Origin: an uncultured Oscillospiraceae bacterium
Lineage (GTDB): Bacteria > Bacillota > Clostridia > Oscillospirales > Oscillospiraceae
DNA: 64,000 nucleotides
NCBI GenBank assembly: GCA_944385445.1
Contig: CALWXF010000001.1
Coordinates: 124,001-188,000, forward strand
Reading direction: 5' to 3'
Under the pieces are notes generated by a model. The model had not been told where the DNA came from and made no database searches. It saw nothing but the letters and a program-made list of their open reading frames with translations. Position numbers and translations under genes: made by a program. Every line of letters begins with the position of its first letter. Within the stretch, counting starts at the first letter, position 1. Shown piece by piece: positions 1 through 64,000 of this stretch.

Positions 1-164
1 TGGGCATCAAGGCCGGTGACATCATCAAGCAGGTGTCCGCCATCGCCGGCGGTTCCGGCGGCGGTAAGCCCGACTCCGCCATGGGCGGAGGTAAGGATCC
101 CTTGATGGTGGACAACGCCCTGGCTATGGTGGACAATGTGGTGTCCATGAAGCTGGGCCTTTGA
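1..164 (+). CDS. alaS: Alanine--tRNA ligase, C-terminal end (partial)
   Basis: The window opens inside a reading frame whose first full codon is at base 3 and which stops at 162-164. The visible 53 residues read GIKAGDIIKQVSAIAGG and continue with a glycine-rich GGSGGGKPD segment and GGKDP. This is the signature of the extreme C-terminus (DHHA1 domain) of alanyl-tRNA synthetase, which helps tRNA-Ala recognition and dimerisation. The catalytic and editing domains lie outside the window. No neighbour is visible upstream; a repeat element follows 10 bases after the stop. Confidence 0.85.
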   Translation, partial: GIKAGDIIKQVSAIAGGSGGGKPDSAMGGGKDPLMVDNALAMVDNVVSMKLGL

Positions 165-174
165 GATAAGGAAA

Positions 175-298
175 GAGCCTCCCTTGTGTAAAGGGAGGTG
201 GCACGGCGCAGCCGTGACGGAGGGATTGTCCGTACCTGGTTGAAGTCAACCCCTCAGTCAGCCTTGCGGCTGACAGCTCCCCTTACACAGGGGAGCCG
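175..298 (+). repeat. Short palindromic repeat, copy 1
   Basis: About 124 bp bounded by imperfect inverted ends (gcctcccttgtgtaaaggg on the left; cccttacacaggggagcc on the right). Two internal hairpins are seen: cacggc-gca-gccgtg near 212 and gtcagc...gctgac near 267. Other copies lie at 3473-3602 and 8008-8161 in the same orientation. The outer arms and the words ggagggatt and cagtcagcc are conserved, while the first internal hairpin differs in sequence but stays paired. There is no ORF of its own. It looks like a MITE- or REP-like element; no family name is claimed. Confidence 0.8.
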
Positions 299-339
299 TA
301 GGGCTGCGGCTGTGTAGATCATAACAAGGAGTTGATACC

Positions 340-678
340 ATGTCTGATTGCCTCTTTTGTAAGATCGCAGCGGGGGAGATTCCCTCCAAGCGGGTGTATG
401 AGGACGAGGTGTGCGTGGCTTTCTACGATATCGACCCCCAGGCGCCCACCCACTTCCTGGTGATTCCCCGCCAGCACATCGCCTCCGTGGCAGAGGTCAG
501 CGAGGACAACGCCGCTCTGGCAGGCCACATGCTGGCCGTCATCGCCAAGGTGGCAAAGGACCTGGGCCTGGACAGCTACCGTGTGGTGTCCAACTGCGGC
601 GAGCAGGCGGGCCAGAGCGTGCATCACCTGCACTTCCACGTCCTGTCCGGCCGGGATATGACCTGGCCGCCGGGCTGA
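340..678 (+). CDS. HIT-family nucleotide-binding protein
   Basis: A 112-residue protein of the histidine-triad superfamily (HinT-like), which hydrolyses nucleoside phosphoramidates or adenylated small molecules in the cytoplasm. The HxHxH triad is seen as H96-L-H98-F-H100, followed by a short GRDMTWPPG tail. C4 and C7 (CLFC) form the half of a zinc site common in this subfamily. The length is typical. The start is supported by AAGGAG about 8 bases upstream. It stands alone between a repeat and a hairpin-rich spacer. The physiological substrate cannot be read from sequence. Confidence 0.93.
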   Translation: MSDCLFCKIAAGEIPSKRVYEDEVCVAFYDIDPQAPTHFLVIPRQHIASVAEVSEDNAALAGHMLAVIAKVAKDLGLDSYRVVSNCGEQAGQSVHHLHFHVLSGRDMTWPPG

Positions 679-681
679 GCC

Positions 682-777
682 CATTTTGAAAGGCCCGGAT
701 GGGCCTTCCAAAATGAAAGGGAATTGCATGGGGAATGGGGTTCGTTTTCTTGTGAAAAAGTCACCCCATTTCCCATG
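682..777. other. Two strong stem-loops after the HIT gene
   Basis: Directly after the HIT stop codon are two long hairpins. The first, 682-715, pairs cattttg and ggccc arms around ggat. The second, 727-777, pairs catggggaaatgggg-like arms around a T-rich loop. Neither is followed by a clean T-run, so they may be 3'-end protection structures or degenerate repeats rather than simple terminators. Confidence 0.5.
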
Positions 778-783
778 AGAAGT

Positions 784-920
784 GTTATTTTCCCGGCACA
801 TGTGGCGTGAAAATAACGGGATTTCAATTTATTTTCCCGCCTGCGGGCGGGAAAACTCTGCGAGGCTTTGGCAGAGCACGAGAAAGCTGCTCCCAGTGAA
901 ACCTGGGGGCGGCTTTTTTT
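784..920 (+). ncRNA. Candidate structured RNA ending in a terminator
   Basis: A string of hairpins in 137 bases without a plausible ORF: a perfect 9-bp stem (784-792 with 809-817), cccgcctgcgggcggg (836-851), ctctgc...gcagag (856-876), and finally agctgctcccag paired with ctgggggcggct followed by seven T residues (885-920). The last part is a convincing Rho-independent terminator. The segment could be a small RNA, a leader attenuator of serC (whose own promoter lies downstream at 1055), or the processed 3' end of the HIT transcript. No T-box GGN-ACC-GCG motif was found. I saw nothing else in 921-1050. Confidence 0.4.
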
Positions 921-1054
921 ATGCAACCTCCCCGCCCTCCCGGCATACACTGGGATGCTGCCCGAAAACCATGGGTGCTTTGTACAAAATGGACAGGGAG
1001 AAAATGTGGATTCGAGGGTAGTTTGCCAAAAAGATAACAGATGTATTTTTGGCG

Positions 1055-1083
1055 TTGACAGATGTCTTTCCTGGAACTATAAT
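1055..1083 (+). promoter_or_regulatory. Sigma-A promoter of serC-serA
   Basis: A perfect consensus promoter: TTGACA at 1055-1060, 17-bp spacer, TATAAT at 1078-1083. Ten bases downstream lies a 7-bp inverted repeat (cacacta at 1093-1099, tagtgtg at 1114-1120) that could be an operator or an early leader hairpin. Such a strong promoter suggests that expression is set by repression or attenuation rather than by weak initiation. Confidence 0.85.
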
Positions 1084-1147
1084 GTCATATAACACACTAA
1101 AGCGATAACATGATAGTGTGAAAAATCTCAGAGAGGAGAAACTGCTC

Positions 1148-2236
1148 ATGGGCAATCAACGAGTTTACAACTTTTCCGCAGGCCCTTCCATGCTCCCGCT
1201 GGAAGTCCTCACCCGAGCCGGGTCAGAGATCACCAATTATCAGGGCTCCGGCATGTCAGTGATGGAGATGAGCCACCGATCTAAGGTTTTTGACAAGATC
1301 TTTCAGGACACCAAGGAGCGGTTCATCAAGCTGTTCCATGTGCCTGACAACTATAAGGTGCTGTTTTTGCAGGGGGGAGCCTCGGGTCAGTTCTCCATGG
1401 TGCCCCTGAACCTCATCGGCAAGACGGGGAAGGCGGACTATGCCGTCACCGGTAACTTCTCCAACATCGCCTATAAGGAGGCCAAGAAGTACGGCCAGAT
1501 CAACCTGGCCGCCTCCAGCGAGGACCAGAATCACACCTATATTCCCACTCAGGACCAGCTGAAGCTGGACCCGGAGGCCAGCTACTTCCACTACTGCGCC
1601 AACAACACCATCTACGGCACCGAGTGGCAGTATGTGCCCGACACCGGGGACGTGCCCCTGGTGTGTGATATGTCCTCGGACTTCATGAGCCGAGTGGTGG
1701 ACGTGTCCAAGTATGGCATTATCTACGGCGGCGCTCAGAAGAATCTGGCCCCGGCGGGCCTCACCATTGCCATCGTCCGGGAGGACCTGGCGGGCCACGA
1801 GCTGCCCTATACCCCCCTCATCATGAACTACAAGACCATGATCGACAAGGACTCCATGTACAACACGCCCCCCTGCTGGTGCATCTACATGCTGGGGCTG
1901 GTGCTGGAGTGGCTGGAAGAGCGAGGCGGCGTGGAAGGCATGGAGAAGATCAAGCACGCCAAGGCCCAGCTGCTCTATGACGTGCTGGACGACTCCAAGC
2001 TGTTCACCTGCCCGGCCCAGAAGGGAAGCCGTTCCGACATGAACGTCACCTTCCGTACCGGAAACTCCGATCTGGACGCCAAGTTTGTCTCTGAGGCCAC
2101 AGCGGCGGGCTTTGTCAACCTCAAGGGCCACCGCAACGTGGGAGGTATGCGGGCCTCCATCTACAACGCCATGCCCACCGAAGGGGTGGAGAAGCTGGCG
2201 GACTTCATCCGGGCCTTTGACCAGGTCAACGGCTGA
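1148..2236 (+). CDS. serC: Phosphoserine aminotransferase
   Basis: PLP enzyme that transaminates 3-phosphohydroxypyruvate with glutamate to give O-phosphoserine, the second step of serine synthesis. The start is placed at ATG 1148 (MGNQRVYNFSAGPS, the usual SerC beginning), behind GAGAGGAG. An in-frame GTG at 1118 lacks this support. The protein has 362 residues, normal for the family. Visible motifs are QGGAS at about 75-79 and the PLP-lysine context YGGAQKN with K198. It is followed 17 bases later by serA, so the two form a serine operon under the 1055 promoter. No phosphoserine phosphatase gene is visible here. Confidence 0.96.
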   Translation: MGNQRVYNFSAGPSMLPLEVLTRAGSEITNYQGSGMSVMEMSHRSKVFDKIFQDTKERFIKLFHVPDNYKVLFLQGGASGQFSMVPLNLIGKTGKADYAVTGNFSNIAYKEAKKYGQINLAASSEDQNHTYIPTQDQLKLDPEASYFHYCANNTIYGTEWQYVPDTGDVPLVCDMSSDFMSRVVDVSKYGIIYGGAQKNLAPAGLTIAIVREDLAGHELPYTPLIMNYKTMIDKDSMYNTPPCWCIYMLGLVLEWLEERGGVEGMEKIKHAKAQLLYDVLDDSKLFTCPAQKGSRSDMNVTFRTGNSDLDAKFVSEATAAGFVNLKGHRNVGGMRASIYNAMPTEGVEKLADFIRAFDQVNG

Positions 2237-2253
2237 GACAGGGGGAAACCATC

Positions 2254-3420
2254 ATGTTTCGCATCAAAACCATGAATAAAATCGCCCAAGTTGGGCTCAA
2301 CCAGTTCCCCGCCGACTACCAGGTGGGGGACAACGTGGAGGGGGAGGAGGGCATTCTGGTCCGCTCCGCCAAGCTCCACGACTATCCCTTCCCCGACACC
2401 CTGTGGGGCATCGCCCGGGCGGGGGCAGGCACCAACAACATCCCGGTGGCCGAGTGTGCCCAGAAGGGCATTGTGGTGTTCAACACCCCCGGAGCCAACG
2501 CCAACGGCGTGAAGGAGCTGGTGCTTGCCGCTCTGCTCATGGCCTCCCGGGACCTGGTGGGGGGCGTGGAATGGGTGAAGGCCCAGGCCGCCACCCCTGA
2601 CACCGACGTGGCCGCTGCCGTGGAGAAGGGCAAGTCCGCCTTTGTGGGCCCCGAGCTGTACCGCAAGACCCTGGGTGTCATCGGCTTGGGTGCCATCGGC
2701 GCTCTGGTGGCCAATGCGGCCCTGTCCCTGGGGATGGAGGTGTACGGCTACGACCCCTTCCTGTCCGTGGACACCGCCCTGCGCCTGGACCGCCATGTGC
2801 ATGTGGTCAAGGACGTGGCCGAGCTGTACCGGGTCAGTGACTATGTGACCATCCATGTGCCCTACACCCCCGACACCCGCCACACCATCAACGCCGACAC
2901 CATCGCCCAGATGAAGGACGGGGTGCGGGTGGTGAATCTGGCCCGGGGTGAGCTGGTGGACGATGCGGCCATGATGGCCGCTTTGCAGAGCGGCAAGGTG
3001 GCCCGCTATGTCACCGACTTCCCCAACAACACCATCACCCTGGCCCCCAACGTGGTGCCCATTCCCCACCTGGGCGCCTCCACCCCCGAGAGCGAGGACA
3101 ACTGCGCCGTTATGGCCGCCCAGCAGCTGCGGGACTTCCTGGAGAACGGCAACATCAAAAACTCCGTGAACTTCCCCAACGTGGAGATGGAGCGGTCCGG
3201 GGTGCAGCGCCTGTGCATCATCCACCGCAACATTCCCGCCATGCTGGCCAACATCACCGCCCAGCTCTCCGGCGACGGGGTGAACGTGGAGAACATGACC
3301 AACAAGTCCCGGGGGGACTTCGCCTACACCCTGGTGGATGTGGGCTCTCCCGTGGAGGAGAGCGTCATTGACGACATCCGAGCCATTGACGGCATCATCC
3401 GGGTGAGAGTCATCGCATAA
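2254..3420 (+). CDS. serA: D-3-phosphoglycerate dehydrogenase
   Basis: NAD-dependent oxidation of 3-phosphoglycerate, the first step of serine synthesis. The 388 residues contain the dehydrogenase fold with a GLGAIG nucleotide-binding loop (144-149) and D167 as the likely NAD-selecting acid. The catalytic Arg is R231 (NLARGELVDD) and the catalytic His is H272 (PHLGAS). A C-terminal ACT-like serine-binding domain spans roughly 318-388. The acid normally found between Arg and His (DVFxxEP in many homologues) is not evident; the segment reads YVTDFPNNT. It is co-transcribed with serC and followed by a terminator. Confidence 0.92.
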   Translation: MFRIKTMNKIAQVGLNQFPADYQVGDNVEGEEGILVRSAKLHDYPFPDTLWGIARAGAGTNNIPVAECAQKGIVVFNTPGANANGVKELVLAALLMASRDLVGGVEWVKAQAATPDTDVAAAVEKGKSAFVGPELYRKTLGVIGLGAIGALVANAALSLGMEVYGYDPFLSVDTALRLDRHVHVVKDVAELYRVSDYVTIHVPYTPDTRHTINADTIAQMKDGVRVVNLARGELVDDAAMMAALQSGKVARYVTDFPNNTITLAPNVVPIPHLGASTPESEDNCAVMAAQQLRDFLENGNIKNSVNFPNVEMERSGVQRLCIIHRNIPAMLANITAQLSGDGVNVENMTNKSRGDFAYTLVDVGSPVEESVIDDIRAIDGIIRVRVIA

Positions 3421-3430
3421 GAGACAAGAG

Positions 3431-3463
3431 CAAGGCTTCCCAGCTTGGGGAGCCTTGTTTTTT
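3431..3463 (+). terminator. Terminator of serC-serA
   Basis: The stem caaggcttccc / ggggagccttg is followed by six T residues. It lies 10 bases after the serA stop and just before a copy of the short repeat. Confidence 0.9.
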
Positions 3464-3472
3464 GTGGCGCAC

Positions 3473-3602
3473 AAAGCCTCCCTTGTGTAAAGGGAGGTGG
3501 CCCGGCGTTAGCCGGGTCGGAGGGATTGTCTGCGGCTCCCTACCGTCAACCCCTCAGTCAGCCCTACGGGCTGGCAGCTCCCCTTACACAGGGGAGCCTT
3601 TA
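3473..3602 (+). repeat. Short palindromic repeat, copy 2
   Basis: A 130-bp copy of the element at 175, with ends aaagcctccc and gggagccttt. The first internal hairpin here is cccggc-gtta-gccggg, against cacggc-gca-gccgtg in copy 1: both arms changed together. The second hairpin is agcc-ctac-gggct. It inserts between the serA terminator and the promoter of the next gene. Confidence 0.8.
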
Positions 3603-3623
3603 ATCTGGTGGACGTGTGTCCCC

Positions 3624-3653
3624 TTGCGCCGTCATGCCCACCCATGGTATAGT
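3624..3653 (+). promoter_or_regulatory. Putative promoter of the PPTase gene
   Basis: TTGCGC at 3624-3629 and TATAGT at 3648-3653 with an 18-bp spacer, 35 bases upstream of the ATG and right after the repeat. It fits sigma-A moderately well. Confidence 0.5.
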
Positions 3654-3688
3654 TCAAAAAGTAACACACTCCTGGAGGAGGAGATATC

Positions 3689-4213
3689 ATGTCCACGAAA
3701 ATCTATGGCGTGAAAGGGGAGGACGGGCGCTGTCTCAGCCGTCCGCTGCTGCGGCTGGCCGCCCAGAAATACGGCTGGGGAGAGCTGCCCCAGTTGGAGC
3801 TGAGCCCCCGGGGCAAACCCCTCATCCCCGGGGAGGGGCGCTGGCTGTCCCTGTCCCACTCCGGGGGCTACGCCCTGTGTGCGCTGTCAGAGTGTCCCGT
3901 GGGGGTGGACATTGAGCTGGTAAAGCCCCATCGGCCCGGCCTGCCCGCCTTTTGCTTTGCAGAGGAGGAACTGCCCCTCTTTGATGGAAGTGACGGCAGT
4001 TTCACCCGCCTGTGGACCCTGAAAGAGAGCTTTTGCAAGCTGGGAGATACCCCCCTGTACCCACCCCGGAAGGTGCCTGTGCCGCCTCCCTGTCCTCACA
4101 AGAGCTACGAGGGGGAGGACTGGTGGGCCTCGGTGTGCTGCCAGGACACCCCGCCGGAGGGTATTGAGTGGGTAAATTTGGAGGAACTTGTTGAAATTTT
4201 TACCACATCTTAA
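3689..4213 (+). CDS. 4'-phosphopantetheinyl transferase (Sfp-like)
   Basis: Transfers phosphopantetheine from CoA to a serine of a carrier protein. The 174-residue protein shows the superfamily signatures in order: SLSHSGGY (54-61), GVDIE with metal-binding D74 and E76 (72-76), and WTLKESFCK with K112 and E113 (109-117). The ATG lies behind GGAGGAG. It is short for an Sfp-type enzyme, and the C-terminal third is proline- and cysteine-rich. No polyketide, peptide-synthetase or fatty-acid genes are nearby, so the target carrier protein is not given by context. It precedes a glycosyltransferase by 82 bases. Confidence 0.85.
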   Translation: MSTKIYGVKGEDGRCLSRPLLRLAAQKYGWGELPQLELSPRGKPLIPGEGRWLSLSHSGGYALCALSECPVGVDIELVKPHRPGLPAFCFAEEELPLFDGSDGSFTRLWTLKESFCKLGDTPLYPPRKVPVPPPCPHKSYEGEDWWASVCCQDTPPEGIEWVNLEELVEIFTTS

Positions 4214-4295
4214 AGAAACCTTAACCGGGTCTGAGGGAAAACCTAAAATGCCTTTGGTATGATGGGGTAGAACTAGAATGAAGGAGAACAAAGGC

Positions 4296-5363
4296 ATGAA
4301 CGTCCTGATTTTAACCGGAAAATTTGGTATGGGACACTGGTCTGCCTCTCAGGCCTTGCAGCAGCAGCTGGAGCGGGAGGGGCACCAGGTGCACACCGTG
4401 GATTTTTTTGACTACGCCATGCCCGAGCTGGCCCCCACCCTCTACCGGATGTTTGGGTGGCTGGTGAAATACGGCGGCGGCCTGTATAACCTGTTCCACC
4501 GTCTGACCCGCAACGTGGAGGGGGACATGCCCCTGGCCGGGGTGTGGGTGGAACATCTGGAGGAGCTGCTCTTGGAGACGGGGGCGGACGTGGTGGTGTC
4601 CACCCATCCCGTGTGCTCCTCGGTGGTGGCCCGGTACAAGCGGGAGGGGGGCGTGATGCCCCTGGTGACCTGCATCACCGATGTGACCAGCCACAGCGAG
4701 TGGATTCACCCCGGCACCGACTGCTATCTGGTGGCCTCCCGCCAGGTGCGCCAGGGTCTGGTGGACAAGGGGGTGGAGGCAGAGCGGATTCTGGTCTCCG
4801 GCATTCCCGTGGGCCAGCAGTTCACCGGAGGGAAACCCAACCGGGGCCAGCGGGAGCTGCTCATCATGGGAGGCGGCCTGGGGCTGATGCCCCGGCGGGA
4901 CCACTTCTACGAACAGCTCAACGCCCTGCCCGGGGTCCATGTGACCATTCTCACCGGGCGCAATGAGAAGCTGTATCAGCGTCTCCATGGGAAATATGAG
5001 AACATTGAGGTGGTGGGCTTCACCACCCAGGTGGACCAGTACATGGCCCGGGCCCACCTGATGCTGTCCAAGCCCGGGGGCATCACCGTCTTTGAGGCCA
5101 TTGCCAGCCGCCTGCCCATGCTGGTGTGGGCCCCCTTCCTGGAACAGGAGCGGGAGAACGCCCGGTTCCTGCTGGAGGCGGGCATGGCCCGCCTGACGGA
5201 CAAGGAGGAGGAGGCCTGCCTGTGGGCCATTGAGAGCACCTTGTATGACGAGGCAGGGCTGGCCAGTATGCGAACAGCCATGGAGAAGGCCTCCAACACC
5301 ATGTGCCGGGCGGCGGTGTGCGCTGTGGTGGAGCAGCTGGCCGGGGAGAAGGTGTACGCATGA
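4296..5363 (+). CDS. UgtP/MGDG-synthase-like glycolipid glycosyltransferase
   Basis: The protein resembles processive diacylglycerol glucosyl- or galactosyltransferases, which make membrane glycolipids at the cytoplasmic face. The N-terminus MNVLILTGKFGMGHWSA has the GxGH nucleotide-loop of the MGDG-synthase domain. The C-terminal GT28/GT-B half shows KPGGITVFEA at about 259-268, the UDP-sugar-binding loop. I chose ATG 4296 because AAGGAG sits 9 bases upstream; an in-frame ATG at 4278 overlaps that ribosome site. There are 355 residues. Its stop overlaps the next start (ATGA), so it is tightly coupled to a membrane protein of lipid-flippase type. Confidence 0.85.
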   Translation: MNVLILTGKFGMGHWSASQALQQQLEREGHQVHTVDFFDYAMPELAPTLYRMFGWLVKYGGGLYNLFHRLTRNVEGDMPLAGVWVEHLEELLLETGADVVVSTHPVCSSVVARYKREGGVMPLVTCITDVTSHSEWIHPGTDCYLVASRQVRQGLVDKGVEAERILVSGIPVGQQFTGGKPNRGQRELLIMGGGLGLMPRRDHFYEQLNALPGVHVTILTGRNEKLYQRLHGKYENIEVVGFTTQVDQYMARAHLMLSKPGGITVFEAIASRLPMLVWAPFLEQERENARFLLEAGMARLTDKEEEACLWAIESTLYDEAGLASMRTAMEKASNTMCRAAVCAVVEQLAGEKVYA

Positions 5364-6430
5364 AGCTGGGAAGCAAAAAACAGCTGGTGTGGTTTGGGGT
5401 CATGGGCCTGCTGCTGTGTGCCACCGCCTACACCATTTTGCGCCAGCAGTCCCCCCGGGAGCTGGCGGGGGCCATGGCCCGGGCGGATGTGCGGATTCTG
5501 TTACTGACCCTTCCCGTGATGGCCCTGTTCATCGCCTGTGAGGCGGGGGCCACCCGGCTGGTGCTGGGGGCCCTGGGCTGTGCCCAGCCCTTCCGGCGGT
5601 GCTATTTTTACTCGTGCACCGGGTTCTTTTTCAGCAACGTCACCCCCTCCGCCACGGGAGGACAGCCCGCCCAGGTGTACTACATGAACCGGGACGGGGT
5701 GCCGGTGGTGTCCGGCACCATCGACATGCTGCTGGTGAGCATTGGCTACCACACGGCGGTGGTGGGCTATGCCCTGGCGGCCCTGTACTTTGGCCGAGAC
5801 CTGCTGGAGCAGCTGGGCGGCCAGGTGGGAGTGCTCGTCGGGGTGGGCCTTGCCATCTTTGTGGTGCTGAATGTGGCCATGATTTTGCTGCTCTTCCTCC
5901 CCGGACCTGCCCGCCGGCTGGGGCGCTTCGGCATCGCCCTGGCCTGCCGCCTGGTGAAGCGGCTGGACCGAGGGGCTCTGGAGGAGAAGCTGGAGGGCGT
6001 GCTGGCCCAGTACCGCCAGGGGGCCCGGGTCATTGCCCGCAATCCCCTGGTGCTGGTGGGGGTGGTGGCCCTCAGCGGGGCCCAGCTGGGGTGCTCCTAT
6101 CTGGTGCCCTACCTGGTGTACCGGGCCTTTGGCCTGTCCGGCATGAGCCTTTTACAGGTGGCGGCGCTCCAGGTGCTGTGCACCGTGGCGGTGGGATTTC
6201 TCCCATTGCCTGGTTCCGCAGGAGCGGCGGAAGGGGTGTTTTTGCGCACCTTCTTGGCGGTGTTTGGCACGGGGCTGGTGGCCCCTGCCATGATCCTCTC
6301 CCGGACCATGAGCTGCTATCTGGTGCTGCTGGTCACCGGGGGCGTGACCCTGGTGGGGCACCTGCGGCGGAACATGGCCGGAAGAAATATGAAAACCTCT
6401 TGCAATCCCCTGAGGGGTGTGGTATCATAG
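5360..6430 (+). CDS. YbhN/AglD-type integral membrane protein
   Basis: A 356-residue polytopic protein of the lysylphosphatidylglycerol-synthase transmembrane superfamily (UPF0104), often described as flippase-like. The marker PSATGGQPAQVYYM lies at about 96-109, with several hydrophobic spans before and after. The start is the ATG that overlaps the glycosyltransferase stop by four bases; a longer GC-rich upstream extension in the same frame is a shadow. Coupling to the glycolipid synthase suggests a role in moving or modifying glycolipids, but this is inference. The last codons contain the secG promoter. Confidence 0.82.
   Translation: MKLGSKKQLVWFGVMGLLLCATAYTILRQQSPRELAGAMARADVRILLLTLPVMALFIACEAGATRLVLGALGCAQPFRRCYFYSCTGFFFSNVTPSATGGQPAQVYYMNRDGVPVVSGTIDMLLVSIGYHTAVVGYALAALYFGRDLLEQLGGQVGVLVGVGLAIFVVLNVAMILLLFLPGPARRLGRFGIALACRLVKRLDRGALEEKLEGVLAQYRQGARVIARNPLVLVGVVALSGAQLGCSYLVPYLVYRAFGLSGMSLLQVAALQVLCTVAVGFLPLPGSAGAAEGVFLRTFLAVFGTGLVAPAMILSRTMSCYLVLLVTGGVTLVGHLRRNMAGRNMKTSCNPLRGVVS
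6400..6428 (+). promoter_or_regulatory. secG promoter inside the upstream gene
   Basis: TTGCAA at 6400-6405, 17-bp spacer, TATCAT at 6423-6428; the -10 box overlaps the end of the YbhN-like reading frame. It allows secG to be expressed independently. Confidence 0.65.
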
Positions 6431-6490
6431 AAAATACTTGTAAGGGCTGTTGCGCCCATTTTTAGACTGTGACCGAAAGGATTGACTTCC

Positions 6491-6727
6491 ATGACCACTC
6501 CGCAGCTGATTCTGTCTATCGTTTACTTCGTGGTGTCTCTGGCCCTCATCGCCATCGTGATGCTCCAGTCCGGCAAGAGCGCTGGTCTGTCCGGTGCCAT
6601 CTCCGGTGCTGCTGACACCTTCCTGTCCAAGAACAAGGCCAAGACCGCCGACGCCCGCATGGCCAAGATGACCAAGTGGGTCGCCATCGTGTTCCTGGTT
6701 CTGACCATGGTTCTGACTCTGATCTAA
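6491..6727 (+). CDS. secG: Preprotein translocase subunit SecG
   Basis: A small 78-residue subunit of the SecYEG channel. Two transmembrane spans are seen (about 6-26 and 57-77), joined by the family loop LQSGKSAGLSGAISGAADTF. The ATG at 6491 follows AAAGGA by about 9 bases. It is the expected SecG length. A terminator follows at once, so the gene is monocistronic or ends the transcript. Confidence 0.95.
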   Translation: MTTPQLILSIVYFVVSLALIAIVMLQSGKSAGLSGAISGAADTFLSKNKAKTADARMAKMTKWVAIVFLVLTMVLTLI

Positions 6728-6743
6728 ACAATAGTAAGAGCGA

Positions 6744-6780
6744 GAAAAACCCTCGACCACATCGGTCGAGGGTTTTTATT
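6744..6780. terminator. Bidirectional terminator
   Basis: A 10-bp perfect stem, accctcgacc / ggtcgagggt, with A-runs on one side and T-runs on the other, between the convergent secG and XRE genes. It serves both strands. Confidence 0.9.
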
Positions 6781-7018
6781 TTACTTCCTGTTCCAAGTCA
6801 CGAAACAGTTCACTGTGAAAGAACTCCTCAATGGTGATGCCCAGGCCATCACACAGTTTTTTGATGGTGGAGATGGTGGTGCTGTGGTTGCGGCCGCTGA
6901 CAATGTTGTTGACGGTGGACTGGGTGACACCGCTAATTCGGCTGAGCTTGTTGATGGAAATATCTGCTTCCTGACACAATTGTACAATGCGCTCTTTGAC
7001 CGCTTCGCCGACATTCAT
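6776..7018 (-). CDS. XRE-family helix-turn-helix regulator
   Basis: An 80-residue, single-domain Cro/CI-type repressor. The helix-turn-helix is in INKLSRISGVTQSTVNNIVSG (about 22-42), followed by TISTIKKLCDGLGITIEEFF. The start MNVGEAVKERI is chosen because GAGGTGGGG sits a few bases upstream; a longer frame begins at 7054 without a ribosome site. It is divergent from the SLOG gene across a perfect palindrome at 7072-7105, the obvious candidate operator, which would make this a local switch. No prophage genes surround it. Confidence 0.85.
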   Translation of the reverse strand: MNVGEAVKERIVQLCQEADISINKLSRISGVTQSTVNNIVSGRNHSTTISTIKKLCDGLGITIEEFFHSELFRDLEQEVK

Positions 7019-7060
7019 GGGCCCCACCTCACTTCTAGTGAAAATGATACCCATTTTCTC

Positions 7061-7105
7061 TTGAAAAGATTAACCCTTTTGAGTTAAAATAAACTCAAAA
7101 GGGTT
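7061..7105. promoter_or_regulatory. 34-bp perfect palindrome and promoter between XRE and SLOG genes
   Basis: Arms aacccttttgagtt (7072-7085) and aactcaaaagggtt (7092-7105) are exact reverse complements around aaaata. A plus-strand promoter overlaps it: TTGAAA at 7061-7066, 18-bp spacer, TAAAAT at 7085-7090. A dimeric repressor bound here would block the SLOG promoter and probably the regulator's own. Confidence 0.75.
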
Positions 7106-7117
7106 GGTGATAATGAA

Positions 7118-7600
7118 ATGAAGACCAAAAGCTGCTTTTTTATTGGGCATCGAGAGGCGGATGAGGCACTTTTTCCAGCATTAGAGGATGAAGTGCGGCG
7201 ACACATCGTAGAACTAGGCGTGACAGAATTCATTGTGGGGCATTATGGCGGGTTTGACTATTTATCACGCAAGGCGGTACTTGCAGCCAAGAGGGAATAC
7301 CCTGAACTATGTTTGAGATTGTTGTTGCCGTATCATCCGGGAGAACGTCCGGTGAAAACCCCGGAGGGGGTAGATTGCACCTATTATCCCCCTGGAATGG
7401 AGCGGGTGCCTCGACGTGCTGCCATTGTCCGAGCCAATCGGTATATGGTGGACCATGTGGATTTCCTGATTGCGTATGTATGGCACACGGCCAGCCATGC
7501 AAGGGAGTTGCTGGAGTATGCCCAAAGACGTGAGGAGAGAGGGCTGATTCAAATTACTGTGCTGCCCCGGATAGAGCATGATGTTGAGAGATGTTGGTAG
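7118..7600 (+). CDS. SLOG-domain protein
   Basis: A 160-residue protein with the Rossmann-like SLOG pattern: an N-terminal CFFIGHRE strand-loop (about 6-13), VGHYGGFDYLSRKAV (40-54), and a late DFLIAYVW strand. SLOG domains bind nucleotides or related ligands and occur in stress and defence systems, but this stand-alone type has no assigned activity. The ribosome site is weak (ggttggtg). It is divergent from an XRE regulator over a palindrome, so it is probably repressed until a signal arrives. A 12-bp hairpin overlaps its stop. It is AT-richer than its neighbours, consistent with acquisition. Confidence 0.65.
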   Translation: MKTKSCFFIGHREADEALFPALEDEVRRHIVELGVTEFIVGHYGGFDYLSRKAVLAAKREYPELCLRLLLPYHPGERPVKTPEGVDCTYYPPGMERVPRRAAIVRANRYMVDHVDFLIAYVWHTASHARELLEYAQRREERGLIQITVLPRIEHDVERCW

Positions 7601-7624
7601 GGGAGGGGCAAGCCCCTTCCCTAC
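7597..7624 (+). terminator. Hairpin at the end of the SLOG gene
   Basis: The gtaggggaggggc / ccccttccctac stem-loop begins at the SLOG stop codon. It has no T-run, so it is a weak terminator or a transcript-end stabiliser. Confidence 0.45.
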
Positions 7625-7704
7625 ACCAGTAGCCCAAGAATATGAATGATTTTCGTGTTGATTCCGGGCTATGATGGAGGGAGCGACTATCTAATGGACC
7701 ATGT

Positions 7705-8622
7705 ATCAGGCTTACCAGCCTGGTGGGGACGCTCCGCTGGGCCCGATTTCTTAGCGATAAGAAATCGGGGAAAGAATCGCCAAAGGCGGGGGCTTCCCCC
7801 GCCTTGTGGAATCCACCCCGCGGTACTGGGTGCCCCTGCGTCCTCCTCTTTGCGGCCCTGGAGCGGGTGGGGTCACATAGATGGCGTGGAACTTCCACCG
7901 GATGTGCCTGCTCCTCTGTGTAGTCGTGCTTCTACCGCCAGGGCCGTACCCTGGTGAGCCGCTGTTCCCAGCTATCGGCGGTCTGACTTCCGGTGCCTGC
8001 CAGACTCAAAGCCTCCCTTGTGTAAAGGGAGGTGGCGCCGCCGTAGGCGGTGACGGAGGGATTGATGGGGTAAGTGCCCTTGACCTCCCCTGTCCCCCGA
8101 CACAGACAACCCTTCAGTCAGCCCTACGGGCTGCCAGCTCCCCTTACACAGGGGAGCCTTTGGCTGGAAGTGACCCAGAACATTGCCGCATTTCCTAGGT
8201 TGCTGGATGTAGGGGAGGGGCACAGAAAGGGAAGAAGTAAGAGGAAACAGGTAAGAGGTGGAACCTTCTGGTGCTGCCCTGGCATTGCCAAGGGTTTCGG
8301 GCCGGGCAAGCCACGGCCCCTACCACAGCGCAACAAGATGGTGCGGCAGAAACTTCCGGCGGCGGGAGCGCCGCTTCTCCAGGGTAGGCCTGGGCGTGGA
8401 AACCACCCGGTGATAGGGCCAGCTGCCCTGGGTGGCCTGGTGTGGTGGCACAAACAGGAGCCACAGCAAGGGTGACGGGCCGAACGGGCACTTGACGCAG
8501 TTTTAGCTTCGTACCCCAGGGGGGTACTTAGGGGGGAACGCCCTAAGCGGGTTTTGGTTCCTTTTGCCCGACCAAAAGGAACCCCCAGCGGGGAGCGCCC
8601 CCACCAGGCTGGCAAGCCTGAG
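7705..8622 (-). repeat. Long hairpin-ended element, copy C, split by an insertion
   Basis: Read on the minus strand this is the same element as at 35836 and 60850. Its outer ends are inverted repeats (caggctta/gccagcctggtggggacgc on the left; gcgcccccaccaggctggc on the right). Just inside each end is a 10-bp perfect hairpin: cccgatttct... at 7742-7769 and ggttcctttt... at 8556-8583. Matches to the other copies run 7705 to about 7985 and about 8345 to 8622. The middle holds a short palindromic repeat (8008-8161) plus about 180 bp unrelated to the element. ORFs here are not conserved between copies. No transposase gene is present. Confidence 0.75.
8008..8161 (+). repeat. Short palindromic repeat, copy 3
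   Basis: A 154-bp copy with ends aaagcctccc and gggagccttt, lying inside long-element copy C. The variable hairpin is gccgccgtaggcgg, again paired but different from copies 1 and 2. The centre is longer than in the others by about 25 bp. Confidence 0.8.
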
Positions 8623-8680
8623 ACTAGCTCATTTAGAAGAACAATCTTCCAGTCAGCCTTGCACAGGGCGGTATTGGGGC

Positions 8681-8727
8681 AAAAAAGCATCGGGCAGGGG
8701 AAGGTGAGCGCCTTCTCCTGCCCGATG
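8681..8727 (-). terminator. Terminator of the membrane XRE gene
   Basis: On the minus strand a long stem (catcgggcagg... / ...cctgcccgatg) is followed by cttttttg, directly downstream of the stop codon at 8732. Confidence 0.85.
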
Positions 8728-8731
8728 TGTC

Positions 8732-9727
8732 TTATTTTTTGGTCAGCAACCCTGCAATGCTTCGCACCGGGGCGAACAGCACCGCCGCCACCGGCCACAC
8801 AATCCAAGTGCGGTCCCAGGCCATGGTCCAGAAGCTCCAGCCCAGGTAGATGGCCAGCACCAGACCCCAGTAGATGGTGGTCAGAGGGCTGTTCTCCTCC
8901 CGCTTGTGCTCCCGGGTGTAGTCCCCAGTCTCCAACAGCCGCTGGAAGCTTCCGGCGATGATGCAGGTGCGCACCAGCAGGAACACGCCCACTGCCACTA
9001 TCACAAACATGAGGATGAGGCCGATGATGGGAGCCATGCCGTCCTCGTCAATGGCCACGGCCACCATCAGTGGGGCCAGACTGAGAATGCACAGGGTGAT
9101 ACCCACCACCAGCAGCATCAGGTGGGTGGACTGGTATTCGGCCTGACGCTTTTTTACCACGCCGTCCACTCCATAGGCCAGCTCCACAGGCTGGCTGTCC
9201 AGGTGCTCGTAGGGGGTCAGGCGGCTGCCAAAGAAGAGAAACAGGGCCACAGCGGCGGCCACCAGGGCCAGCATCACCAGGATGCCCACCCCGCCCGCCA
9301 GAGGCTCGGATAGGGTGAAGCGGCCCTCTTCGCTGGACAGGCCGCCCAGGTAAATGAGGGCGGTGGGGGAGAGGATGCACAGGAACACGCCCAGGGCGAT
9401 TTTGCTGGCCACCCCTCGCACCGTGTCCAGATAGATGTTGGCCTGCTCCAGGGTGATGTGGTGGACCGGGACTTGGGGCCCATCCAGGATGGGGGCAGGT
9501 TCCGGCTCTGCCTGGGGCAGCTCCGGCTCCATCTCGTCGAGGAGTAGGTAGTCGGTGCTCACCTCAAACAGCTGGCTGAGCCGGAGGATTTTGTCCAGGT
9601 CGGGGATGGAGCTGCCGCTCTCCCACTTGCTCACCGCCTGCCGGGATACCCCCAGCTGGTGGGCCAGCTCCTCCTGGGACCACCCGGCCTTTTTTCTCAA
9701 ATTTGTGATCTTATCTCCTAAAATCAT
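8732..9727 (-). CDS. Membrane-anchored XRE-type regulator
   Basis: 331 residues. The N-terminal 60 form a helix-turn-helix (LAHQLGVSRQAVSKWESGSS, about 21-40). A Pro/Glu-rich linker (65-90) follows, then about six hydrophobic spans in pairs up to the C-terminus. The start is MILGDKI at 9727, behind GGGAGG; a longer frame to 9775 lacks a site. This architecture (DNA-binding head on a polytopic membrane tail) is common in Clostridia and may let a membrane signal control transcription. No obvious partner gene is adjacent; glgA lies upstream in the same direction after 146 bases. Confidence 0.8.
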   Translation of the reverse strand: MILGDKITNLRKKAGWSQEELAHQLGVSRQAVSKWESGSSIPDLDKILRLSQLFEVSTDYLLLDEMEPELPQAEPEPAPILDGPQVPVHHITLEQANIYLDTVRGVASKIALGVFLCILSPTALIYLGGLSSEEGRFTLSEPLAGGVGILVMLALVAAAVALFLFFGSRLTPYEHLDSQPVELAYGVDGVVKKRQAEYQSTHLMLLVVGITLCILSLAPLMVAVAIDEDGMAPIIGLILMFVIVAVGVFLLVRTCIIAGSFQRLLETGDYTREHKREENSPLTTIYWGLVLAIYLGWSFWTMAWDRTWIVWPVAAVLFAPVRSIAGLLTKK

Positions 9728-9873
9728 AGGTGTGCCTCCCGTCGCTTTTGATGGTCTCATGGTAGCACCTCCCACGGTTGCAGGCCACCAAACAGGGCTG
9801 GAAATCTGTCAACTGCCGGTTGCGGCGGGGATATGACACCGTATTTTTGGGGGATTGGGGGCCATTTGGCCTT

Positions 9874-11955
9874 TTACCACTGGGTCAGCTCCAGATACAG
9901 ATCCTTGTACTGACGGGCGGAATTCTCCCAGGACACGTCCTTGGCCATGTCCCGCTGGACCACCTCGTCCCAGTGATAGCGGTTGGTGAAATAGAGGGTC
10001 TTGGCCCGGTTGATGGCGTCCAGCAGCAGCCCTGCGTCATAGCGGTCGAAGGTGAAGCCGTTGCCGTCTCCGGTGAAGGTGTTGTAGGGCTCCACGGTGT
10101 CCTTCAGGCCGCCGGTCTCCCGGACGATGGGCAGGGTGCCGTAGTGCATGGCGTTGAGCTGAGTCAGGCCGCAGGGCTCAAAGCGGGAGGGCACCAGCAG
10201 GGCGTCGGCGCCGGCGTAGATGCGGTGGGCCCGGGCCTCGTCGTACTGGATGCAGGCGCAGAAGGTGCCACGGTGGGTGCTCTCATAGTAGCGGAAGGTG
10301 TCCTCGTACTCCCGGTCGCCGGTGCCCAGCACCACCACCTGGGTGTTGCCGTCCAGCACCATGGGGATGATGGAGCTGACCAGGTCCAGACCCTTCTGGT
10401 TGGTCAGGCGGGAGATGAGGCCGATGACGAACTTGCCCTCGTCCTGCTCCAGCCCCAGCTCCTTTTGCAGGGCCAGCTTGTTGGCCATCTTGTGGTCCAG
10501 CACGTTGCCCAGCTCGTAGTTCTCGGCCAGAGCGGGGTCGGTGGCGGGGTTCCACATGTCGTAGTCAATGCCGTTGACGATGCCACGCAGCTTGCCGCTG
10601 TGGTAGCGCAGGTGGCCCTCCAGGTGCTCGCCGTACTCGGCGGTCTGGATCTCCCCGGCGTAGGTGCCGCTGACGGTGGTGACCCGGTCGGCGTAGGCGA
10701 TGCCGCCCTTGAGCATGTTGGCGTCCTGATAGCCGTCCTTCAAAGCGCCCATCTGGAACACCTCATTGGGCAGGCCGGACCAGTAGCGGATGGTGGGGAT
10801 GTTGTAAATACCCTGGAAGCGCAGGTTGTGGATGGTGAGGATGGACCGGGCGTGGCCCACGGGGGAGTCCTTGAACAGGGTGCGCAGATACACCGGCACC
10901 AGACCCGCCTGCCAGTCGTGGCAGTGGACAATGTCGGGGATCCAGTTTAAGTAGTTCAGGGCAGCCAGAGCGGCCTTGCTGAAGAAGCAGTACTTGGGAA
11001 TGTCGTCCACCAGGTTGGTGTAGGGGTTGCCGGAGGAGAAGAACTCCTGATTGTCAATGAAGTCGTACACCACGCCGTCACAGACATACTCCATAATTCC
11101 CACATAGTAGTTGCGCCCGGTGTTGCCCAGGTCCATGTAGAACTCGCCCCGGTACTCCATTTTCTCCTGGAACTTCTGGGGGATGCAGGCGTAGCGGGGC
11201 AGAATCACCCGCACGTCACAGTTGAGCTTCACCAGCTGACGGGGCAGGGCGTACATCACGTCGCCCAGACCGCCAGTCTTGACAAAGGGGTGACATTCCG
11301 AGCCGATGAAGGCAATGCTTCTCCGGGGCAGGTTGGACATCTCATACATAGGTTTGACCTCCTCCACAACAGGTGATACATCTTCTTCCACACTGGGAGC
11401 GGTTTCCTCTTCCACAGGGGCGGGTTCTTCTTCCACGGGAGCGACCTCCTCCACGACAGGAGCGGCCTCTTCCACCACGGGAGCAGCTTCCTCCACGACA
11501 GGAGCGGCCTCTTCCGCCACGGGAGCGGCTTCCTCCACGACAGGGGCGGTTTCTTCCACCACGGGAGTGACCTCCTCCACGACGGGGGCGGCTTCTTCCA
11601 CCACCGGGGCGGGCTTCTTAGCGGCAGAGGCGGGCTTCTTCCGGGTGCTGGTGGTCTTGCGGGTGCTGGTCCGGGTCTTGGCAGCGGGCTTGGCTGCGGC
11701 GGGCTCTTCCACCACAGCGGGCTCGGGCTGCTCCACGGCAGCGGCAGTCTCCGCCACAGCGGGCTCGGGCTGCTCCACGGCAGCGGCAGTCTCCGCCACA
11801 GCGGGCTCAACCTGCTCCACGGCGGTGGTGGTCTCCACCTCGGCGGTCACAGGCTCTGCTGTCGGGGCGACGGTACGGGCCGGGGCGGGGGCTTTCTTGA
11901 CCACTTTCTTGGCAGTGGTTTTCTTTTTGGAGGAACGTGCCTTCTTGTGTACCAT
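9874..11955 (-). CDS. glgA: Glycogen synthase with long acidic repeat extension
   Basis: ADP-glucose:glycogen glucosyltransferase (GT5). The catalytic part begins near residue 213 (RRSIAFIGSECHPF) with the ADP-glucose loop KTGGLGD at 226-232. It continues to the C-terminal GT-B half with RFEPCGLTQLNAM, for about 480 residues, the usual GlgA size. Before it sit about 210 extra residues: a Lys-rich start (KKARSSKKKTTAKK), tandem AVEQPEPAVAETAA units, a TSTRKK basic stretch, then more than ten PVVEEAA-type repeats. The start MVHKKAR is set by AAAGGAAG. No glgB, glgC or glgP is nearby. The extension may tether the enzyme or be poorly folded; its role is unknown. Confidence 0.92.
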   Translation of the reverse strand: MVHKKARSSKKKTTAKKVVKKAPAPARTVAPTAEPVTAEVETTTAVEQVEPAVAETAAAVEQPEPAVAETAAAVEQPEPAVVEEPAAAKPAAKTRTSTRKTTSTRKKPASAAKKPAPVVEEAAPVVEEVTPVVEETAPVVEEAAPVAEEAAPVVEEAAPVVEEAAPVVEEVAPVEEEPAPVEEETAPSVEEDVSPVVEEVKPMYEMSNLPRRSIAFIGSECHPFVKTGGLGDVMYALPRQLVKLNCDVRVILPRYACIPQKFQEKMEYRGEFYMDLGNTGRNYYVGIMEYVCDGVVYDFIDNQEFFSSGNPYTNLVDDIPKYCFFSKAALAALNYLNWIPDIVHCHDWQAGLVPVYLRTLFKDSPVGHARSILTIHNLRFQGIYNIPTIRYWSGLPNEVFQMGALKDGYQDANMLKGGIAYADRVTTVSGTYAGEIQTAEYGEHLEGHLRYHSGKLRGIVNGIDYDMWNPATDPALAENYELGNVLDHKMANKLALQKELGLEQDEGKFVIGLISRLTNQKGLDLVSSIIPMVLDGNTQVVVLGTGDREYEDTFRYYESTHRGTFCACIQYDEARAHRIYAGADALLVPSRFEPCGLTQLNAMHYGTLPIVRETGGLKDTVEPYNTFTGDGNGFTFDRYDAGLLLDAINRAKTLYFTNRYHWDEVVQRDMAKDVSWENSARQYKDLYLELTQW

Positions 11956-12014
11956 AGTGAATCTTCCTTTCCTGTATGTATCGCCACACATGGGGGGCGG
12001 AAATGGGCTATTGT

Positions 12015-13538
12015 TTACACCTGTAAGTGCTCCGGGGGCCGATACTGGAGGGCCTCCGCCAGATGATGGGGCTGAATGTGCTGGGAGTGGTCCAGATCTG
12101 CCACGGTGCGGGCCACCCGGAGAATGCGGTCATAGCTGCGGGCGGTGAGGCCCAGCTTCTCATAGGCGCTTTGAATCATGGCCTGACAGGCGTCGTCCAG
12201 CTGGCAGTATGCCTTGAGCTCCTGGGGCCCCATGTGGGCGTTGCAGGTGGGGCCGTGGGGGCCGAAGCGGGCGTGCTGGATAGACCGGGCGGCATTGACC
12301 CGAGCCCGGATGTCTGCCGAGGACTCAGCGGGGGCGGACTGTCCCGCCAACTCGTGGTATTCCAGGGCGGGCACGTCCACACAGATATCAATGCGGTCCA
12401 GCATGGGACCGGAGATGCGGCTTTGGTAGCGGCGCACCGCCTGCTCGGAGCAGGTACACCGCCCCGAGGGGTGACCATACCAGCCGCATTTGCAGGGGTT
12501 CATGGCGCACACCAGCATAAATCGGCTGGGGTAGGTCACCGTCCCGGACACCCGGGTGATCTGGGTGCTCCCGTCCTCCAGGGGCTGGCGCAGCACCTCC
12601 AGCACGTCGGTGTGGAACTCAGGCAGCTCGTCTAAAAACAGCACCCCGTTGTGGGCCAGGGAGATCTCCCCGGGGCGCAGGGTGGTGCCGCCGCCTGCCA
12701 TGCCGGCGGCTGAGATGGTGTGGTGGGGGGCACGGAAGGGGCGGCGGAGCACCATGGGGTGCTCCCGGCTGGTCAGGCCCACCACGGAGTAGATCTCCGT
12801 ACAGGCCAGAGCCTCCTCCCGGGTCAAATCGGGGAGGATGGAGGGCAGGCGCTTGGCCATCATGGACTTGCCCGCCCCGGGGCTGCCGGTCATTAAAATA
12901 TGGTGTCCGCCGGCGGCGGCCACTTCCAGGGCCCGCTTGGCCCCATCCTGGCCCTTCACGTCGGCAAAGTCCGGCCCGGTGGGCAGCACCTCCGGCGGGG
13001 TCCAGGGAGGCGTGGGGGAGAGGGAAACCTCTCCTTTCAGGTGGGCGCACAGCTGCGCCACCGTCTCCACCCCGTATACCTCCAGCCCCTGGGCCAGGGA
13101 GGCCTCGGGGGCGTTGTCGGCGGGGACAAACAGCTGGCGGATTCCGCAGCGCACGGCCGCCAGGGCCATGGGAAGGATTCCAGACACCGGGCGCAGCGCC
13201 CCGGACAGGGACAGCTCCCCCAAAAAGGCGGCGTCGGCGTACCCCTTCAGGGGCAGCTGGCCGCTGGCGGAGAGAATGCCCAGCAAAATGGGCAGGTCGT
13301 ACACCGTGCCCACCTTCTTCCGGTCGGCGGGGGCCAGGTTGATGGTGATGCGGGAGACGGGAAAGTCAAAGCCGCTGGAGCGAATGGCCGAGCGCACCCG
13401 TTCCCGGGACTCCTTCACCGCTGCATCGGGCAGACCCACCACGTCAAAGGCGGGCAGTCCCCCGGATAGGGCGCACTCTGCTGTCACCGGATATCCATGG
13501 ATGCCATTGAGACCAAGGGAGAGCAGATTGCACACCAT
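12015..13538 (-). CDS. YifB/ComM-type Mg-chelatase-like AAA+ ATPase
   Basis: 507 residues, the normal size of the YifB family, whose characterised member ComM is a hexameric helicase that promotes branch migration during natural transformation. The N-terminal Lon-like domain shows LPAFDVVGLPDAAVKESRERV. The Walker A loop GSPGAGKS lies near 215-224 and the Walker B/LFLDELPEF segment later. A cysteine cluster (CKCGWYGHPSGRCTC) suggests a metal site. The start MVCNLLSLGLNGI at 13538 follows GAGAGGAG; the frame to 13616 is an unsupported extension. It lies upstream of glgA in the same direction with a 59-base gap. Other competence genes (comFC, comEC, holA) occur in the window. Confidence 0.9.
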   Translation of the reverse strand: MVCNLLSLGLNGIHGYPVTAECALSGGLPAFDVVGLPDAAVKESRERVRSAIRSSGFDFPVSRITINLAPADRKKVGTVYDLPILLGILSASGQLPLKGYADAAFLGELSLSGALRPVSGILPMALAAVRCGIRQLFVPADNAPEASLAQGLEVYGVETVAQLCAHLKGEVSLSPTPPWTPPEVLPTGPDFADVKGQDGAKRALEVAAAGGHHILMTGSPGAGKSMMAKRLPSILPDLTREEALACTEIYSVVGLTSREHPMVLRRPFRAPHHTISAAGMAGGGTTLRPGEISLAHNGVLFLDELPEFHTDVLEVLRQPLEDGSTQITRVSGTVTYPSRFMLVCAMNPCKCGWYGHPSGRCTCSEQAVRRYQSRISGPMLDRIDICVDVPALEYHELAGQSAPAESSADIRARVNAARSIQHARFGPHGPTCNAHMGPQELKAYCQLDDACQAMIQSAYEKLGLTARSYDRILRVARTVADLDHSQHIQPHHLAEALQYRPPEHLQV

Positions 13539-14056
13539 GGGGCCACACTCCTCTCGAGAAATAAGTAACCGAAATTCTTTACCATCTATCATACCACGGG
13601 GGGGTGTTGAACGCAAGAAAACTTGTTGGCATCAGGCAAATTTAGGAAAAGTTCTCCATCCAGCCCGGAAAGTAAATTTGGGAGGGACGGCCTGTCACGG
13701 CCCTGCTTATGGTTGGAGAATTTGGCCATTTCACAGTTGTGCGGTATGACCACCCAAGATTGGGCGAGTTTGACTGCTGCACGGGCTTCCAGAGGGCGGT
13801 ATGTCCGTGAGAGGGCGACAGAGCATTTGACAAAAAAGTAACAAAAAATCTCGTTCTTCTACGATAGCGCCGGGATTTGTCCGGTGCAAGGTGTCTGATT
13901 CCGCAGAAGCTAGGGGAGGACGGATGGTGTGTGAGATTTTACAAGAAAAAATGGAATTATTCATTGAATTTATAGGGGAAATGTGGTAGACTGAGGTGTA
14001 TTCGGAATTCAGATGCCTCAGCGCTCTTTGCTGAGAAGCAAAAGGAGGAAACGAAA
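13539..14056 (+). promoter_or_regulatory. Intergenic region with the nifJ promoter
   Basis: This gap of about 518 bp separates divergent genes. A good promoter for nifJ is seen: TTGAAT at 13964-13969, 17-bp spacer, TAGACT at 13987-13992. The nifJ ribosome site AAAGGAGGAAA is at the end. The A/T-rich stretch 13920-14000 contrasts with the GC-rich coding DNA. I see no convincing gene or riboswitch in 13600-13920. Confidence 0.6.
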
Positions 14057-17000
14057 ATGGCACGTAAGTTCAAAACTATGGACGGCAACACCGCTGCCGC
14101 TCACGTGTCCTACGCATTCACAGAGGTTGCGGGTATTTACCCCATCACTCCGTCCAGCCCCATGGCTGACAATGTGGATCAGTGGGCCGCTGCTGGCCGG
14201 AAGAACATCTTCGGCCAGACCGTGAAGGTTGTGGAGATGCAGTCCGAGGCCGGCGCTGCCGGTACCGTCCACGGCTCTCTGGCCGCTGGCGCCCTGACCA
14301 CCACCTACACCGCATCCCAGGGCCTGCTGCTGATGATCCCCAACATGTACAAGATTGCCGGTGAGCTGCTGCCCACCGTGTTCCATGTCTCCGCCCGTAC
14401 TGTGGCCAGCCATGCTCTGAACATCTTCGGCGATCACTCCGACGTTATGGCCTGCCGTCAGACCGGCTTTGCCATGCTGTGTGAGTCCAACCCCCAGGAG
14501 GTCATGGACCTGTCTGCTGTGGCTCACCTGGCCACTCTGAAGAGCCGTGTCCCCTTCATCAACTTCTTCGACGGCTTCCGTACCTCTCACGAGATCCAGA
14601 AGGTTGCCGTGTGGGATTACGAGGATCTGGCTGAGATGTGCGACATGGACGCCGTGGCTGCCTTCCGCGCCCGCGCCCTCAACCCCGATCACCCCGTGAT
14701 GCGTGGTTCTCACGAGAACGGCGACATCTTCTTCCAGCACCGTGAGGCCTCCAACGCCTACTATGACGCTGTCCCCGAGATCGTCGAGGAGTACATGGGC
14801 AAGGTCAACGAGAAGCTGGGCACCAACTACCAGCTGTTCAACTACTACGGCGCTGCCGATGCTGACCGTGTCATCATCGCCATGGGCTCCATCTGCGACG
14901 TGGCCGAGGAAGTCATCGACTACCTCAACGCTCACGGCGAGAAGGTTGGTCTGGTGAAGGTGCGTCTGTATCGTCCGTTCCGTGCCGACAAGCTGCTGGC
15001 TGCCATCCCCGCCACCTGCAAGCACATCGCTGTGCTGGACCGCACCAAGGAGCCCGGCGCTCAGGGCGAGCCTCTGTACCTGGATGTTGTCACCGCTCTG
15101 GCCAACGGCGGCCGCACCGACATCAATGTCATCGGCGGTCGTTACGGTCTGGGCTCCAAGGACACTCCCCCCGCCAGCGTGTTCGCTGTGTATGAGGAGC
15201 TGACCAAGGCTGAGCCCAAGCGTCTGTTCACTCTGGGCATCAACGACGACGTGACCCACCTGTCCCTGGAGGAGAAGCCCTCTCCCAACACCGCTGCCGA
15301 GGGCACCATCGAGTGCAAGTTCTGGGGTCTGGGCGGCGACGGTACCGTGGGCGCCAACAAGAACTCCATCAAGATCATCGGCGACCACACCGACAAGAAC
15401 GTGCAGGCCTACTTCCAGTACGACTCCAAGAAGACTGGCGGCGTGACCGTTTCCCACCTGCGTTTCGGCGACAAGGCCATCCGCAGCCCCTACTACATCA
15501 ACAAGGCTGACTTCGTGGCCTGCCACGTGCCCAGCTACATCACCAAGGGCTTCCCCATCGTCCGTGACGTCAAGCCCGGCGGCGTGTTCCTGGTCAACTG
15601 CCAGTGGAACTTCGATGAGCTCAACCACCACCTGGATGCCGCTTCCAAGCGCTACATCGCTCAGAACAACATCCAGCTGTACATGATCAACGCCATCGAC
15701 CTGGCCATCGAGATCGGTATGGGCAAGCGCACCAACACCATTCTCCAGTCCGCCTTCTTCGCTCTGGCCAACGTCATGCCCCAGGAGGACGGCATCCGCT
15801 ACATGAAGGAAGCTGCCACCAAGTCCTACCTGAAGAAGGGCCAGGACGTGGTTGACATGAACCACAAGGCCATCGACCTGGGCGCCACCGCCTTCGTGAA
15901 GGTGGACGTGCCCGCCGACTGGGCTACCGCCGAGGACGCTCCCGTTGCCCACAACTACGAGGGCAAGGCTGAGCTGGTGGCTCAGGTGGAGAGCATCATG
16001 GAGCCCGTCAACAAGATGGACGGCGACTCCCTGCCCGTGTCCAAGTTTGTGGACTGCGTGGACGGCACCTTCCAGCAGGGCGCTGCCGCCTACGAGAAGC
16101 GTGGCGTGGCCGTCACCGTGCCCGCCTGGAACGAGACCACCTGTGTCCAGTGTAACCAGTGCTCCTATGTCTGCCCCCACGCCACCATCCGTCCCTTCGC
16201 TCTGACCGAGGAAGAGGCCGCTGCCGCTCCCGCCGGTGCCCAGATCGTGGACATCAAGGCCGGCGCTGGCAAGGGCGTGTACAAGTACACCCTGGCTGTG
16301 TCCGCTCTGGATTGTATGGGCTGTGGCGTCTGCGTGGGCGTGTGTCCCACCAAGAGCCTGACCATGGTTCCCATGGAGCAGGAGCTGCCCAAGCAGCCCG
16401 TGTTCAACTACCTGGTGTCCAAGGTTGCTCCCAAGAAGGAGATGGAGAGCGTCGCCACCGTCAAGGACAGCCAGTTCAAGCAGCCCCTGCTGGAGTTCTC
16501 TGGCTCCTGCGCCGGCTGTGCCGAGACCGCCTATGCCCGTCTGGTCACCCAGGTGTGCGGCGATCGTATGTATGTCTCCAACGCCACCGGTTGTTCCTCC
16601 ATCTGGGGCGGCCCCGCTGCTACCTCTCCCTACTGCACCAACGCCGAGGGCAAGGGTCCCGCTTGGGCCAACTCCCTGTTCGAGGACAACGCCGAGCACG
16701 GCCTGGGCATGCTGGTTGGTGTCAAGCAGCGTCGTGAGAAGCTGGTTGAGGTCGTCACCAGCCTGACCACCGCCGACTGCGCCAGCGACGAGCTGAAGGC
16801 TGCTGCCGCTGAGTGGCTGGCCAAGCGCGACGAGGGCGAGGGTTCCAAGGAGCCTTCCGCCAAGCTGCTGGAGCTTGCTAAGACCTGCGACTGCGACGCT
16901 TGCCGTCAGGTCGTGGAGATGTCCGACCTGCTGGTGAAGAAGTCCGTGTGGATCTTCGGCGGCGACGGCTGGGCTTACGACATCGGTTACGGCGGCCTGG

Positions 17001-17596
17001 ATCACGTCCTGGCTTCCGGCGAGGATGTCAACGTCTTCGTCTTCGACACTGAGGTGTACTCCAACACCGGTGGTCAGGCCTCCAAGTCCACCAACATCGG
17101 CCAGGTGGCTCAGTTCGCCGCTGCCGGTAAGACCGTGGGCAAGAAGAGCCTGTCTGAGATCGCCATGCAGTATGGCTACGTCTATGTGGCTCAGGTCGCC
17201 ATGGGCGCCAACCCCAACCAGACTCTGGCTGCCATCCGTGAGGCCGAGGCCTATCATGGTCCCTCCCTCATCATCGGCTATGCTCCCTGCGAGATGCACT
17301 CCATCAAGGGCGGCATGACCAACTGCCAGAGCGAGATGAAGAAGGCCGTGGCCTGTGGCTACTGGAACCTCTTCCGCTACAATCCCACTCTCAAGGAGCA
17401 GGGCAAGAACCCCTTCACTCTGGACTCCAAGGCCCCCGCTGGCGGCTATCAGGAGTTCCTGATGAACGAGGCCCGCTACTCCTCCCTCACCCGTTCCTTC
17501 CCCGAGCGTGCTCAGGAGCTGTTCGAGAAGAACGAGAAGGCCGCTATGGAGCGCTGGGAGCACCTGCAGAAGCTCATCGAGCTGTACGCCCAGTAA
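14057..17596 (+). CDS. nifJ: Pyruvate:ferredoxin (flavodoxin) oxidoreductase
   Basis: Single-chain PFOR of 1179 residues, which converts pyruvate and CoA to acetyl-CoA, CO2 and reduced ferredoxin. It is the hub of anaerobic energy metabolism. The N-terminal domain has [10 protein letters not shown] (29-38). Two 4Fe-4S clusters are ligated by C696, C699, C702, C706 and by C753, C756, C759, C763. The TPP-binding region [21 protein letters not shown] begins near 967, and [10 protein letters not shown] follows. Codon use is strongly biased (many ctg, gcc, atc; cgt for Arg), as expected for a highly expressed gene. It is a single-gene unit with its own promoter and terminator. Confidence 0.97.
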   Translation: [1179 protein letters not shown]

Positions 17597-17614
17597 TCCA
17601 TTTCCCAAGCATTC

Positions 17615-17648
17615 AAAAGGACGCAGCCATCGGCTGCGTCCTTTTTTA
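17615..17648 (+). terminator. nifJ terminator
   Basis: The stem aaggacgcagcc / ggctgcgtcctt is followed by a six-T run, 19 bases after the stop. Confidence 0.92.
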
Positions 17649-17695
17649 TACCGAGAAATTCGACGTAATTCGACGCAAAGCGGGGTGGCATAGAG

Positions 17696-18346
17696 ATGAA
17701 TCTGGGGAAACTGGTGTTGGATTTGATCTATCCGCCCCGCTGCCCCTTCTGTGGCCGTGTGCTGGAGGTGTGGGAGGAGGAGGGCCTGTGCCATCGTTGC
17801 CAGAAGACCCTTCCATGGCAGCTGGAGGTCGGGAAACAGGTGGACTTCTGCGCTCGGTGCCTCTCTCCGCTGTGGTATCGGGGCAGCGTGCGCCGGGGGA
17901 TGCGGCGGTTTAAGTTCCAGGGCGGACAAATCCATGCCCGGCTGTTTGGCATGCTCATGGCCCAGTGCCTCCACGACCAGTGGGGCGAGGAGGTGGACGG
18001 GATCACCTGGGTGCCTGTGTCCCGGCGGAGGCTGGGGCAGCGGGGCTTTGACCAGTGCCAGCTGCTGGCCCGGGAGGTGGGGAAGTACCTGGGTGTGGAG
18101 GTGGTGCCCACCCTGGAGAAGGTGCGGAATACCAAACAGCAGTCCCGCATTCCCACGCCATCCGCCCGGCAGGCCAACGTGATGGGGGCTTACGCCGTGC
18201 TTGATGGCATCGACCTGACGGGGAAGCGGATGGTGCTGGTGGACGACGTGGTCACCAGCGGGGCCACCCTGGGAGAGTGCGCCGCCTGCCTGCGCATGGC
18301 CGGGGCAGAGGAAGTCATCGGCCTGACCCTGGCCAGAGCGAGATAA
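17696..18346 (+). CDS. comFC: ComF-family phosphoribosyltransferase-like protein
   Basis: 216 residues. An N-terminal zinc-ribbon region carries three Cys pairs (C16/C19, C32/C35, C52/C55). The C-terminal phosphoribosyltransferase-like domain carries the PRPP loop MVLVDDVVTSGATLGE at about 178-193. In competent bacteria ComFC acts in the cytoplasm in DNA uptake with the ComFA helicase; the exact reaction is unknown. No comFA is adjacent, so it is a stand-alone comF as often seen in Clostridia. It starts 100 bases after nifJ, with a weak ribosome site (tagagatg context). Confidence 0.88.
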   Translation: MNLGKLVLDLIYPPRCPFCGRVLEVWEEEGLCHRCQKTLPWQLEVGKQVDFCARCLSPLWYRGSVRRGMRRFKFQGGQIHARLFGMLMAQCLHDQWGEEVDGITWVPVSRRRLGQRGFDQCQLLAREVGKYLGVEVVPTLEKVRNTKQQSRIPTPSARQANVMGAYAVLDGIDLTGKRMVLVDDVVTSGATLGECAACLRMAGAEEVIGLTLARAR

Positions 18347-18815
18347 CAAGAGAGGGAAACGGGCATTCTCTATGGATGGGAAGGGATGGAAGAGGGGCGC
18401 TGGAGGGCTGTCAGACAAAAAATACTGTACTTTGACGGTGATCTGTGATATACTTGCTTGAGCAAGCTCCTCCCCATCGGGGGAGTTGAGCGGTTTTGAT
18501 ATGGCGTAAAGCGTGGCTCGTGGGCACGCTTCAAATAGAGACAACCACACAGCGGTGCATAGCGCAGGGTGAGGCGGCCGACCCCTCATCTGTCTGGCGA
18601 AACAGGGCCAGAGAGATGGGGTGGACGACGGCGCTTTTCTCCTGCGCCCAAAAGGGGAACCATTTGCCCTTTTTGGTGGTAACACAGCGTGCATTCCGGG
18701 CAGACTTATCTCAAGGGGAGGTGGGCTGTCCGGCCCCCAGGGGGGAGTGTGCCCACAGGCCCATAAATACGCATACAACAAGATAAGGATAGGTATTACT
18801 GGTAAAGGAGTATTT
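18347..18815 (+). other. Long structured spacer/leader before RNase J
   Basis: This stretch of 469 bases has no supported gene. Several stems are visible: cttgc-ttga-gcaag (18453-18466), a ccccat/gggg hairpin just after, a compound hairpin 18581-18625 pairing cccc/gggg and atct/agat around ctggc/gccag, ggcgc...gcgcc (18631-18651), and gtgggc...gcccac (about 18720-18755). TATACT at 18449-18454 may be a -10 box, but no good -35 is found. It could be an autoregulatory mRNA leader (RNase J could cleave its own message) or an unannotated RNA. No known riboswitch motif was recognised. Confidence 0.4.
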
Positions 18816-20474
18816 ATGGCAGAAAAATTGAAAATTATCTCTCTGGGCGGTCTCAACGAGATCGGAAAGAACATCACCGCCTATGAGTACGGCAACGACA
18901 TTATCATCGTGGATGTGGGCATGGGCTTCCCCGACGACGAGATGTACGGGGTAGACGTGGTGATTCCCGACTTCAGCTACCTCATTCAGAACCGGGACCG
19001 CATCCGGGCCATCTTCATCACCCACGGCCACGAGGACCACATCGGCGGCATCCCCTATCTGATGCGGGATGTGAACGTGCCCATCTACGCCACCCGCATG
19101 TCCGCCGGGCTCATCCGCCTGAAGCTGGAGGAGCACCGCCTGGACAAGAAGGTCAAGCTCATCACCTGCGAGGCCGGGGAGACGGTGCGGGCCGGCAAAT
19201 TCACCGTGGAGTTCATCCACATCAACCACTCCATCGCCGATGCGGTGGCCTTCGCCATCCGCTGTCCCCTGGGCGTGTGCATCCACACCGGCGACTTCAA
19301 AATTGACCCCACCCCCATTCAGGGCGGCATGGCCGACCTGACCCGCCTGGGCGAGCTGGGCCGGGAGGGCGTGCTGGCGCTGCTGGCCGACTCCACCAAC
19401 GTGGAGCGCCCCGGCTTCACCAAGAGCGAGTCCAGCGTGGGGGCCTCCTTTGAGGCTCTGTTCCGGGGCTGTGACCAGCGTATCATCGTCACCACCTTCG
19501 CCTCCAACGTGGACCGCATCCAGCAGATCATCAACGTGGCCGCCAAGTATGGCCGCAAGGTGGCGGTGACGGGCCGCAGCATGGAGAACGTGATGCGGGT
19601 GTCCACCGAGCTGGGCTATATGCAGGTGCCCGCCGGGGTGGTGGTGGATGTCAACCAGATCAAGGGCCTGCCCAAGAACAAGGTGTGTATCATCACCACC
19701 GGAAGCCAGGGCGAGACCATGTCCGCCCTCACCCGCATGGCCTTCAACACCCACCGCCAGGTGGAGATTCAGGCCGGAGACCGGGTGATTCTCTCTGCCT
19801 CCGCCATTCCCGGCAACGAGAACGCCATTGGCAACGTCATCAACGAGCTGTACCGCCGGGACGCCGAGGTGGTCAATGAGCGGGAGCTGCCCCTCCACGT
19901 CTCCGGCCACGCCTGCCAGGACGAGCTGAAAATCGTCCACGCCCTGGTGCGGCCCAAGTATTTCATCCCCGTCCACGGCGAGCAGCGTATGCTGAAAACC
20001 CACGCCAAGCTGGCGAAAAGCATGGGCATGGACCCCCGGAACATCATCATCAGCGACGTGGGCAAGGTCATCGAGATCACCCAGAAGGGCGCCCGCATCA
20101 GCGGCACCGTGCCCTCCGGCAAGGTATTTGTGGACGGCTACGGCGTGGGCGACGTGGGCGCTGTGGTGCTGCGGGACCGCCAGCACCTGGCCCAGGACGG
20201 CATGATCGTGGTGGTGGTGTCCATGTCCGCCGAGGACGGACAGGTCATCTCCGGGCCCGACATTATCACCCGTGGCTTCGTGTACGTCAAGGAGTCCGAG
20301 GCCCTGATGGACGAGCTGCGCCAGGTGGCGGTGGACGCCCTGGACAGCTGCCAGGACCGCCACATTCGGGACTGGTCCACCATCAAGTCGGAAATCAAGG
20401 GGAACCTGTCCGGCTACCTCTACAAGAAGACCAAGCGCAACCCCATGATCCTCCCGGTGATCATGGAGGTGTAA
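18816..20474 (+). CDS. rnj: Ribonuclease J
   Basis: Metallo-beta-lactamase/beta-CASP nuclease with 5'-3' exo- and endonuclease activity in RNA maturation and decay. The 552-residue protein starts MAEKLKIISLGGLNEIGKN at ATG 18816, behind AAAGGAG; a frame running from 18621 is an unsupported extension. The HxHxDH zinc motif is H70-G-H72-E-D74-H75. Other ligands lie near HINHSIAD and HTGDFK, and the beta-CASP domain contains TTGSQGE. Only one RNase J gene is visible; B. subtilis has two. It ends with a terminator. Confidence 0.95.
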   Translation: MAEKLKIISLGGLNEIGKNITAYEYGNDIIIVDVGMGFPDDEMYGVDVVIPDFSYLIQNRDRIRAIFITHGHEDHIGGIPYLMRDVNVPIYATRMSAGLIRLKLEEHRLDKKVKLITCEAGETVRAGKFTVEFIHINHSIADAVAFAIRCPLGVCIHTGDFKIDPTPIQGGMADLTRLGELGREGVLALLADSTNVERPGFTKSESSVGASFEALFRGCDQRIIVTTFASNVDRIQQIINVAAKYGRKVAVTGRSMENVMRVSTELGYMQVPAGVVVDVNQIKGLPKNKVCIITTGSQGETMSALTRMAFNTHRQVEIQAGDRVILSASAIPGNENAIGNVINELYRRDAEVVNERELPLHVSGHACQDELKIVHALVRPKYFIPVHGEQRMLKTHAKLAKSMGMDPRNIIISDVGKVIEITQKGARISGTVPSGKVFVDGYGVGDVGAVVLRDRQHLAQDGMIVVVVSMSAEDGQVISGPDIITRGFVYVKESEALMDELRQVAVDALDSCQDRHIRDWSTIKSEIKGNLSGYLYKKTKRNPMILPVIMEV

Positions 20475-20521
20475 CGGGGCGCAGTTGCTCCAAGACCTTC
20501 TCAGATATCTGTACCGCACAG

Positions 20522-20553
20522 GGCGGCCTGGGTATGACCCAGGCCGCCTTTTT
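20522..20553 (+). terminator. RNase J terminator
   Basis: The perfect 12-bp stem ggcggcctgggt / acccaggccgcc is followed by five T residues. Confidence 0.93.
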
Positions 20554-20614
20554 GCGTGGAAAACGGGCAATTGTGTAAAGTCATGTAAAATTTGGGAAAA
20601 GGCCTGCAAAAGCC

Positions 20615-20643
20615 TTGACTTCGCCACTGGGGAGTAGTACAGT
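20615..20643 (+). promoter_or_regulatory. Promoter of the secreted repeat protein
   Basis: TTGACT at 20615-20620, 17-bp spacer, TACAGT at 20638-20643, 49 bases before the ATG. Confidence 0.65.
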
Positions 20644-20691
20644 AAGTAACTGCCGATTTCGGCAAGAATTCACATAAAAGGATGAGAGAAC

Positions 20692-23394
20692 ATGAGAGGG
20701 AAAACGTGTATCAGAACCCTTGCGGGCCTCCTGGCAGCGGTCACACTGATGCAGTGTGGACTGCCCATGAGCGCCATGGCAGCAGGGAGTGGCTCGGTGG
20801 AGACCACCACCCAAGTTGTGGCCCAGGCAGAGACTCAGCTCCAAAACGGCACTGCGGTGATTCCCGCCAATGCCACCGAGGAGCAGGTGAAGGAGCTCCT
20901 GTGCCAGGCCCTGGTGGCCAATGCCGACCAGGTGGACGCCCAGAGCCTGGAGTGGGAATACTACTGCACCGGGAAAAACGGCCTTTTGACCAACGACGCC
21001 TGGGGCTCGGTGAATGGGTTCACCAGTGAGACAAAGTGGGGGCTCATAACCACCACCTATACCCACCCCGCCCTGCAGACCAATAAGGACGGCAACTACC
21101 AGGTCCGCCTGGAGGGCACCACCGCTGAGGTCACCCTGACCAAAGCCGCCAAGCTGAGCTCCAGCATCGTCCTGAACGAGGGCTGCCAGGTGGCTCTGCC
21201 CTACAACGAAGATATCACCGTCAACTACGACGCTCTGTACCAGGGCATTTTCAACACGGTGGTGGCCTCCACCCAGCCCCAGCTGACCCTGGAGGATGTG
21301 ACCATTGAGTACTACGCCACCCCTACCACCGGCGCTGTGGGCGACCTGGGCAAGGCGTGGATGCCGTTGGAGGGCGGTAAAAATACCCTGACTTACCCCG
21401 CCATCTCTGTGGGCGAGCAGCAGATCCGCATTTCCTATGCTGGAACCGACACCTGCTACGGAACCTCTGCTGAAACCACCGTCACCATCACCGAGCGGCC
21501 CGATGCTCCCTACACCCTGAAGGAGACCCCCGATGCTGTGACCCTGGCTGTGGGCGAGGATATGAAGGTGGACTATGCCCTGCTCCACGAGGCCATTTTC
21601 AACGCCGTGGTGGCCTCCTCTGAGGTACTTACCGCTGAGAATGTGACCATCGAGTACTACCACAAGGGGCTGACTTCCGTGGACTCCACGTGGCTGCCCC
21701 TGGAGGGCCAGGCGGTGGTAGGCAGCGTGGGTTACCCCGCCATCTCCGCCGGAGCGCAGAAGGTGCGCATCTCCTTTGCCGGCAACCAGCAGTATGCCCC
21801 CACCACCATTGAGGCCACCCTCACGGTCAAGGACCGGGAGCAGGTGCAGTTTAACCTCAACGAGGGCCCCTATGAGGTGGGCATGGTGTTCACCGACGAC
21901 CAGGGCTACGACTACACAGCTACCGCTGCCGCCATCTACAACGCGGTCGTGGCCTCCACCGTCAATCCCCAGGGCCTCACCGCAGAGGAGGTCACGGTGG
22001 AGTACAATGTGGACAAGACCGGGATCACCGATACCTTCAAGCCCCTCAGTGAGACCGACCTCACCGGCCTGGTGAAGTTCGGCACCGGCACCTGGGAGAT
22101 CCGCATTTCCTGGCCCGGCAATCAGCAGTTCCGGGGCAATTCCGTCACCGTGAATGTGACCACCACCGACAGCCGTCTGGAAAGCGTGGTGGCCCTGAAG
22201 GAGGGCGTGTCCTTTACCTACAACATGGACGTCTCCGCCATGGAGCAGACCATCTTTGACAACGCCATTGACTGGGACAACTCCACCCTTCCCGCCCGGG
22301 AGACCCTGAGCATTGAGGACTTTACCATTGAGTACAAGGCCAAGCTCACCGATGCAGAGACCGGCCTGAACGTGGACCTGGGCGGCCTGCTGGAGAAGTT
22401 CCCCGGCCTGGGCGACCTCATCAGCGGCGACGCCCTGACCCAGTGGGTGCCCATTGAGGGCAAGGTGTACGCCATTGGCGGCACCGTCCTGGGCCAGTTC
22501 CCCCAGATGGGCGCTGGAGAGAACCAGCAGATCCGCATCAGCTATCAGGGCAATGCCGACTACCGCCCCAGCGAGTTTGCCCAGGGCACCGTCACCGTCA
22601 ACAAGGCCAAGGTGTCCGTGAAGGTGAATTCCACCAACATCTACGCCGACGAGGCCCTGCCCGAGAACTTCATCACCTGCAACCCCAACGACAAGTTTGA
22701 CCTGTACACCATCTACGCCGGCGTTACCAGCAACGTCACCACCGGCATCTACCTGGACCTGCCGGAGCGCTACACCGACAACTCCCTGATCATCCAGGCC
22801 ATCGACAAGGTGCTGGAGGGCCTGGGCCAGAAGACTCTGACCCAGATGATGAACGACGGCATCACAGTGGGCGAGCTGCGGGCGCTGTTCAACACCCAGG
22901 GTGTGCTGGATGCCCTCCATGCTCTGGGCATCAATACCGGAACCTTCGGCCAGATTCTGGAGGTGATCAACAAGCTGCCCGGTATCCTGGACAGCGTGCG
23001 CATCTCCTTTGGCACCCCCAACCGGGCCGGCCTGTACACCGTGGCCGCTGTCACCGACAGCAAGAACTATGAGACCGGCGTGGGCATGGGCTTCCTGCTG
23101 GTGAAGATGCGCCTGAGCGGCTCCAAGCTCATCTGGAACCAGGAGATCACTGGCAAGCTCACCGCCGAGCAGGCCAAGACCTTCGACTTCGGCGCAACCC
23201 TGACCTATAATGGGGACGTGACCGTGGACCAGAGCAGCGTGCACTACCTGTACACTGGGTTCACCACCAGCTGGAAGCTGTACTCCAGCACCACGCCTCC
23301 CACCGAGCCTGGCAGCTATGTGGTGACCGTCTGCGTTCTGGGCGGCAACTACCTGGCAGCCCCTGCCACCCGCACCTTCCAAATCACCAAGTAA
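20692..23394 (+). CDS. Secreted protein with tandem Ig-like repeats
   Basis: 900 residues, unrecognised function. A signal peptide is clear (basic start MRGKTCIR, hydrophobic LAGLLAAVTL, cleavage after MSAMA near 30). At least four divergent repeats of about 110 residues cover 165-640. Each has a VNYDALYQGIFNTVVAS-like block, then LTxExVTIEYY, a WLPLEG element, and a closing YPAISxGxQxIRISYAGN beta-rich segment. A less repetitive helical part (about 645-780, with LPERYTDNSLIIQAIDKVL) and a final beta domain follow. No LPXTG, no membrane anchor, no SLH domain. Pattern suggests an extracellular adhesin or matrix protein with MBG/Ig-like folds; this is inference. AAAGGATG supports the start. Confidence 0.7.
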   Translation: MRGKTCIRTLAGLLAAVTLMQCGLPMSAMAAGSGSVETTTQVVAQAETQLQNGTAVIPANATEEQVKELLCQALVANADQVDAQSLEWEYYCTGKNGLLTNDAWGSVNGFTSETKWGLITTTYTHPALQTNKDGNYQVRLEGTTAEVTLTKAAKLSSSIVLNEGCQVALPYNEDITVNYDALYQGIFNTVVASTQPQLTLEDVTIEYYATPTTGAVGDLGKAWMPLEGGKNTLTYPAISVGEQQIRISYAGTDTCYGTSAETTVTITERPDAPYTLKETPDAVTLAVGEDMKVDYALLHEAIFNAVVASSEVLTAENVTIEYYHKGLTSVDSTWLPLEGQAVVGSVGYPAISAGAQKVRISFAGNQQYAPTTIEATLTVKDREQVQFNLNEGPYEVGMVFTDDQGYDYTATAAAIYNAVVASTVNPQGLTAEEVTVEYNVDKTGITDTFKPLSETDLTGLVKFGTGTWEIRISWPGNQQFRGNSVTVNVTTTDSRLESVVALKEGVSFTYNMDVSAMEQTIFDNAIDWDNSTLPARETLSIEDFTIEYKAKLTDAETGLNVDLGGLLEKFPGLGDLISGDALTQWVPIEGKVYAIGGTVLGQFPQMGAGENQQIRISYQGNADYRPSEFAQGTVTVNKAKVSVKVNSTNIYADEALPENFITCNPNDKFDLYTIYAGVTSNVTTGIYLDLPERYTDNSLIIQAIDKVLEGLGQKTLTQMMNDGITVGELRALFNTQGVLDALHALGINTGTFGQILEVINKLPGILDSVRISFGTPNRAGLYTVAAVTDSKNYETGVGMGFLLVKMRLSGSKLIWNQEITGKLTAEQAKTFDFGATLTYNGDVTVDQSSVHYLYTGFTTSWKLYSSTTPPTEPGSYVVTVCVLGGNYLAAPATRTFQITK

Positions 23395-23400
23395 CAAAAA

Positions 23401-23441
23401 TAGACCGGACAACCTTTCATCAGGCTGTCCGGTCTATTTTT
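23401..23441. terminator. Terminator between convergent genes
   Basis: The tagaccggaca / tgtccggtcta stem is followed by five T residues on the plus strand, between the secreted-protein gene and mtaB. Confidence 0.9.
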
Positions 23442-23448
23442 AATGCTC

Positions 23449-24738
23449 TTATTGCAGTTCTCCCAGCAGAATGCCGTCTCCCACTCCGGTGATGGTGACC
23501 TGCCGCAGCTGGTTGTGGAGGTCCTCTCCCGCAGCCCGCACGGCCACATAGTTGGGGGCGTGGCCCTGCCACAGCCCCTCCTTCTCCTCCTCAAAGAGGA
23601 CGGGGAGGGTGGAGCCCACCAGGGCCTGCAAATAGGCCTCCTCCATCTCCCGGGCCACCGCCTGGGCGGCCTGGGCCCGCTGTTCCTGGACGGCGTGGAG
23701 AATCTGCCCGGCCATGGTGGCGGCCGGGGTGCCGGAGCGGCGGGAGTAGGGGAAGATGTGCATGGAGGAGAAGGCGCAGCGGCGGATGAACTCCAGGGTC
23801 TGTCCGAACTCCTCCTCCGTCTCCTGGGGGAAGCCCACAATGAGGTCGGTGGTGATGGCGGGATGGTCAAAATACTGGTTGAGCCACTGCACCGACTGGA
23901 GGTACCGCTGGGTGTCGTACTTGCGGTTCATCCGCTTCAAGGTCTCGTCACACCCGGACTGCATGGACAGGTGGAAGTGGGGGCACAGGTTGGGCAGGGC
24001 GGCCGCCCGCTGGCAGAAGTCCTCCGTAATGGTGCGTGGCTCCAGGGAGCCCAGACGCACCCGCAGCCCTGGCACGGCGTGGCACAGGGCCTCCACCAGG
24101 TCGATGAGAGTCTGGCCCTCCTTCAAGTCCCGGCCCCAGGAGGAGATCTCAATGCCGGTGAGCACGATCTCCCGGTACCCCTGGGCCTCCAACTCCTTGG
24201 CCTGGTCCACCGCCTCAGAAAGGGGCAGAGAGCGCACCGGGCCCCGGGCATAGGGGATGATGCAGTAGGTGCAGAAGTTGGTGCACCCGTCCTCCACCTT
24301 GAGCATGGCCCGGGTGCGGCCCAGCTGGCCCCCGGCGGTGAGCCGCTCAAAGTCCCGGCGGCGCAGGGACTCGTCCACCTGGACGATGGGGGCGGCGTGA
24401 TTCTCAAGCTGCCCCTCCAGCAAATCCAAGAACTCCATGCGCCCGGCAGTTCCGGACACCAGGTCCACCCCCAGAGCCGCCACCGCCTCCGGCTCGGTCT
24501 GGGCGTAGCAGCCGCACACGGCCACCACCGCCTGGGGGTTCATCTTCTTGGCCCGACGGATGACGTTGCGGCACTTCTTGTCACTGACGGCGGTGACGGT
24601 GCAGGTGTTGATGATGTAGGCGTCGGCCAGGTCCTCAAAGGGGACCAGGGTGTGGCCGCGGCGGAGCAGTTCTCGCTCCATGGCCTGGGTCTCATATTGG
24701 TTGACCTTGCAGCCCAAGGTGTAGATGGCAATGTCCAT
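23449..24738 (-). CDS. mtaB: tRNA (N6-L-threonylcarbamoyladenosine(37)-C2)-methylthiotransferase
   Basis: Radical-SAM enzyme that converts t6A37 to ms2t6A37 in ANN-decoding tRNAs. In the 429 residues the N-terminal UPF0004 cluster ligands are C10 (TLGCKVNQYE), C46 (NTCTV) and C77 (CGCYAQ). The radical-SAM CxxxCxxC is C152, C156, C159 in EDGCTNFCTYC. A C-terminal TRAM-like segment follows. TLGCKVNQYET is typical of MtaB rather than MiaB. It is monocistronic and divergent from yfbR, with its own promoter. Confidence 0.93.
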   Translation of the reverse strand: MDIAIYTLGCKVNQYETQAMERELLRRGHTLVPFEDLADAYIINTCTVTAVSDKKCRNVIRRAKKMNPQAVVAVCGCYAQTEPEAVAALGVDLVSGTAGRMEFLDLLEGQLENHAAPIVQVDESLRRRDFERLTAGGQLGRTRAMLKVEDGCTNFCTYCIIPYARGPVRSLPLSEAVDQAKELEAQGYREIVLTGIEISSWGRDLKEGQTLIDLVEALCHAVPGLRVRLGSLEPRTITEDFCQRAAALPNLCPHFHLSMQSGCDETLKRMNRKYDTQRYLQSVQWLNQYFDHPAITTDLIVGFPQETEEEFGQTLEFIRRCAFSSMHIFPYSRRSGTPAATMAGQILHAVQEQRAQAAQAVAREMEEAYLQALVGSTLPVLFEEEKEGLWQGHAPNYVAVRAAGEDLHNQLRQVTITGVGDGILLGELQ

Positions 24739-24768
24739 AAGGGCCTCCTGAATGCAGCGTTTTTCTTA

Positions 24769-24828
24769 ATGATACCATTTCCCTAGGGTTTTGTATAGGT
24801 TTACATTTCACCAAAAATGTGGTATGAT
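24769..24828. promoter_or_regulatory. Divergent promoters of mtaB and yfbR
   Basis: On the minus strand TATACA (24792-24797) and TATCAT (24769-24774) have a 17-bp spacer and serve mtaB. On the plus strand TTTACA (24800-24805) and TATGAT (24823-24828), also with 17 bp, serve yfbR. The -35 boxes are only two bases apart, so the two polymerases would compete. Confidence 0.7.
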
Positions 24829-24916
24829 AGCGGAAAAACGGCTATCACACCGGAGTTCCCTTGCCGTTTTTCCCGCCCCTTGCAGGGGAACCCATTCGTA
24901 AAAAGAAGGTGGAAGG

Positions 24917-25492
24917 ATGTCGTCCAGCTTTTTTGCCTATATTTTCCGAATGCGCTACATTGCCCGCTGGGCGCTGATGCGCAACACCCGCACGGAGAAC
25001 GTGGAGGAGCACTCCTATGAGGTAGCCGTGCTGGCCCACGCCCTGGCGGTGGTGGGGCAGGAGGTCTTTCACAAGGACGTCAACCCGGACCGGGTGGCCA
25101 CGGCGGCGCTGTTCCACGACGCCCCGGAGATCATCACCGGGGACCTTCCCACCCCCATCAAGTATTTCAATCCCGCCATCAAATCCGCCTACGACCAGGT
25201 GGAGGCGGTGGCCCAGGACAAGCTGCTGGGGATGCTGCCCGCCCAATTGACAGAGGCTTATGCACCTCTGGTGCGGGTGGAGGACCCAAAGGTGCGATGC
25301 TACATCAAGGCCGCCGACAAGCTGGCGGCATGGCTGAAGTGCCTGGAAGAGCGGAAGGCGGGGAACCGGGAGTTTGTGCAGGCGGAGGAGGAGACCCTCC
25401 ACGCCCTGAAGGATATGGACATGGACGAAGTGACCTGGTTTTTGGAGCACATGGGGGAGGCCTTCGGCCTGACCCTGGACGAGCTGGGTTAA
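24917..25492 (+). CDS. yfbR: YfbR-like HD-domain 5'-nucleotidase
   Basis: A 191-residue HD-domain phosphohydrolase. YfbR removes phosphate from deoxyribonucleoside 5'-monophosphates in the cytoplasm. Metal-site residues are visible: H32 (EEHSYEVA), the H67-D68 pair (LFHDAPEI) and the following GDLPTPIKY stretch typical of YfbR. The length fits. The ATG at 24917 follows AAGGTGGAAGG. It is the first gene of a possible transcript with the ACT and UPF0210 genes (49-base gap), though these may have separate expression. Confidence 0.88.
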   Translation: MSSSFFAYIFRMRYIARWALMRNTRTENVEEHSYEVAVLAHALAVVGQEVFHKDVNPDRVATAALFHDAPEIITGDLPTPIKYFNPAIKSAYDQVEAVAQDKLLGMLPAQLTEAYAPLVRVEDPKVRCYIKAADKLAAWLKCLEERKAGNREFVQAEEETLHALKDMDMDEVTWFLEHMGEAFGLTLDELG

Positions 25493-25540
25493 ATTGCGTA
25501 GACAGCGGGGAAATACCCCGAAGAATAGGGAGGAATTTTC

Positions 25541-25810
25541 ATGAGAGCCATTATTACGGTAGTCGGCAAGGACCAGGTGGGCATCATCGCCTCTGTGTGC
25601 GGCGAAATCAGCCAGCGCAACGTCAACGTGCTGGACATCAGCCAGACCATTTTGCAGGACTATTTCACCATGGTGATGCTGGTGGATGTGTCCAAGTGCA
25701 CCATTCCCTTTGCCCAGCTGGCCCAGGAGCTCAGCGACAGCGGCAAGGAGCGGAGCCTGGACATTCGGGTGCAGCGGGAAGACATCTTCAACGCCATGCA
25801 TCGGATTTGA
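25541..25810 (+). CDS. ACT-domain regulatory protein (UPF0237)
   Basis: 89 residues forming one ACT domain: RAIITVVGKDQVGIIASVCG, a helix, LDISQTILQDYFTMVMLVD, and the second half. ACT domains bind amino acids or similar small ligands. It has AGGGAGGAA upstream and lies 11 bases before the UPF0210 gene, a conserved pair in many bacteria and archaea. It probably modulates that partner, but the ligand is unknown. Confidence 0.9.
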   Translation: MRAIITVVGKDQVGIIASVCGEISQRNVNVLDISQTILQDYFTMVMLVDVSKCTIPFAQLAQELSDSGKERSLDIRVQREDIFNAMHRI

Positions 25811-25821
25811 GGTGACGGAAC

Positions 25822-27180
25822 ATGCTCAATCAACAGGACATTTTATCCACCATTCACATGATTGACCAGCAGAACCTGGATATCCGCACCATCACCATGG
25901 GTATCTCTCTGCTGGACTGCTGCCACTCCGACCCCAAGGTGGCCTGTGAGAAGATCTACGACAAGATTACATCCTCCGCCAAGAACCTGGTGAAGACCGG
26001 AGAGGACATTGAGGCGGAGTTCGGTATTCCCATTGTTAACAAGCGCATCTCGGTGACCCCCATCGCCCTGGTGGCAGGGGCTTCGGACACCGACGACTAT
26101 GTGCCCTTTGCCCAGGCCCTGGACCGGGCGGCCAAGGAGACCGGCGTCAACTTCATCGGCGGCTTCTCCGCTCTGGTGCAGAAGGGCATGACCCGGGGGG
26201 ACCGCAACCTCATCGCCTCCATTCCCGAGGCCCTGGCGGTCACCGACCTGGTGTGCTCCTCGGTGAACATCGGCTCCACCAAGGCGGGCATCAACATGGA
26301 CGCCGTGAAGCTCATGGGCGAGACGGTGAAGGCCTGCGCGGACCGCACCGCCCACCAGGGCGGCTTTGGCTGCGCCAAGCTGGTGGTGTTCTGCAACGCC
26401 GTGGAGGACAACCCCTTCATGGCCGGCGCCTTCCACGGCGTGGGCGAGGCCGAGCGGGTCATCAACGTGGGCGTGTCCGGCCCCGGCGTGGTGCACCACG
26501 CTTTGAAGGCCGTGAAGGGCCAGCCCTTTGACGTGGTGGCGGAGACCATCAAGAAGACCGCTTTCCGGGTCACCCGCATGGGCCAGCTGGTGGCCCAGGA
26601 GGCCAGCAGCCGTCTGGGCGTGCCCTTTGGCATCGTGGACCTGTCTCTGGCTCCCACCCCCGCCATCGGGGACAGCGTGGCCCGCATCCTGGAGGAGATG
26701 GGCCTGGAGGTGTGCGGCACCCACGGCACCACCGCCGCTCTGGCTCTCTTGAACGACGCCGTGAAGAAGGGCGGCGTGATGGCCTCCTCCTCGGTGGGCG
26801 GCCTGTCCGGCGCCTTCATCCCCGTCAGTGAGGATGAGGGCATGATCGCCGCCGCCCGCTCTGGGGCCCTGACCCTGGAGAAGCTGGAGGCCATGACCTG
26901 CGTGTGCTCGGTGGGCCTGGACATGATCGCCGTGCCCGGGGACACCACCGCCGCCACCATCTCCGCCATCATCGCCGACGAGGCGGCCATCGGTATGATC
27001 AACCAGAAGACCACCGCCGTGCGTATCATCCCCGCCCCCGGCAGGAAGGTGGGGGACACCGTGGAGTTTGGCGGCCTGCTGGGCTCCGCCCCGGTGATGC
27101 CCTGCCATACCGGCTCGGCGGAGGAGTTTGTGGCCCGTGGCGGCCGCATCCCCGCCCCCATGCACAGCCTGAAAAACTAA
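25822..27180 (+). CDS. UPF0210 / PFL-family protein
   Basis: A 452-residue member of the UPF0210 (DUF711) family, distantly like pyruvate-formate-lyase/ribonucleotide-reductase fold proteins but of unknown activity. Recognisable stretches are [27 protein letters not shown] and [15 protein letters not shown], followed by [24 protein letters not shown] and late AVRIIPAPG. There is no signal peptide. It is directly downstream of the ACT gene and ends at a GC-rich hairpin. Highly conserved in anaerobes; no reaction is asserted. Confidence 0.9.
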
Positions 27181-27189
27181 AAAGCCCAT

Positions 27190-27217
27190 GCCCCGGCGCA
27201 TTTGCGCCGGGGCGTTT
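27190..27217 (+). terminator. Hairpin after UPF0210 gene
   Basis: The stem gccccggcgca / tgcgccggggc is followed by only a short T-run (gttt). A probable terminator. Confidence 0.7.
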
Positions 27218-27223
27218 CCCGTC

Positions 27224-27253
27224 TTGTGGAGAGGGGAATGGTGGGTGTATCAT
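27224..27253 (+). promoter_or_regulatory. Promoter of the FUSC gene
   Basis: TTGTGG at 27224-27229, 18-bp spacer, TATCAT at 27248-27253, 24 bases before the ATG. Confidence 0.5.
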
Positions 27254-27276
27254 AGAAAAGAGAGGAGGGACAGCCC

Positions 27277-29280
27277 ATGAAGAGAGAACGATCGCAGCGG
27301 TGGAAGGAATTTCGCACCAAACGCCTGCCGGTGATGCGCACCCGGTGGCTGTCCGCCCTGCCCATCATTCTCGTCTCCCTCATCCTGCTGCTGGGGATGT
27401 GGGGGGTGTTCGGGGTGCGGTATGCCACCATGGCCTCCTTCCTCACCCTGCTGTTCCGCACCCGGTACAAACAGGATTTCCGACCCCGGGAGCTGGCCAA
27501 AGCTGCCGCCACCATGTTCCTGGTGGCCCTGGCCGCCTTCGGAGCGGGGCGGGGCCTGTGGTGGGCGGTGGGGCTGAACCTGGTGGTGCCCTTTGTGCTG
27601 GTGTACCTCATGAGCTCCAAATTCACCCCCAAGGCCTACTTTGTATACAGCATGGAGTTTGTCTTTCTCCAGCTGGTGCCCATCCAGCCCCAGCAGCTGC
27701 CCATCCAGCTGTTGGCTCTGGGCTGCGGGCTGGTGGTGGTGACCGCGGCTCTGTGGCTCTATTCCCGCATCATCCGGCGGCGGCGCCACTTCGGCACCGT
27801 GCGCAAGGGAATGCACAATCTGTGCGTGCAGATGAAGACCCTGGCCTGCGGCGGGGACGTGACCCCGCTGCGAAATGCCCTGGGGCCCATGATCGTCCAC
27901 ATGAACCAGGTGATCTATGACAGCCGGGGCTACACCTATCTGGCCAACGGGTACGGCAAGCTCTACTATCTGTTTATGGTGCTCTTCCAGCGCTGTATCT
28001 ACTTCACCCAGCACTTTGTGACGCTGGGGACCCTGCCCCCCTCCCAGGACCGCATGTACTATGCCCGCCTGAGTAAGCTCTTTGGCCGGGCGGAGTCCGT
28101 CATGGGCGGGCCCCTCCAGGGGCAGCTGCTGGCGCAGCTGGAGGAGCTGCGCCAAGGCCCGGGTCTGTCCGACCCGGCCCAAAACGAGGCCATGGGGGAG
28201 ATTTTACGGCTGTTTTCCGTGGCACTCCGGGCCCTGGAGAACACCCGCCCCGCCCAGCCCCAGCGGCAGTGGAAGCTGCCCGACGACCAGCACAAGCTGC
28301 GGGGCCTGGGCAATATCTTCCGCCTGGACCAGTTTTCCACCCGGTTTGCCCTGCGGCTGTCGGTGGTGCTGAGCCTGGGCTTTGGCTTTGTGTGGGCCAC
28401 CGGGCTGGAGCACGCCTACTGGTACCCCATGACCACCTTCCTCATGCTCATGCCCTACGCCGAGGAGAGCCGCATGAAGATCGGCAACCGTATCCTGGGC
28501 ACCATGGGCGGGGTGCTGGTGTCCATGGCATTGATGAGCCTCTTTCACACCATGCCGGAGTATTTGGTCATCCTCACGGTGATGACCTGCTTTATGTACT
28601 ACGCCCCGGTGACCTCTTGGACCATGACGGTGTACACCACCTGCTACGGTATGACCCTGGCCCACCTGCGCCTGGGGCTTTTAGAGGCCAGCGGGCTGCG
28701 CCTGGCCTATGTGGCCTTGGCGGCGGTGACCGCCACCCTGGCCAACCGCTTTTTGCTGCCCAACACCGCCGGGCGGGAGTTCAAGCAGAGCGTGAAGGAG
28801 CTGTTCGAGTTGGACCGCAGCTTTTTGCAGCAGGTGCGGGCCCTGTGTCAGGAGGGGACCCAGGATGGCAGCCAGATGACCGATCGCTTGGTGCGCATCC
28901 ACCTGCTGGAGGACCAGATTGGGGCCCACTTGAAGGGGATGAGCAGCGCAGAGCAGACCTATTATCGGCAGCTGCTCCCCATCAACCGGAAGCTGGTGAG
29001 CGAATTGGAGCAGATCAACGCCTATCTGCTCAGCCGCCCCCAGCTGCTGGCCACCGAATACAGCCAGGCCACGGTGGAGGTGCTGGACAACCTGGAGGAC
29101 GCCATTTTGCGGGTCCAGCGCAGCTACACCGCCCGGGAGCTGGAGCCCTTCTTGCAGACAGACGCCTCCTTCCGGACCTTCGGGCGCTTGCAGGACAGCC
29201 TGTACTTCAACACCCTGGCCGTCAACTGCATGCAGACCTTACAGGAGATGCACGAGCTGGCCGACCAGCCCCCGACCTAA
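27277..29280 (+). CDS. FUSC-family membrane protein
   Basis: 667 residues with two hydrophobic blocks, each of several transmembrane spans: about 25-165 and about 360-495. Each is followed by a soluble helical part (about 170-350 and 500-667). This duplicated plan matches the fusaric-acid-resistance/aromatic-efflux (FUSC) superfamily. In the second block, ATGLEHAYWYPMTTFLMLMPYAEESRMKIGNRILGT contains the family core (R..GT). Substrate unknown. GGAGGG precedes the ATG. It is a single gene with its own promoter and terminator. Confidence 0.8.
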   Translation: MKRERSQRWKEFRTKRLPVMRTRWLSALPIILVSLILLLGMWGVFGVRYATMASFLTLLFRTRYKQDFRPRELAKAAATMFLVALAAFGAGRGLWWAVGLNLVVPFVLVYLMSSKFTPKAYFVYSMEFVFLQLVPIQPQQLPIQLLALGCGLVVVTAALWLYSRIIRRRRHFGTVRKGMHNLCVQMKTLACGGDVTPLRNALGPMIVHMNQVIYDSRGYTYLANGYGKLYYLFMVLFQRCIYFTQHFVTLGTLPPSQDRMYYARLSKLFGRAESVMGGPLQGQLLAQLEELRQGPGLSDPAQNEAMGEILRLFSVALRALENTRPAQPQRQWKLPDDQHKLRGLGNIFRLDQFSTRFALRLSVVLSLGFGFVWATGLEHAYWYPMTTFLMLMPYAEESRMKIGNRILGTMGGVLVSMALMSLFHTMPEYLVILTVMTCFMYYAPVTSWTMTVYTTCYGMTLAHLRLGLLEASGLRLAYVALAAVTATLANRFLLPNTAGREFKQSVKELFELDRSFLQQVRALCQEGTQDGSQMTDRLVRIHLLEDQIGAHLKGMSSAEQTYYRQLLPINRKLVSELEQINAYLLSRPQLLATEYSQATVEVLDNLEDAILRVQRSYTARELEPFLQTDASFRTFGRLQDSLYFNTLAVNCMQTLQEMHELADQPPT

Positions 29281-29286
29281 GCGAGA

Positions 29287-29318
29287 AGCCCCTCTCGGCG
29301 ATGCCGAGAGGGGCTTAG
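29287..29318. terminator. Terminator between convergent genes
   Basis: The perfect stem agcccctctcggc / gccgagaggggct lies between the FUSC gene and the DUF2461 gene and can serve both. The T-run is poor. Confidence 0.75.
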
Positions 29319-29319
29319 A

Positions 29320-30006
29320 TTATACTTGTGTGGGTAATTTGGCGGACAGCGCCGAAAAATAATCGTAGTAGGGCTTGAGAAAGAGGAAGTCCTGGGTAAG
29401 CTGGTCGGCCAGCTGGGGGGTGTACAGCAGCTCGCACAGCCCCTCCTCGTGGGACACAGACAGGGACTTTTTGTTAAACCAGGCGCTGAGCTCTGCCTCA
29501 GGGCAGGGCTTGGGGCGGCGGTACTCCGGGCCCTCCAGGGCGAAGCGGTCCTGTCGCTTCAGGGTGCGCTCCAGTTTTAACAGGGGCTTGGGGTCTCGGA
29601 GAATCTCCTGGCGGTGGCACTCCATGAGGGAGGCCTTGGCGCACCAGAAGCCCATGCCGCAGCTCCACCCCTCGGGGGTGAGCTCAAACCACAGGGCGGG
29701 GTGGGCATCGGGGGAAGTATCATCCCCCCGTACCAGGGTAAACCACAGATGGTCCTTGTAGGGGCCACGGCCATGGAGCCGCCGGGCGTCCCGGTAAATG
29801 CGGGCCACCTTCAAATTCCACGGCTCCTGGGGGAACTTCTCCACCAGGGCCAGCTGGGCCTGTCGGCCCAGGTCCTGCATGGGGCGGTAGAGCTCTTTGA
29901 GGTAGGCCTCTTTGTGGGCTTCAAACCAGCTGCGCTCGTTTTGAAACCGAATGCCCCACATAAATTCCACCGTCTCCGGGGTAAAGCCTTGAAACTGATC
30001 TCTCAC
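29320..30006 (-). CDS. DUF2461 family protein
   Basis: 228 residues matching the DUF2461 (TIGR02453) family of unknown function. Markers are FTPETVEFMWGIRFQNERSWFEAHKEAYL at the N-terminus, IYRDARRLHGRGPYKDHLWF in the middle and a late YDYFSAL. The start is GTG 30006, overlapping the VanW-gene stop by four bases (GTGA), with AAGGAG about 10 bases upstream. Translation is therefore coupled to the VanW-type gene. The family is cytosolic, with no catalytic motif defined. Confidence 0.85.
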   Translation of the reverse strand: MRDQFQGFTPETVEFMWGIRFQNERSWFEAHKEAYLKELYRPMQDLGRQAQLALVEKFPQEPWNLKVARIYRDARRLHGRGPYKDHLWFTLVRGDDTSPDAHPALWFELTPEGWSCGMGFWCAKASLMECHRQEILRDPKPLLKLERTLKRQDRFALEGPEYRRPKPCPEAELSAWFNKKSLSVSHEEGLCELLYTPQLADQLTQDFLFLKPYYDYFSALSAKLPTQV

Positions 30007-31694
30007 GGCTGCTGTGCTCCTTCGTTGGGGGCCTGGGTGGGCTTGGGAGTGGGTGTGGGCTTGGGCGTGGGAGCCGGGGTGGGCTTGGGCTTGTCGGTGC
30101 CCTCGCCCCAGGGACCGGAGTCGGCGGGGTTGTAGAGAATCACCTTGTCCCGCTTGGAGTAGCGGCTGGTATTCTCAAAGGTGCGGGAGAGGAGCTTGCC
30201 GTTGGCGTCGTACACGCAGCGGTACACCTCCACCACCTTGCCGGTGTAGGGGGTGGTCTTCACCTTGGTGGTGCCCCGGGGGATGGAGGAGTCCGCCTCA
30301 TAGACGGTCTTGTACTCGGTGGTGGAGCGGGTGTACCGCTCGGTCTTCACATAGGTGCCGTCGTTGTTGGTGCCGTAGATCTGGACGGTGAGCTTTCCGC
30401 CGGACACATAGGAGACGATCTTGATGGGGAAGTCGGTGTTGTTGCGGAACTTGAAGTCCAGGCTGGGATAGTACACGGTGGCGTCCAGGCCGTCGGGCAC
30501 ATAGCCTACGGTAAAGGCGTGGTTGGCCCGGTGCACGATGTCCAGGTTGGCGTACACGGCACAGTAGTAGATGGCAGAGGACACCTGGCACACGCCGCCG
30601 CCGTCCATGGTGACGGTCTGGCCGTTCTGATAGCCGGTGGAGGACTTGTAGCCGTTGGCCTGAGAGGGGTCTCCGATGGTGCCCAGGTAGGAGAAGGTCT
30701 CCCCGGGCATGAGGATTTTTCCGTTGCAGAAGGAGGCGGCCCGGGCCACGTTAAAGGAGCGGCTGGCCACGCCGTCCAGATAGCTGGTGTTGCTGGACAG
30801 CAGGTCTTGATAGAGCAGGGAGGCCGCAGAGCTCAGGTCGGGCTGGCTGATGGTAACGGGGATGGAACAGGTCTCCCCGGGCTTGGTCTTTTCCAGGATG
30901 CCCTGGGCCTCTTCCGGGTCGATGGAACAGCCCATGACCATGGGGGTCAGCTTGCCGTTGGCGTCCTGGGTGGGGGCCTTGGGCTCCTGATACACCAGCT
31001 CGCTGAGAATCTCCCCGGTGAGCTCGGCGCAGGGGATGGGCTTGGTCTCTACGGTCAGGGAGGCCTCTCCGGTGGCCAGGGCGCTGGAAATCTGCTCCAG
31101 CAGGGCCTCCTTGTCCACCTCGGCCCCGTCGGTGCCCATGGTGACTGTGAGGGTGTTGCCCTCCAGCTTGTAGGTGAAGTCCACCGGGTCCTTGTGCATG
31201 GCCTCGGCGATCTGGTCGATGTACTCCTTCACCTGCTTCTCTCCTTCGGAGGTAAAGGAGGAGGAGGACAGGGACAGGGGGGCCGGGTCATTGCCCGCAC
31301 CCAGCCAGGCCAGGCCCAGGGAGAAAAAGCTCAGGGACTTCTTCTCCTCCATGCCGTACTCCACGGCGGCCTGGGGGTCCACATCCAGCAGGGAGCCGGA
31401 GATGGTCACCTTCTGGTCCTCCCCGTAGTTCAGGGTCAGCTCCAGGGTGTCCAGGTGCTCCTTCATGGAGCTGGTCATATATTCCACCGCTGCATCCTGG
31501 GTCAGTCCGCCCAGGTCCAGGGTGACCGTCTGTGTTTGATTCTGGGCAATGGTACCGGGCAGCAGACGGCCGTTGCCGCTGACCCAGGCGCACAGCCCGC
31601 AATATGCCCCTGCCAGAACCAGCACCGAAGCACCGGCCACAATACCGGCGATGATGGGGGGCGTGAGCTTTTTCTTGGAACGAACGTGCTCCAT
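30003..31694 (-). CDS. VanW-family envelope protein
   Basis: 563 residues. One N-terminal membrane anchor is seen (about 13-35, PPIIAGIVAGASVLVLAG), then an extracellular part with a peptidoglycan-binding-like region (about 45-290). The VanW domain lies at about 300-445 (SFNVARAASFCNGKILMPGETFSYLGTIGD and DGGGVCQVSSAIYYCAVYA), then a G5-like beta region. It ends in a Pro/Thr/Lys-rich tail (KPTPAPTPKPTPTPKPT). VanW proteins occur in vancomycin operons, but most, as here, are housekeeping envelope proteins of unknown role. No vanA-type ligase is nearby, so resistance should not be inferred. Confidence 0.88.
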   Translation of the reverse strand: MEHVRSKKKLTPPIIAGIVAGASVLVLAGAYCGLCAWVSGNGRLLPGTIAQNQTQTVTLDLGGLTQDAAVEYMTSSMKEHLDTLELTLNYGEDQKVTISGSLLDVDPQAAVEYGMEEKKSLSFFSLGLAWLGAGNDPAPLSLSSSSFTSEGEKQVKEYIDQIAEAMHKDPVDFTYKLEGNTLTVTMGTDGAEVDKEALLEQISSALATGEASLTVETKPIPCAELTGEILSELVYQEPKAPTQDANGKLTPMVMGCSIDPEEAQGILEKTKPGETCSIPVTISQPDLSSAASLLYQDLLSSNTSYLDGVASRSFNVARAASFCNGKILMPGETFSYLGTIGDPSQANGYKSSTGYQNGQTVTMDGGGVCQVSSAIYYCAVYANLDIVHRANHAFTVGYVPDGLDATVYYPSLDFKFRNNTDFPIKIVSYVSGGKLTVQIYGTNNDGTYVKTERYTRSTTEYKTVYEADSSIPRGTTKVKTTPYTGKVVEVYRCVYDANGKLLSRTFENTSRYSKRDKVILYNPADSGPWGEGTDKPKPTPAPTPKPTPTPKPTQAPNEGAQQP

Positions 31695-31770
31695 CAGTCT
31701 TCCTCCAAATGTTGTGATATGTCAGAGATGTCAGGAATCGACCGAAATGGGATTCCCTTGCACCGTGGAT

Positions 31771-31878
31771 ATTGTAACACCAACCACGGGATGGTACAAG
31801 AACAATTCGGTTAAAAAGATTTACAATTTGTCATCATTTTTGGTGGCTATTTACACCGGAGGAAAAGATGTATATAAT
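31771..31878. promoter_or_regulatory. Divergent promoters of VanW and XpaC-like genes
   Basis: Minus strand: TTGTAC (31794-31799) and TACAAT (31771-31776) with 17 bp, for the VanW gene. Plus strand: TTTACA (31850-31855) and TATAAT (31873-31878) with 17 bp, for the XpaC-like gene. A ccgtgg...ccacgg inverted repeat (31763-31789) overlaps the VanW promoter and could be an operator. Confidence 0.75.
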
Positions 31879-31934
31879 GTGGATGACAAGCAACCGGGCG
31901 GCGGGAACCGCCTGGACGGAAAGGAATCTCAGGT

Positions 31935-33101
31935 ATGAATGGTTCGTACAGCTATGGACAGGGGGGCGGGTACCACTACAACCCAAACCCCAAGCGGCCC
32001 AGACGGGACGGGGACTGGGGGGACTGGCTGGGCATTGTGGTGCTCCTGTTCCTCCCCTTGGGCATCACCCAGGTCATCGCCGTGGTGTGGCTGGTGAGTA
32101 AGCTGCGCAATATGACACGCCAGCAGGCCCAGAACTACGCCTTCCAGGCCAGACAGGCGGCAGAATTTGTCAAGGGGAAGGCGGGGGAGGCCTTAGGCAG
32201 CCAGTCTCCCATGAAGCGCAAGGGCTTTGCCCCCGGCACCGTGAAAATGGTGGTGGGCGGCGTGATGGCCGGAATGTTCGCCCTGGGCACCGTGGCTCAG
32301 CTGGCTACCTTTGTGGAGAGCCTGCTATACGGCTTCTTTTTCAGCGAGGAGCTGGTCAACGTGTTTATCATGCTGGCGGGCTTTGGTGTGGGCCTGGGGA
32401 TGCTCCTCACCGGGAGAGAGGAGCGGGGCCGGATGGAGCGGTATACCAACTATCTGGCCTACATCGGGGCCAATCGCCAGGTGAGCCTGCCCCCCATGGC
32501 GGCGGCCATGGACGTGTCGGTGCGCCGCCTAACCCGGGACCTGCGCCGTATGCTGGCTGCCCACGTGCTTCCTACGGGATATCTGGATTTGAAGGCGGGC
32601 AAACTGATGCTCACCGAGATGGGATACACCGAGCCCGAGCCGGAACCGGAGCCCCAGCCGGAGCCGGAGAAGAACCAGCAGCCGTCCCAGGAGGATGAGA
32701 TCTTGCGGGAAATCCGCCTCATCAACGACCTCATCCCCGACCCGGTGATCAGCGCCAAGATTGACCGCATTGAAGAGGTCACCCACAAGATTTTGCAGTA
32801 CCAGAAGACCCATCCCCAGCGCACCGAGCAGCTGCGCACCTTCCTCAACTACTACCTGCCCACCACTCTGGATATTCTCCGCTCCTATGCCCGCCTGGAC
32901 GCCCAGGGGGTGGAGGGGGAGAACATCTCCGCCGCCAAGCAGCGCATCGAGGGCATGATGGACAAGGTGGTGGAGGGCTTTGAAAAGCAGCTGGATAAGC
33001 TGTTCAGCTCGGACGCCATGGACATCGCCGCCGACGTGCAGGTGCTGGAGAACATGCTGAAAAAGGACGGCCTGTCTGGGGACAACATGAAGCTGGACTA
33101 A
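31935..33101 (+). CDS. XpaC-like membrane protein
   Basis: 388 residues. A Gly/Tyr/Asn-rich start is followed by a membrane span (about 32-53), two more at about 100-150, a soluble winged-helix-like piece (NRQVSLPPMAAAMDVSVRRLTRDLRRML), and an acidic Glu-Pro linker (PEPEPEPQPEPE, about 235-248). The C-terminal helical domain (about 258-388) resembles the 5-bromo-4-chloroindolyl phosphate hydrolysis protein XpaC: DPVISAKIDRIEEVTHKILQYQKTHP...RTFLNYYLPTTLDIL. In Bacillus xpaC sits with the tellurite-resistance gene yceH/telA; no telA is seen here. Function unknown. Confidence 0.75.
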   Translation: MNGSYSYGQGGGYHYNPNPKRPRRDGDWGDWLGIVVLLFLPLGITQVIAVVWLVSKLRNMTRQQAQNYAFQARQAAEFVKGKAGEALGSQSPMKRKGFAPGTVKMVVGGVMAGMFALGTVAQLATFVESLLYGFFFSEELVNVFIMLAGFGVGLGMLLTGREERGRMERYTNYLAYIGANRQVSLPPMAAAMDVSVRRLTRDLRRMLAAHVLPTGYLDLKAGKLMLTEMGYTEPEPEPEPQPEPEKNQQPSQEDEILREIRLINDLIPDPVISAKIDRIEEVTHKILQYQKTHPQRTEQLRTFLNYYLPTTLDILRSYARLDAQGVEGENISAAKQRIEGMMDKVVEGFEKQLDKLFSSDAMDIAADVQVLENMLKKDGLSGDNMKLD

Positions 33102-33136
33102 CCGACCCCCAAAGGGGGAGAAGGGAGTGTGACTCC

Positions 33137-34069
33137 ATGCAGCAGCCAGAAGTGATTTGGTTCCCTTCCTCGGACGGGGAACATCCATGTGCCGGGTACC
33201 TGTGGCAGCCCCAGGGAGAGATAAGGGGCGTGGTGCAGATCGTCCACGGCATTGCCGAGCACATGGGGCGGTATGACCACTTTGCCCGCTACCTCAATGC
33301 CCACGGCTATGTGGTGTGCGGCGAGGACCATTTGGGCCACGGCAAGACCGGGGAGGCGGCGGGACAGTTTGGCTATTTTGGCCGCCGGAACGGCTGGGGC
33401 CTGGTGACCCAGAACGTGCACACCTTCCGTCAGCAGATGGGCCAGCGGTTTCCCGGGGTACCCTATTTCCTGTTGGGCCACTCCATGGGCTCCTTCCTCA
33501 CCCGCACCTACCTGTGCCGTTGTCCCGGAACAGTCAACGGGGCCATCCTCTCGGGCACCGGGCAGGAAAATCCCCTGCTGGTGGCAGGAGGAAAGCTGGT
33601 GGCCTCCCTCATCGGACATCTGAGGGGCTTTGATACGGTGAGCGCTCTGGTCCATGATCTGGCTCTGGGGGCATATAACCGACAGTTTCGCCCCAACCGT
33701 ACCACGGCGGACTGGATCAGCCGGGATGAGCAGGTGGTGGACACCTACTTGCAGGACCCCTTCTGTACCTTTATCCCCACCGTGGGCCTGTACCGGGACA
33801 TGCTGGGGGGCTTGCAGTACATCTCCAGTGAAAAAGCCCTGTCCCGCATGGACCCCAACACCCCCATCTACCTCTTTTCGGGAGATCAGGACCCGGTGGG
33901 GGCCAATGGGGCGGGGGTGCGCCGTGTGTACGGCTACTTCAAAGACCACGGCACCCGGGACCTGGAGCTGAAGCTGTACCCGGGCGCCCGACACGAGACC
34001 CTCAACGAGACCAACCGCATGGAGGTCTATGCCGACGTCCTGGACTGGCTGGACCGACACTGCAAATAA
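33137..34069 (+). CDS. Alpha/beta hydrolase, monoacylglycerol-lipase-like
   Basis: 310 residues of the serine-aminopeptidase-S33/lysophospholipase group. The nucleophile elbow is GHSMGS with S116. The probable acid is in FSGDQDPVG (about 250-252) and the catalytic His is H286 in GARHETLNE. The oxyanion region IVHGIAEHMGRYDHFA is at 35-50. No signal peptide, so it is cytoplasmic. It likely hydrolyses monoacylglycerols or lysophospholipids. It starts 35 bases after the XpaC-like gene (ribosome site GGGAG) and ends at a terminator, so the two form a small operon. Confidence 0.9.
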   Translation: MQQPEVIWFPSSDGEHPCAGYLWQPQGEIRGVVQIVHGIAEHMGRYDHFARYLNAHGYVVCGEDHLGHGKTGEAAGQFGYFGRRNGWGLVTQNVHTFRQQMGQRFPGVPYFLLGHSMGSFLTRTYLCRCPGTVNGAILSGTGQENPLLVAGGKLVASLIGHLRGFDTVSALVHDLALGAYNRQFRPNRTTADWISRDEQVVDTYLQDPFCTFIPTVGLYRDMLGGLQYISSEKALSRMDPNTPIYLFSGDQDPVGANGAGVRRVYGYFKDHGTRDLELKLYPGARHETLNETNRMEVYADVLDWLDRHCK

Positions 34070-34075
34070 AAAACG

Positions 34076-34107
34076 ATGCCGCACAGGTTTTTCTGTGCGG
34101 CATTTTT
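34076..34107. terminator. Terminator between convergent genes
   Basis: The stem atgccgcacag / ctgtgcggcat is followed by a run of T residues on the plus strand. The minus strand reads A-rich, less ideal, for the LysO-type gene. Confidence 0.88.
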
Positions 34108-34111
34108 GTGC

Positions 34112-34714
34112 TTATGGGGTGGTGAAACACAGGGAGATGAGGATGGGGACGAAGAAGGAGCAGATGATGCCGTTGAGTACCGACAGCACCACCGTCTCTT
34201 CGTTGGTGTATTTCAGCATCACCGGGAGGGTGGTGTCTTCGCTGGTGGCTCCGGCGGGGGCGATGCAGGTGTAGTAGTTGAGCTTGATGGCCACGATGGG
34301 AATGATGATGAAGGAGAAGATCTCCCGCATCAGGTTGCTGAGAAAGGCCACGCTGCCCAGTTCAGAGCCGCCAATTTGGCTGATGGTGGCGCCCGCCAGG
34401 CTGTACCAGCCCATGCCGCTGGCAATGGCCGCCCCCTGACCCAGGGGGAGGTGGAAGATGGCGGCACACACCAGACCGCCCACCAGAGAGCCCAGAATGA
34501 TGCCAAAGGGGATGATGAAAATTCGGATGTGGTACTCCCGGATTTTACGGAAGAGGCCCCGGTGCATTCCCACGCTGATGCCTACGGAGAACATCAGCAG
34601 ATAGAGCACCAGGTCGGTGTGCTGGCTGAAAAAGGTGAGCAGGGGCAGCTCCAGCCCGGACAGGCCGTAGGCCAGCCCCAGGAGCAGGGCCAGGATGGTG
34701 AACAGAACGATCAT
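34112..34714 (-). CDS. LysO-type lysine exporter, C-terminal half
   Basis: 200 residues, hydrophobic throughout, corresponding to the second two-thirds of E. coli LysO (YbjE, DUF340). The family signature GMGWYSLAGATISQIGGSELGSVAFLSNLMRE is at about 99-130. LysO exports L-lysine and thialysine. The start ATG overlaps the stop of the upstream N-terminal half (ATGA), so the two halves are translationally coupled. Such a two-gene form is known in Firmicutes and Bacteroidetes. No lysine riboswitch is seen upstream. Confidence 0.85.
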   Translation of the reverse strand: MIVLFTILALLLGLAYGLSGLELPLLTFFSQHTDLVLYLLMFSVGISVGMHRGLFRKIREYHIRIFIIPFGIILGSLVGGLVCAAIFHLPLGQGAAIASGMGWYSLAGATISQIGGSELGSVAFLSNLMREIFSFIIIPIVAIKLNYYTCIAPAGATSEDTTLPVMLKYTNEETVVLSVLNGIICSFFVPILISLCFTTP

Positions 34715-35004
34715 GCCTCTTCCTCCTTCTCATCCTGGTTGGGATGTTTCATAAAGCGTTTGGTGAGGATGTACACCACCACAATGGACAAAACGGTGGG
34801 AATGAGGAAGAAGAGAAAGCTCTGAGCGCCCAGGGTGAGCAGTTGGTGGAAAAATCCCTCTTTCCGGCCCAGCATGGCCCCCATGGAGAAGATGAGTACC
34901 AGAGTGCACAGCAGGGACGCCCCTTCATTCCAACGCTTGGCCTTCTGGGGGAACAGAAACCGGCCCACCAGGATGCCCAGACACATGACCAATAAGATAT
35001 CCAT
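34711..35004 (-). CDS. LysO-type lysine exporter, N-terminal half
   Basis: 97 residues with three predicted membrane spans (about 2-20, 30-46, 58-82) and a charged tail (KHPNQDEKEEEA). It matches the N-terminal part of LysO, here a separate gene upstream of the larger half with a four-base overlap. GAGAGAAGG precedes the ATG. The 156-base gap upstream separates it from a divergent HAD gene. Confidence 0.8.
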   Translation of the reverse strand: MDILLVMCLGILVGRFLFPQKAKRWNEGASLLCTLVLIFSMGAMLGRKEGFFHQLLTLGAQSFLFFLIPTVLSIVVVYILTKRFMKHPNQDEKEEEA

Positions 35005-35056
35005 AAAACGCCTTCTCTCTCCGCCGCCCCACCCATGGACGGGAGTGGGAACGGTG

Positions 35057-35065
35057 TGGTATAAT
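35057..35065 (+). promoter_or_regulatory. Extended -10 promoter of the HAD gene
   Basis: TGGTATAAT (35057-35065) is an extended -10 element; no -35 consensus is found upstream, as expected for this promoter class. Confidence 0.55.
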
Positions 35066-35160
35066 CAAGCAACACGGCTTTGGGCCGTGGCTAGGTTGCG
35101 AACCCAACCATCATAGCAGAAAAAGACCATCGACGCAAGATAGAGAGGATTTTCACACCC

Positions 35161-35793
35161 ATGACCATTTTTGATTTGGACGGAACCCTACTCCACTCCA
35201 ACGATTTGTGGGTGGAGGTGGACTTGGAATTTTTGGCCCGCCACCACTGCCAAGTGACAAAGGAATATGAAGAAGTGGTGACAAAGGCCACCTTCCCCTC
35301 GGCGGCCAGCTTTACCCGGGAATACTACCACCTGCCCCTCACCGAGGCGCAGATCATGCAGGAGTGGGAGGACCTGGCGGCTCACCACTACCGGGACCTG
35401 GTGGAACTGAAGGCGGGGGCCCGGGAGCTGCTGGAGCAGTACCGGAGCCAGGGGGAAGCACTGGCCTTGTTTACCGCCTGCCGCCCCAAGCTGTGCCAGC
35501 TGGCCCTGAAGCGTCACGGCCTGGAGCCCTACTTTGCCCATGTGGTGTTCGCCGAGGAGCTGGGGCTGGAGAAGCACGACCCCCGGTGTTTCAAGGCTTT
35601 GAGCCACACCTTGGGGGTGGAGCCGGAGGGGTGCACCCTGCTGGACGATTCCCCCTTTAACTGTGCCACCGCCCGGGCCGCCGGGATGCACACCATTGGG
35701 GTGTATGACCCCTGCTATGCCAGCCGCTGGGCGGGGATGCCTGACAGTTGCCACCGGTTTGTGCACTCCCTGGAGGAGCTTTTGGAGGGGTGA
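35161..35793 (+). CDS. HAD-family hydrolase, subfamily IA-like
   Basis: 210 residues. Motif I FDLDGTLL with D5 and D7, motif II FTACRP near 101, motif III lysine near 140 (EKHDPRCFK), and motif IV LLDDSPFN near 160-167. A helical cap occupies about 15-85. A small-molecule phosphatase; the substrate is not readable. The ATG directly follows a spacer without a strong ribosome site (gaggattttcaccc). The long repeat element begins about 43 bases after its stop. Confidence 0.82.
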   Translation: MTIFDLDGTLLHSNDLWVEVDLEFLARHHCQVTKEYEEVVTKATFPSAASFTREYYHLPLTEAQIMQEWEDLAAHHYRDLVELKAGARELLEQYRSQGEALALFTACRPKLCQLALKRHGLEPYFAHVVFAEELGLEKHDPRCFKALSHTLGVEPEGCTLLDDSPFNCATARAAGMHTIGVYDPCYASRWAGMPDSCHRFVHSLEELLEG

Positions 35794-35835
35794 GTGCCCT
35801 CCAAAACCCCTTTTCTCAGGCGCAACCCAGCGCCC

Positions 35836-36366
35836 CCGGTGGGGACGCTCCGCTTATGCCCGATTTCTCCCCGATGAGAAATCGGGGAAAGAATCGCTTA
35901 GGGCGTTCCCCCCTAAGGACCTCCCTGGAGTACCAGGCTGGACCTGCGTCAAGTCTACGTTCGGCCCGTGACCCTTGCTGTGGCTCCTGCTACTGCCACC
36001 ACACCAGGCTATCCTGGGCAATTGGCCCTATGACTGGGCGGTTTCCACCTCCGGGCCTACTCTGGAGAAGCGGCGTTCCCGCCGCCGGGAGCTAGGCTTT
36101 CGACCGCTGGGAACAGCGGCGGACCAAGGAAGGCCCTGGTAGTAGGTGTGCAAACGTACAGAGAAGTAGGCACATTCCGTTGAATTGACCTGCCATCTAT
36201 GTGACACCACCAGGTCAAGGGCCGAAAAGAGAAGGTCGTATACTCCAACCAGTACCGGCGGGGTGGATTCCATAAGGCGGGGGAAGGCCCCGCCTTTGGT
36301 GGTCTTTGGTTCCTTTCTGGCAGCAGAAAGGAACCCCCAGCGGGTAGCGCATCCCCGTGACTGGTA
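35836..36366 (+). repeat. Long hairpin-ended element, copy A
   Basis: About 530 bp without a conserved ORF. End hairpins are cccgatttct / agaaatcggg (35859-35886) and ggttcctttc / gaaaggaacc (36308-36335). Internal hairpins are gcggcg-ttcc-cgccgc (36070-36085) and ccgct-gggaac-agcgg (36104-36119). The ends (ggtggggacgctccgc and gcgggtagcgcatcccc) are imperfect inverted repeats. Long conserved blocks shared with copies B and C include ttagggcgttcccccctaag, cttgctgtggct, ctggagaagcgg and ggggtggattcca. It sits between two HAD genes and fills the whole intergenic space. Confidence 0.8.
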
Positions 36367-36385
36367 AGTCTATATAGAAATGAAA

Positions 36386-36430
36386 AATGAGACGATACAG
36401 AGTTTTGGTTCTGTACCGTCTCGTTTTGGT
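36386..36430 (-). terminator. Terminator of pcrA-HAD operon
   Basis: A stem of gagacggtacaga / tctgtatcgtctc on the minus strand is followed by a T-rich tract, directly after the HAD stop at 36432. Confidence 0.85.
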
Positions 36431-36431
36431 T

Positions 36432-37079
36432 TTATTTGGTGGCGCAGTGCTCCAACAGGTACGCCCTGCAGTCTTCCACCCGGTCGAACACTTTGCCGGG
36501 GTTGCGCTGTTCCAGGGCCTCGGTGACCCCGTCCTGCCAGGCCGCCGACAGGCAGGTGACCCCCACCTGGTCGCAGGCGTCCACGTCGGTGGCGGTGTCT
36601 CCGATGTAGCAAAACTCCTCCGGGGCCAGATGGTACTTGTCCAGCAGGTAGCGCAGGTTTTCCACCTTGTTGGGGGCCACATCCGAGCCGCACAGCACCT
36701 CGTCGAACACGTCGGCAATGCCGAACTGCTCTAACGAGATGCGGCAGGTGGGGGTGCCCTTTCCCGTCACCAGCACCAGGGGAATGCCCCGGTCCTTCAG
36801 GGTGTGCAGCAGCTCCCGGATGCCGGGGAACAGGTCGGGCACTACCTGGGGGTGGAGCCGTTCATATTCCCGGCAGTAGTCGGCCACCCCGGCCTCCCAC
36901 TGGTCTCCTGCCAGAATCTTGGCGATGCCCACCTCGTCCAGGCCGAAGGTGGCGGTGATCTCCTCCTGGCTGAGGGTGTGCCCGGCGTAGGGGGACAGGG
37001 CCAGGCCGAAGGCCTGGATGCACAGGGGCAGGGTGTCGGCAATGGTGCCGTCCAGGTCAAAACCAATCATGCAGAACAT
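36432..37079 (-). CDS. HAD phosphatase, phosphoglycolate-phosphatase-like
   Basis: 215 residues. Motif I GFDLDGTIADT has D8 and D10, motif II VTGKG near 104, the conserved Lys in VAPNKVENL, and motif IV YIGDTATDVDACDQVG near 159-170. The cap contains EEITATFGLDE. It resembles Gph/PpaX phosphatases (phosphoglycolate or pyrophosphate as substrates). The ATG at 37079 has a perfect AAGGAGGG, overlapping the pcrA stop codon, so it is co-transcribed and coupled with pcrA. Phosphoglycolate is a by-product of DNA 3'-end repair, which would suit this neighbour; that link is inference. Confidence 0.85.
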   Translation of the reverse strand: MFCMIGFDLDGTIADTLPLCIQAFGLALSPYAGHTLSQEEITATFGLDEVGIAKILAGDQWEAGVADYCREYERLHPQVVPDLFPGIRELLHTLKDRGIPLVLVTGKGTPTCRISLEQFGIADVFDEVLCGSDVAPNKVENLRYLLDKYHLAPEEFCYIGDTATDVDACDQVGVTCLSAAWQDGVTEALEQRNPGKVFDRVEDCRAYLLEHCATK

Positions 37080-37092
37080 GGGAAAACCCTCC

Positions 37093-39489
37093 TTATACTT
37101 TGCTCAGGTGCTGGCTGGCGGATTTCAGCATCAGCCGCTTGGTGCCCACGGTGTCAAAGGCAATCTCCACCAGGGCGTCGCCCCCCATCTTCTGCACGGA
37201 CAGCACCAGGCCCCGTCCAAAGGCCTTGTGCTGGACGCTGTCCCCCTTCTGCAGGGAGAGAGCCGGGGCGGAGGGGGTGGGGTAGGGCTTGCCAGGGGTG
37301 GGGATGGGTTTGGGCCGGGCCTGGGGGGAGGGGACAAAGCTGCTGCCGCTCTCCCAGGGCCGGGAGTGCTCCTGATAGCTGCGCCCGCTCTGCGCCAACA
37401 GCTCGGGGGGGATCTCCCCGGCGAAGCGGGAGGGGCGGTTGGCGCTGGTGCGGCCGTAGAGCATACGCATACTGGCACAGGTCAGGTACAGCTGCTCCTT
37501 GGCCCGGGTCAGGGCCACATAGCACAGCCGCCGCTCCTCCTCCATCTCCTCCTCGTCGCCGATGCAGCGCATACCGGGGAAGATGCCCTCTTCCATGCCC
37601 ACCACAAACACCACGGGGAACTCCAGCCCCTTGGCCGAGTGCATGGTCATCATTACCACGGCGTCCTCGTTGGGGTCGTGGTTGTCCAAATCGGTGTACA
37701 GAGCGATCTCATCCAGGAAGCCCGCCAGGGTGGGGGACTCGCTGTTTTCCATATACCCCTTGATGGAGGTCAAAAGCTCTCGAATGTTCTCCAGACGGGT
37801 GCGGTTTTCCACGTCCGGCTTGACCTGGAGCATGGCGGAATACCCGGTGCGCTCCATCACCAGTTCGTAGAAGGCGGCCAGGTCCATGGAGGCGCTCAGG
37901 GCCTGCAAGTCCCGGATGATGGAGGTGAAGGCCCCCAGCTTGGCCCCAGCCTTTTGCAGCTCGGGGTACTGCTCGGGCTGGCTTACCACCTGCCACAAAG
38001 ACAGCCCCTCCTGGGCGGCAATGGCCCGGGCCCGTTCCACGGTGGTGGCGCCGATGCCCCGGGCGGGGACATTGATGATGCGACTCAGCCGCAGATCGTC
38101 CTGGGGATTGGCCACCACGCACAGGTAGGCCAGCATGTCCTTCACTTCCGCCCGGTCAAAGAAGCGGGTGCCCCCGATGACCCGGTAGGGAATACCGGTG
38201 CGCTTGAAGGCCAATTCCAGCTGATAGGACTGGGCGTTCATGCGGTAGAGCACGGCGTGGTCCCGCCACTTCATGCCCTGGCGGTAGTGCTCCAAAATGG
38301 TGTTTGCCACATACTGGGCCTCGTCGCTCTCGTTCATGGCGGTGTACAGGTGGACCTTGTCCCCTTCTGCCCCCGCCGTCCACAGCTCCTTGCCCTTGCG
38401 GCCTTGGTTGCGGCGGATGACGTGGTTGGCCGCTGACAGGATGGTCTTGGTGGAGCGGTAGTTCTGTTCCAGGCGGATGCACTGGGCGTTTTTGTACTGA
38501 CTCTCGAACGAGAGGATGTTCTCAATGGTGGCGCCCCGGAAGCGGTAGATGGACTGGTCGTCATCTCCCACCACACAGATGTTCTTGTGGCCTCCGGCCA
38601 GGAGAGAGGCCAGGAGATACTGCATGTGGTTGGTGTCCTGGTACTCGTCGATGAGCACATAGCGGAACTTGTTTTGATAGTAGGCCAGCACTTCCTCGTC
38701 CTGCTGGAGAAGGCGCACGGTGTGGAAAATGATGTCGTCAAAGTCCAGCGCCCCGGCCTCCCACAGCCGCTTTTGGTAGAGGGTGTACAGGCGGGCAATC
38801 TGCTGGAGGCGGAAATCTCCACTTTTGTAGGCCTCTTTGTGGAAATCTTCCGCCAACTGCATCTGGTCCTTGGCCTTGGAGATGGTGCCCAGCACCGAGC
38901 GGGGCGGGAAGAGCTTTTCGTCCATGCCCAGCTCCTTCAGACAGTCCTTCACCACCCGGATGGAGTCGTCGGTGTCGTAGATGGTGAAGGAGGAGGGAAA
39001 GCCCAGCTTGTCGATGTTCCGGCGCAGGATGCGCACACAGGCGGAGTGAAAGGTGGAGGCCCAGATGTCCAGGGCCTGGGGACCCAGTACCCGCTCCAGA
39101 CGGTCTTTCAGCTCCCCGGCGGCCTTGTTGGTGAAGGTGATGGCCAGAATGGTCCAGGGAGGGGCCGGGTCCAGCTCACACAGCCGGGCGGCGTACTCCC
39201 GCCCTTCGTCGGTGGGGTGGTCCACATAGCTGCGCAAAAAGTCCAAATCCTCGACCGTGGCCCAGCCCGGCACCTCGGTGGAGTCGGAGCCCCGGCCGTA
39301 GCGGATGAGGTTGGCCACCCGGTGGATGAGCACCGTGGTCTTGCCAGAGCCTGCCCCCGCCAGCAGCAGCAGCGGGCCCTGGGTGGTGAGCACGGCCTGG
39401 AGCTGCTCCGGGTTCAGGTTGGGGTAGTCCAGGGCGATGGCCGCCCGGCGCAGAGAGGCAAATTCAGAACACTGTTTTTGATTGAGCAT
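37093..39489 (-). CDS. pcrA: ATP-dependent DNA helicase PcrA/UvrD
   Basis: A 798-residue superfamily-1 3'-5' helicase for repair and for removing RecA and clashing RNA polymerase. Walker A is AGAGSGKTT with K50. Later motifs are IDEYQDTN (Walker B), GDDDQSIYRFRGA, LEQNYRS, VVMMTMHSAKGLEFP and YVALTRAKEQLYL. The C-terminal end carries a Tudor-like RNA-polymerase-binding segment (VQHKAFGRGLVLSVQKMGGDALVEIAFD) after a Pro-rich linker. It is longer at about 80-150 by a small insertion between the first motifs. It starts the pcrA-HAD operon. Confidence 0.95.
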   Translation of the reverse strand: MLNQKQCSEFASLRRAAIALDYPNLNPEQLQAVLTTQGPLLLLAGAGSGKTTVLIHRVANLIRYGRGSDSTEVPGWATVEDLDFLRSYVDHPTDEGREYAARLCELDPAPPWTILAITFTNKAAGELKDRLERVLGPQALDIWASTFHSACVRILRRNIDKLGFPSSFTIYDTDDSIRVVKDCLKELGMDEKLFPPRSVLGTISKAKDQMQLAEDFHKEAYKSGDFRLQQIARLYTLYQKRLWEAGALDFDDIIFHTVRLLQQDEEVLAYYQNKFRYVLIDEYQDTNHMQYLLASLLAGGHKNICVVGDDDQSIYRFRGATIENILSFESQYKNAQCIRLEQNYRSTKTILSAANHVIRRNQGRKGKELWTAGAEGDKVHLYTAMNESDEAQYVANTILEHYRQGMKWRDHAVLYRMNAQSYQLELAFKRTGIPYRVIGGTRFFDRAEVKDMLAYLCVVANPQDDLRLSRIINVPARGIGATTVERARAIAAQEGLSLWQVVSQPEQYPELQKAGAKLGAFTSIIRDLQALSASMDLAAFYELVMERTGYSAMLQVKPDVENRTRLENIRELLTSIKGYMENSESPTLAGFLDEIALYTDLDNHDPNEDAVVMMTMHSAKGLEFPVVFVVGMEEGIFPGMRCIGDEEEMEEERRLCYVALTRAKEQLYLTCASMRMLYGRTSANRPSRFAGEIPPELLAQSGRSYQEHSRPWESGSSFVPSPQARPKPIPTPGKPYPTPSAPALSLQKGDSVQHKAFGRGLVLSVQKMGGDALVEIAFDTVGTKRLMLKSASQHLSKV

Positions 39490-39626
39490 CTATATCAAAT
39501 CCTTGCTGTAAAGTCCAGTTGCAAGCCATTATATCAGATTCCCACACCCAGAGCAACCGGGCAGCGGTTGACTTGCAGGGGCGCACCCGTTAAAATGGGA
39601 AAAGACAGAGAATGGAGGTGGCGGAC

Positions 39627-41960
39627 ATGCGCAAGCTAACCTGGTTTGCAGGGGGCTTTGCGGCTATGTGTCTGCTGATGGTGGGAAGTTTCCCGGTGCT
39701 GTGGCTGGCTATTCCCGCCCTTCCCATTCTTGTGCTCTGGCATCGGACCCAGCCCAAAGACAAACAGGACTGGGTGGAGATGAGGAGCAATAAATCGCTG
39801 CGCTATGTGCTCTGGCAGGTGTGCCGCCGGGGTACTGCCGTGATATTGGGCTGCGGGGCGGGACTGTGCTGGTTCTGTGTGTACTATTTTATGGTATGTA
39901 TGCCTGCCAAGGACTTCCAAGGGATGCAGACCATCTCGGGCACGGTGCTTGCCCAGCCCCAGGCCACAAGCACCGGTAGCTATGCTGTCACCTTGCGCCT
40001 GGACTCCGGGGAGGATCTGCGCCTCTATGTGCCTGAGACCTGGAAGTCGGTGCAGTTGGGCGACCATATCCAGGCGGAGGGACAGGTGGAGTTCACCGGG
40101 TTCACCTATGGGGAAGAAGTGACCTATGACACAGCCAAGGGGGTGTTCCTCCAGGGGACCTGTGAACAGGCGCCCACGGTGGAGCGCCCCGCTGTTCTGC
40201 CCCTTGCCTGCTGGCCCGCTTGGGCGGCCCAGCGGTTGAAGGAGGGCATCCAGGTGGCCTTTGACAAAGCCTGTGCCCCTCTGGCTGTTGCGGTGACGCT
40301 GGGAGACAAGAGCCTGTTGGATGACGGGTTGTATGCCGACATGACCCGGGCGGGGGTAACTCATGCCGCCGTGGTGTCCGGGCTCCACGTCTCCTTTCTG
40401 GTGGGCGTACTCATGGTGCTGTGCCGCAACCGCCGCCGCTGCGCTGTGGCCCTCATTCCGGTGCTGGTGTTTTATGCGGTGATGGCGGGTGGAACCCCTT
40501 CGGCCTTTCGGGCGGTGTGGATGCAGGGAGCCGCACTGGTGGTGCCTATGGTGGGACGGGAGCAGGATGCGCCCTCCGCCATGGCCCTGTCTCTGCTGGT
40601 GCTCATGGTGCAAAACCCCTTTTCCGTGGCACAGGTGGGGTTACAGCTGTCCTTTCTGTCCGTGTCGGGGATTCTGCTCCTCACCCCCAGAATCTACCGG
40701 GGACTCACCGGGTATCTGGAGGAGCACACCCTGCGGGGATGGAAAAAGGTAATGGGAAAGCTGTGGCAGGGAATGAGCGCCTCGGTGTCAGCCTCTCTGG
40801 GCGCCATGGTGCTGACGGTGCCGCTGGTGGGCGTGGTCTTCGGCCAGGTGTCCCTGGTGGCGCCGGTGGCCAACATCCTGACCCTCTGGGCCATGTCGAT
40901 TTTGATGATGTGCGCCCTGGTCCTGGGCCTTCTGGGGCTGTGGCTGCCCGGTGTGGCGGCGCTTTTGGGACAGGGAGCGGGATTATTGGGCCACTACACC
41001 GTGTGGATGGTACACAAGTTGGGCACATTCCCCTATGCGGTGCTGGATATGAAGAACATCTACCATGTGATCTGGTTGGTGGGAGCCTATGCTGTGTTTG
41101 GACTGCTGCTGTGGGGCGGCGTGACCCTGCCCCGGGCGCTTTGGACTGGGGTGGGCTTGCTGGCGCTGTTGGCTCTGCCCGTAGGGCTGTCCGCCTTCAC
41201 CGTGGCCCGGTCTGACCTGGTGGTGGGGGCGGTGAACGTGGGCCAGGGCGCCTCCACCGTCTTGATGCACGGAGACCACACCGTGCTGGTGGACTGCGGG
41301 GGAAGCGAGGGCACCTCAGCGGGGGACCTGTCCGCCGACTATCTGGCCTCGGTGGGGCGCACCAACGTGGACGTGCTTCTGCTTACTCATCTGGACAAGG
41401 ACCACTTCAATGGGGTGGAGCGTCTGCTGGATCGGGTGGAGGTGGAGGAGGTGTACGTCCCCGTGTCCGCCAAGGAACAGGAGGAAGCCCGACAGCTGGA
41501 GACATGGCTGGAGGAGCGGTCCATCTCCTGCCAGTGGGTGGAGGATGAGGTGGACTTGACCCTGGGCGAGATGGAGCTGCGGGTCATCCCGCCCCTGGGC
41601 AGCGGCACCACCAACGAGGAAGGGCTGTCGGTGCTGAGCACGGTGGGGGACTTTGATGTGCTGATCACCGGAGATGCGGACAGCTATGTGGAGCACATGA
41701 TTGTCAAATACTTTGTCATCCCCAACATTGAGCTGCTGATGGTGGGCCACCACGGTTCGGCGGACTCCACCAGCATGGAGCTCTTGGGCTGGGCCCGGCC
41801 GGAGCTGGGCATCATCTCGGTGGGAGAGGACAACTTATATGGACACCCAGACCAGGAGACCTTGGAGCGGCTGCACCGCTCCGGGGTGGAGGTCCACCGC
41901 ACCGACCTGGAGGGGACGGTGACGGTGGTGGTCCAGGGGGAGAACGTGGGAATTTGGTAA
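39627..41960 (+). CDS. comEC: ComEC/Rec2-type DNA uptake channel
   Basis: 777 residues. Two N-terminal membrane spans and a DUF4131/OB-like domain (about 1-190) come first, then a polytopic competence domain with GVTHAAVVSGLHVSFLVG (about 230-500). The C-terminal metallo-beta-lactamase-like domain has LLTHLDKDHFNGV and a late MVGHHGSADS. In competent bacteria it carries single-stranded DNA across the membrane. The ATG at 39627 has GGAGGTG seven bases upstream; an in-frame ATG at 39612 lies within that site. It is co-directional with holA (18-base gap), as usual. With comFC and YifB it suggests a partial competence set. Confidence 0.93.
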   Translation: MRKLTWFAGGFAAMCLLMVGSFPVLWLAIPALPILVLWHRTQPKDKQDWVEMRSNKSLRYVLWQVCRRGTAVILGCGAGLCWFCVYYFMVCMPAKDFQGMQTISGTVLAQPQATSTGSYAVTLRLDSGEDLRLYVPETWKSVQLGDHIQAEGQVEFTGFTYGEEVTYDTAKGVFLQGTCEQAPTVERPAVLPLACWPAWAAQRLKEGIQVAFDKACAPLAVAVTLGDKSLLDDGLYADMTRAGVTHAAVVSGLHVSFLVGVLMVLCRNRRRCAVALIPVLVFYAVMAGGTPSAFRAVWMQGAALVVPMVGREQDAPSAMALSLLVLMVQNPFSVAQVGLQLSFLSVSGILLLTPRIYRGLTGYLEEHTLRGWKKVMGKLWQGMSASVSASLGAMVLTVPLVGVVFGQVSLVAPVANILTLWAMSILMMCALVLGLLGLWLPGVAALLGQGAGLLGHYTVWMVHKLGTFPYAVLDMKNIYHVIWLVGAYAVFGLLLWGGVTLPRALWTGVGLLALLALPVGLSAFTVARSDLVVGAVNVGQGASTVLMHGDHTVLVDCGGSEGTSAGDLSADYLASVGRTNVDVLLLTHLDKDHFNGVERLLDRVEVEEVYVPVSAKEQEEARQLETWLEERSISCQWVEDEVDLTLGEMELRVIPPLGSGTTNEEGLSVLSTVGDFDVLITGDADSYVEHMIVKYFVIPNIELLMVGHHGSADSTSMELLGWARPELGIISVGEDNLYGHPDQETLERLHRSGVEVHRTDLEGTVTVVVQGENVGIW

Positions 41961-41978
41961 GTAAGAGGAGGGAGCGGT

Positions 41979-43034
41979 ATGCCGCCCAAACAGCAAACGG
42001 ACAACACCGCCATGCGGGAACTGAAAAAGGCCCTGCGCCAGGGGGGACTGAAAAATCTCTATGTCTTCTATGGCGATGAGACCTTTTTGCGGGAGTATTA
42101 TCTGGGAGAGCTGAAAAAGGCCATTTTGCCCCAGGGTATGGAGGACTTCAACCTCCACACCGCCCAGGGCAAGGAGTGCTCAGTGGACTGGATTGCCCAG
42201 GCGGTGGACTGCCTGCCTATGATGAGTGAGCGCACCCTGGTGCTGGTCACCGACTTCGACCTCATGGGCCAGGGAGAGAAGGGGCGGCAGCAGCTGCTGG
42301 AGCTGTTTGAGGACCTGCCCGACTACTGCTGTCTGGTGTTCGTCTACGACCTGTTGCCCTTCAAGGTGGACGGGCGGAGTAAGCTGGGCACCTATCTGAA
42401 AAAGTCGGAGGCGCTGGTGAACTTCCAGCGCCAGTCCACCGGGGACCTCACCGACTGGATCGTGCGCAAGTGCAAGGCCATGGGCCACCGGGTGGAGCGG
42501 GACGACGCCCAGTACCTCATTTTCCTGTGCGGGGACAGCATGACCAACCTGTCCACCGAGCTGGAGAAGATTTGTGCCTATGCCTCTGGCGAGCGGGTGA
42601 CCCGGGCGGACATGGACGCCGTGGCCATCCCCCAGGTAGATGCGGTGGTGTTCCAGATGACGGATGCCCTGGCCCGCCGGGACTTTGACAAGGCCGCCGG
42701 GGTGCTGGCCGATCTGCTCCACAGCCAGGAGGCCCCCATCATGATCTTGTCGGTGATGGGCAAGTATTTCCGCCAGCTCTACACCGCCCGGCTCTATCTG
42801 GATGCGGGGAAGAGCCGCAGCGACTTTATGCAGCTGTGGGGGATGAAGCACTCCTTCCAGGGGGATAAGCTCATGGATGCGGCCCGGAAGTTCTCTCTGG
42901 TGTGGTGCCGTCATGCCGTGCGCCGCTGTGCCCAGGCAGACCTCCAGATGAAAGTGAACTACGGGGCGGAGGGGGAGATCCTCACCCAGCTGCTTATGGA
43001 ATTGTCCGCAGGACGGAAGGTGATTGAATGCTGA
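41979..43034 (+). CDS. holA: DNA polymerase III subunit delta
   Basis: The 351-residue clamp-loader delta subunit, which opens the sliding clamp ring. The N-terminal AAA+-like fold begins near LKNLYVFYGDETFLREYY. The family stretch LPMMSERTLVLVTDFDL and a late IMILSVMGKYFRQLYTARLY are visible. The ribosome site is GAGGAGGG. It follows comEC and overlaps rnmV by seven bases. Confidence 0.92.
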   Translation: MPPKQQTDNTAMRELKKALRQGGLKNLYVFYGDETFLREYYLGELKKAILPQGMEDFNLHTAQGKECSVDWIAQAVDCLPMMSERTLVLVTDFDLMGQGEKGRQQLLELFEDLPDYCCLVFVYDLLPFKVDGRSKLGTYLKKSEALVNFQRQSTGDLTDWIVRKCKAMGHRVERDDAQYLIFLCGDSMTNLSTELEKICAYASGERVTRADMDAVAIPQVDAVVFQMTDALARRDFDKAAGVLADLLHSQEAPIMILSVMGKYFRQLYTARLYLDAGKSRSDFMQLWGMKHSFQGDKLMDAARKFSLVWCRHAVRRCAQADLQMKVNYGAEGEILTQLLMELSAGRKVIEC

Positions 43035-43633
43035 AAATCAAAGAGGCCATCATTGTGGAGGGCCGTTACGATAAAAACAGCCTGTCCCAGGTGGTGGACG
43101 GGCTCATTCTGGAGACCTCCGGGTTTGGGGTGTTCAAGGACGGAGAGAAGCTGGAGCTCATCCGCCGTCTGGCCCAGCGCCAGGGCATTATTGTCCTCAC
43201 CGACTCCGACGGGGCGGGCTTTGTCATCCGCAACTACTTAAAAGGGGCTATTCCCAAGGACCAGGTGAAGCACGCCTACATCCCCGATGTGTACGGCAAG
43301 GAGCGGCGCAAGCGCAAGGCCGGCAAAGAGGGCAAGCTGGGGGTGGAGGGGATGAACCCCGAGGTACTGCGCCAGGCTCTTCTGCGAGCGGGGGCCACAG
43401 TGGTGGACGGGGAGGGGCCCGCCCCGGTCCGGGGGGACCTGACCCCGGCGGACCTGTTCGCTCTGGGGCTCACCGGGCGGCCGGACTCGGCGGTGCGCCG
43501 GGAAAAGCTGCTCCACCGTCTGGGACTGCCCCAGCACATGAACAGCAAGGCCATGCTGGCTATGCTCAACGCCCTGCACACCCCGGACGAGGTGGCGCAG
43601 ATGGTGGAGGAGCTGGAACAATCTCAGGAATAA
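43028..43633 (+). CDS. rnmV: Ribonuclease M5-like toprim protein
   Basis: 201 residues. The toprim domain has E11 (IIVEGRYDKNSL) and D59/D61 (LTDSDGAG). It continues with KERRKRKAGKEGKLGVEGM and the C-terminal DUF4093 half, as in RNase M5, which matures 5S rRNA at the ribosome. The start overlaps the holA stop region by seven bases. The comEC-holA-rnmV operon ends here; integrative-element remnants begin about 50 bases later. No 5S rRNA or ksgA is adjacent. Confidence 0.88.
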   Translation: MLKIKEAIIVEGRYDKNSLSQVVDGLILETSGFGVFKDGEKLELIRRLAQRQGIIVLTDSDGAGFVIRNYLKGAIPKDQVKHAYIPDVYGKERRKRKAGKEGKLGVEGMNPEVLRQALLRAGATVVDGEGPAPVRGDLTPADLFALGLTGRPDSAVRREKLLHRLGLPQHMNSKAMLAMLNALHTPDEVAQMVEELEQSQE

Positions 43634-43639
43634 AAGAAA

Positions 43640-43666
43640 GGGGAGTGGACGAATGGTCCACTCCCC
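43640..43666. terminator. Hairpin between rnmV and the remnant region
   Basis: A perfect ggggagtggac / gtccactcccc stem. On the minus strand it is followed by tttcttttatt, so it terminates leftward transcription from the remnant best. It may also protect the rnmV end. Confidence 0.7.
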
Positions 43667-43675
43667 AAAACGTTG

Positions 43676-43804
43676 TGAGGGATCACCGTTCCGCTGCCGC
43701 CGAACACATCGATAAACCGGGAATACCGCGAGGGAGACAGCTTTCGGATCAGCCACAGCAGCTTGCTTTTACCGCCCACCCAAGGGATGAAGCTTTTCAA
43801 TCGG
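43676..43804 (-). pseudogene. Truncated D12-class DNA adenine methylase (N-terminal remnant)
   Basis: On the minus strand a TTG overlaps the upstream stop (TTGA) and opens a frame reading KSFIPWVGGKSKLLWLIRKL and then SRFIDVFGGSGTV. This is the AdoMet-binding start of Dam/D12-type N6-adenine methyltransferases (FxPWxGGK, DxFGGSG). Homology stops within about 42 codons, near 43676, and the catalytic DPPY half is missing. Such methylases are common on phages and integrative elements. The remainder was evidently deleted. Confidence 0.7.
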
Positions 43805-44135
43805 CATCACCGCCATCCAGTGGCAGCGACATCTGCCCGCTGTCAGTGAATTGCTCCAATGCCTTAGAGAGGCCTCGCTCTGCATGGGCGATTTTCTTGA
43901 TCCGGCTCCGGAGCTGCCGAATTGTTCTCCGCAGTTCCTCCTCGGTACCGGCGTAGTAATAGCCGGAATCAGAACTGCAGATGGGGATGCCATCCCCGCG
44001 CAGGCCGTTGATCATACGGCGCAGGTCGGGTCCGCGGATCTGAAAAGCGGCCTCCAGCTCACGGCTGGGGACGACTCTCAACTCACCGCAGTGAAACTCC
44101 TTCAGGTGTTTGGCGATAGGGTTGTCCATCGTCAT
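43797..44135 (-). CDS. Small mobile-element protein, function unknown
   Basis: 112 residues. A winged-helix-like stretch (VVPSRELEAAFQIRGPDLRRMINGLRGDGIPICS, about 21-54) is followed by YYYAGTEEELRRTIRQLRSRIKKIAHAERGLSKAL, a charged helix. Similar small ORFs lie just upstream of Dam-type methylases in phages and conjugative elements. The ATG at 44135 follows AAAGGAG. The frame is intact, but both flanks are truncated genes, so it is probably a passenger of the remnant. Confidence 0.6.
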   Translation of the reverse strand: MTMDNPIAKHLKEFHCGELRVVPSRELEAAFQIRGPDLRRMINGLRGDGIPICSSDSGYYYAGTEEELRRTIRQLRSRIKKIAHAERGLSKALEQFTDSGQMSLPLDGGDAD

Positions 44136-44289
44136 GAAGACTCCTTTCCGGGACAGTTACCCGGAAAGAGCACAAAAAGAATGGGCCGTTCGTCCCTTTC
44201 GGGTAACGGCCCCTGTAGCTTTCAGGCTATTTGATTTTTCTTCTTTCATCACCTCCGTTATGGCAGAGCCTGGTCTGTACGAAGGTTTT
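44136..44289 (-). other. Spacer with leftward terminator in remnant
   Basis: The stem gggccgttaccc / gggacgaacggccc near 44182-44211, followed on the minus strand by attcttttt, terminates the ArdA-like fragment. A 30-codon frame (MKEEKSNSLKATG..., 44157-44249) sits behind GGAGG but only two bases away; I do not call it a gene. Confidence 0.5.
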
Positions 44290-44778
44290 TCACATGGACA
44301 TGGTCGGCTCCATCTCCGGCTGACTGTACTCAAAATTGAGTTCTGTGCCATTCCAGGATACAAACCCATGTTCTGCGGCGGACAAGCCCATGCGCTTCAT
44401 TCTCTGATTGGCATAGCCCTCAGCGTCAAAGCAGGAGGCGAGCAGTTCGTCCTTGGGATAGATGCCATCCCGTTTTGCCAGCTCTTTTCCGTAATCGGCA
44501 AGATCTATGTCACGGGGCATGAAGTGGTAGCAGTGGAGGTTCTGCGCCAGATCCAAGGCGTAATCCAGGCGGTGGCAGTCCTCCAGTTCCATAACCGCCA
44601 TAAATTTATCCGCCCATCTGGGTTCTCCCTGGCCCTGTTCGCTCCAGATGTAACCAAAGTCGATGGCATGGCGGACAAGTTCCGATGCCGAGCCATACTG
44701 GGAGAGAATGTCCTCCAGTTGCGGGAGGCAGCAGTCCACATCCACGGCGATGCACTCGGTCAAGGATTCGACCTCCAG
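44290..44778 (-). pseudogene. Antirestriction (ArdA-like) protein, N-terminally truncated
   Basis: The minus-strand frame from the junction reads CCLPQLEDILSQYGSASELV, then FGYIWSEQGQGEPRWADKF, LEDCHRLDYALDLAQNL, and closes with FDAEGYANQRMKRMG, FVSWNGTEL and a stop at 44290. Such proteins occur on conjugative elements of gut Clostridia, annotated as antirestriction or accessory proteins; the ArdA name is moderate confidence. The frame continues open beyond 44778 only by reading antisense through the ABC ATPase. There is no own start, so the gene was cut at the junction. Confidence 0.55.
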
Positions 44779-45123
44779 TGCGGCCAGCGCCAGGCTCTGA
44801 CCCTTTTGATGGCCAGCCTGGTCAAGCCCAAGCTGCTGCTGCTGGACGAGCACACCGCGGCCCTGGACCCCAAGACGGCGGCCAAGGTGCTCTCGGCCAC
44901 CGAGACCATCGTGGGGCGGGATCATCTCACCACCCTGATGATTACCCACAACATGAGAGACACCATCGCCCACGGCAACCGGCTCATTATGATGTATGAG
45001 GGCCGGGTGGCCCTGGACATCGCCGGGGAGGAGAAGAAGAAAGTCACCGTGGAGGACCTGCTGGCCAAGTTCGGCCAGGCCACCGGCTCGGACGAGGCGG
45101 ACGACAAACTGCTGCTGGGATAA
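44779..45123 (+). pseudogene. ABC transporter ATPase, C-terminal remnant
   Basis: The plus strand from about 44782 reads GQRQALTLLMASLVKPKLLL, the end of the ABC signature. The Walker B/D-loop LLLLDEHTAALDP and H-loop MITHNM follow, to a normal C-terminus and stop. The Walker A half and start codon are gone: upstream sequence is the antisense of the ArdA-like remnant. The terminator after it is intact. This is the stump of a native ABC transporter gene whose 5' part was lost when the mobile element inserted or recombined. Confidence 0.82.
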
Positions 45124-45154
45124 GAGTGCCAGCCTGTTGGAAAATAACATTGAG

Positions 45155-45192
45155 AAAAAGGATGCAGCCGTGATGGGCTGCATCCTTTTTTT
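45155..45192 (+). terminator. Terminator after the ABC remnant
   Basis: The stem aaggatgcagcc / ggctgcatcctt is followed by seven T residues. Confidence 0.92.
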
Positions 45193-45283
45193 CGCGTATA
45201 GGGCGTGTTCTCCTCTCAATCTGCACACTCTCAATGACACTAATTTAATCAAATAAGTTCAGAATTTGTGGAGCAAAACGTTG

Positions 45284-45402
45284 TTATTTCACAAAATGAC
45301 ACAGAATGAAATAAATTACTGTTTAAGTAATAAACTTCTTTTTTGTATATAGCATACTAAAGTATTAGAAACTATTTACAAACAGTTTATTTGAATTATA
45401 AT
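45284..45402 (+). promoter_or_regulatory. Promoter and operator-like repeats of the sugar operon
   Basis: A markedly AT-rich upstream region (45193-45472). The promoter is TTTACA at 45375-45380, 16-bp spacer, TATAAT at 45397-45402. Three inverted repeats are seen: ttatttca (45284-45291) with tgaaataa (45307-45314); gttta/taaac (45321-45335); and aaact/agttt (45369-45388), which straddles the -35 box. RpiR-type regulators often bind TGAAA-type dyads, so these are candidate sites for the RpiR proteins encoded 3 kb downstream. AGGAGG of the first gene is at 45461. Confidence 0.6.
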
Positions 45403-45472
45403 AATGCCAGAAGCTCAAAAACGGATTTTTGTGCAAGTAGTAAAAACAGAAACGATGAACAGGAGGTTAATC

Positions 45473-46798
45473 ATGAAAAAGTTTAACGTATGTATTGTGG
45501 GTGGCGGAAGCACGTTCACGCTGGGCTTTCTAAAGTCCTTTGTCCGGATGAAGGATGAGTTTTGCCTGAACAAGCTGGTGCTCTTCGACATTGATGCCGA
45601 CCGCCAGCGGCCCGTTGGTGAGTTTGGCAAGATCCTGTTCCGGGAGCGGTTCCCCGAGCTGGAGTTTGACTACACCACCGATCCCAAGGTGGCCTATGAG
45701 GGCATGGACTTCATCTTCATGCAGATGCGCGCCGGCGGGCTGCCCATGCGTGCAAAGGACGAGCACATCCCTCTGAGCATGGGTATGGTGGGTCAGGAGA
45801 CCTGCGGAGCCGGTGGTATGGCCTACGGTCTGCGTTCCTGTGTGCAGATGATTGAGGCCATTCACCAGATTCGCACCTATGCGCCTGACGCATGGATTTT
45901 GAACTACTCCAACCCCGCCGCCATTGTGGCTGAGGCGCTGCGCCGGGAGTTCCCCGACGACAAGAAGATTCTGAACATCTGCGATCAGCCCGAAAACGTG
46001 GTGCGTTCCTGCAGCCGGTTGCTGGGCTGTGATTGGGAGAGCCTGGATCCCGTGTACTTCGGATTGAACCACTACGGCTGGTTTACCCATATGTATGACG
46101 TCAACACCGGTGAGGACCTGCTGCCCAAGATCCGCCAGACGATTAAGGAAAAAGGGTTTTTGCCCCAGGATGCCGAACAGCGTGATCCCTCCTGGCTGGA
46201 CACCTACGGCATGGTGCAGACCATCATGGCTGATTTTCCCGAGTACCTGCCCAATACATATGACCAGTACTACCTCTATCCCGAGTACAAGGCCAGCCAC
46301 CTGAACCCCGATTTCACCCGCGCCGACGAGGTAATGGCAGGCCGTGAGAAGCGTGTGTTCACCGAGTGCCAGCAGGTCATCGAGGCCGGCAGCCTGGGCG
46401 ATAAATTCCACAACATCTCGGATGCCCATGCCGAAATGATGATTAAGGTGGCCGAGGCCATTGCTTTCAACAAGAACGACAGACACATTCTCATTGTGGA
46501 GAACAATGGCGCCATTGCCAATATGCAGGATGACGCTATGGTAGAGGTGGTGTGCGAGCTGGGCATCAACGGACCTCGTCCCATGGGCGTGGGCAACATT
46601 CCCCAGTTCTATCTGGGCCTGTTGGTCAACCAGGTTTCCTGCGAGAAGCTGCTTGTGGATGCCTATTTCGAAAACTCCTACCAGAAAGCCCTGGAGGCCT
46701 TTACCCTCAACCGCCTGATTAACGACGCCAAGAAGGCCCGCAAGGTGCTGGATGCTCTGATCGAGGCAAACAAGGGAATGTGGCCTGAGTTGAAGTGA
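45473..46798 (+). CDS. 6-phospho-alpha-glucosidase (GH4)
   Basis: 441 residues. Family 4 glycosidases use NAD and a divalent metal with an oxidation-elimination mechanism. The Rossmann start VCIVGGGSTFTLGFL is at 6-20. The metal/substrate motif is C170-D-Q-P, close to the CDMP of MalH/GlvA-type 6-phospho-alpha-glucosidases and unlike the CNVP type of 6-phospho-beta-glucosidases. NHYGWFTHMYD follows. It would split phosphorylated maltose-like disaccharides made by the adjacent PTS. The ATG has a perfect AGGAGG; an upstream frame from 45404 is not supported. Confidence 0.9.
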   Translation: MKKFNVCIVGGGSTFTLGFLKSFVRMKDEFCLNKLVLFDIDADRQRPVGEFGKILFRERFPELEFDYTTDPKVAYEGMDFIFMQMRAGGLPMRAKDEHIPLSMGMVGQETCGAGGMAYGLRSCVQMIEAIHQIRTYAPDAWILNYSNPAAIVAEALRREFPDDKKILNICDQPENVVRSCSRLLGCDWESLDPVYFGLNHYGWFTHMYDVNTGEDLLPKIRQTIKEKGFLPQDAEQRDPSWLDTYGMVQTIMADFPEYLPNTYDQYYLYPEYKASHLNPDFTRADEVMAGREKRVFTECQQVIEAGSLGDKFHNISDAHAEMMIKVAEAIAFNKNDRHILIVENNGAIANMQDDAMVEVVCELGINGPRPMGVGNIPQFYLGLLVNQVSCEKLLVDAYFENSYQKALEAFTLNRLINDAKKARKVLDALIEANKGMWPELK

Positions 46799-46834
46799 TA
46801 AAATCAAACGAATTGGAGAGGAGAGAAGACAAAC

Positions 46835-48367
46835 ATGAAGAAAAATAAAGTAATGGATTTCTTCTCTGCCCTGGGCAGAAGCTTGATGATGCCCATTGCG
46901 GCACTGGCTGCGTGTGGTATCGTCCTAGGTCTGACGGCTGCGCTGATGAAGACACAAGTTTTGGAGGCAGCGCCGTTTCTCCAGCAGGAAGTCGTATTCT
47001 TTATTATTTCCACCATCAATAAGGTTTCCAACGTGGCATTTACCCTTCTCCCGGTTCTGTTTTCCATTTCCATCGCCTTTGGCCTTGCCAAGAAGGATAA
47101 AGAGGTGGCTGCTTTTGCAGGTTTTATCGGCTACTACACCTTCCTGGTCAGCTCTGCGTGTATGATCAATTCCGGGTTCATGGACTTCAGCGCCTTGAAG
47201 ATCTCCGTGATCCTGGGTGTTGAGACTGTGGACATGGGTGCCGTGGCAGGCATCATTACCGGTCTTCTCACTGTAGCTCTACACAACAAATACCATAAAA
47301 TTACCTTCCCCGTAGCCATTTCGTTCTATGGCGGCAAACGATTCGTGGCCCTGGTCGTCATTTTGGCCTCCGCTGTTGTGGGCCTGATAGCCCCCCTTAT
47401 CTGGGAGCCCATCTCTGTGGGTATCAACGGACTGGGTGTTGTCATCGGTAAAGCCGGCGCCCTGGGTGTGTTCATCTTTGGTACACTGGAGCGTTTGCTC
47501 ATCCCCACCGGCTTGCACCACGTGCTCAACAGCATCTTCCGCACCACTGCCGTGGGCGGTGTCTACGATGGGGTTGAGGGTTGCCTCAACGTGTTCTTGC
47601 AGTATGTGGGACAGGTGGATCTGTCTGAGCTGCGCCCCTTCACTCAGTTCCTGGGCCAAGGCAAGATGCCCTTCATGATTTTCGGCCTTCCCGGTGCTGC
47701 TCTGGCCATTTACCGCACCAGTCCTTTGGATAAAAAGGCAAAGGTAAAGGCTCTGATGATCGCTGCTGTGGCCGCCTCTATGGTGTCCGGTGTGACGGAG
47801 CCTGTGGAGTTCTCCTTCATGTTTGTGGCACCTGTTCTGTACGTATTCCACTCCCTGATGGGCGGCCTGTCCTTCATGCTGATGTCCATTTTGGATGTTG
47901 CTATTGGCAACACCGGCGGCGGTCTCATCGACTTCTTCATCTGGGGCGTCTTCCAGCCCGGCTCCAACTGGTTCATGGTGATCCCTGTGGGCGTGGTGTT
48001 CTTCTTCGCCTATTACTTTGTGTTCTCCTGGTACCTCAAGCGTCGCCACCTCTCCATCGATGTTTCTGCTGAGGAGGAGGAGGAGGATGCCCCTGCCGAC
48101 GGCGGCAAAAAGCTGCAGGATGCGCAGAATGAGAAGGCAGCCCTGGTGATTGAGGGGCTAGGCGGCTACGAGAACATTGTGGAAGTCAACAATTGCATTA
48201 CCCGCCTTCGTGTAGATGTGAAGGATATGTCCCTGGTTCAGGAGGACATTCTGAAAAAGACAGGCTCTTTGGGCATCGTAAAGCCCAGCGAGACCCATAT
48301 CCAGGTGATTTATGGGCCCAAGGTAGAGAGCATTGCCGATGCGGTTCGTGAAGTTTTGAACTATTGA
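46835..48367 (+). CDS. PTS EIIBC, alpha-glucoside/glucose family
   Basis: 510 residues. The EIIC membrane domain (about 10-400) shows the glucose-family stretches ERLLIPTGLHHVLNS and GVTEPVEFSFMF. An acidic linker (EEEEEDAPADGG) is followed by EIIB (about 425-510) with the phosphorylated C454 in NNCITRLR. It imports and phosphorylates a disaccharide such as maltose, trehalose-type or sucrose isomers for the GH4 enzyme 36 bases upstream. No EIIA domain or gene is seen, so an EIIA-Glc elsewhere must serve it. GGAGAGGAG precedes the ATG. Confidence 0.92.
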   Translation: MKKNKVMDFFSALGRSLMMPIAALAACGIVLGLTAALMKTQVLEAAPFLQQEVVFFIISTINKVSNVAFTLLPVLFSISIAFGLAKKDKEVAAFAGFIGYYTFLVSSACMINSGFMDFSALKISVILGVETVDMGAVAGIITGLLTVALHNKYHKITFPVAISFYGGKRFVALVVILASAVVGLIAPLIWEPISVGINGLGVVIGKAGALGVFIFGTLERLLIPTGLHHVLNSIFRTTAVGGVYDGVEGCLNVFLQYVGQVDLSELRPFTQFLGQGKMPFMIFGLPGAALAIYRTSPLDKKAKVKALMIAAVAASMVSGVTEPVEFSFMFVAPVLYVFHSLMGGLSFMLMSILDVAIGNTGGGLIDFFIWGVFQPGSNWFMVIPVGVVFFFAYYFVFSWYLKRRHLSIDVSAEEEEEDAPADGGKKLQDAQNEKAALVIEGLGGYENIVEVNNCITRLRVDVKDMSLVQEDILKKTGSLGIVKPSETHIQVIYGPKVESIADAVREVLNY

Positions 48368-48402
48368 TGTTCTGATGTTCCCTCCCTCATTGCGTATACC
48401 TA

Positions 48403-48489
48403 TCCACCGAGGCCTCTTTCAGAGCAGGAGGCCTCGGTGGGAACGCAAGTGCAAAAGCGGATGTAGTCCTGATCCTACATCCGCTTTTG
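48403..48489. terminator. Two hairpins between convergent PTS and RpiR genes
   Basis: The first stem is ccaccgaggcctc / gaggcctcggtgg (about 48403-48440). The second is a perfect 15-bp stem, caaaagcggatgtag / ctacatccgcttttg (48452-48489), which ends in T-rich arms and overlaps the RpiR stop codon. Bidirectional termination is likely. Confidence 0.8.
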
Positions 48490-49296
48490 GATGTTTTGGT
48501 TCTGTGAGGTGTTCTGATCCGGGGAAGTGGGAGGAAGCTGGGGAAAAACCCTCTGGTAAATCAGTTCGATCAGCACCTGGATCAAGGTAAAGGTGCTGAG
48601 CTTAAAGTTGAAGTCAATGTTGCGGTATATGATGTTGGTCTCTTGGGTGTGGATGAAAACCTCCTGGGACAGGGGAATGCTATGGTTTTCCTCGCTGCAG
48701 ATCCAAATGACGCGCCTGCTGGAACTCTTGAGGTTATTCAGTATTTTGCTGTAATATTCCTGGGAGGCATGGGCGGTAAAGAGCAGGATCACGGCATCTT
48801 CAGTCTCGTCAAAGTTGTAAGTAAAGGCCTCCAGAAGATAACGTCCCTGGAGCAAAATGGTGCGATAATCCAAAGCGGTCATAATGGAGTGAAAGTACTG
48901 AGCGGCCATAAGGCTGGAGTCAGTGCCATAGACATAGCAGACCTTGGCACGACACAGCTCGTCACAAATGGAGCGCAGCAGCGGCAAGTCGATCTGGGAT
49001 AAGGAGTCCATCGCCACCGACAGCTGCCAGTTCAAAAGATACTGGATCTCCTTGATGTCTTCCCTGATGTCTTCCAATTCCTGACGAAGAGAAAATTTCA
49101 ACTCATTATATCCTGAAAAACCTAACTTCTGACAGAAACGAACCATAGATGCGGTGGAAATATACATCTCTCGGCAAAGCCCTTCCAGATTGGATGTCAA
49201 GATGGCGCGAGGATGCTCCTTGAGGTAGGCGTAGATGCAGCGCTCGGATTGGGTGAGCGTGGTGAGGTCAACGGATTGTAAGATATTGGACTTCAT
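48475..49296 (-). CDS. RpiR/MurR-family regulator 1
   Basis: 273 residues. The N-terminal HTH_6 domain (about 1-75) has the recognition region MYISTASMVRFCQKLGFSGYNELKF. A SIS sugar-phosphate-binding domain (about 105-235) has YVYGTDSSLMAAQYFHSI. It probably senses a sugar phosphate and controls the GH4-PTS operon, which it faces. The ATG overlaps the stop of a second RpiR gene by four bases (ATGA). It ends in a Gln/Asn-rich tail. Lower GC than the flanking housekeeping genes, judged by eye. Confidence 0.88.
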   Translation of the reverse strand: MKSNILQSVDLTTLTQSERCIYAYLKEHPRAILTSNLEGLCREMYISTASMVRFCQKLGFSGYNELKFSLRQELEDIREDIKEIQYLLNWQLSVAMDSLSQIDLPLLRSICDELCRAKVCYVYGTDSSLMAAQYFHSIMTALDYRTILLQGRYLLEAFTYNFDETEDAVILLFTAHASQEYYSKILNNLKSSSRRVIWICSEENHSIPLSQEVFIHTQETNIIYRNIDFNFKLSTFTLIQVLIELIYQRVFPQLPPTSPDQNTSQNQNIQKRM

Positions 49297-50081
49297 AGGC
49301 GGATTCCATCCTTGTAAAAGACATAACAGCGGATGAGTGCGCTGATGAGGTAGAACAGCGGAAGGCGGGAGGTAAGCTCTGCGCCGCTGTTTTCCCGTTG
49401 TATGGTGAAAAAGCGCAGATTGTACTGGGCGAGTGTGGACAGGGTGTTGACCTCATAAGGGGAGATGGCAATCACGGGGATTTGTCTCATGGCAGCGATT
49501 CGGGCCAGGGCAAGGGTGGGTGGAAAGACACCGCCCGTGGAGATGAGGAAGAGAATGTTGTCAGGAGACAGCTCCTTGACCATATGTTGCGCCAGCTTGG
49601 GGGATTCCATCATAAACACCTGTTTCCGACCGGCGATGAAGAGCAGGCGCTGGAGATATTCCGCGACAATGCCTGTAATGCCGCTCGGAGAATAGATGTA
49701 CAGCGGCTTGTGGCTGTCCAGTAAGGTGACAATCTCCAGAAGCTGCTCGTGGTCGATGAAATGAAAGGTAGCTGCCAGTTCCTTCGATATGTTCTCCAAG
49801 ATTTCGGTGTCATCCCGGGACTCGCCCTTGGAGGCTGAGAACGTGGGAGCAGGGTGGTTTAATCTGCTTTTCAGCGTGTATTTTAATTCGGCAAACCCAG
49901 AGAGATTTAATTTTTTGCAAAGACGTAGTACCGTTGTGGGAGAGTAGCAGACCTGAGAAGAAAGCTCTTTGATGCTCATAGAACATACCTTTTGAGGGTG
50001 GGCGTAGATGTATTGCAGCACAGACAGTTCATTTTTACTCAGGCTTTTCATGACTGCTTCGTCTACGTGAAACTGTGTCAT
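49293..50081 (-). CDS. RpiR/MurR-family regulator 2
   Basis: 262 residues with the same plan: HTH (VCYSPTTVLRLCKKLNLSGFAELKYTL, about 44-70) and a SIS domain (YIYSPSGITGIVAEYLQRLLF, LISTGGVFPPTLALARIA). It is the first gene of a two-regulator unit with RpiR 1, coupled by a four-base overlap, and is divergent from the AEC transporter after only 51 bases. The two proteins are only distantly alike. They may act on different targets or as a heteromer; neither is shown by sequence. Confidence 0.88.
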   Translation of the reverse strand: MTQFHVDEAVMKSLSKNELSVLQYIYAHPQKVCSMSIKELSSQVCYSPTTVLRLCKKLNLSGFAELKYTLKSRLNHPAPTFSASKGESRDDTEILENISKELAATFHFIDHEQLLEIVTLLDSHKPLYIYSPSGITGIVAEYLQRLLFIAGRKQVFMMESPKLAQHMVKELSPDNILFLISTGGVFPPTLALARIAAMRQIPVIAISPYEVNTLSTLAQYNLRFFTIQRENSGAELTSRLPLFYLISALIRCYVFYKDGIRL

Positions 50082-50132
50082 AGAGGATCCTCCGTTGAAT
50101 AATTCGGTAAAAGATGGGATGGTTGAAGAGAT

Positions 50133-51053
50133 ATGGTGGATATACAGACACTTCTGGTGACAATGCTGGAGCTATTTGCGTTTATCATTCTGGGTTGGGT
50201 TATCACAAAGATCGGAATATGCGATGCACATGGCAATAAGGTCATTTCCTCTCTGGTGTCCAACGTACTGTCTCCTGCTCTGATTCTCAGTGCTGTACAG
50301 GCAGACGGGGGAAGCAGTACAGACAAGAGTGTGGTGTGGGAGGCATTGCTGTACGGTGTATTGCTGTATGCCATTTTTCTGGTGCTTGGATGGATATTCA
50401 CTGCGTGGATGGCAAAGGAAGAGCAAGCCGTCTACAAAATGCTGCTGATTTTCTCCAATACTGCTTTTGTAGGGTATCCCATTCTCCGGGCGTTGTTTGG
50501 AGAGTTTTCTGTGTTTGTGTTTTCTCTCATGCATATGCCCTTTAATGTGCTGATTTTCTCCTACGGGGTATACCTTTTGCAAAAGGATCACGGGGCAGGG
50601 AAATTCCCCCTGAGGAAAATGGTCACACCTGGACTTCTTTCCTCTATTATAGCAATCATTTTATATTTTTCAAACACAAAGCTTCCGGTGCCGGTGGTGG
50701 ATTACTTGTCCACATTGGGGGACTCCAGCATTCCCCTGAGTATGATCGCAGTGGGGGCTTCCGTTGCCTTGCAGCCTTTGGGAGAAATGTTTCGAAACAA
50801 AAATCTGGCTATTATGACGGCGGTTAAGCTGGTGGCATTTCCGTGTCTGCTGGCGGCCATCATCGGTTTTTTCCCCTGTTCTGAGTTTACCCGCCAGCTG
50901 TTTATCCTCTCCGGTACTCTGCCCGGGGGAACTATGACGGTTATCTTGGCAACACAGTACAATTCCAATACAAAAGTGGCATCTGCGGGGGTGGTGCTGT
51001 CCACCCTTTGTTCCATCATCACCATTCCGCTGCTCTGCCGGATTTTGCTGTAA
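50133..51053 (+). CDS. AEC-family (auxin-efflux-carrier-like) transporter
   Basis: 306 residues with about ten membrane spans. The family core is visible in LLIFSNTAFVGYPILRALFGE (about 107-127) and the late LPGGTMTVILATQYNSNTKVASAGVVLSTL. Bacterial AEC proteins export or import carboxylates such as malate. It is divergent from the RpiR pair, so it may be controlled by RpiR 2. The ribosome site is weak (gaagaga) before ATG 50133. No terminator with a T-run follows; a long hairpin is at 51138. Confidence 0.87.
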   Translation: MVDIQTLLVTMLELFAFIILGWVITKIGICDAHGNKVISSLVSNVLSPALILSAVQADGGSSTDKSVVWEALLYGVLLYAIFLVLGWIFTAWMAKEEQAVYKMLLIFSNTAFVGYPILRALFGEFSVFVFSLMHMPFNVLIFSYGVYLLQKDHGAGKFPLRKMVTPGLLSSIIAIILYFSNTKLPVPVVDYLSTLGDSSIPLSMIAVGASVALQPLGEMFRNKNLAIMTAVKLVAFPCLLAAIIGFFPCSEFTRQLFILSGTLPGGTMTVILATQYNSNTKVASAGVVLSTLCSIITIPLLCRILL

Positions 51054-51137
51054 GGGGCGACATCCTTGGCTGCCTTTTATGAATGTCCTGCAGACGGTGG
51101 GAAACTGTAAGTTGTGACGAATGGATCGGAAACGTAA

Positions 51138-51171
51138 CAATCGACAAGCGCCTGACGGAGCTTGTCGATTG
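51138..51171. terminator. Hairpin between AEC and GNAT genes
   Basis: A near-perfect stem, caatcgacaagc / gcttgtcgattg, lies between convergent genes. It lacks a T-run, so its terminator role is uncertain. Confidence 0.5.
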
Positions 51172-51231
51172 CTGTGTCATGGAAACAGTATCAATGCCGT
51201 TGCTTCTTCCGCGTCTCACAGAGCTGTGGGG

Positions 51232-51774
51232 TCAACGTGGGAGAGATGAAACGAAAAGACTATGGTTTATGGAACTGATAAAATCCTTTTCCACCAACTC
51301 ATAGTCGATGGAAGATTGCAGCTGACCAATCTGATCTTTCCAGGCATCGATGTTGGTTCTCACCTTACGGAAACCGAGGGATTCGTAAACGTGTTGTGCC
51401 CGGGTGTTCTTCAAATTCGTGTCCAGGATAATTTTAGAATAGCCGTTTTGGAACAGCCAGCCAATGAGCAAACTCAAGATTTTTCTGCCCAAACCTCGGT
51501 TTTGACAGTCTGTTTCACAGATTTTGATGCCGATTTCAGCCACATCCTGGGCTACATTACGATAATTGCATTCGCCAATCAGCCGATGGTTTTCTTCGAT
51601 GACCAGAGAACCCTTGCCAAGGCCCTGTATGACTTCATCCTCCGCGGTTCCCACGCCATTGGGAAAACCTGCGTGCGCCATGACAGCACCGTCATTCCAC
51701 CAGGCGGCAAGTTGCTTTGCGTCGGTGACTTCTGCCTGACGGATGATTAAGTTTTCATACTGGATCTGTTCCAT
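51232..51774 (-). CDS. GNAT-family N-acetyltransferase
   Basis: 180 residues. The start MEQIQYENLIIRQAEVTDAKQL is typical of RimJ/RimL-like GNATs. The acetyl-CoA loop is NRGLGRKILSLLIGWLF (about 98-114), and ARAQHVYESLGFRKV-type motif B follows. The substrate could be a ribosomal protein N-terminus, an antibiotic or another amine. The ATG at 51774 follows GGAGGAGAGA; a frame to 51879 is an unsupported extension. It lies between the AEC gene and the tRNA cluster. Confidence 0.85.
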   Translation of the reverse strand: MEQIQYENLIIRQAEVTDAKQLAAWWNDGAVMAHAGFPNGVGTAEDEVIQGLGKGSLVIEENHRLIGECNYRNVAQDVAEIGIKICETDCQNRGLGRKILSLLIGWLFQNGYSKIILDTNLKNTRAQHVYESLGFRKVRTNIDAWKDQIGQLQSSIDYELVEKDFISSINHSLFVSSLPR

Positions 51775-51960
51775 TCTCTCTCCTCCGTTGTAAGTTCTCT
51801 GGATGAGTTGAGTGTGAACGCTATCGCATTCGGGATTGTGGGGCCCCACAGAGTGGGGCGGCGCTGGTGCGCCGTACAAGTGTTTTCGCTCCTGGCGAAA
51901 ATCTTGGCGCAGGGGCGGCTTTGCCGACCCCGAGCATCAAAATCACCTACGGATACCAAA

Positions 51961-51994
51961 TAAAAGGACACAACTTCCGTCGTGTCCTTTTATT
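51961..51994 (-). terminator. Terminator of the tRNA cluster
   Basis: The stem aaaggacac / gtgtccttt lies directly after the CCA end of tRNA-Lys in the minus direction, with a ttttat tail. Confidence 0.85.
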
Positions 51995-52070
51995 TGGTGA
52001 CCCAGCGGGGACTCGAACCCCGGACCTTCGCCTTAAAAGGGCGTTGCTCTACCAACTGAGCTACTAGGTC
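51995..52070 (-). tRNA. tRNA-Lys (anticodon TTT)
   Basis: A full cloverleaf on the minus strand. The acceptor GACCTAG pairs with CTGGGTC (one G-T wobble), the D arm is GCTC/GAGC, and the anticodon loop is CTTTTAA with anticodon TTT. The T arm is CGGGG/CCCCG with TTCGAGT, the discriminator is A and the CCA is encoded. Last gene of the cluster. Confidence 0.95.
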
Positions 52071-52122
52071 ATATGAAGTTATTCCACAAAGTCCCCCCGG
52101 GCGAGCCAGGGGGACGATGGTC

Positions 52123-52197
52123 TGGCTGGGATGGTTGGACTCGAACCAACGAATGCGGGAGTCAAAGTCCCGTGCCTTACCACTTGGCTACACCCCA
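52123..52197 (-). tRNA. tRNA-Gln (anticodon TTG)
   Basis: Acceptor TGGGGTG / CATCCCA, anticodon loop CTTTGAC with anticodon TTG, T arm GTTGG/CCAAC, discriminator G, encoded CCA. A gtccccccggg... hairpin (52091-52115) separates it from tRNA-Lys. Confidence 0.95.
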
Positions 52198-52252
52198 ATG
52201 AAGAGGATGGAAGCAAGGGCCGGAGCGGACGCTCCGGCCCTTAGCCACAGTA

Positions 52253-52329
52253 TGGGGTGGGTAATGGGGCTCGAACCCACGACACCCGGAACCACAATCC
52301 GGTGCTCTGCCAACTGAGCTATACCCACC
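52253..52329 (-). tRNA. tRNA-His (anticodon GTG)
   Basis: Acceptor GTGGGTA / TACCCAC with the extra 5' G-1 paired to C73, as required by HisRS. Anticodon loop TTGTGGT with anticodon GTG, encoded CCA. A gggccggagcg / cgctccggccc hairpin (52217-52241) lies between it and tRNA-Gln. Confidence 0.95.
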
Positions 52330-52368
52330 ATATTGACTTGCTGTGCTGATTTCACAAGGGCGAAAAAC

Positions 52369-52427
52369 TGGCACGCCTGAAGTTTGACCGATCAGCGAAC
52401 ATGCCAGTGGCATGTTTGCCGGTCAAA
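52369..52427. other. att-like duplication of the tRNA-Arg 3' end plus palindrome
   Basis: tggcacgcctgaag at 52369-52382 repeats exactly the last 14 bases of tRNA-Arg with its CCA (52532-52545). Just inside is an imperfect palindrome (52383-52427: tttgaccg...cggtcaaa with inner gcgaacatgcca / tggcatgtttgc). The 105 bases up to 52531 hold nothing recognisable. This is the look of an integration site left by a tRNA-targeting element. Confidence 0.6.
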
Positions 52428-52531
52428 GTCCCTTCCGCAGAAAGGGAGCCGAAGGCGAACCTTGATGCGCAACAGGAGTGCCTTCTGCCAGCAATGCAGG
52501 AATCTCATTCAGAGGCAACACTCTAAATGAT

Positions 52532-52608
<77 letters not shown>

Positions 52609-52611
52609 GTA

Positions 52612-52685
52612 TGGAGCGGGTGATGGGAATCGAACCCACGCGACCAGCTTGGAAGGCTGGGATTCTACCATTGAACTACACCCGC
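52612..52685 (-). tRNA. tRNA-Gly (anticodon TCC)
   Basis: Acceptor GCGGGTG / CACCCGC, D arm GTTC/GAAT, anticodon loop CTTCCAA with anticodon TCC, T arm GTGGG/CCCAT, discriminator T, encoded CCA. It is the first gene of the cluster and only three bases separate it from tRNA-Arg. Confidence 0.95.
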
Positions 52686-52720
52686 AGGTTAAGGGTGACG
52701 CCCCAAACATCAGCCTGTGT

Positions 52721-52749
52721 ATAATAGCACAGAATGTCTGGGGTGTCAA
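52721..52749 (-). promoter_or_regulatory. Promoter of the tRNA cluster
   Basis: On the minus strand TTGACA (52744-52749), 17-bp spacer, TATTAT (52721-52726), 36 bases before tRNA-Gly. Near consensus, as expected for stable RNA. Confidence 0.85.
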
Positions 52750-52770
52750 GCCCTTTTTTCAAAAAATCAA

Positions 52771-53826
52771 TCAGAGGGGAGCGTCGCAGAAGGCACAGCA
52801 GTCCACGCCGCCGTTCTTCTTCACCAGCGGGGGCAGATAGAGCTCCGTCTGGGTGATGCACCGGGGGTTGTGGCATACGGGTTTGGTGCCGATCTCCACC
52901 GGGTCAGGGGTCTTCCGAGGCTGGTTGGCCAGATCGGAGAGCAGCGCCATGCGGGCAAACATGCCAAACCGGGCCTGCTGGAAATATACCGCTCTGGGGT
53001 CGTCGTCCACATCCACGGTGATCTCGTCCACTCGGGGCAGGGGATGCATGACCAGCAGGTTCTCCCGGGCTCGCTCCAGCTTGGAGCGGGTGAGCACATA
53101 AATGCCCTTGTTGCGCTCATACTCCAGGGGGTCTACAAACCGCTCCTTCTGCACCCGGGTCATGTACAGCACGTCCAGCTGGGGAATGACCGCCTCCAGG
53201 CCGGTGACTTCCACAAAGGGCATGTTGCGCTCCTGCATGAACTGGCGCAGGTACTGGGGGATGGCCAGATCCCGGGGGGCAATGAGATAGAATCGGATGT
53301 CCTTGAACTTGGACAGGGCCTTGATGAGCGAGTGGACGGTGCGTCCGTTCTTCAAATCGCCGCACAGGCCCACGGACAGCCCGTCCACGCTGCCTCGCAA
53401 GCGGGTGATGGTGGTCAGATCGGCGGTGGTCTGGGTGGGGTGCATGTGTCCGCCGTCACCGGCGTTGATCACCGGCACGTCGGAGTAGAGAGAGGCGGCC
53501 TTGGCAGCGCCCTCCCAGGGGGTGCGCATGACGATGACGTCGGCGTAGTTGGACACCATCTTAATGGTGTCCTTCAGCGTCTCGCCCTTGGCCACCGAGG
53601 AGGAGTTGGGGTCGGAAAAGCCGAACACCGACCCGCCCAGGCGCATCATGGCGGTTTGGAAGGAGAAATTGGTGCGGGTGGAGGGCTCATAGAACAGGTT
53701 GGCCGACACCTTACCGTGGCATACATCTAAATACTGTTCTGGATGGTCGATGATTTTGTCCGCTCGGCGGTAGATCTCTTCCCATTCCTGTCTGCTCAAA
53801 TCCCCGAAGTCAATCAAATGACGCAT
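52771..53826 (-). CDS. pyrB: Aspartate carbamoyltransferase with PyrI-like zinc tail
   Basis: Condenses carbamoyl phosphate and aspartate in pyrimidine synthesis. The 351 residues begin MRHLIDFGDLSRQEW (start set by AAGGAGGG). The carbamoyl-phosphate loop is STRTNF at 49-54, GHMHPTQ lies near 130 and HPLPR near 262. The normal catalytic chain ends near 310. A 40-residue tail follows with C318, C323, C344 and C347 (CHNPRC ... CAFC), spaced like the zinc site of the regulatory chain PyrI (C-x4-C-xn-C-x2-C). The allosteric half of PyrI is absent. No pyrI or other pyr gene is adjacent. Confidence 0.9.
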   Translation of the reverse strand: MRHLIDFGDLSRQEWEEIYRRADKIIDHPEQYLDVCHGKVSANLFYEPSTRTNFSFQTAMMRLGGSVFGFSDPNSSSVAKGETLKDTIKMVSNYADVIVMRTPWEGAAKAASLYSDVPVINAGDGGHMHPTQTTADLTTITRLRGSVDGLSVGLCGDLKNGRTVHSLIKALSKFKDIRFYLIAPRDLAIPQYLRQFMQERNMPFVEVTGLEAVIPQLDVLYMTRVQKERFVDPLEYERNKGIYVLTRSKLERARENLLVMHPLPRVDEITVDVDDDPRAVYFQQARFGMFARMALLSDLANQPRKTPDPVEIGTKPVCHNPRCITQTELYLPPLVKKNGGVDCCAFCDAPL

Positions 53827-53854
53827 ATCGGTCCCTCCTTGCAAAGTTCGATAC

Positions 53855-53883
53855 ATTGTATCACAATCCCACCGGGCAAACAA
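53855..53883 (-). promoter_or_regulatory. pyrB promoter
   Basis: On the minus strand TTGTTT (53878-53883), 17-bp spacer, TACAAT (53855-53860). The leader is only about 30 bases, too short for a PyrR attenuator. Confidence 0.6.
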
Positions 53884-53983
53884 CAGGTAACTGGCGGTAA
53901 ATCATCCTGGTTGTGAGAAAAAATTTTATACACTTCATGAGAACCCCGCCTTTGGGACAGACTATGCAGACGGGGGTGCAAGC

Positions 53984-54502
53984 ATGGAAACTATCATTTG
54001 GTATCTTTTGATTTACAGTTTTTTGGGCTACCTGCTGGAGGTGGGGTACGCCAAGCTGGTTCACGGCCGGGGCAGCGGGCGCAAGTGTCTGCTGCTGCTG
54101 CCGCTGTGCCCGGTGTACGGGGTGGGAGCGGTGGCCATTGTGGCCATCAGCGGCGCTCACCCTCAGCCCATGTGGGTGATGGGGGTGGGCTTCGGGGCGG
54201 CCACGGTGGTGGAGCTGCTGTTCGGACTCTATTATAAATATGTGCTGGGGGTGGCCTTCTGGAATTACTCCCAAATTCGGTGGAATGTGGGGGGCTTGGT
54301 GTGCCTGCCCTTCTCGCTGGCCTGGTCCGGCCTGGCTCTGGCGCTGGTTTACACCGTGCACCCAATTGTAAAGAGTTGCGTTTCTGTCCTTCCCACCGCC
54401 TTTACCGTGCCCGTCTGGATCGTGCTGGGGGCGGACTGCCTTATTAGTAGTATTGCACTAAAACGGGAGAAAAACACCGTGGTATTACAATGGTATCGCT
54501 AA
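53984..54502 (+). CDS. CmpB-family putative ABC-transporter membrane protein
   Basis: 172 residues with about five membrane spans. It matches the small putative ABC-transporter permease family PF06541 (CmpB) common in Clostridia: IYSFLGYLLEVGYAKLVHGRGS at the start, CPVYGVGAVAIV, and WNYSQIRWNVGGLVCLPFSLAW. No ATPase partner is present. Function unproven. It precedes the Pst operon but is probably separate, since the Pho-box-like repeats lie between them. Confidence 0.78.
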   Translation: METIIWYLLIYSFLGYLLEVGYAKLVHGRGSGRKCLLLLPLCPVYGVGAVAIVAISGAHPQPMWVMGVGFGAATVVELLFGLYYKYVLGVAFWNYSQIRWNVGGLVCLPFSLAWSGLALALVYTVHPIVKSCVSVLPTAFTVPVWIVLGADCLISSIALKREKNTVVLQWYR

Positions 54503-54523
54503 GAATGGGGCGCAATAGGCCCC

Positions 54524-54563
54524 TTTACACAGACTTTACAAAGCCCTGGGCGCACTCTTTACA
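54524..54563 (+). promoter_or_regulatory. Pho-box-like direct repeats upstream of pstS
   Basis: TTTACA occurs at 54524-54529, 54535-54540 and 54558-54563. The first two are exactly 11 bp apart, the spacing of PhoB/PhoP half-sites (TTAACA-type in Firmicutes); the third is 23 bp further. The likely activator is the PhoP-type regulator at the end of the same cluster. The -10 box is uncertain (TACAAT at 54560 is a candidate). Confidence 0.65.
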
Positions 54564-54637
54564 ATTCTTTTGTAAACTCAGAGCTGTTCCCAAGAGAGAC
54601 AATGAAACACAATGAACATGAAATGGAGAGACAACAA

Positions 54638-55471
54638 ATGAAGAAGTTACTCGCTATGCTGATGGCTGGCGCCATGGCCTTTAGTCTGGCCGCCTGCGGC
54701 GACAAGTCCCCCCAGAGCGGTTCCGAGCTGTCCGGCTCCGTGATGTGCCTGGGCTCCACCTCTATGTCCAAGGTCATGGGCATCCTGGCCGAGCAGTTCG
54801 GCACCGACAACTCCGGTGTCACCGTGTCCGTGGAGGGCGGCGGTTCCTCCGCTGGTGTGGAGGCTGCCTCCAACGGCACCGCCGACCTGGGTCTGGCCTC
54901 CCGCGCTCTGAAGGACGAGGAGAAGGAGCAGGGTCTGGTGGAGAACATCGTTGCTCTGGACGGCATTGCCATCATCGTCAACGCCGACAACGCCGTGGCC
55001 GACCTGTCCGTGGAGCAGATCGCCAAGATCTTCACCGGTGAGATCACCGACTGGTCTGAGGTGGGCGGCGAGGCCGGCGAGATCGCTGTCATCGGCCGTG
55101 AGGCTGGTTCCGGCACCCGTGACGGCTTCGAGTCCATCACCGAGACCGAGGACAAGTGCCAGCTGAAGCAGGAGCTGACCTCCACCGGCGCTGTCATCGA
55201 GGCCGTGCGCGGCAATGCCGCTGCCATCGGCTACGCCTCTCTGTCTGAGGTGGAGGGCCAGGACGGCGTGTCCGCCATCACCGTGGACGGTGTGGAGTGC
55301 AGCGAGTCCACCATTCTGGACGGTACTTACAAGATTCAGCGTCCCTTCGTCATCGTGACCAAGGAGGGCGCCGAGATGTCCGCCCAGACCAAGGCCTTCT
55401 TTGACTGGGCTATGTCCACCGACGCAGCTGACCTCATCCGTCAGGCTGGCGCTGTGCCCACCGCCAAGTAA
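54638..55471 (+). CDS. pstS: Phosphate ABC transporter, substrate-binding lipoprotein
   Basis: 277 residues. The lipoprotein signal is MKKLLAMLMAGAMAFSLAAC with lipidated C20. Phosphate-site segments are GSTSMSKVM near 34, GRE/AGSGTRDGF near 153 and a mid DLGLASR. It captures phosphate outside the membrane. GGAGAG is 7 bases before the ATG at 54638; an in-frame ATG at 54602 is less likely. Strong codon bias suggests high expression when induced. First gene of pstSCAB-phoU. Confidence 0.95.
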   Translation: MKKLLAMLMAGAMAFSLAACGDKSPQSGSELSGSVMCLGSTSMSKVMGILAEQFGTDNSGVTVSVEGGGSSAGVEAASNGTADLGLASRALKDEEKEQGLVENIVALDGIAIIVNADNAVADLSVEQIAKIFTGEITDWSEVGGEAGEIAVIGREAGSGTRDGFESITETEDKCQLKQELTSTGAVIEAVRGNAAAIGYASLSEVEGQDGVSAITVDGVECSESTILDGTYKIQRPFVIVTKEGAEMSAQTKAFFDWAMSTDAADLIRQAGAVPTAK

Positions 55472-55597
55472 GAAACAAGGCTACGGGACCAGCCCCCATC
55501 CCCCACACGGGATGGGGGCCGTTCCCCTGTGTAAAGGAGAATGAAAAACTTGGATAACGAGAACGTGATAACCCAAACCCCAAAGGAGGCGGTCCCC

Positions 55598-56512
55598 ATG
55601 GCGCAAGACAGACACAACGCCCAGACCAAGGCCCAGAAGGCCCGGCGGCTGCGGGACAGCGTAGAGTGGCTGGTGAAGAACATCTTCTTCCTGTGCGGCA
55701 TCGTGGCAGTGGCCAGCGTGCTGTTCATCAGCGTCTACCTGGTGATCTCCGGTCTGCCTGCTATGCTGGAAATTGGCGTGACCGATTTCCTGTTTGGAGA
55801 TACCTGGGACGGCAAAAACGGAGTGTACGGCATCCTGCCCTTCATCCTCACCTCCTTTGCCGGTACCGGCGGCGCCATTCTCATTGGCGTACCCGTGGGT
55901 GTGCTCACCGCCATGTTCCTGGCCAAGGTGGCCAACCACCGCCTGGCGGTTGTGATTCGCTCCGCCGTGTCCCTGCTGGCTGGCATCCCCTCGGTGGTGT
56001 ACGGCCTGGTGGGTATGGTGGTGCTGGTGCCCACCGTTCAGAAGGCTTTTAATCTGTCCTCGGGAGCCAACCTGCTGGCGGCCATCGTGGTCCTCACCGT
56101 CATGATTCTGCCCTCCATCATCAACGTGGCGGAGACTGCTCTGCGGGCCGTGCCCAAGGAGTATGAGGAGGCCTCCCTGGCTCTGGGCGCCACCCACACC
56201 GAGACCATTTTCCGGGTCTCCCTTCCCGCCGCCCGTTCCGGCGTGGCCACCGCCATCGTGCTGGGCGTGGGCCGTGCCATCGGCGAGGCCATGGCCATTA
56301 TCATGGTCTCCGGCAACGTGGCCAATATGCCCGAGAACCTGTTTACCCCCGTGCGCTTCCTCACCACCGCCATCGCCTCCGAGATGAACTATGCCACCGT
56401 GGGCTCTCTGTGGCGGGAATCTCTCTTCTCCATTGCTCTGGTACTCTTCCTCTTCATCATGCTCATCAACGTGGCACTCAACCTGTTTGTCAAAAATAAA
56501 AAGGAGGGTTAA
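55598..56512 (+). CDS. pstC: Phosphate ABC transporter permease PstC
   Basis: 304 residues, six membrane spans, BPD-type permease with the EAA loop EYEEASLALGATHTETIFRVSLP near 188-210. The ATG at 55598 follows AAAGGAGG by 8 bases and is preferred. An in-frame ATG at 55541 has GGAG only one base away. If that start were used the protein gains 19 hydrophilic residues. The gap to pstS is 126 bases, enough for a processing site. Confidence 0.94.
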   Translation: MAQDRHNAQTKAQKARRLRDSVEWLVKNIFFLCGIVAVASVLFISVYLVISGLPAMLEIGVTDFLFGDTWDGKNGVYGILPFILTSFAGTGGAILIGVPVGVLTAMFLAKVANHRLAVVIRSAVSLLAGIPSVVYGLVGMVVLVPTVQKAFNLSSGANLLAAIVVLTVMILPSIINVAETALRAVPKEYEEASLALGATHTETIFRVSLPAARSGVATAIVLGVGRAIGEAMAIIMVSGNVANMPENLFTPVRFLTTAIASEMNYATVGSLWRESLFSIALVLFLFIMLINVALNLFVKNKKEG

Positions 56513-56515
56513 CTC

Positions 56516-57364
56516 GTGGAACATCTGTCTTTGCGCCGCCGGGTCTATGACCGCGGCCTGCGGGGCCTGCTCTACCTGTGCGCCGCCCTCACCGTCGCCC
56601 TGCTGGTGTTTATGATCGGCTACGTCTTCTACCGTGGCCTGGGCGGCATCACCTGGGAGTTTCTCACCACCCAGCGCAGCCTCATCCGTGGCACCGACGG
56701 CATCCTGCCCAACATCCTCAACACCCTGTACATCATCCTTCTGTCCATGGTCATTGTGCTCCCCCTGGGCGTGGGAGCGGCTATCTACCTCACCGAGTAC
56801 GCCACCAACCACAAGCTGGTGTCCCTCATCGAGTTTGCCACCGAGACCCTCACCGGCATCCCCTCCATCATCTTCGGCCTGGTGGGTATGCTCTTCTTCC
56901 AGCAGATTCTGGGCTTTAAGTACGGCATCCTGGGTGGCGGACTCACCCTGGTCATCATGATTCTGCCCACCATCGTGCGGACCACCCAGGAGTCTTTGAA
57001 GACCGTGCCCCAGTCCTACCGGGAGGGCGCTCTGGGCCTGGGGGCCGGCAAGTGGCGCATGGTGCGCACCGTGGTGCTGCCCAACGCCGTGGACGGCATC
57101 GTCACCGGGTGCATCCTGGCCGTGGGCCGTATCGTGGGCGAGTCTGCCGCTCTGCTCTTCACCGCCGGTATGGGCAGCGTGGTCAACAACTTCTTTGACG
57201 CCCTCACCACTTCCTCCGGCACCCTCAGCGTGGCCCTGTATGTGTACGTCAATGAAAACGGCGATGTGCAGAGCGCCCTGGCCGTGGCCGCTGTCCTGAT
57301 GGTCATCACCCTGGTCATCAACCTCCTGGCCGCACTGGCCGGCAGTCGATTGAAGAACAAGTAA
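56516..57364 (+). CDS. pstA: Phosphate ABC transporter permease PstA
   Basis: 282 residues, six membrane spans. The EAA-type loop SYREGALGLGAGKWRMVRTVVLP is near 163-185, and TETLTGIPSIIFGLVGMLFF is the family core. The start is GTG at 56516, behind AAGGAGGG, three bases after pstC. It forms the channel with PstC. Confidence 0.94.
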   Translation: MEHLSLRRRVYDRGLRGLLYLCAALTVALLVFMIGYVFYRGLGGITWEFLTTQRSLIRGTDGILPNILNTLYIILLSMVIVLPLGVGAAIYLTEYATNHKLVSLIEFATETLTGIPSIIFGLVGMLFFQQILGFKYGILGGGLTLVIMILPTIVRTTQESLKTVPQSYREGALGLGAGKWRMVRTVVLPNAVDGIVTGCILAVGRIVGESAALLFTAGMGSVVNNFFDALTTSSGTLSVALYVYVNENGDVQSALAVAAVLMVITLVINLLAALAGSRLKNK

Positions 57365-57379
57365 AGGAGAACTGCTCCC

Positions 57380-58135
57380 ATGAACGCCATTTTAAAAACG
57401 GAGAATTTGAATCTGTGGTATGGCCAGAACCATGCCCTGAAGGATATCAACCTGGAGATGCCTCAAAACCAGGTCACCGCTCTCATCGGTCCCTCTGGCT
57501 GCGGCAAGTCCACCTTTCTCAAGACCCTGGACCGGATGAACGACCTGGTGCCCACGGTGAAGATCGAGGGCAAGGTGCTCTACCGGGACCAGAACATCTT
57601 TGACCCCCAGGTGGATGTGACCTGGCTGCGCCGCCATGTGGGCATGGTGTTCCAGAAGCCCAACCCCTTCCCCATGTCCATCTACGACAACATCGCCTAT
57701 GGTCCCCGTACCCACGGCATCCGCAACAAAAAGCAGCTGGATGAGATTGTGGAGAAGTCTCTGCGGGGCGCTGCCATCTGGGACGAGGTGAAGGATCGCC
57801 TGAAGAAGTCCGCTCTCTCCCTGTCCGGCGGCCAGCAGCAGCGTATCTGCATCGCCCGAGCCCTGGCAGTGGAGCCTGACGTGCTGCTCATGGACGAGGC
57901 AACCTCCGCTCTGGACCCCATCTCCACCTCCAAGATCGAAGATCTGATTGCAGAATTGAAAAAATCGTATACAATAGTCATTGTCACCCACAACATGCAG
58001 CAGGCCACCCGTGTGTCCGACCGCTGCGCCTTCTTCCTCCACGGTGAGCTGGTGGAGGCCGACGACACCGAGAAGCTGTTCTCCGTGCCAAAGGACAAGC
58101 GCACTGAGGACTACATCACCGGACGATTCGGTTAA
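57380..58135 (+). CDS. pstB: Phosphate ABC transporter ATPase PstB
   Basis: 251 residues. Walker [10 protein letters not shown] with K43, signature LSGGQQQR near 150, Walker [15 protein letters not shown]-loop VTHNM. It powers phosphate import. AAAGGAG precedes the ATG. The gap to pstA is 15 bases. Confidence 0.96.
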
Positions 58136-58148
58136 GGAGGGACGCTGT

Positions 58149-58793
58149 ATGAGAAAGACATTTGATGCCGAGCTGGTGGAGCTCAGCCACGAGCTCACCG
58201 CCATGGGTACCACCACCCAGGACGCCATCGACCTGGTTACCGCCTCCCTGACCCAGGGCAAGGCGGAGGGAGCCAAGGCCACCATCGCGATGCGCAACAC
58301 CATGGACCAGATGGAGCGGGACATTGAGAACCGCTGCATGTCCCTGCTCATGCGCCAGCAGCCTGTGGCTCGGGACCTGCGCACCATTTCCGCTGCCATG
58401 AAGATGGTCACCGATTTGCAGCGCATTGGGGACCAGGCCGCCAATATCGCCGAGATCTCCCTGCTCATTGCCGAGAGCGGCGACAAGCCCGACGTGCCCC
58501 AGGAGATCGTGGCCATGAGCCGCCAGGCGGGGCTGATGGTGCGCCAGGCCATTGCCGCCTATGTGGACCGGGACGAGAATACCGCCCGGGCGGTCATCAA
58601 CCTGGACGACGTGGTGGATGACCTGTTTGTCCAGCTCAAGAAGATCCTGGTGGAGCGCATTGCCTCCCGGGCCGACCACTCGGACCGCTCGGTGGACCTG
58701 ATCATCATTGGCAAGTACTTGGAGCGGGTGGCTGACCATGCCGTGAACATTGCCAACTGGGCCATTTTCTGTGTCACCGGAGAAATTCAGTAA
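58149..58793 (+). CDS. phoU: Phosphate signalling regulator PhoU
   Basis: 214 residues with two PhoU helical bundles; the metal-binding ExxxD-type stretches are seen in RTISAAMKMVTDLQRIGDQAANIAE (about 81-105) and DLIIIGKYLERVADHAVNIANW near the end. It links transporter state to the histidine kinase and prevents phosphate excess. The ATG at 58149 follows AAGGAGGG; it lies 13 bases after pstB. Confidence 0.94.
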   Translation: MRKTFDAELVELSHELTAMGTTTQDAIDLVTASLTQGKAEGAKATIAMRNTMDQMERDIENRCMSLLMRQQPVARDLRTISAAMKMVTDLQRIGDQAANIAEISLLIAESGDKPDVPQEIVAMSRQAGLMVRQAIAAYVDRDENTARAVINLDDVVDDLFVQLKKILVERIASRADHSDRSVDLIIIGKYLERVADHAVNIANWAIFCVTGEIQ

Positions 58794-58813
58794 GAAAAAA
58801 GGAGAGAGGCGCC

Positions 58814-59470
58814 ATGACCCTTCGTATTGTGGTGGTGGAGGACGACGAGTCAATCCGCACCATGTTAGAGTATTATTTCAAATCCATGGGTCATGAGGTG
58901 TTGGCCTTTGAAAGCGGGGAGGACTTCTTTGCCGCCGCCCCCGTGGCAGACCTGGCGCTGCTGGATGGGATGCTCCCCGGCATGGACGGGCTGGATATTG
59001 TCCGCCGTCTGCGCAGTGAGGAGGCCACGGCCAAGATGCCCATCATCATGCTCACCGCCCGTCAGACCGAGATGGACAAGGTCACCGCCCTGGACCTGGG
59101 GGCGGACGACTACATCTCCAAGCCCTTCGGGGTCATGGAGCTGCAAGCCCGGGTCAATGCCGTGATGCGCCGGGTGGGCGATCGGGACCCCATGCTCCGC
59201 TATCGGGACCTGGTCATCGACCCCGCCGGGCGCACCGTCACCCGGGGCGGGGAGGACATCTCCCTGACCTACAAGGAGTTTGAGCTGCTGTGCCTGCTGG
59301 TACGCCGCCGGGGCACCGTCCTCACCCGGGACGAAATTCTCGCCGCCGTGTGGGACTACGACTTCACCGGGGAGACCCGCACCGTGGACATGCACATCAA
59401 GGCTCTGCGCCAGAAGTTGGGGGAGGGCTATATCACCACGGTGCGTTCCGTGGGCTATAAGATGGGGTGA
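58814..59470 (+). CDS. phoP: Phosphate response regulator PhoP/PhoB type
   Basis: 218 residues of the OmpR family. The receiver has acidic D10/D11, phosphoacceptor D51 (LLDGMLPGMDG), the LTAR Thr near 80 and K102 (YISKPFG). The winged helix contains EFELLCLLVRRRGTVLTRDEIL and DMHIKALRQKL. The likely target is the TTTACA repeats before pstS. It follows phoU by 20 bases with GGAGAGAGG, and ends immediately before the kinase gene. Confidence 0.9.
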   Translation: MTLRIVVVEDDESIRTMLEYYFKSMGHEVLAFESGEDFFAAAPVADLALLDGMLPGMDGLDIVRRLRSEEATAKMPIIMLTARQTEMDKVTALDLGADDYISKPFGVMELQARVNAVMRRVGDRDPMLRYRDLVIDPAGRTVTRGGEDISLTYKEFELLCLLVRRRGTVLTRDEILAAVWDYDFTGETRTVDMHIKALRQKLGEGYITTVRSVGYKMG

Positions 59471-60742
59471 GTGACGTTGAAGAAGAAACTGACCATATCC
59501 ATTTTTTTCATTGCAGCTTTATCGGTGCTGCTCTCGGCAGCGGTGGGCATCTGGACCTTCCGCCAGCGGGAGATGGATACCGCCCGGGACAATCTCACCG
59601 AGCTTCTGGCCCTCATGGACGCCCAGAACTATGAGACCTGGACGGAGGAGCTGCTGGAGCAGTTTACCAAGGCGGCCCCGGAAAAGCGTCTGACCATCAT
59701 TTCCCCTGACGGCACCGTGCTGGGCGATACCGATAAGGAGTCCCGGGAGAACCACGCCACCCGGCCCGAGGTGGTGGAGGCCAAGGAAAACGGGGTGGGC
59801 GAGGACGTGCGCCACTCTGCCACCACAGGCGTCTACACCATTTATGTGGCCCGGGTGTTCACCGATGGATACATCGGGCGGGCAGCCATGTCCCTGTCCA
59901 CCGTGGACACCCTGGTGGTCCAGACTGCGGTGGGCCTGCTGGCGGCGGCAGTGCTGGCTCTGGTGCTGGCCTTTGTGCTGGCCCGACGCCTGGCCACCAC
60001 CACCGCCAAGCCGGTGGAGGAGGCTGAAGTGGCCGTGCGCCAGGTGGATGAGACTTTGCAGTCTGCGAGAAGCGAATTTACTGCCAACGTCACCCACGAA
60101 TTGAAAACACCGCTGACCTCCATCAAGGGCTTTACCGATATGCTCTCTTCCGGGATGGTCACCAAGCCGGAGGATCAGCAGCGGTTTTTGACCATGATCT
60201 CGGTGGAGGTGGACCGACTGTCCAACCTGGTGGACGACATTCTCACCGTCTCCGAGCTGGAGACCGTGGCGGGGGCCACCGGCACCGAGCGGGCCCCGCT
60301 GAAGAGCATTGCCCAGGAGGTGCAGACCATCCTCCAGCCCCAGGCGGACAAGGCCGGGGTGAAGCTCAACGTCACCGGCGGCGAGGTGGTGGCCTGCATT
60401 GCCCCCGACCGCTTCAAGGAAGTGGCCATCAACCTGGTGGAGAACGCCATCAAGTACAACCGCAAAGGGGGCCGGGTCACCGTCACCGTGGGCGTGGCGG
60501 AAGGTATGGCCCGCTTTGTGGTGGCGGACACGGGCATCGGCATCCCCGAGGAGAGTCAGAGCCGTGTCTTTGAGCGGTTCTACCGAGTGGATAAGGGCCG
60601 CAGCCGGGCAGCTGGCGGCACGGGCTTAGGGCTGGCCATTGTCAAGCACATTGTGGCCCTGTACCAGGGCCAGATCAAGCTGGCCAGCGTGGTGGGCTCT
60701 GGTACCACCGTTTCAGTGACGCTGCCTTTGGCCAAGAACTGA
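59471..60742 (+). CDS. phoR: Phosphate sensor histidine kinase PhoR type
   Basis: 423 residues. Two membrane spans (about 7-27 and 150-175) flank a small extracytoplasmic domain. The HisKA motif is VTHELKTPLTSIKG with phosphorylated H209. The ATP domain shows N-box LVENAIKYN, DTGIGIPEE and GGTGLGLAIVKHI. The extracytoplasmic domain is short, as in kinases that sense phosphate through PstSCAB-PhoU. The start is uncertain: GTG 59471 (used here) or TTG 59477. It ends the phosphate regulon. Confidence 0.9.
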   Translation: MTLKKKLTISIFFIAALSVLLSAAVGIWTFRQREMDTARDNLTELLALMDAQNYETWTEELLEQFTKAAPEKRLTIISPDGTVLGDTDKESRENHATRPEVVEAKENGVGEDVRHSATTGVYTIYVARVFTDGYIGRAAMSLSTVDTLVVQTAVGLLAAAVLALVLAFVLARRLATTTAKPVEEAEVAVRQVDETLQSARSEFTANVTHELKTPLTSIKGFTDMLSSGMVTKPEDQQRFLTMISVEVDRLSNLVDDILTVSELETVAGATGTERAPLKSIAQEVQTILQPQADKAGVKLNVTGGEVVACIAPDRFKEVAINLVENAIKYNRKGGRVTVTVGVAEGMARFVVADTGIGIPEESQSRVFERFYRVDKGRSRAAGGTGLGLAIVKHIVALYQGQIKLASVVGSGTTVSVTLPLAKN

Positions 60743-60750
60743 ATACTTAC

Positions 60751-60787
60751 AAAATAAGGGCTGTCCACCGTGGACAGCCCTTATTTT
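60751..60787 (+). terminator. Terminator of the phosphate regulon
   Basis: The perfect stem aaaataagggctgtcca / tggacagcccttatttt, after phoR. Confidence 0.92.
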
Positions 60788-60849
60788 GAGTAAATCTTCA
60801 TTTAATATCCATGAGGTGGAGGAATGAACGCTCTAACCGCCCATGGTTC

Positions 60850-61390
60850 CGGCTTGCCAGCCTGGTGGGGACGCTTCCCGCTGGGGGTTCCTTTTGCTCG
60901 GTCAAAAGGAACCAAAACCCGCTTAGGGCGTTCCCCCCTAAGGACCTCCCTGGGGTACGAGGCTGGACCTGCGTCAAGTCTAAATTCGGCCCGTCACCCT
61001 TGCTGTGGCTTCTGTTACTGCCATCACACCAGGCTACCCTGGGTAGCTGGCCCTATGGCTGGGTGATTTCCCTATCCGGGCCTACCCTGGAGAAGCGGTG
61101 TTCCCACCGCCGGGAGCCAGGCTATCCGCAACTGGGAACAGTTGCACACCATGGTAAGGCCCTGGAGGTAGAAGCACTGTCTGTCAGAGAAGTAGGTATG
61201 TTCTATAGAAGTTTCACACCATCTATGTGACCCCACCAGCCCAAGGGCCGAAGCAAGGAGAACGCAGGTGTATCCAGCACCGCGGGGTGGATTCCACAAG
61301 GCGGGGGAAGGCCCCGCCTTTGGCGGTCTTTGGTGACTTTCTGGCGGCAGAAAGTCACCCCAGCGGAGCGTCCCCACCGGGGGCGCAGGT
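60850..61390 (+). repeat. Long hairpin-ended element, copy B
   Basis: About 540 bp, collinear with copy A over its whole length. End hairpins are ggttcctttt / aaaaggaacc (60886-60913) and ggtgactttc / gaaagtcacc (61332-61359). Internal hairpins are gcggtg-ttcc-caccgc (61095-61110) and gcaact-gggaac-agttgc (61128-61145). The ends gtggggacgcttcccgctgg and ccagcggagcgtccccac are inverted repeats of each other. It lies between the phosphate-regulon terminator and the convergent FtsX gene. No supported ORF. Confidence 0.8.
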
Positions 61391-61441
61391 TTCCGTCTGA
61401 GAAATCGGAGGAGTACAATCCTTCTGTATACAAGAAATCGG

Positions 61442-64000
61442 TTACAAATTCTCGTTTTTCAGTGCCTCCACCAGCTGCTGTTTGCCCACCTTTCTGGCGG
61501 CGTAGGCCATGGTGGCAAACACCACCAGGAACACGCTCAGGCAGGCGATGCCCAGGGGAATCCAGGGCACCTGGAAGGGGAGGGGGTAGCCCTCTGAAAT
61601 GGCGTCGTAGATGAGATAGCTGAGGAAAATGGACACGGGAATGCCAAACAGCAGGGCCCGGGTGCCGTAGAGGATGCACTCAAAGCCCAGCATTTTCCGC
61701 ATCTCCCGCCTTGTCATGCCCACCGACTGGAGCATGGCAAAGTCCCGGGCGCGGAGGATGACGTTGGTGGAGATGGTGTTGAACACGTTGGTCATGGCCA
61801 CCAGGGAGATCAGGGCGATGAAGCCGTAGGAGAACACGTTGATGATGGTGGTCATATTCCGGTTAGACTCCTGGGAGGCGGCGTAGTTGCGCAGTCCACG
61901 GGTGCCGAGGTTATGAGCGGACAGCCAAGTCTGGATATCCTCTTCCGCCTGTTGGTAGTCTGAGGCCAGCATATAGGAGTAGTAGCTTCCTGCTGAGGGG
62001 TCCAGGGGAAACGCCTCCAGCTGGGACAGGGGGTAGAGTACCGTCACATTTCCCCCGTTGGAGAGAAAATAGGGCCAGGTCTGCTGCACGGAGGACACAG
62101 ACAAGGAAATGGGGCTGGAGACCTGATCCAGGGGATAGAACGTGGAAGTCCCGGTGTCCACATCATCATAGCGTACTTGAGTGGTCCCGTCGTCCCCTTC
62201 CACCACGCCAGCACAGTACTGGCTGGCCTTTTCCTCCAGGGTTAGCCCGGTCAGAGACAGAGAGCCCGTCCCCAACTGATTCAGGTGCACGAACTTCTCC
62301 TGTTGATAGTCAAATTGGGTGATGCCGTCGAAGGCGATGCCGGCGGTGGAGGTGGGGGCCAGCTTCCGCCCTGCACACAGGGCCCGATAGGTGTCGTCGT
62401 CCACGAAACTCAGGGTGAAGGGCTGATATACCGTCTCATTCACAGGGGTGGACAGGTTCCTCATGTCCTGGCTCAGATCTTCCGGGCGGTAGGCGCCCAC
62501 AAGAGAAAACTCCACCACCAGAGCTGCATTGTCTACGGTGCTGAGATCCCGAAGCTGCTGATTGAGTTGCTGTGGGGTGACATCCAGCTGCGAGGGGGTG
62601 AAGGACAGCCGAAGGTCATAGGTGTCCCCGCCAAAGGCCCCTCCTACCGATTGGGCCAGGGAGGAGGAGAAGGAGGAGGCGGAGACAAAGAGCACCACAC
62701 TGAGAAAGAGGCTGAACACCGTAGTGCGGTACTTCTTGGCGCTGCGCTTGTAGTACTTGACGCCTAAGACTCCGGGCAGGCCGAAGAGTTTCCGGGTCAG
62801 GAGAGAGGGGCGCACCAGCTTTTTGGTGGAGTGGATGTCCTGGGACTGACGGATGGCCTCCATGGCGGACACTTTTGTGGCCCGGCGGGAGGGAATCCAG
62901 GCGGAGAGGAGCACCGTCACCACACCCAGCACCACCGCAATGAGCACACCCATCCAGGACACATGAAGCCCCATGGGAACGGTAAATTCACTGCGAAGGG
63001 TGGCAAAAAGACCGCCTAAAATGCGCAGGGTGATGCCAATGCCCAGAATGCCGGACAGGACCCCCAGGGGGACGCCAATGGCGCTGAGGACCAGGGCCTC
63101 AAAGCGTACCATTTTCCGCATCTGTTTTTTTGTGGCCCCCAGGGAGGAGAGCAGCCCAAACTGCCGGGTACGTTCCGCCACCGAAATGGCAAAGGCGTTG
63201 TAGATGAGCACCACCGAGGCGGCAATGATGAGGACAAGGACAATGGCGGCCAGGCGGTAGATGACGGCGTAGAAGTTGCCGTATTGAGAGACACCGGCAT
63301 ACATCAGCACATTGCCGTTGTCCTGCTCCAGATGGTGGGCTTGCCGGAAGTCATAGGCCTGGCTCATCTTCTCCATAGACAGGTATACGTCGCACACCGT
63401 ATCACCTGTTAAAGTTGGGTCAGCGGCAGTGAAGACGGTATATCCCGGGGCAAAGTAGTCCTCCATGTCCCAACGCTGGCAGATGCCCACCACAGTAAAG
63501 GTACGGGCTTGGGTGTTTTCCAGTGTCTCGGCGATTTCCGGGCTGTAGGGGTTGCTCTGGTCCAGGACGAAGCCGTCGGACATACGTTCCCCCAATTCCA
63601 GGGTGAGGGTGTCTCCCACCTGATAGTGCTGGGAGGTGTTGTCCAAAAAGTGCTGGGGCAGCACGATTTCATCGGGAGAGGTGGGCATGCGGCCCTGGGT
63701 GAGGTGGATGGGGAGCAGATCAGCCCCGGTATCTGACAGGCCCAGCACATAGAAATAGGGTTTGTACTCGTTGAGACTGCCCTCTGCCTTGGCGTAGCCC
63801 AGGTGCTGCAAGTAGACGGATTCTTTCACCCCCTGGGCTTGGGACAACTCCTGATATTGGGCATAGGTGGTGTTCTCCTGGCCCACATGCCAACTGCCCG
63901 AGGTGTATACCTCCTGATCAAACAAATACCGTTGGAAGCTGGTGGCGAAGGTGGTCACGGCGCACAACATGGCAGTGGACAGAATGATGCCGATGATGGT
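61442..64000 (-). CDS. FtsX-family ABC transporter permease (5' partial)
   Basis: 852 residues to the window edge; the N-terminus is missing. Two FtsX units are seen. In the first, an extracytoplasmic MacB-like domain precedes membrane spans with AERTRQFGLLSSLGATKKQMRKMV near 290. The second, after AKKYRTTVFSLFLSVVLFV, has another large outer domain and ends in spans with RARDFAMLQSVGMTRREMRKML. This is the duplicated form used in export or bacteriocin-resistance systems rather than cell division. Its ATPase probably lies upstream, outside the window. The substrate is unknown. Confidence 0.88.
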   Translation of the reverse strand, partial: TIIGIILSTAMLCAVTTFATSFQRYLFDQEVYTSGSWHVGQENTTYAQYQELSQAQGVKESVYLQHLGYAKAEGSLNEYKPYFYVLGLSDTGADLLPIHLTQGRMPTSPDEIVLPQHFLDNTSQHYQVGDTLTLELGERMSDGFVLDQSNPYSPEIAETLENTQARTFTVVGICQRWDMEDYFAPGYTVFTAADPTLTGDTVCDVYLSMEKMSQAYDFRQAHHLEQDNGNVLMYAGVSQYGNFYAVIYRLAAIVLVLIIAASVVLIYNAFAISVAERTRQFGLLSSLGATKKQMRKMVRFEALVLSAIGVPLGVLSGILGIGITLRILGGLFATLRSEFTVPMGLHVSWMGVLIAVVLGVVTVLLSAWIPSRRATKVSAMEAIRQSQDIHSTKKLVRPSLLTRKLFGLPGVLGVKYYKRSAKKYRTTVFSLFLSVVLFVSASSFSSSLAQSVGGAFGGDTYDLRLSFTPSQLDVTPQQLNQQLRDLSTVDNAALVVEFSLVGAYRPEDLSQDMRNLSTPVNETVYQPFTLSFVDDDTYRALCAGRKLAPTSTAGIAFDGITQFDYQQEKFVHLNQLGTGSLSLTGLTLEEKASQYCAGVVEGDDGTTQVRYDDVDTGTSTFYPLDQVSSPISLSVSSVQQTWPYFLSNGGNVTVLYPLSQLEAFPLDPSAGSYYSYMLASDYQQAEEDIQTWLSAHNLGTRGLRNYAASQESNRNMTTIINVFSYGFIALISLVAMTNVFNTISTNVILRARDFAMLQSVGMTRREMRKMLGFECILYGTRALLFGIPVSIFLSYLIYDAISEGYPLPFQVPWIPLGIACLSVFLVVFATMAYAARKVGKQQLVEALKNENL

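Follow-up and report, generated by a model that had tools for sequence, protein, structure and literature searches.

A family of about 510-bp non-coding repeats, probably mobile, with inward-facing and putatively folded end modules in an Oscillospiraceae genome and its relatives

The window analyzed here, a stretch of 64,000 nucleotides from an uncultured Oscillospiraceae bacterium, contains three copies of a repeat. They probably belong to a family of non-coding DNA elements of ~510 bp that are mobile but non-autonomous, each being a diverged inverted repeat with two inward-facing, putatively folded end modules. As far as sequence comparison can show, the family is marked by a high copy number, a tight length, no coding capacity, a patchy species distribution, and variable orthologous sites; stem pairing, a mirrored third strand, and loop/antiloop pairing are largely kept while the letters change.

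A preliminary description of the window had named the three copies (A, B, and C), and all of them were confirmed at their coordinates. Copies A and B are of full length. Copy C, on the minus strand, measures 918 bp compared with 541 bp for copy B, and is a full copy split near its middle by an insert of ~365 bp, which contains another repeat. The copies and their end modules are as follows (window coordinates).

35836..36366, plus strand: copy A, full element, with modules at C1:159840-159920 and C1:160268-160355
35859..35898, plus strand: left end module of copy A; stem CCCGATTTCTC/GAGAAATCGGG, loop CCCGAT, R' AAAGA, antiloop ATCGCT (locus L031, position 860)
36298..36335, minus strand: right end module of copy A, reading inward; stem GGTTCCTTTCTG/CAGAAAGGAACC, R' AAAGA; loop and antiloop not complementary
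60850..61390, plus strand: copy B, full element
60886..60923, plus strand: left end module of copy B; stem GGTTCCTTTTG/CAAAAGGAACC, loop CTCGGT, R' AAAA, antiloop CCCGCT, with a 3-bp run here (locus L001, position 1537)
61322..61359, minus strand: right end module of copy B, reading inward; stem GGTGACTTTCTG/CAGAAAGTCACC, R' AAAGA; the flipped loop fits the antiloop better
7705..8622, minus strand: copy C, full element with an interruption of ~365 bp (locus L041)
8546..8583, minus strand: left end module of copy C; stem GGTTCCTTTTG/CAAAAGGAACC, loop GTCGGG, R' AAAA, antiloop CCCGCT (L041)
7742..7781, plus strand: right end module of copy C, reading inward; stem CCCGATTTCTTA/TAAGAAATCGGG, loop with flanks TAGCGATA pairing with ATCGCC (5 bp), R' AAAGA (L041, position 743)

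Elsewhere in the window, a minus-strand cluster of five tRNA genes was seen at 51998-52685, and tandem repeats with 42-bp and 21-bp units were seen within long overlapping ORFs at 11384-11825.

The genome containing the window (2.15 Mb, 91% complete) is placed near Pseudoflavonifractor. BLASTN with copy B gave at least 77 matching pieces in this genome, a lower bound obtained by scoring 40 of 75 first-look candidates; copy A likewise matched dozens of places, and 32 copies with a match longer than 400 bp were extracted from the BLASTN pieces. A covariance model of the end module, designated R1, whose E-values are rough, gave 118 matches at E ≤ 0.01, or 117 modules once one weak match (E 0.0017) was dropped. 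These modules form 50 inward-facing pairs (100 modules), the other 17 being unpaired, and 44 of the 50 pairs span 484-520 bp from end to end. The family is thus considerably larger than the three copies from which it was described. A profile search of the same genome and its relatives yielded 374 matches, which were reduced to 196 non-overlapping matches, to 108 covering more than 400 positions, and finally to 90 unique copies.

The lack of a shared reading frame noted for the three copies was borne out in the larger set. The longest stop-free run had a median of 68-87 codons over all six frames, and multiples of three accounted for 11% of the deletions and 5% of the insertions among indels shorter than 13, showing no frame signature. 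A conserved protein frame, which had been named beforehand as grounds for abandoning the description, was not found across the copies. The statement that no Rfam class could be recognized also held: a search of the whole window at gathering scores found no Rfam family matching the element, and a relaxed search with copy A alone gave seven matches, every one of which was under the cut-off of its family. Copy B had no DNA match among the phage and plasmid records of the named collections, and no description of these repeats was found in the open-access literature searched (one library, which is not proof of absence in print).

Reading from the outside inward, the element opens with a cap, of which there are two types. 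A short inverted repeat (GGGGACGCTCCGCTGGGG type) follows, and then come the end module, another hairpin (CTTAGGGCGTTCCCCCCTAAG or its counterpart), and finally the interior. By eye, the caps are Y..X in copy A, X..Y in copy B, and X..X in copy C. The whole element is a diverged inverted repeat, in which the 3' half, taken on the opposite strand, aligns with the 5' half with an E-value of 3e-16; this is why the loops GTTCCC and GGGAAC pointed out earlier are reverse-complementary to each other. Kissing loops between the two interior hairpins are not claimed, because the complementarity already follows from the inverted-repeat structure. Several copies besides copy C are interrupted or truncated mid-element. 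A second abundant repeat family (AAGCCTCCCTTGTGTAAAGGGAGG...GACGGAGGGATTGT) adjoins or sits within many copies, partly lengthening the inverted ends, and was seen in L004, L033, L036, L037, and other flanks.

The listed alleles of the end module give the strand order a-Y-b-R-a'-R'-b'. The strands a and a' form an outer stem, which is hypervariable, and Y and R form an inner pyrimidine-purine stem (TTTT/AAAA, TTTTT/AAAAA, or TTTCT/AGAAA). R' mirrors R (AAAA, AAAAA, or AAAGA, respectively), and the loop b pairs with b' (AGCGGG/CCCGCT, AGCGGC/GCCGCT, AGTGGC/GCCACT, and AGCGAT/ATCGCT). These relations were scored in 159 haplotypes, which were obtained by a hairpin scan of both strands and selected for an A-tract in the flank from 796 matches. 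An exact R/R' mirror was present in 140 of the 159 haplotypes, compared with a mean of 42.7 and a maximum of 62 in 10,000 permutations of R', a test made within a set that many loci had entered via R1, which favors A-tract flanks. The mirror rule as scored was broken in 19 haplotypes, at least two of them (L195) because the pattern clipped a longer mirror. Loop/antiloop scoring took in 153 of the 159 haplotypes, and a run of at least 4 bp was observed in 80 of 105 unique pairs (permuted mean 20.7, maximum 33, 2,000 permutations). The flipped loop was better in 13 of the 105 unique pairs, including one allele with 18 occurrences, and equal in 17, indicating that loop/antiloop pairing is not strictly required. 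Some 3' end modules have the look of a flipped hairpin, as in L001, where the loop GCCGCC stands beside the antiloop CCGCC. Judged from these patterns, the end module resembles a purine-motif intrastrand triplex with locked loops; once the full 11-bp stem has formed, a linker of 4-6 nt may not reach far enough to let every helix form together.

Subsequently fetched sequences from other lineages served as a partly independent test of the mirror and loop rules. When 40 genomes were searched with copy B, 10 matched, all of them within the 25 genomes of the same genus (the genome of the window included), and none of the 15 from other families did. Among the ten carriers, G004 had one weak match, and G008 and G019 matched only at the element ends. 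A 22-base motif of the element was found, among the matches listed, in Pseudoflavonifractor sp. An44 and An85, P. capillosus An386a, Candidatus Enterenecus avicola, and uncultured Oscillospiraceae, as well as in one contig labelled Merdimonas. In the multi-genome searches with R1, which scored the best 15-18 candidates per genome, matches at E ≤ 0.001 came from at least 18 of 245 genomes of the order, including four from the genus; at E ≤ 1e-4, at least 4 of 291 genomes of the class matched, and two of these belong to family f87, which lies outside the order. Loci of the order have the same layout in other letters (T6/A6/A6, TTTTCT/AGAAAA/AAAAGA, and TTTCTTT/AAAGAAA/AAAGAAA), and inward pairs with an interior that looks unrelated by eye are present in another family (L185 and L207).

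With the mirror rule unchanged, exact mirrors were present in 1 of the 4 later f87 haplotypes and 6 of the 19 later phage haplotypes; none of the former had a loop run of at least 4 bp, compared with nine of the latter. The exact-mirror rule cannot score longer mixed tracts, and the longest mirror run was measured for these loci. The mean mirror run of 24 later haplotypes (f87 and phages) was 5.38, compared with 4.50 after permutation (maximum 5.12), and none of 5,000 trials reached the observed value. When the subsets were taken separately, 2 of 5,000 trials did so for the phages and 276 of 5,000 for f87, the latter being not significant. Mirrors of 8 nt such as AAAGAAAA/AAAAGAAA were found among the later loci, in L289, L291, and L293. 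By these counts, the mirror relation extends past the first haplotype set, and the loop pairing holds less well.

Covariation was tested in the 90 unique copies by a G-test with APC, for which substitutions were re-thrown on the branches of a FastTree tree as the null. Covariation above background was found with this tree-aware null and was strongest at the ends. When all pairs were tested, 18 pairs had E < 0.05, every one of them within the end modules; seven of these are proposed base pairs, whereas 11 are linked neighbors. A restricted set of 68 pairs was picked after the same alignment had been seen, and includes six pairs of a helix (H9) that was built with the wrong 3' arm and is not interpreted. 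In this set, E was below 0.001 for 11 of 21 end-stem pairs and for the loop-flank pairs 52-68, 474-498, 476-496, and 477-495. The preliminary description had drawn on two interior hairpins, with loops kept and arms changing, to propose selection for folding rather than coding. For the hairpin ccgct-gggaac-agcgg (H7), E was 3.05 when all pairs were tested and 0.0016 in the chosen 68-pair set, the signal being that of columns 281-292 with 12 inferred double changes. The hairpin gcggCg-ttcc-cGccgc (H5) was weaker, with 0.09 and 0.30 in the 68-pair set, in which the interior pair 452-466 gave E 0.0025 and the interior hairpin H8 showed no covariation. These results support selection for folding rather than coding, mostly at the ends and modestly for the two named hairpins.

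A mutational artefact could also produce such patterns, if palindromes correct themselves by strand switching and blocks are exchanged, in which case the covariation would be haplotype linkage with no selected fold behind it. Hairpin alleles are indeed common to several loci and species as blocks, flipped loops exist, and the 11 linked neighbors make up most of the 18 significant column pairs. However, strand switching yields inverted or direct repeats, not mirrors like AGAAA/AAAGA or the 8-nt mirrors described above, and the mirror reappears in unrelated sequences from other families and from phages. We regard this origin as distinctly improbable.

H-type RNA pseudoknots share the topology of these ends, in which a loop pairs with its flank and the linker is A-rich. 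The element could accordingly be a large structured RNA (~500 nt) spread as a dispersed repeat and acting as a transcript, its ends forming RNA pseudoknots with A-rich third strands. The topology of the ends matches this reading, as do the strong end covariation, folding z-scores of about -8, and loops that are kept while stems change; in the sample of 24 copies (out of 90) that was folded, the raw folding energy was slightly lower on the minus strand (-277.7 vs -282.5 kcal/mol, p = 0.026). However, the z-scores of the same 24 copies were equal between the strands (-8.17 vs -8.10, paired p = 0.84), and gene orientation shows no strand preference either. Furthermore, the two end modules are placed as mirror images and read inward from opposite strands. 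The right-hand module folds on the other strand only. In imperfect end stems, three A.C-type mismatches were counted by eye against one of the G.U type, a weak count. In the mirrored strand, G lies over C-G pairs and A over T-A pairs, as in the purine triplex code, and one report states that purine-motif triplexes are unable to form in RNA (PMC4666352); the mirror strand consequently favors single-stranded DNA. Taken together, a structured RNA seems unlikely, and the end fold is more plausibly one of single-stranded DNA than of RNA. The preliminary description had offered both a structured RNA and a non-autonomous mobile element whose transposase recognizes hairpins. The mobile element with hairpin ends fits better, because of the equal z-scores, the mirror-placed ends, the lack of orientation bias, the triplex code, and the variable occupancy described below, although no hairpin-recognizing enzyme was found.

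Mobility is supported by the patchy distribution and by host and phage sites that occur with and without the element. One host site carries the element in L018 and L062 and is empty in L095; a second carries it in L030, and L117 has another repeat instead; a third has a full element in L022 and a collapsed mini-form in L137. At the site of copy A, where the window genome has a full element, G020 has none, G009 has a mini-element, and G024 has an element with the same ends and a different interior; in G001, G010, and G018, the match was at the downstream flank only. A third repeat, which is AT-rich (ATCCGTGCCGC...GCGGCACACC...ATTCATGATTCA), was observed in L115, L117, and L119, sites orthologous to L030 and L004, which carry the element in the window genome.

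For the phages, 20 contigs with a related capsid protein were collected, and one (L296), which is cut inside the capsid gene, was left out. In 5 of the 19 contigs (the query's own included), modules lay in the gap that follows the capsid gene, before the next gene, and none were detected there in the other 14. The gap between these genes measured 1,063 bp in L282, 607 bp in L293, and 542 bp in L287, compared with 98, 67, 66, and 69 bp in L284, L291, L290, and L286, respectively. Phage contig L252 has several intergenic modules (1553-2013, 9669-10410, 12244, and 13268), including at least two inward pairs, and some of them break the mirror rule. Another, L250, has two outward-facing modules with identical alleles (3671 and 6419), together with ORFs that look terminase-like and portal-like by eye.

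No clean target-site duplication was seen by eye at ten orthologous site pairs, and no excision product, autonomous copy, or moving enzyme was found. One long inward candidate pair among the unpaired modules, L254 (contig C4), was considered as an autonomous element and set aside, because its ORFs resemble recF and dnaN when judged by eye. The identity of the elements ranged from 0.756 to 0.998 over 15 orthologous site pairs that matched in both flanks, and did not track flank identity. The orthologue was the closest copy (or the second in one direction) in 8 of the 15 pairs, suggesting that many copies may be old residents, and ranked seventh or lower in the other 7. The hairpins of the close orthologues L052 and L060 differ by one compensatory base pair, and L088 and L137 show a switch between the T5/A5/A5 and T4/A4/A4 layouts. 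Such differences even between close orthologues suggest that it is often whole modules that change, en bloc, around a core that remains similar. Concerted evolution by genome was considered and set aside: the nearest copy by core was from the same genome in 36 of 90 cases, compared with 22.3 after shuffling (maximum 37), a weak tendency only.

Gene context, which was taken from heuristic ORFs and covers 77 of the 90 copies, was convergent for 25, co-directional for 45, and divergent for 7. Relative to co-directional genes, the two orientations were found 22 and 23 times, showing no bias. Of 168 flank sides, 58 had terminator-like hairpins reading in the direction of the element and 35 had them reading away from it. 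Gyrase or IHF binding, mRNA protection, and transcription insulation have been proposed as functions of BIMEs, and the present repeats could similarly be resident chromosome-structure or 3'-end repeats that are conserved in place and seldom move. Their sites past gene ends with avoidance of divergent promoters, the eight site pairs in which the orthologue is closest or next-closest, and the direction of the terminator-like hairpins are in line with this idea. Residence is nevertheless at odds with presence and absence varying in hosts and phages, with replacement at fixed sites as in the seven low-ranking pairs, and with the lack of orientation bias, and we consider it improbable.

For a mobile element, the following course can be proposed. 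When a DNA strand is exposed during replication, during repair, or in phage DNA, each end would fold into a hairpin, the third purine strand would lie on the inner stem as a purine-motif triplex, and the antiloop would lock the loop. A trans-acting recombinase or transposase would then read the shape rather than the sequence and move or exchange the element, which would go mostly into intergenic DNA past gene ends. Copies may also exchange whole end modules and flip hairpins, by gene conversion or strand switching, and this would explain how orthologous sites differ in their modules while the folding rules persist.

RAYT (PF01797) is the best-known mover of REP-type repeats. PF01797 had no match in the window genome, at its 91% completeness, nor in the carriers G009, G018, G020, and G024. 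It matched in five of the ten carriers (G001, G004, G008, G010, and G019, the match in G010 being partial and with a stop) and in 16 of 42 genus genomes overall. The REPIN guide (GTAG/GTGG or CGTC) was found in the 6 nt before the stem in 0 of the 159 haplotypes. A RAYT/REP explanation was rejected in view of the window genome without a PF01797 match and the stems without a GTAG-type guide, although half of the carriers do match. With PF01797 unmatched in five carriers and matched in five, RAYT fails to account for the family, yet its exclusion is not a clean one. The further idea that the gut Clostridia and their phages harbor in these repeats a mobile element of a new class, with ends read as a three-strand fold of single-stranded DNA (a purine triplex with a loop-antiloop lock), a mover other than RAYT, and letters drifting freely under a folding code, is doubtful but worth entertaining; the RAYT matches in five of ten carriers lowered our estimate of it.

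The arms, the mirror strand, and, in most alleles, the loop lock covary across lineages, and would represent a natural, evolution-tested code for nucleic-acid folding in three strands. A biological activity of intrastrand triplexes in bacteria has been proposed before, and comparative evidence of this type would allow such a role to be tested directly. If the elements are mobile, common gut bacteria and their phages would hold an enzyme that reads shape and might be put to use as a tool. The intergenic DNA of these genomes is also reshaped by the elements.

GOLLD, ROOL, and OLE are large structured non-coding RNAs of bacteria. By their general description, they resemble the present element in extending over hundreds of nucleotides with complex folding; the element differs in having no Rfam match, z-scores without strand preference, and a very high copy number. 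Like MITEs, the repeats are short and non-coding, with terminal inverted repeats and many copies, whereas no target-site duplication (by eye, at the ten site pairs) or related transposon was found, and the terminal sequence varies between lineages while the fold is largely kept.

REPINs and BIMEs are described as dispersed intergenic units with two inverted hairpin modules and compensatory stem changes (PMC3116915), and our repeats share these properties as dispersed, intergenic, non-coding units with 50 inward pairs in the window genome. However, according to two reports, the sequence of REPIN ends is highly conserved, a GTAG-type guide precedes the hairpin on its 5' side, and the genome contains a RAYT (PMC3116915, PMC6006769), whereas the ends described here are hypervariable and the units measure ~510 bp. 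The end modules also follow the order of the intrastrand triplex motifs TM-ECO, BoxC, and PIT (class II, purine), namely a pyrimidine arm, a loop, a purine arm, a spacer, and a mirrored purine strand, and the mirror between the purine arm and the 3' strand by which class II is recognized was found in them. These motifs are, in the triplex report cited above, abundant repeats tied to genomic instability, and the finder published there requires a strand length of at least 6 (PMC4666352); most strands here fall below this length, R having at least 6 nt in 15 of the 159 haplotypes, with L195, clipped by the pattern, in addition. The TM-ECO pattern does not occur in the window; TM-ECO itself is rich in G/C and has strands of 9 nt, whereas the strands here are mostly A-rich and 4-6 nt long. 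Unlike in TM-ECO, both loops can pair with flanks, and the modules stand at both ends of a longer element. REPINs are thus the nearest functional analogue and intrastrand triplex motifs the nearest structural analogue. The family is best filed as a REPIN/MITE-like mobile repeat with new ends, and it is a serious possibility that the end structure and the enzyme acting on it constitute a new class.
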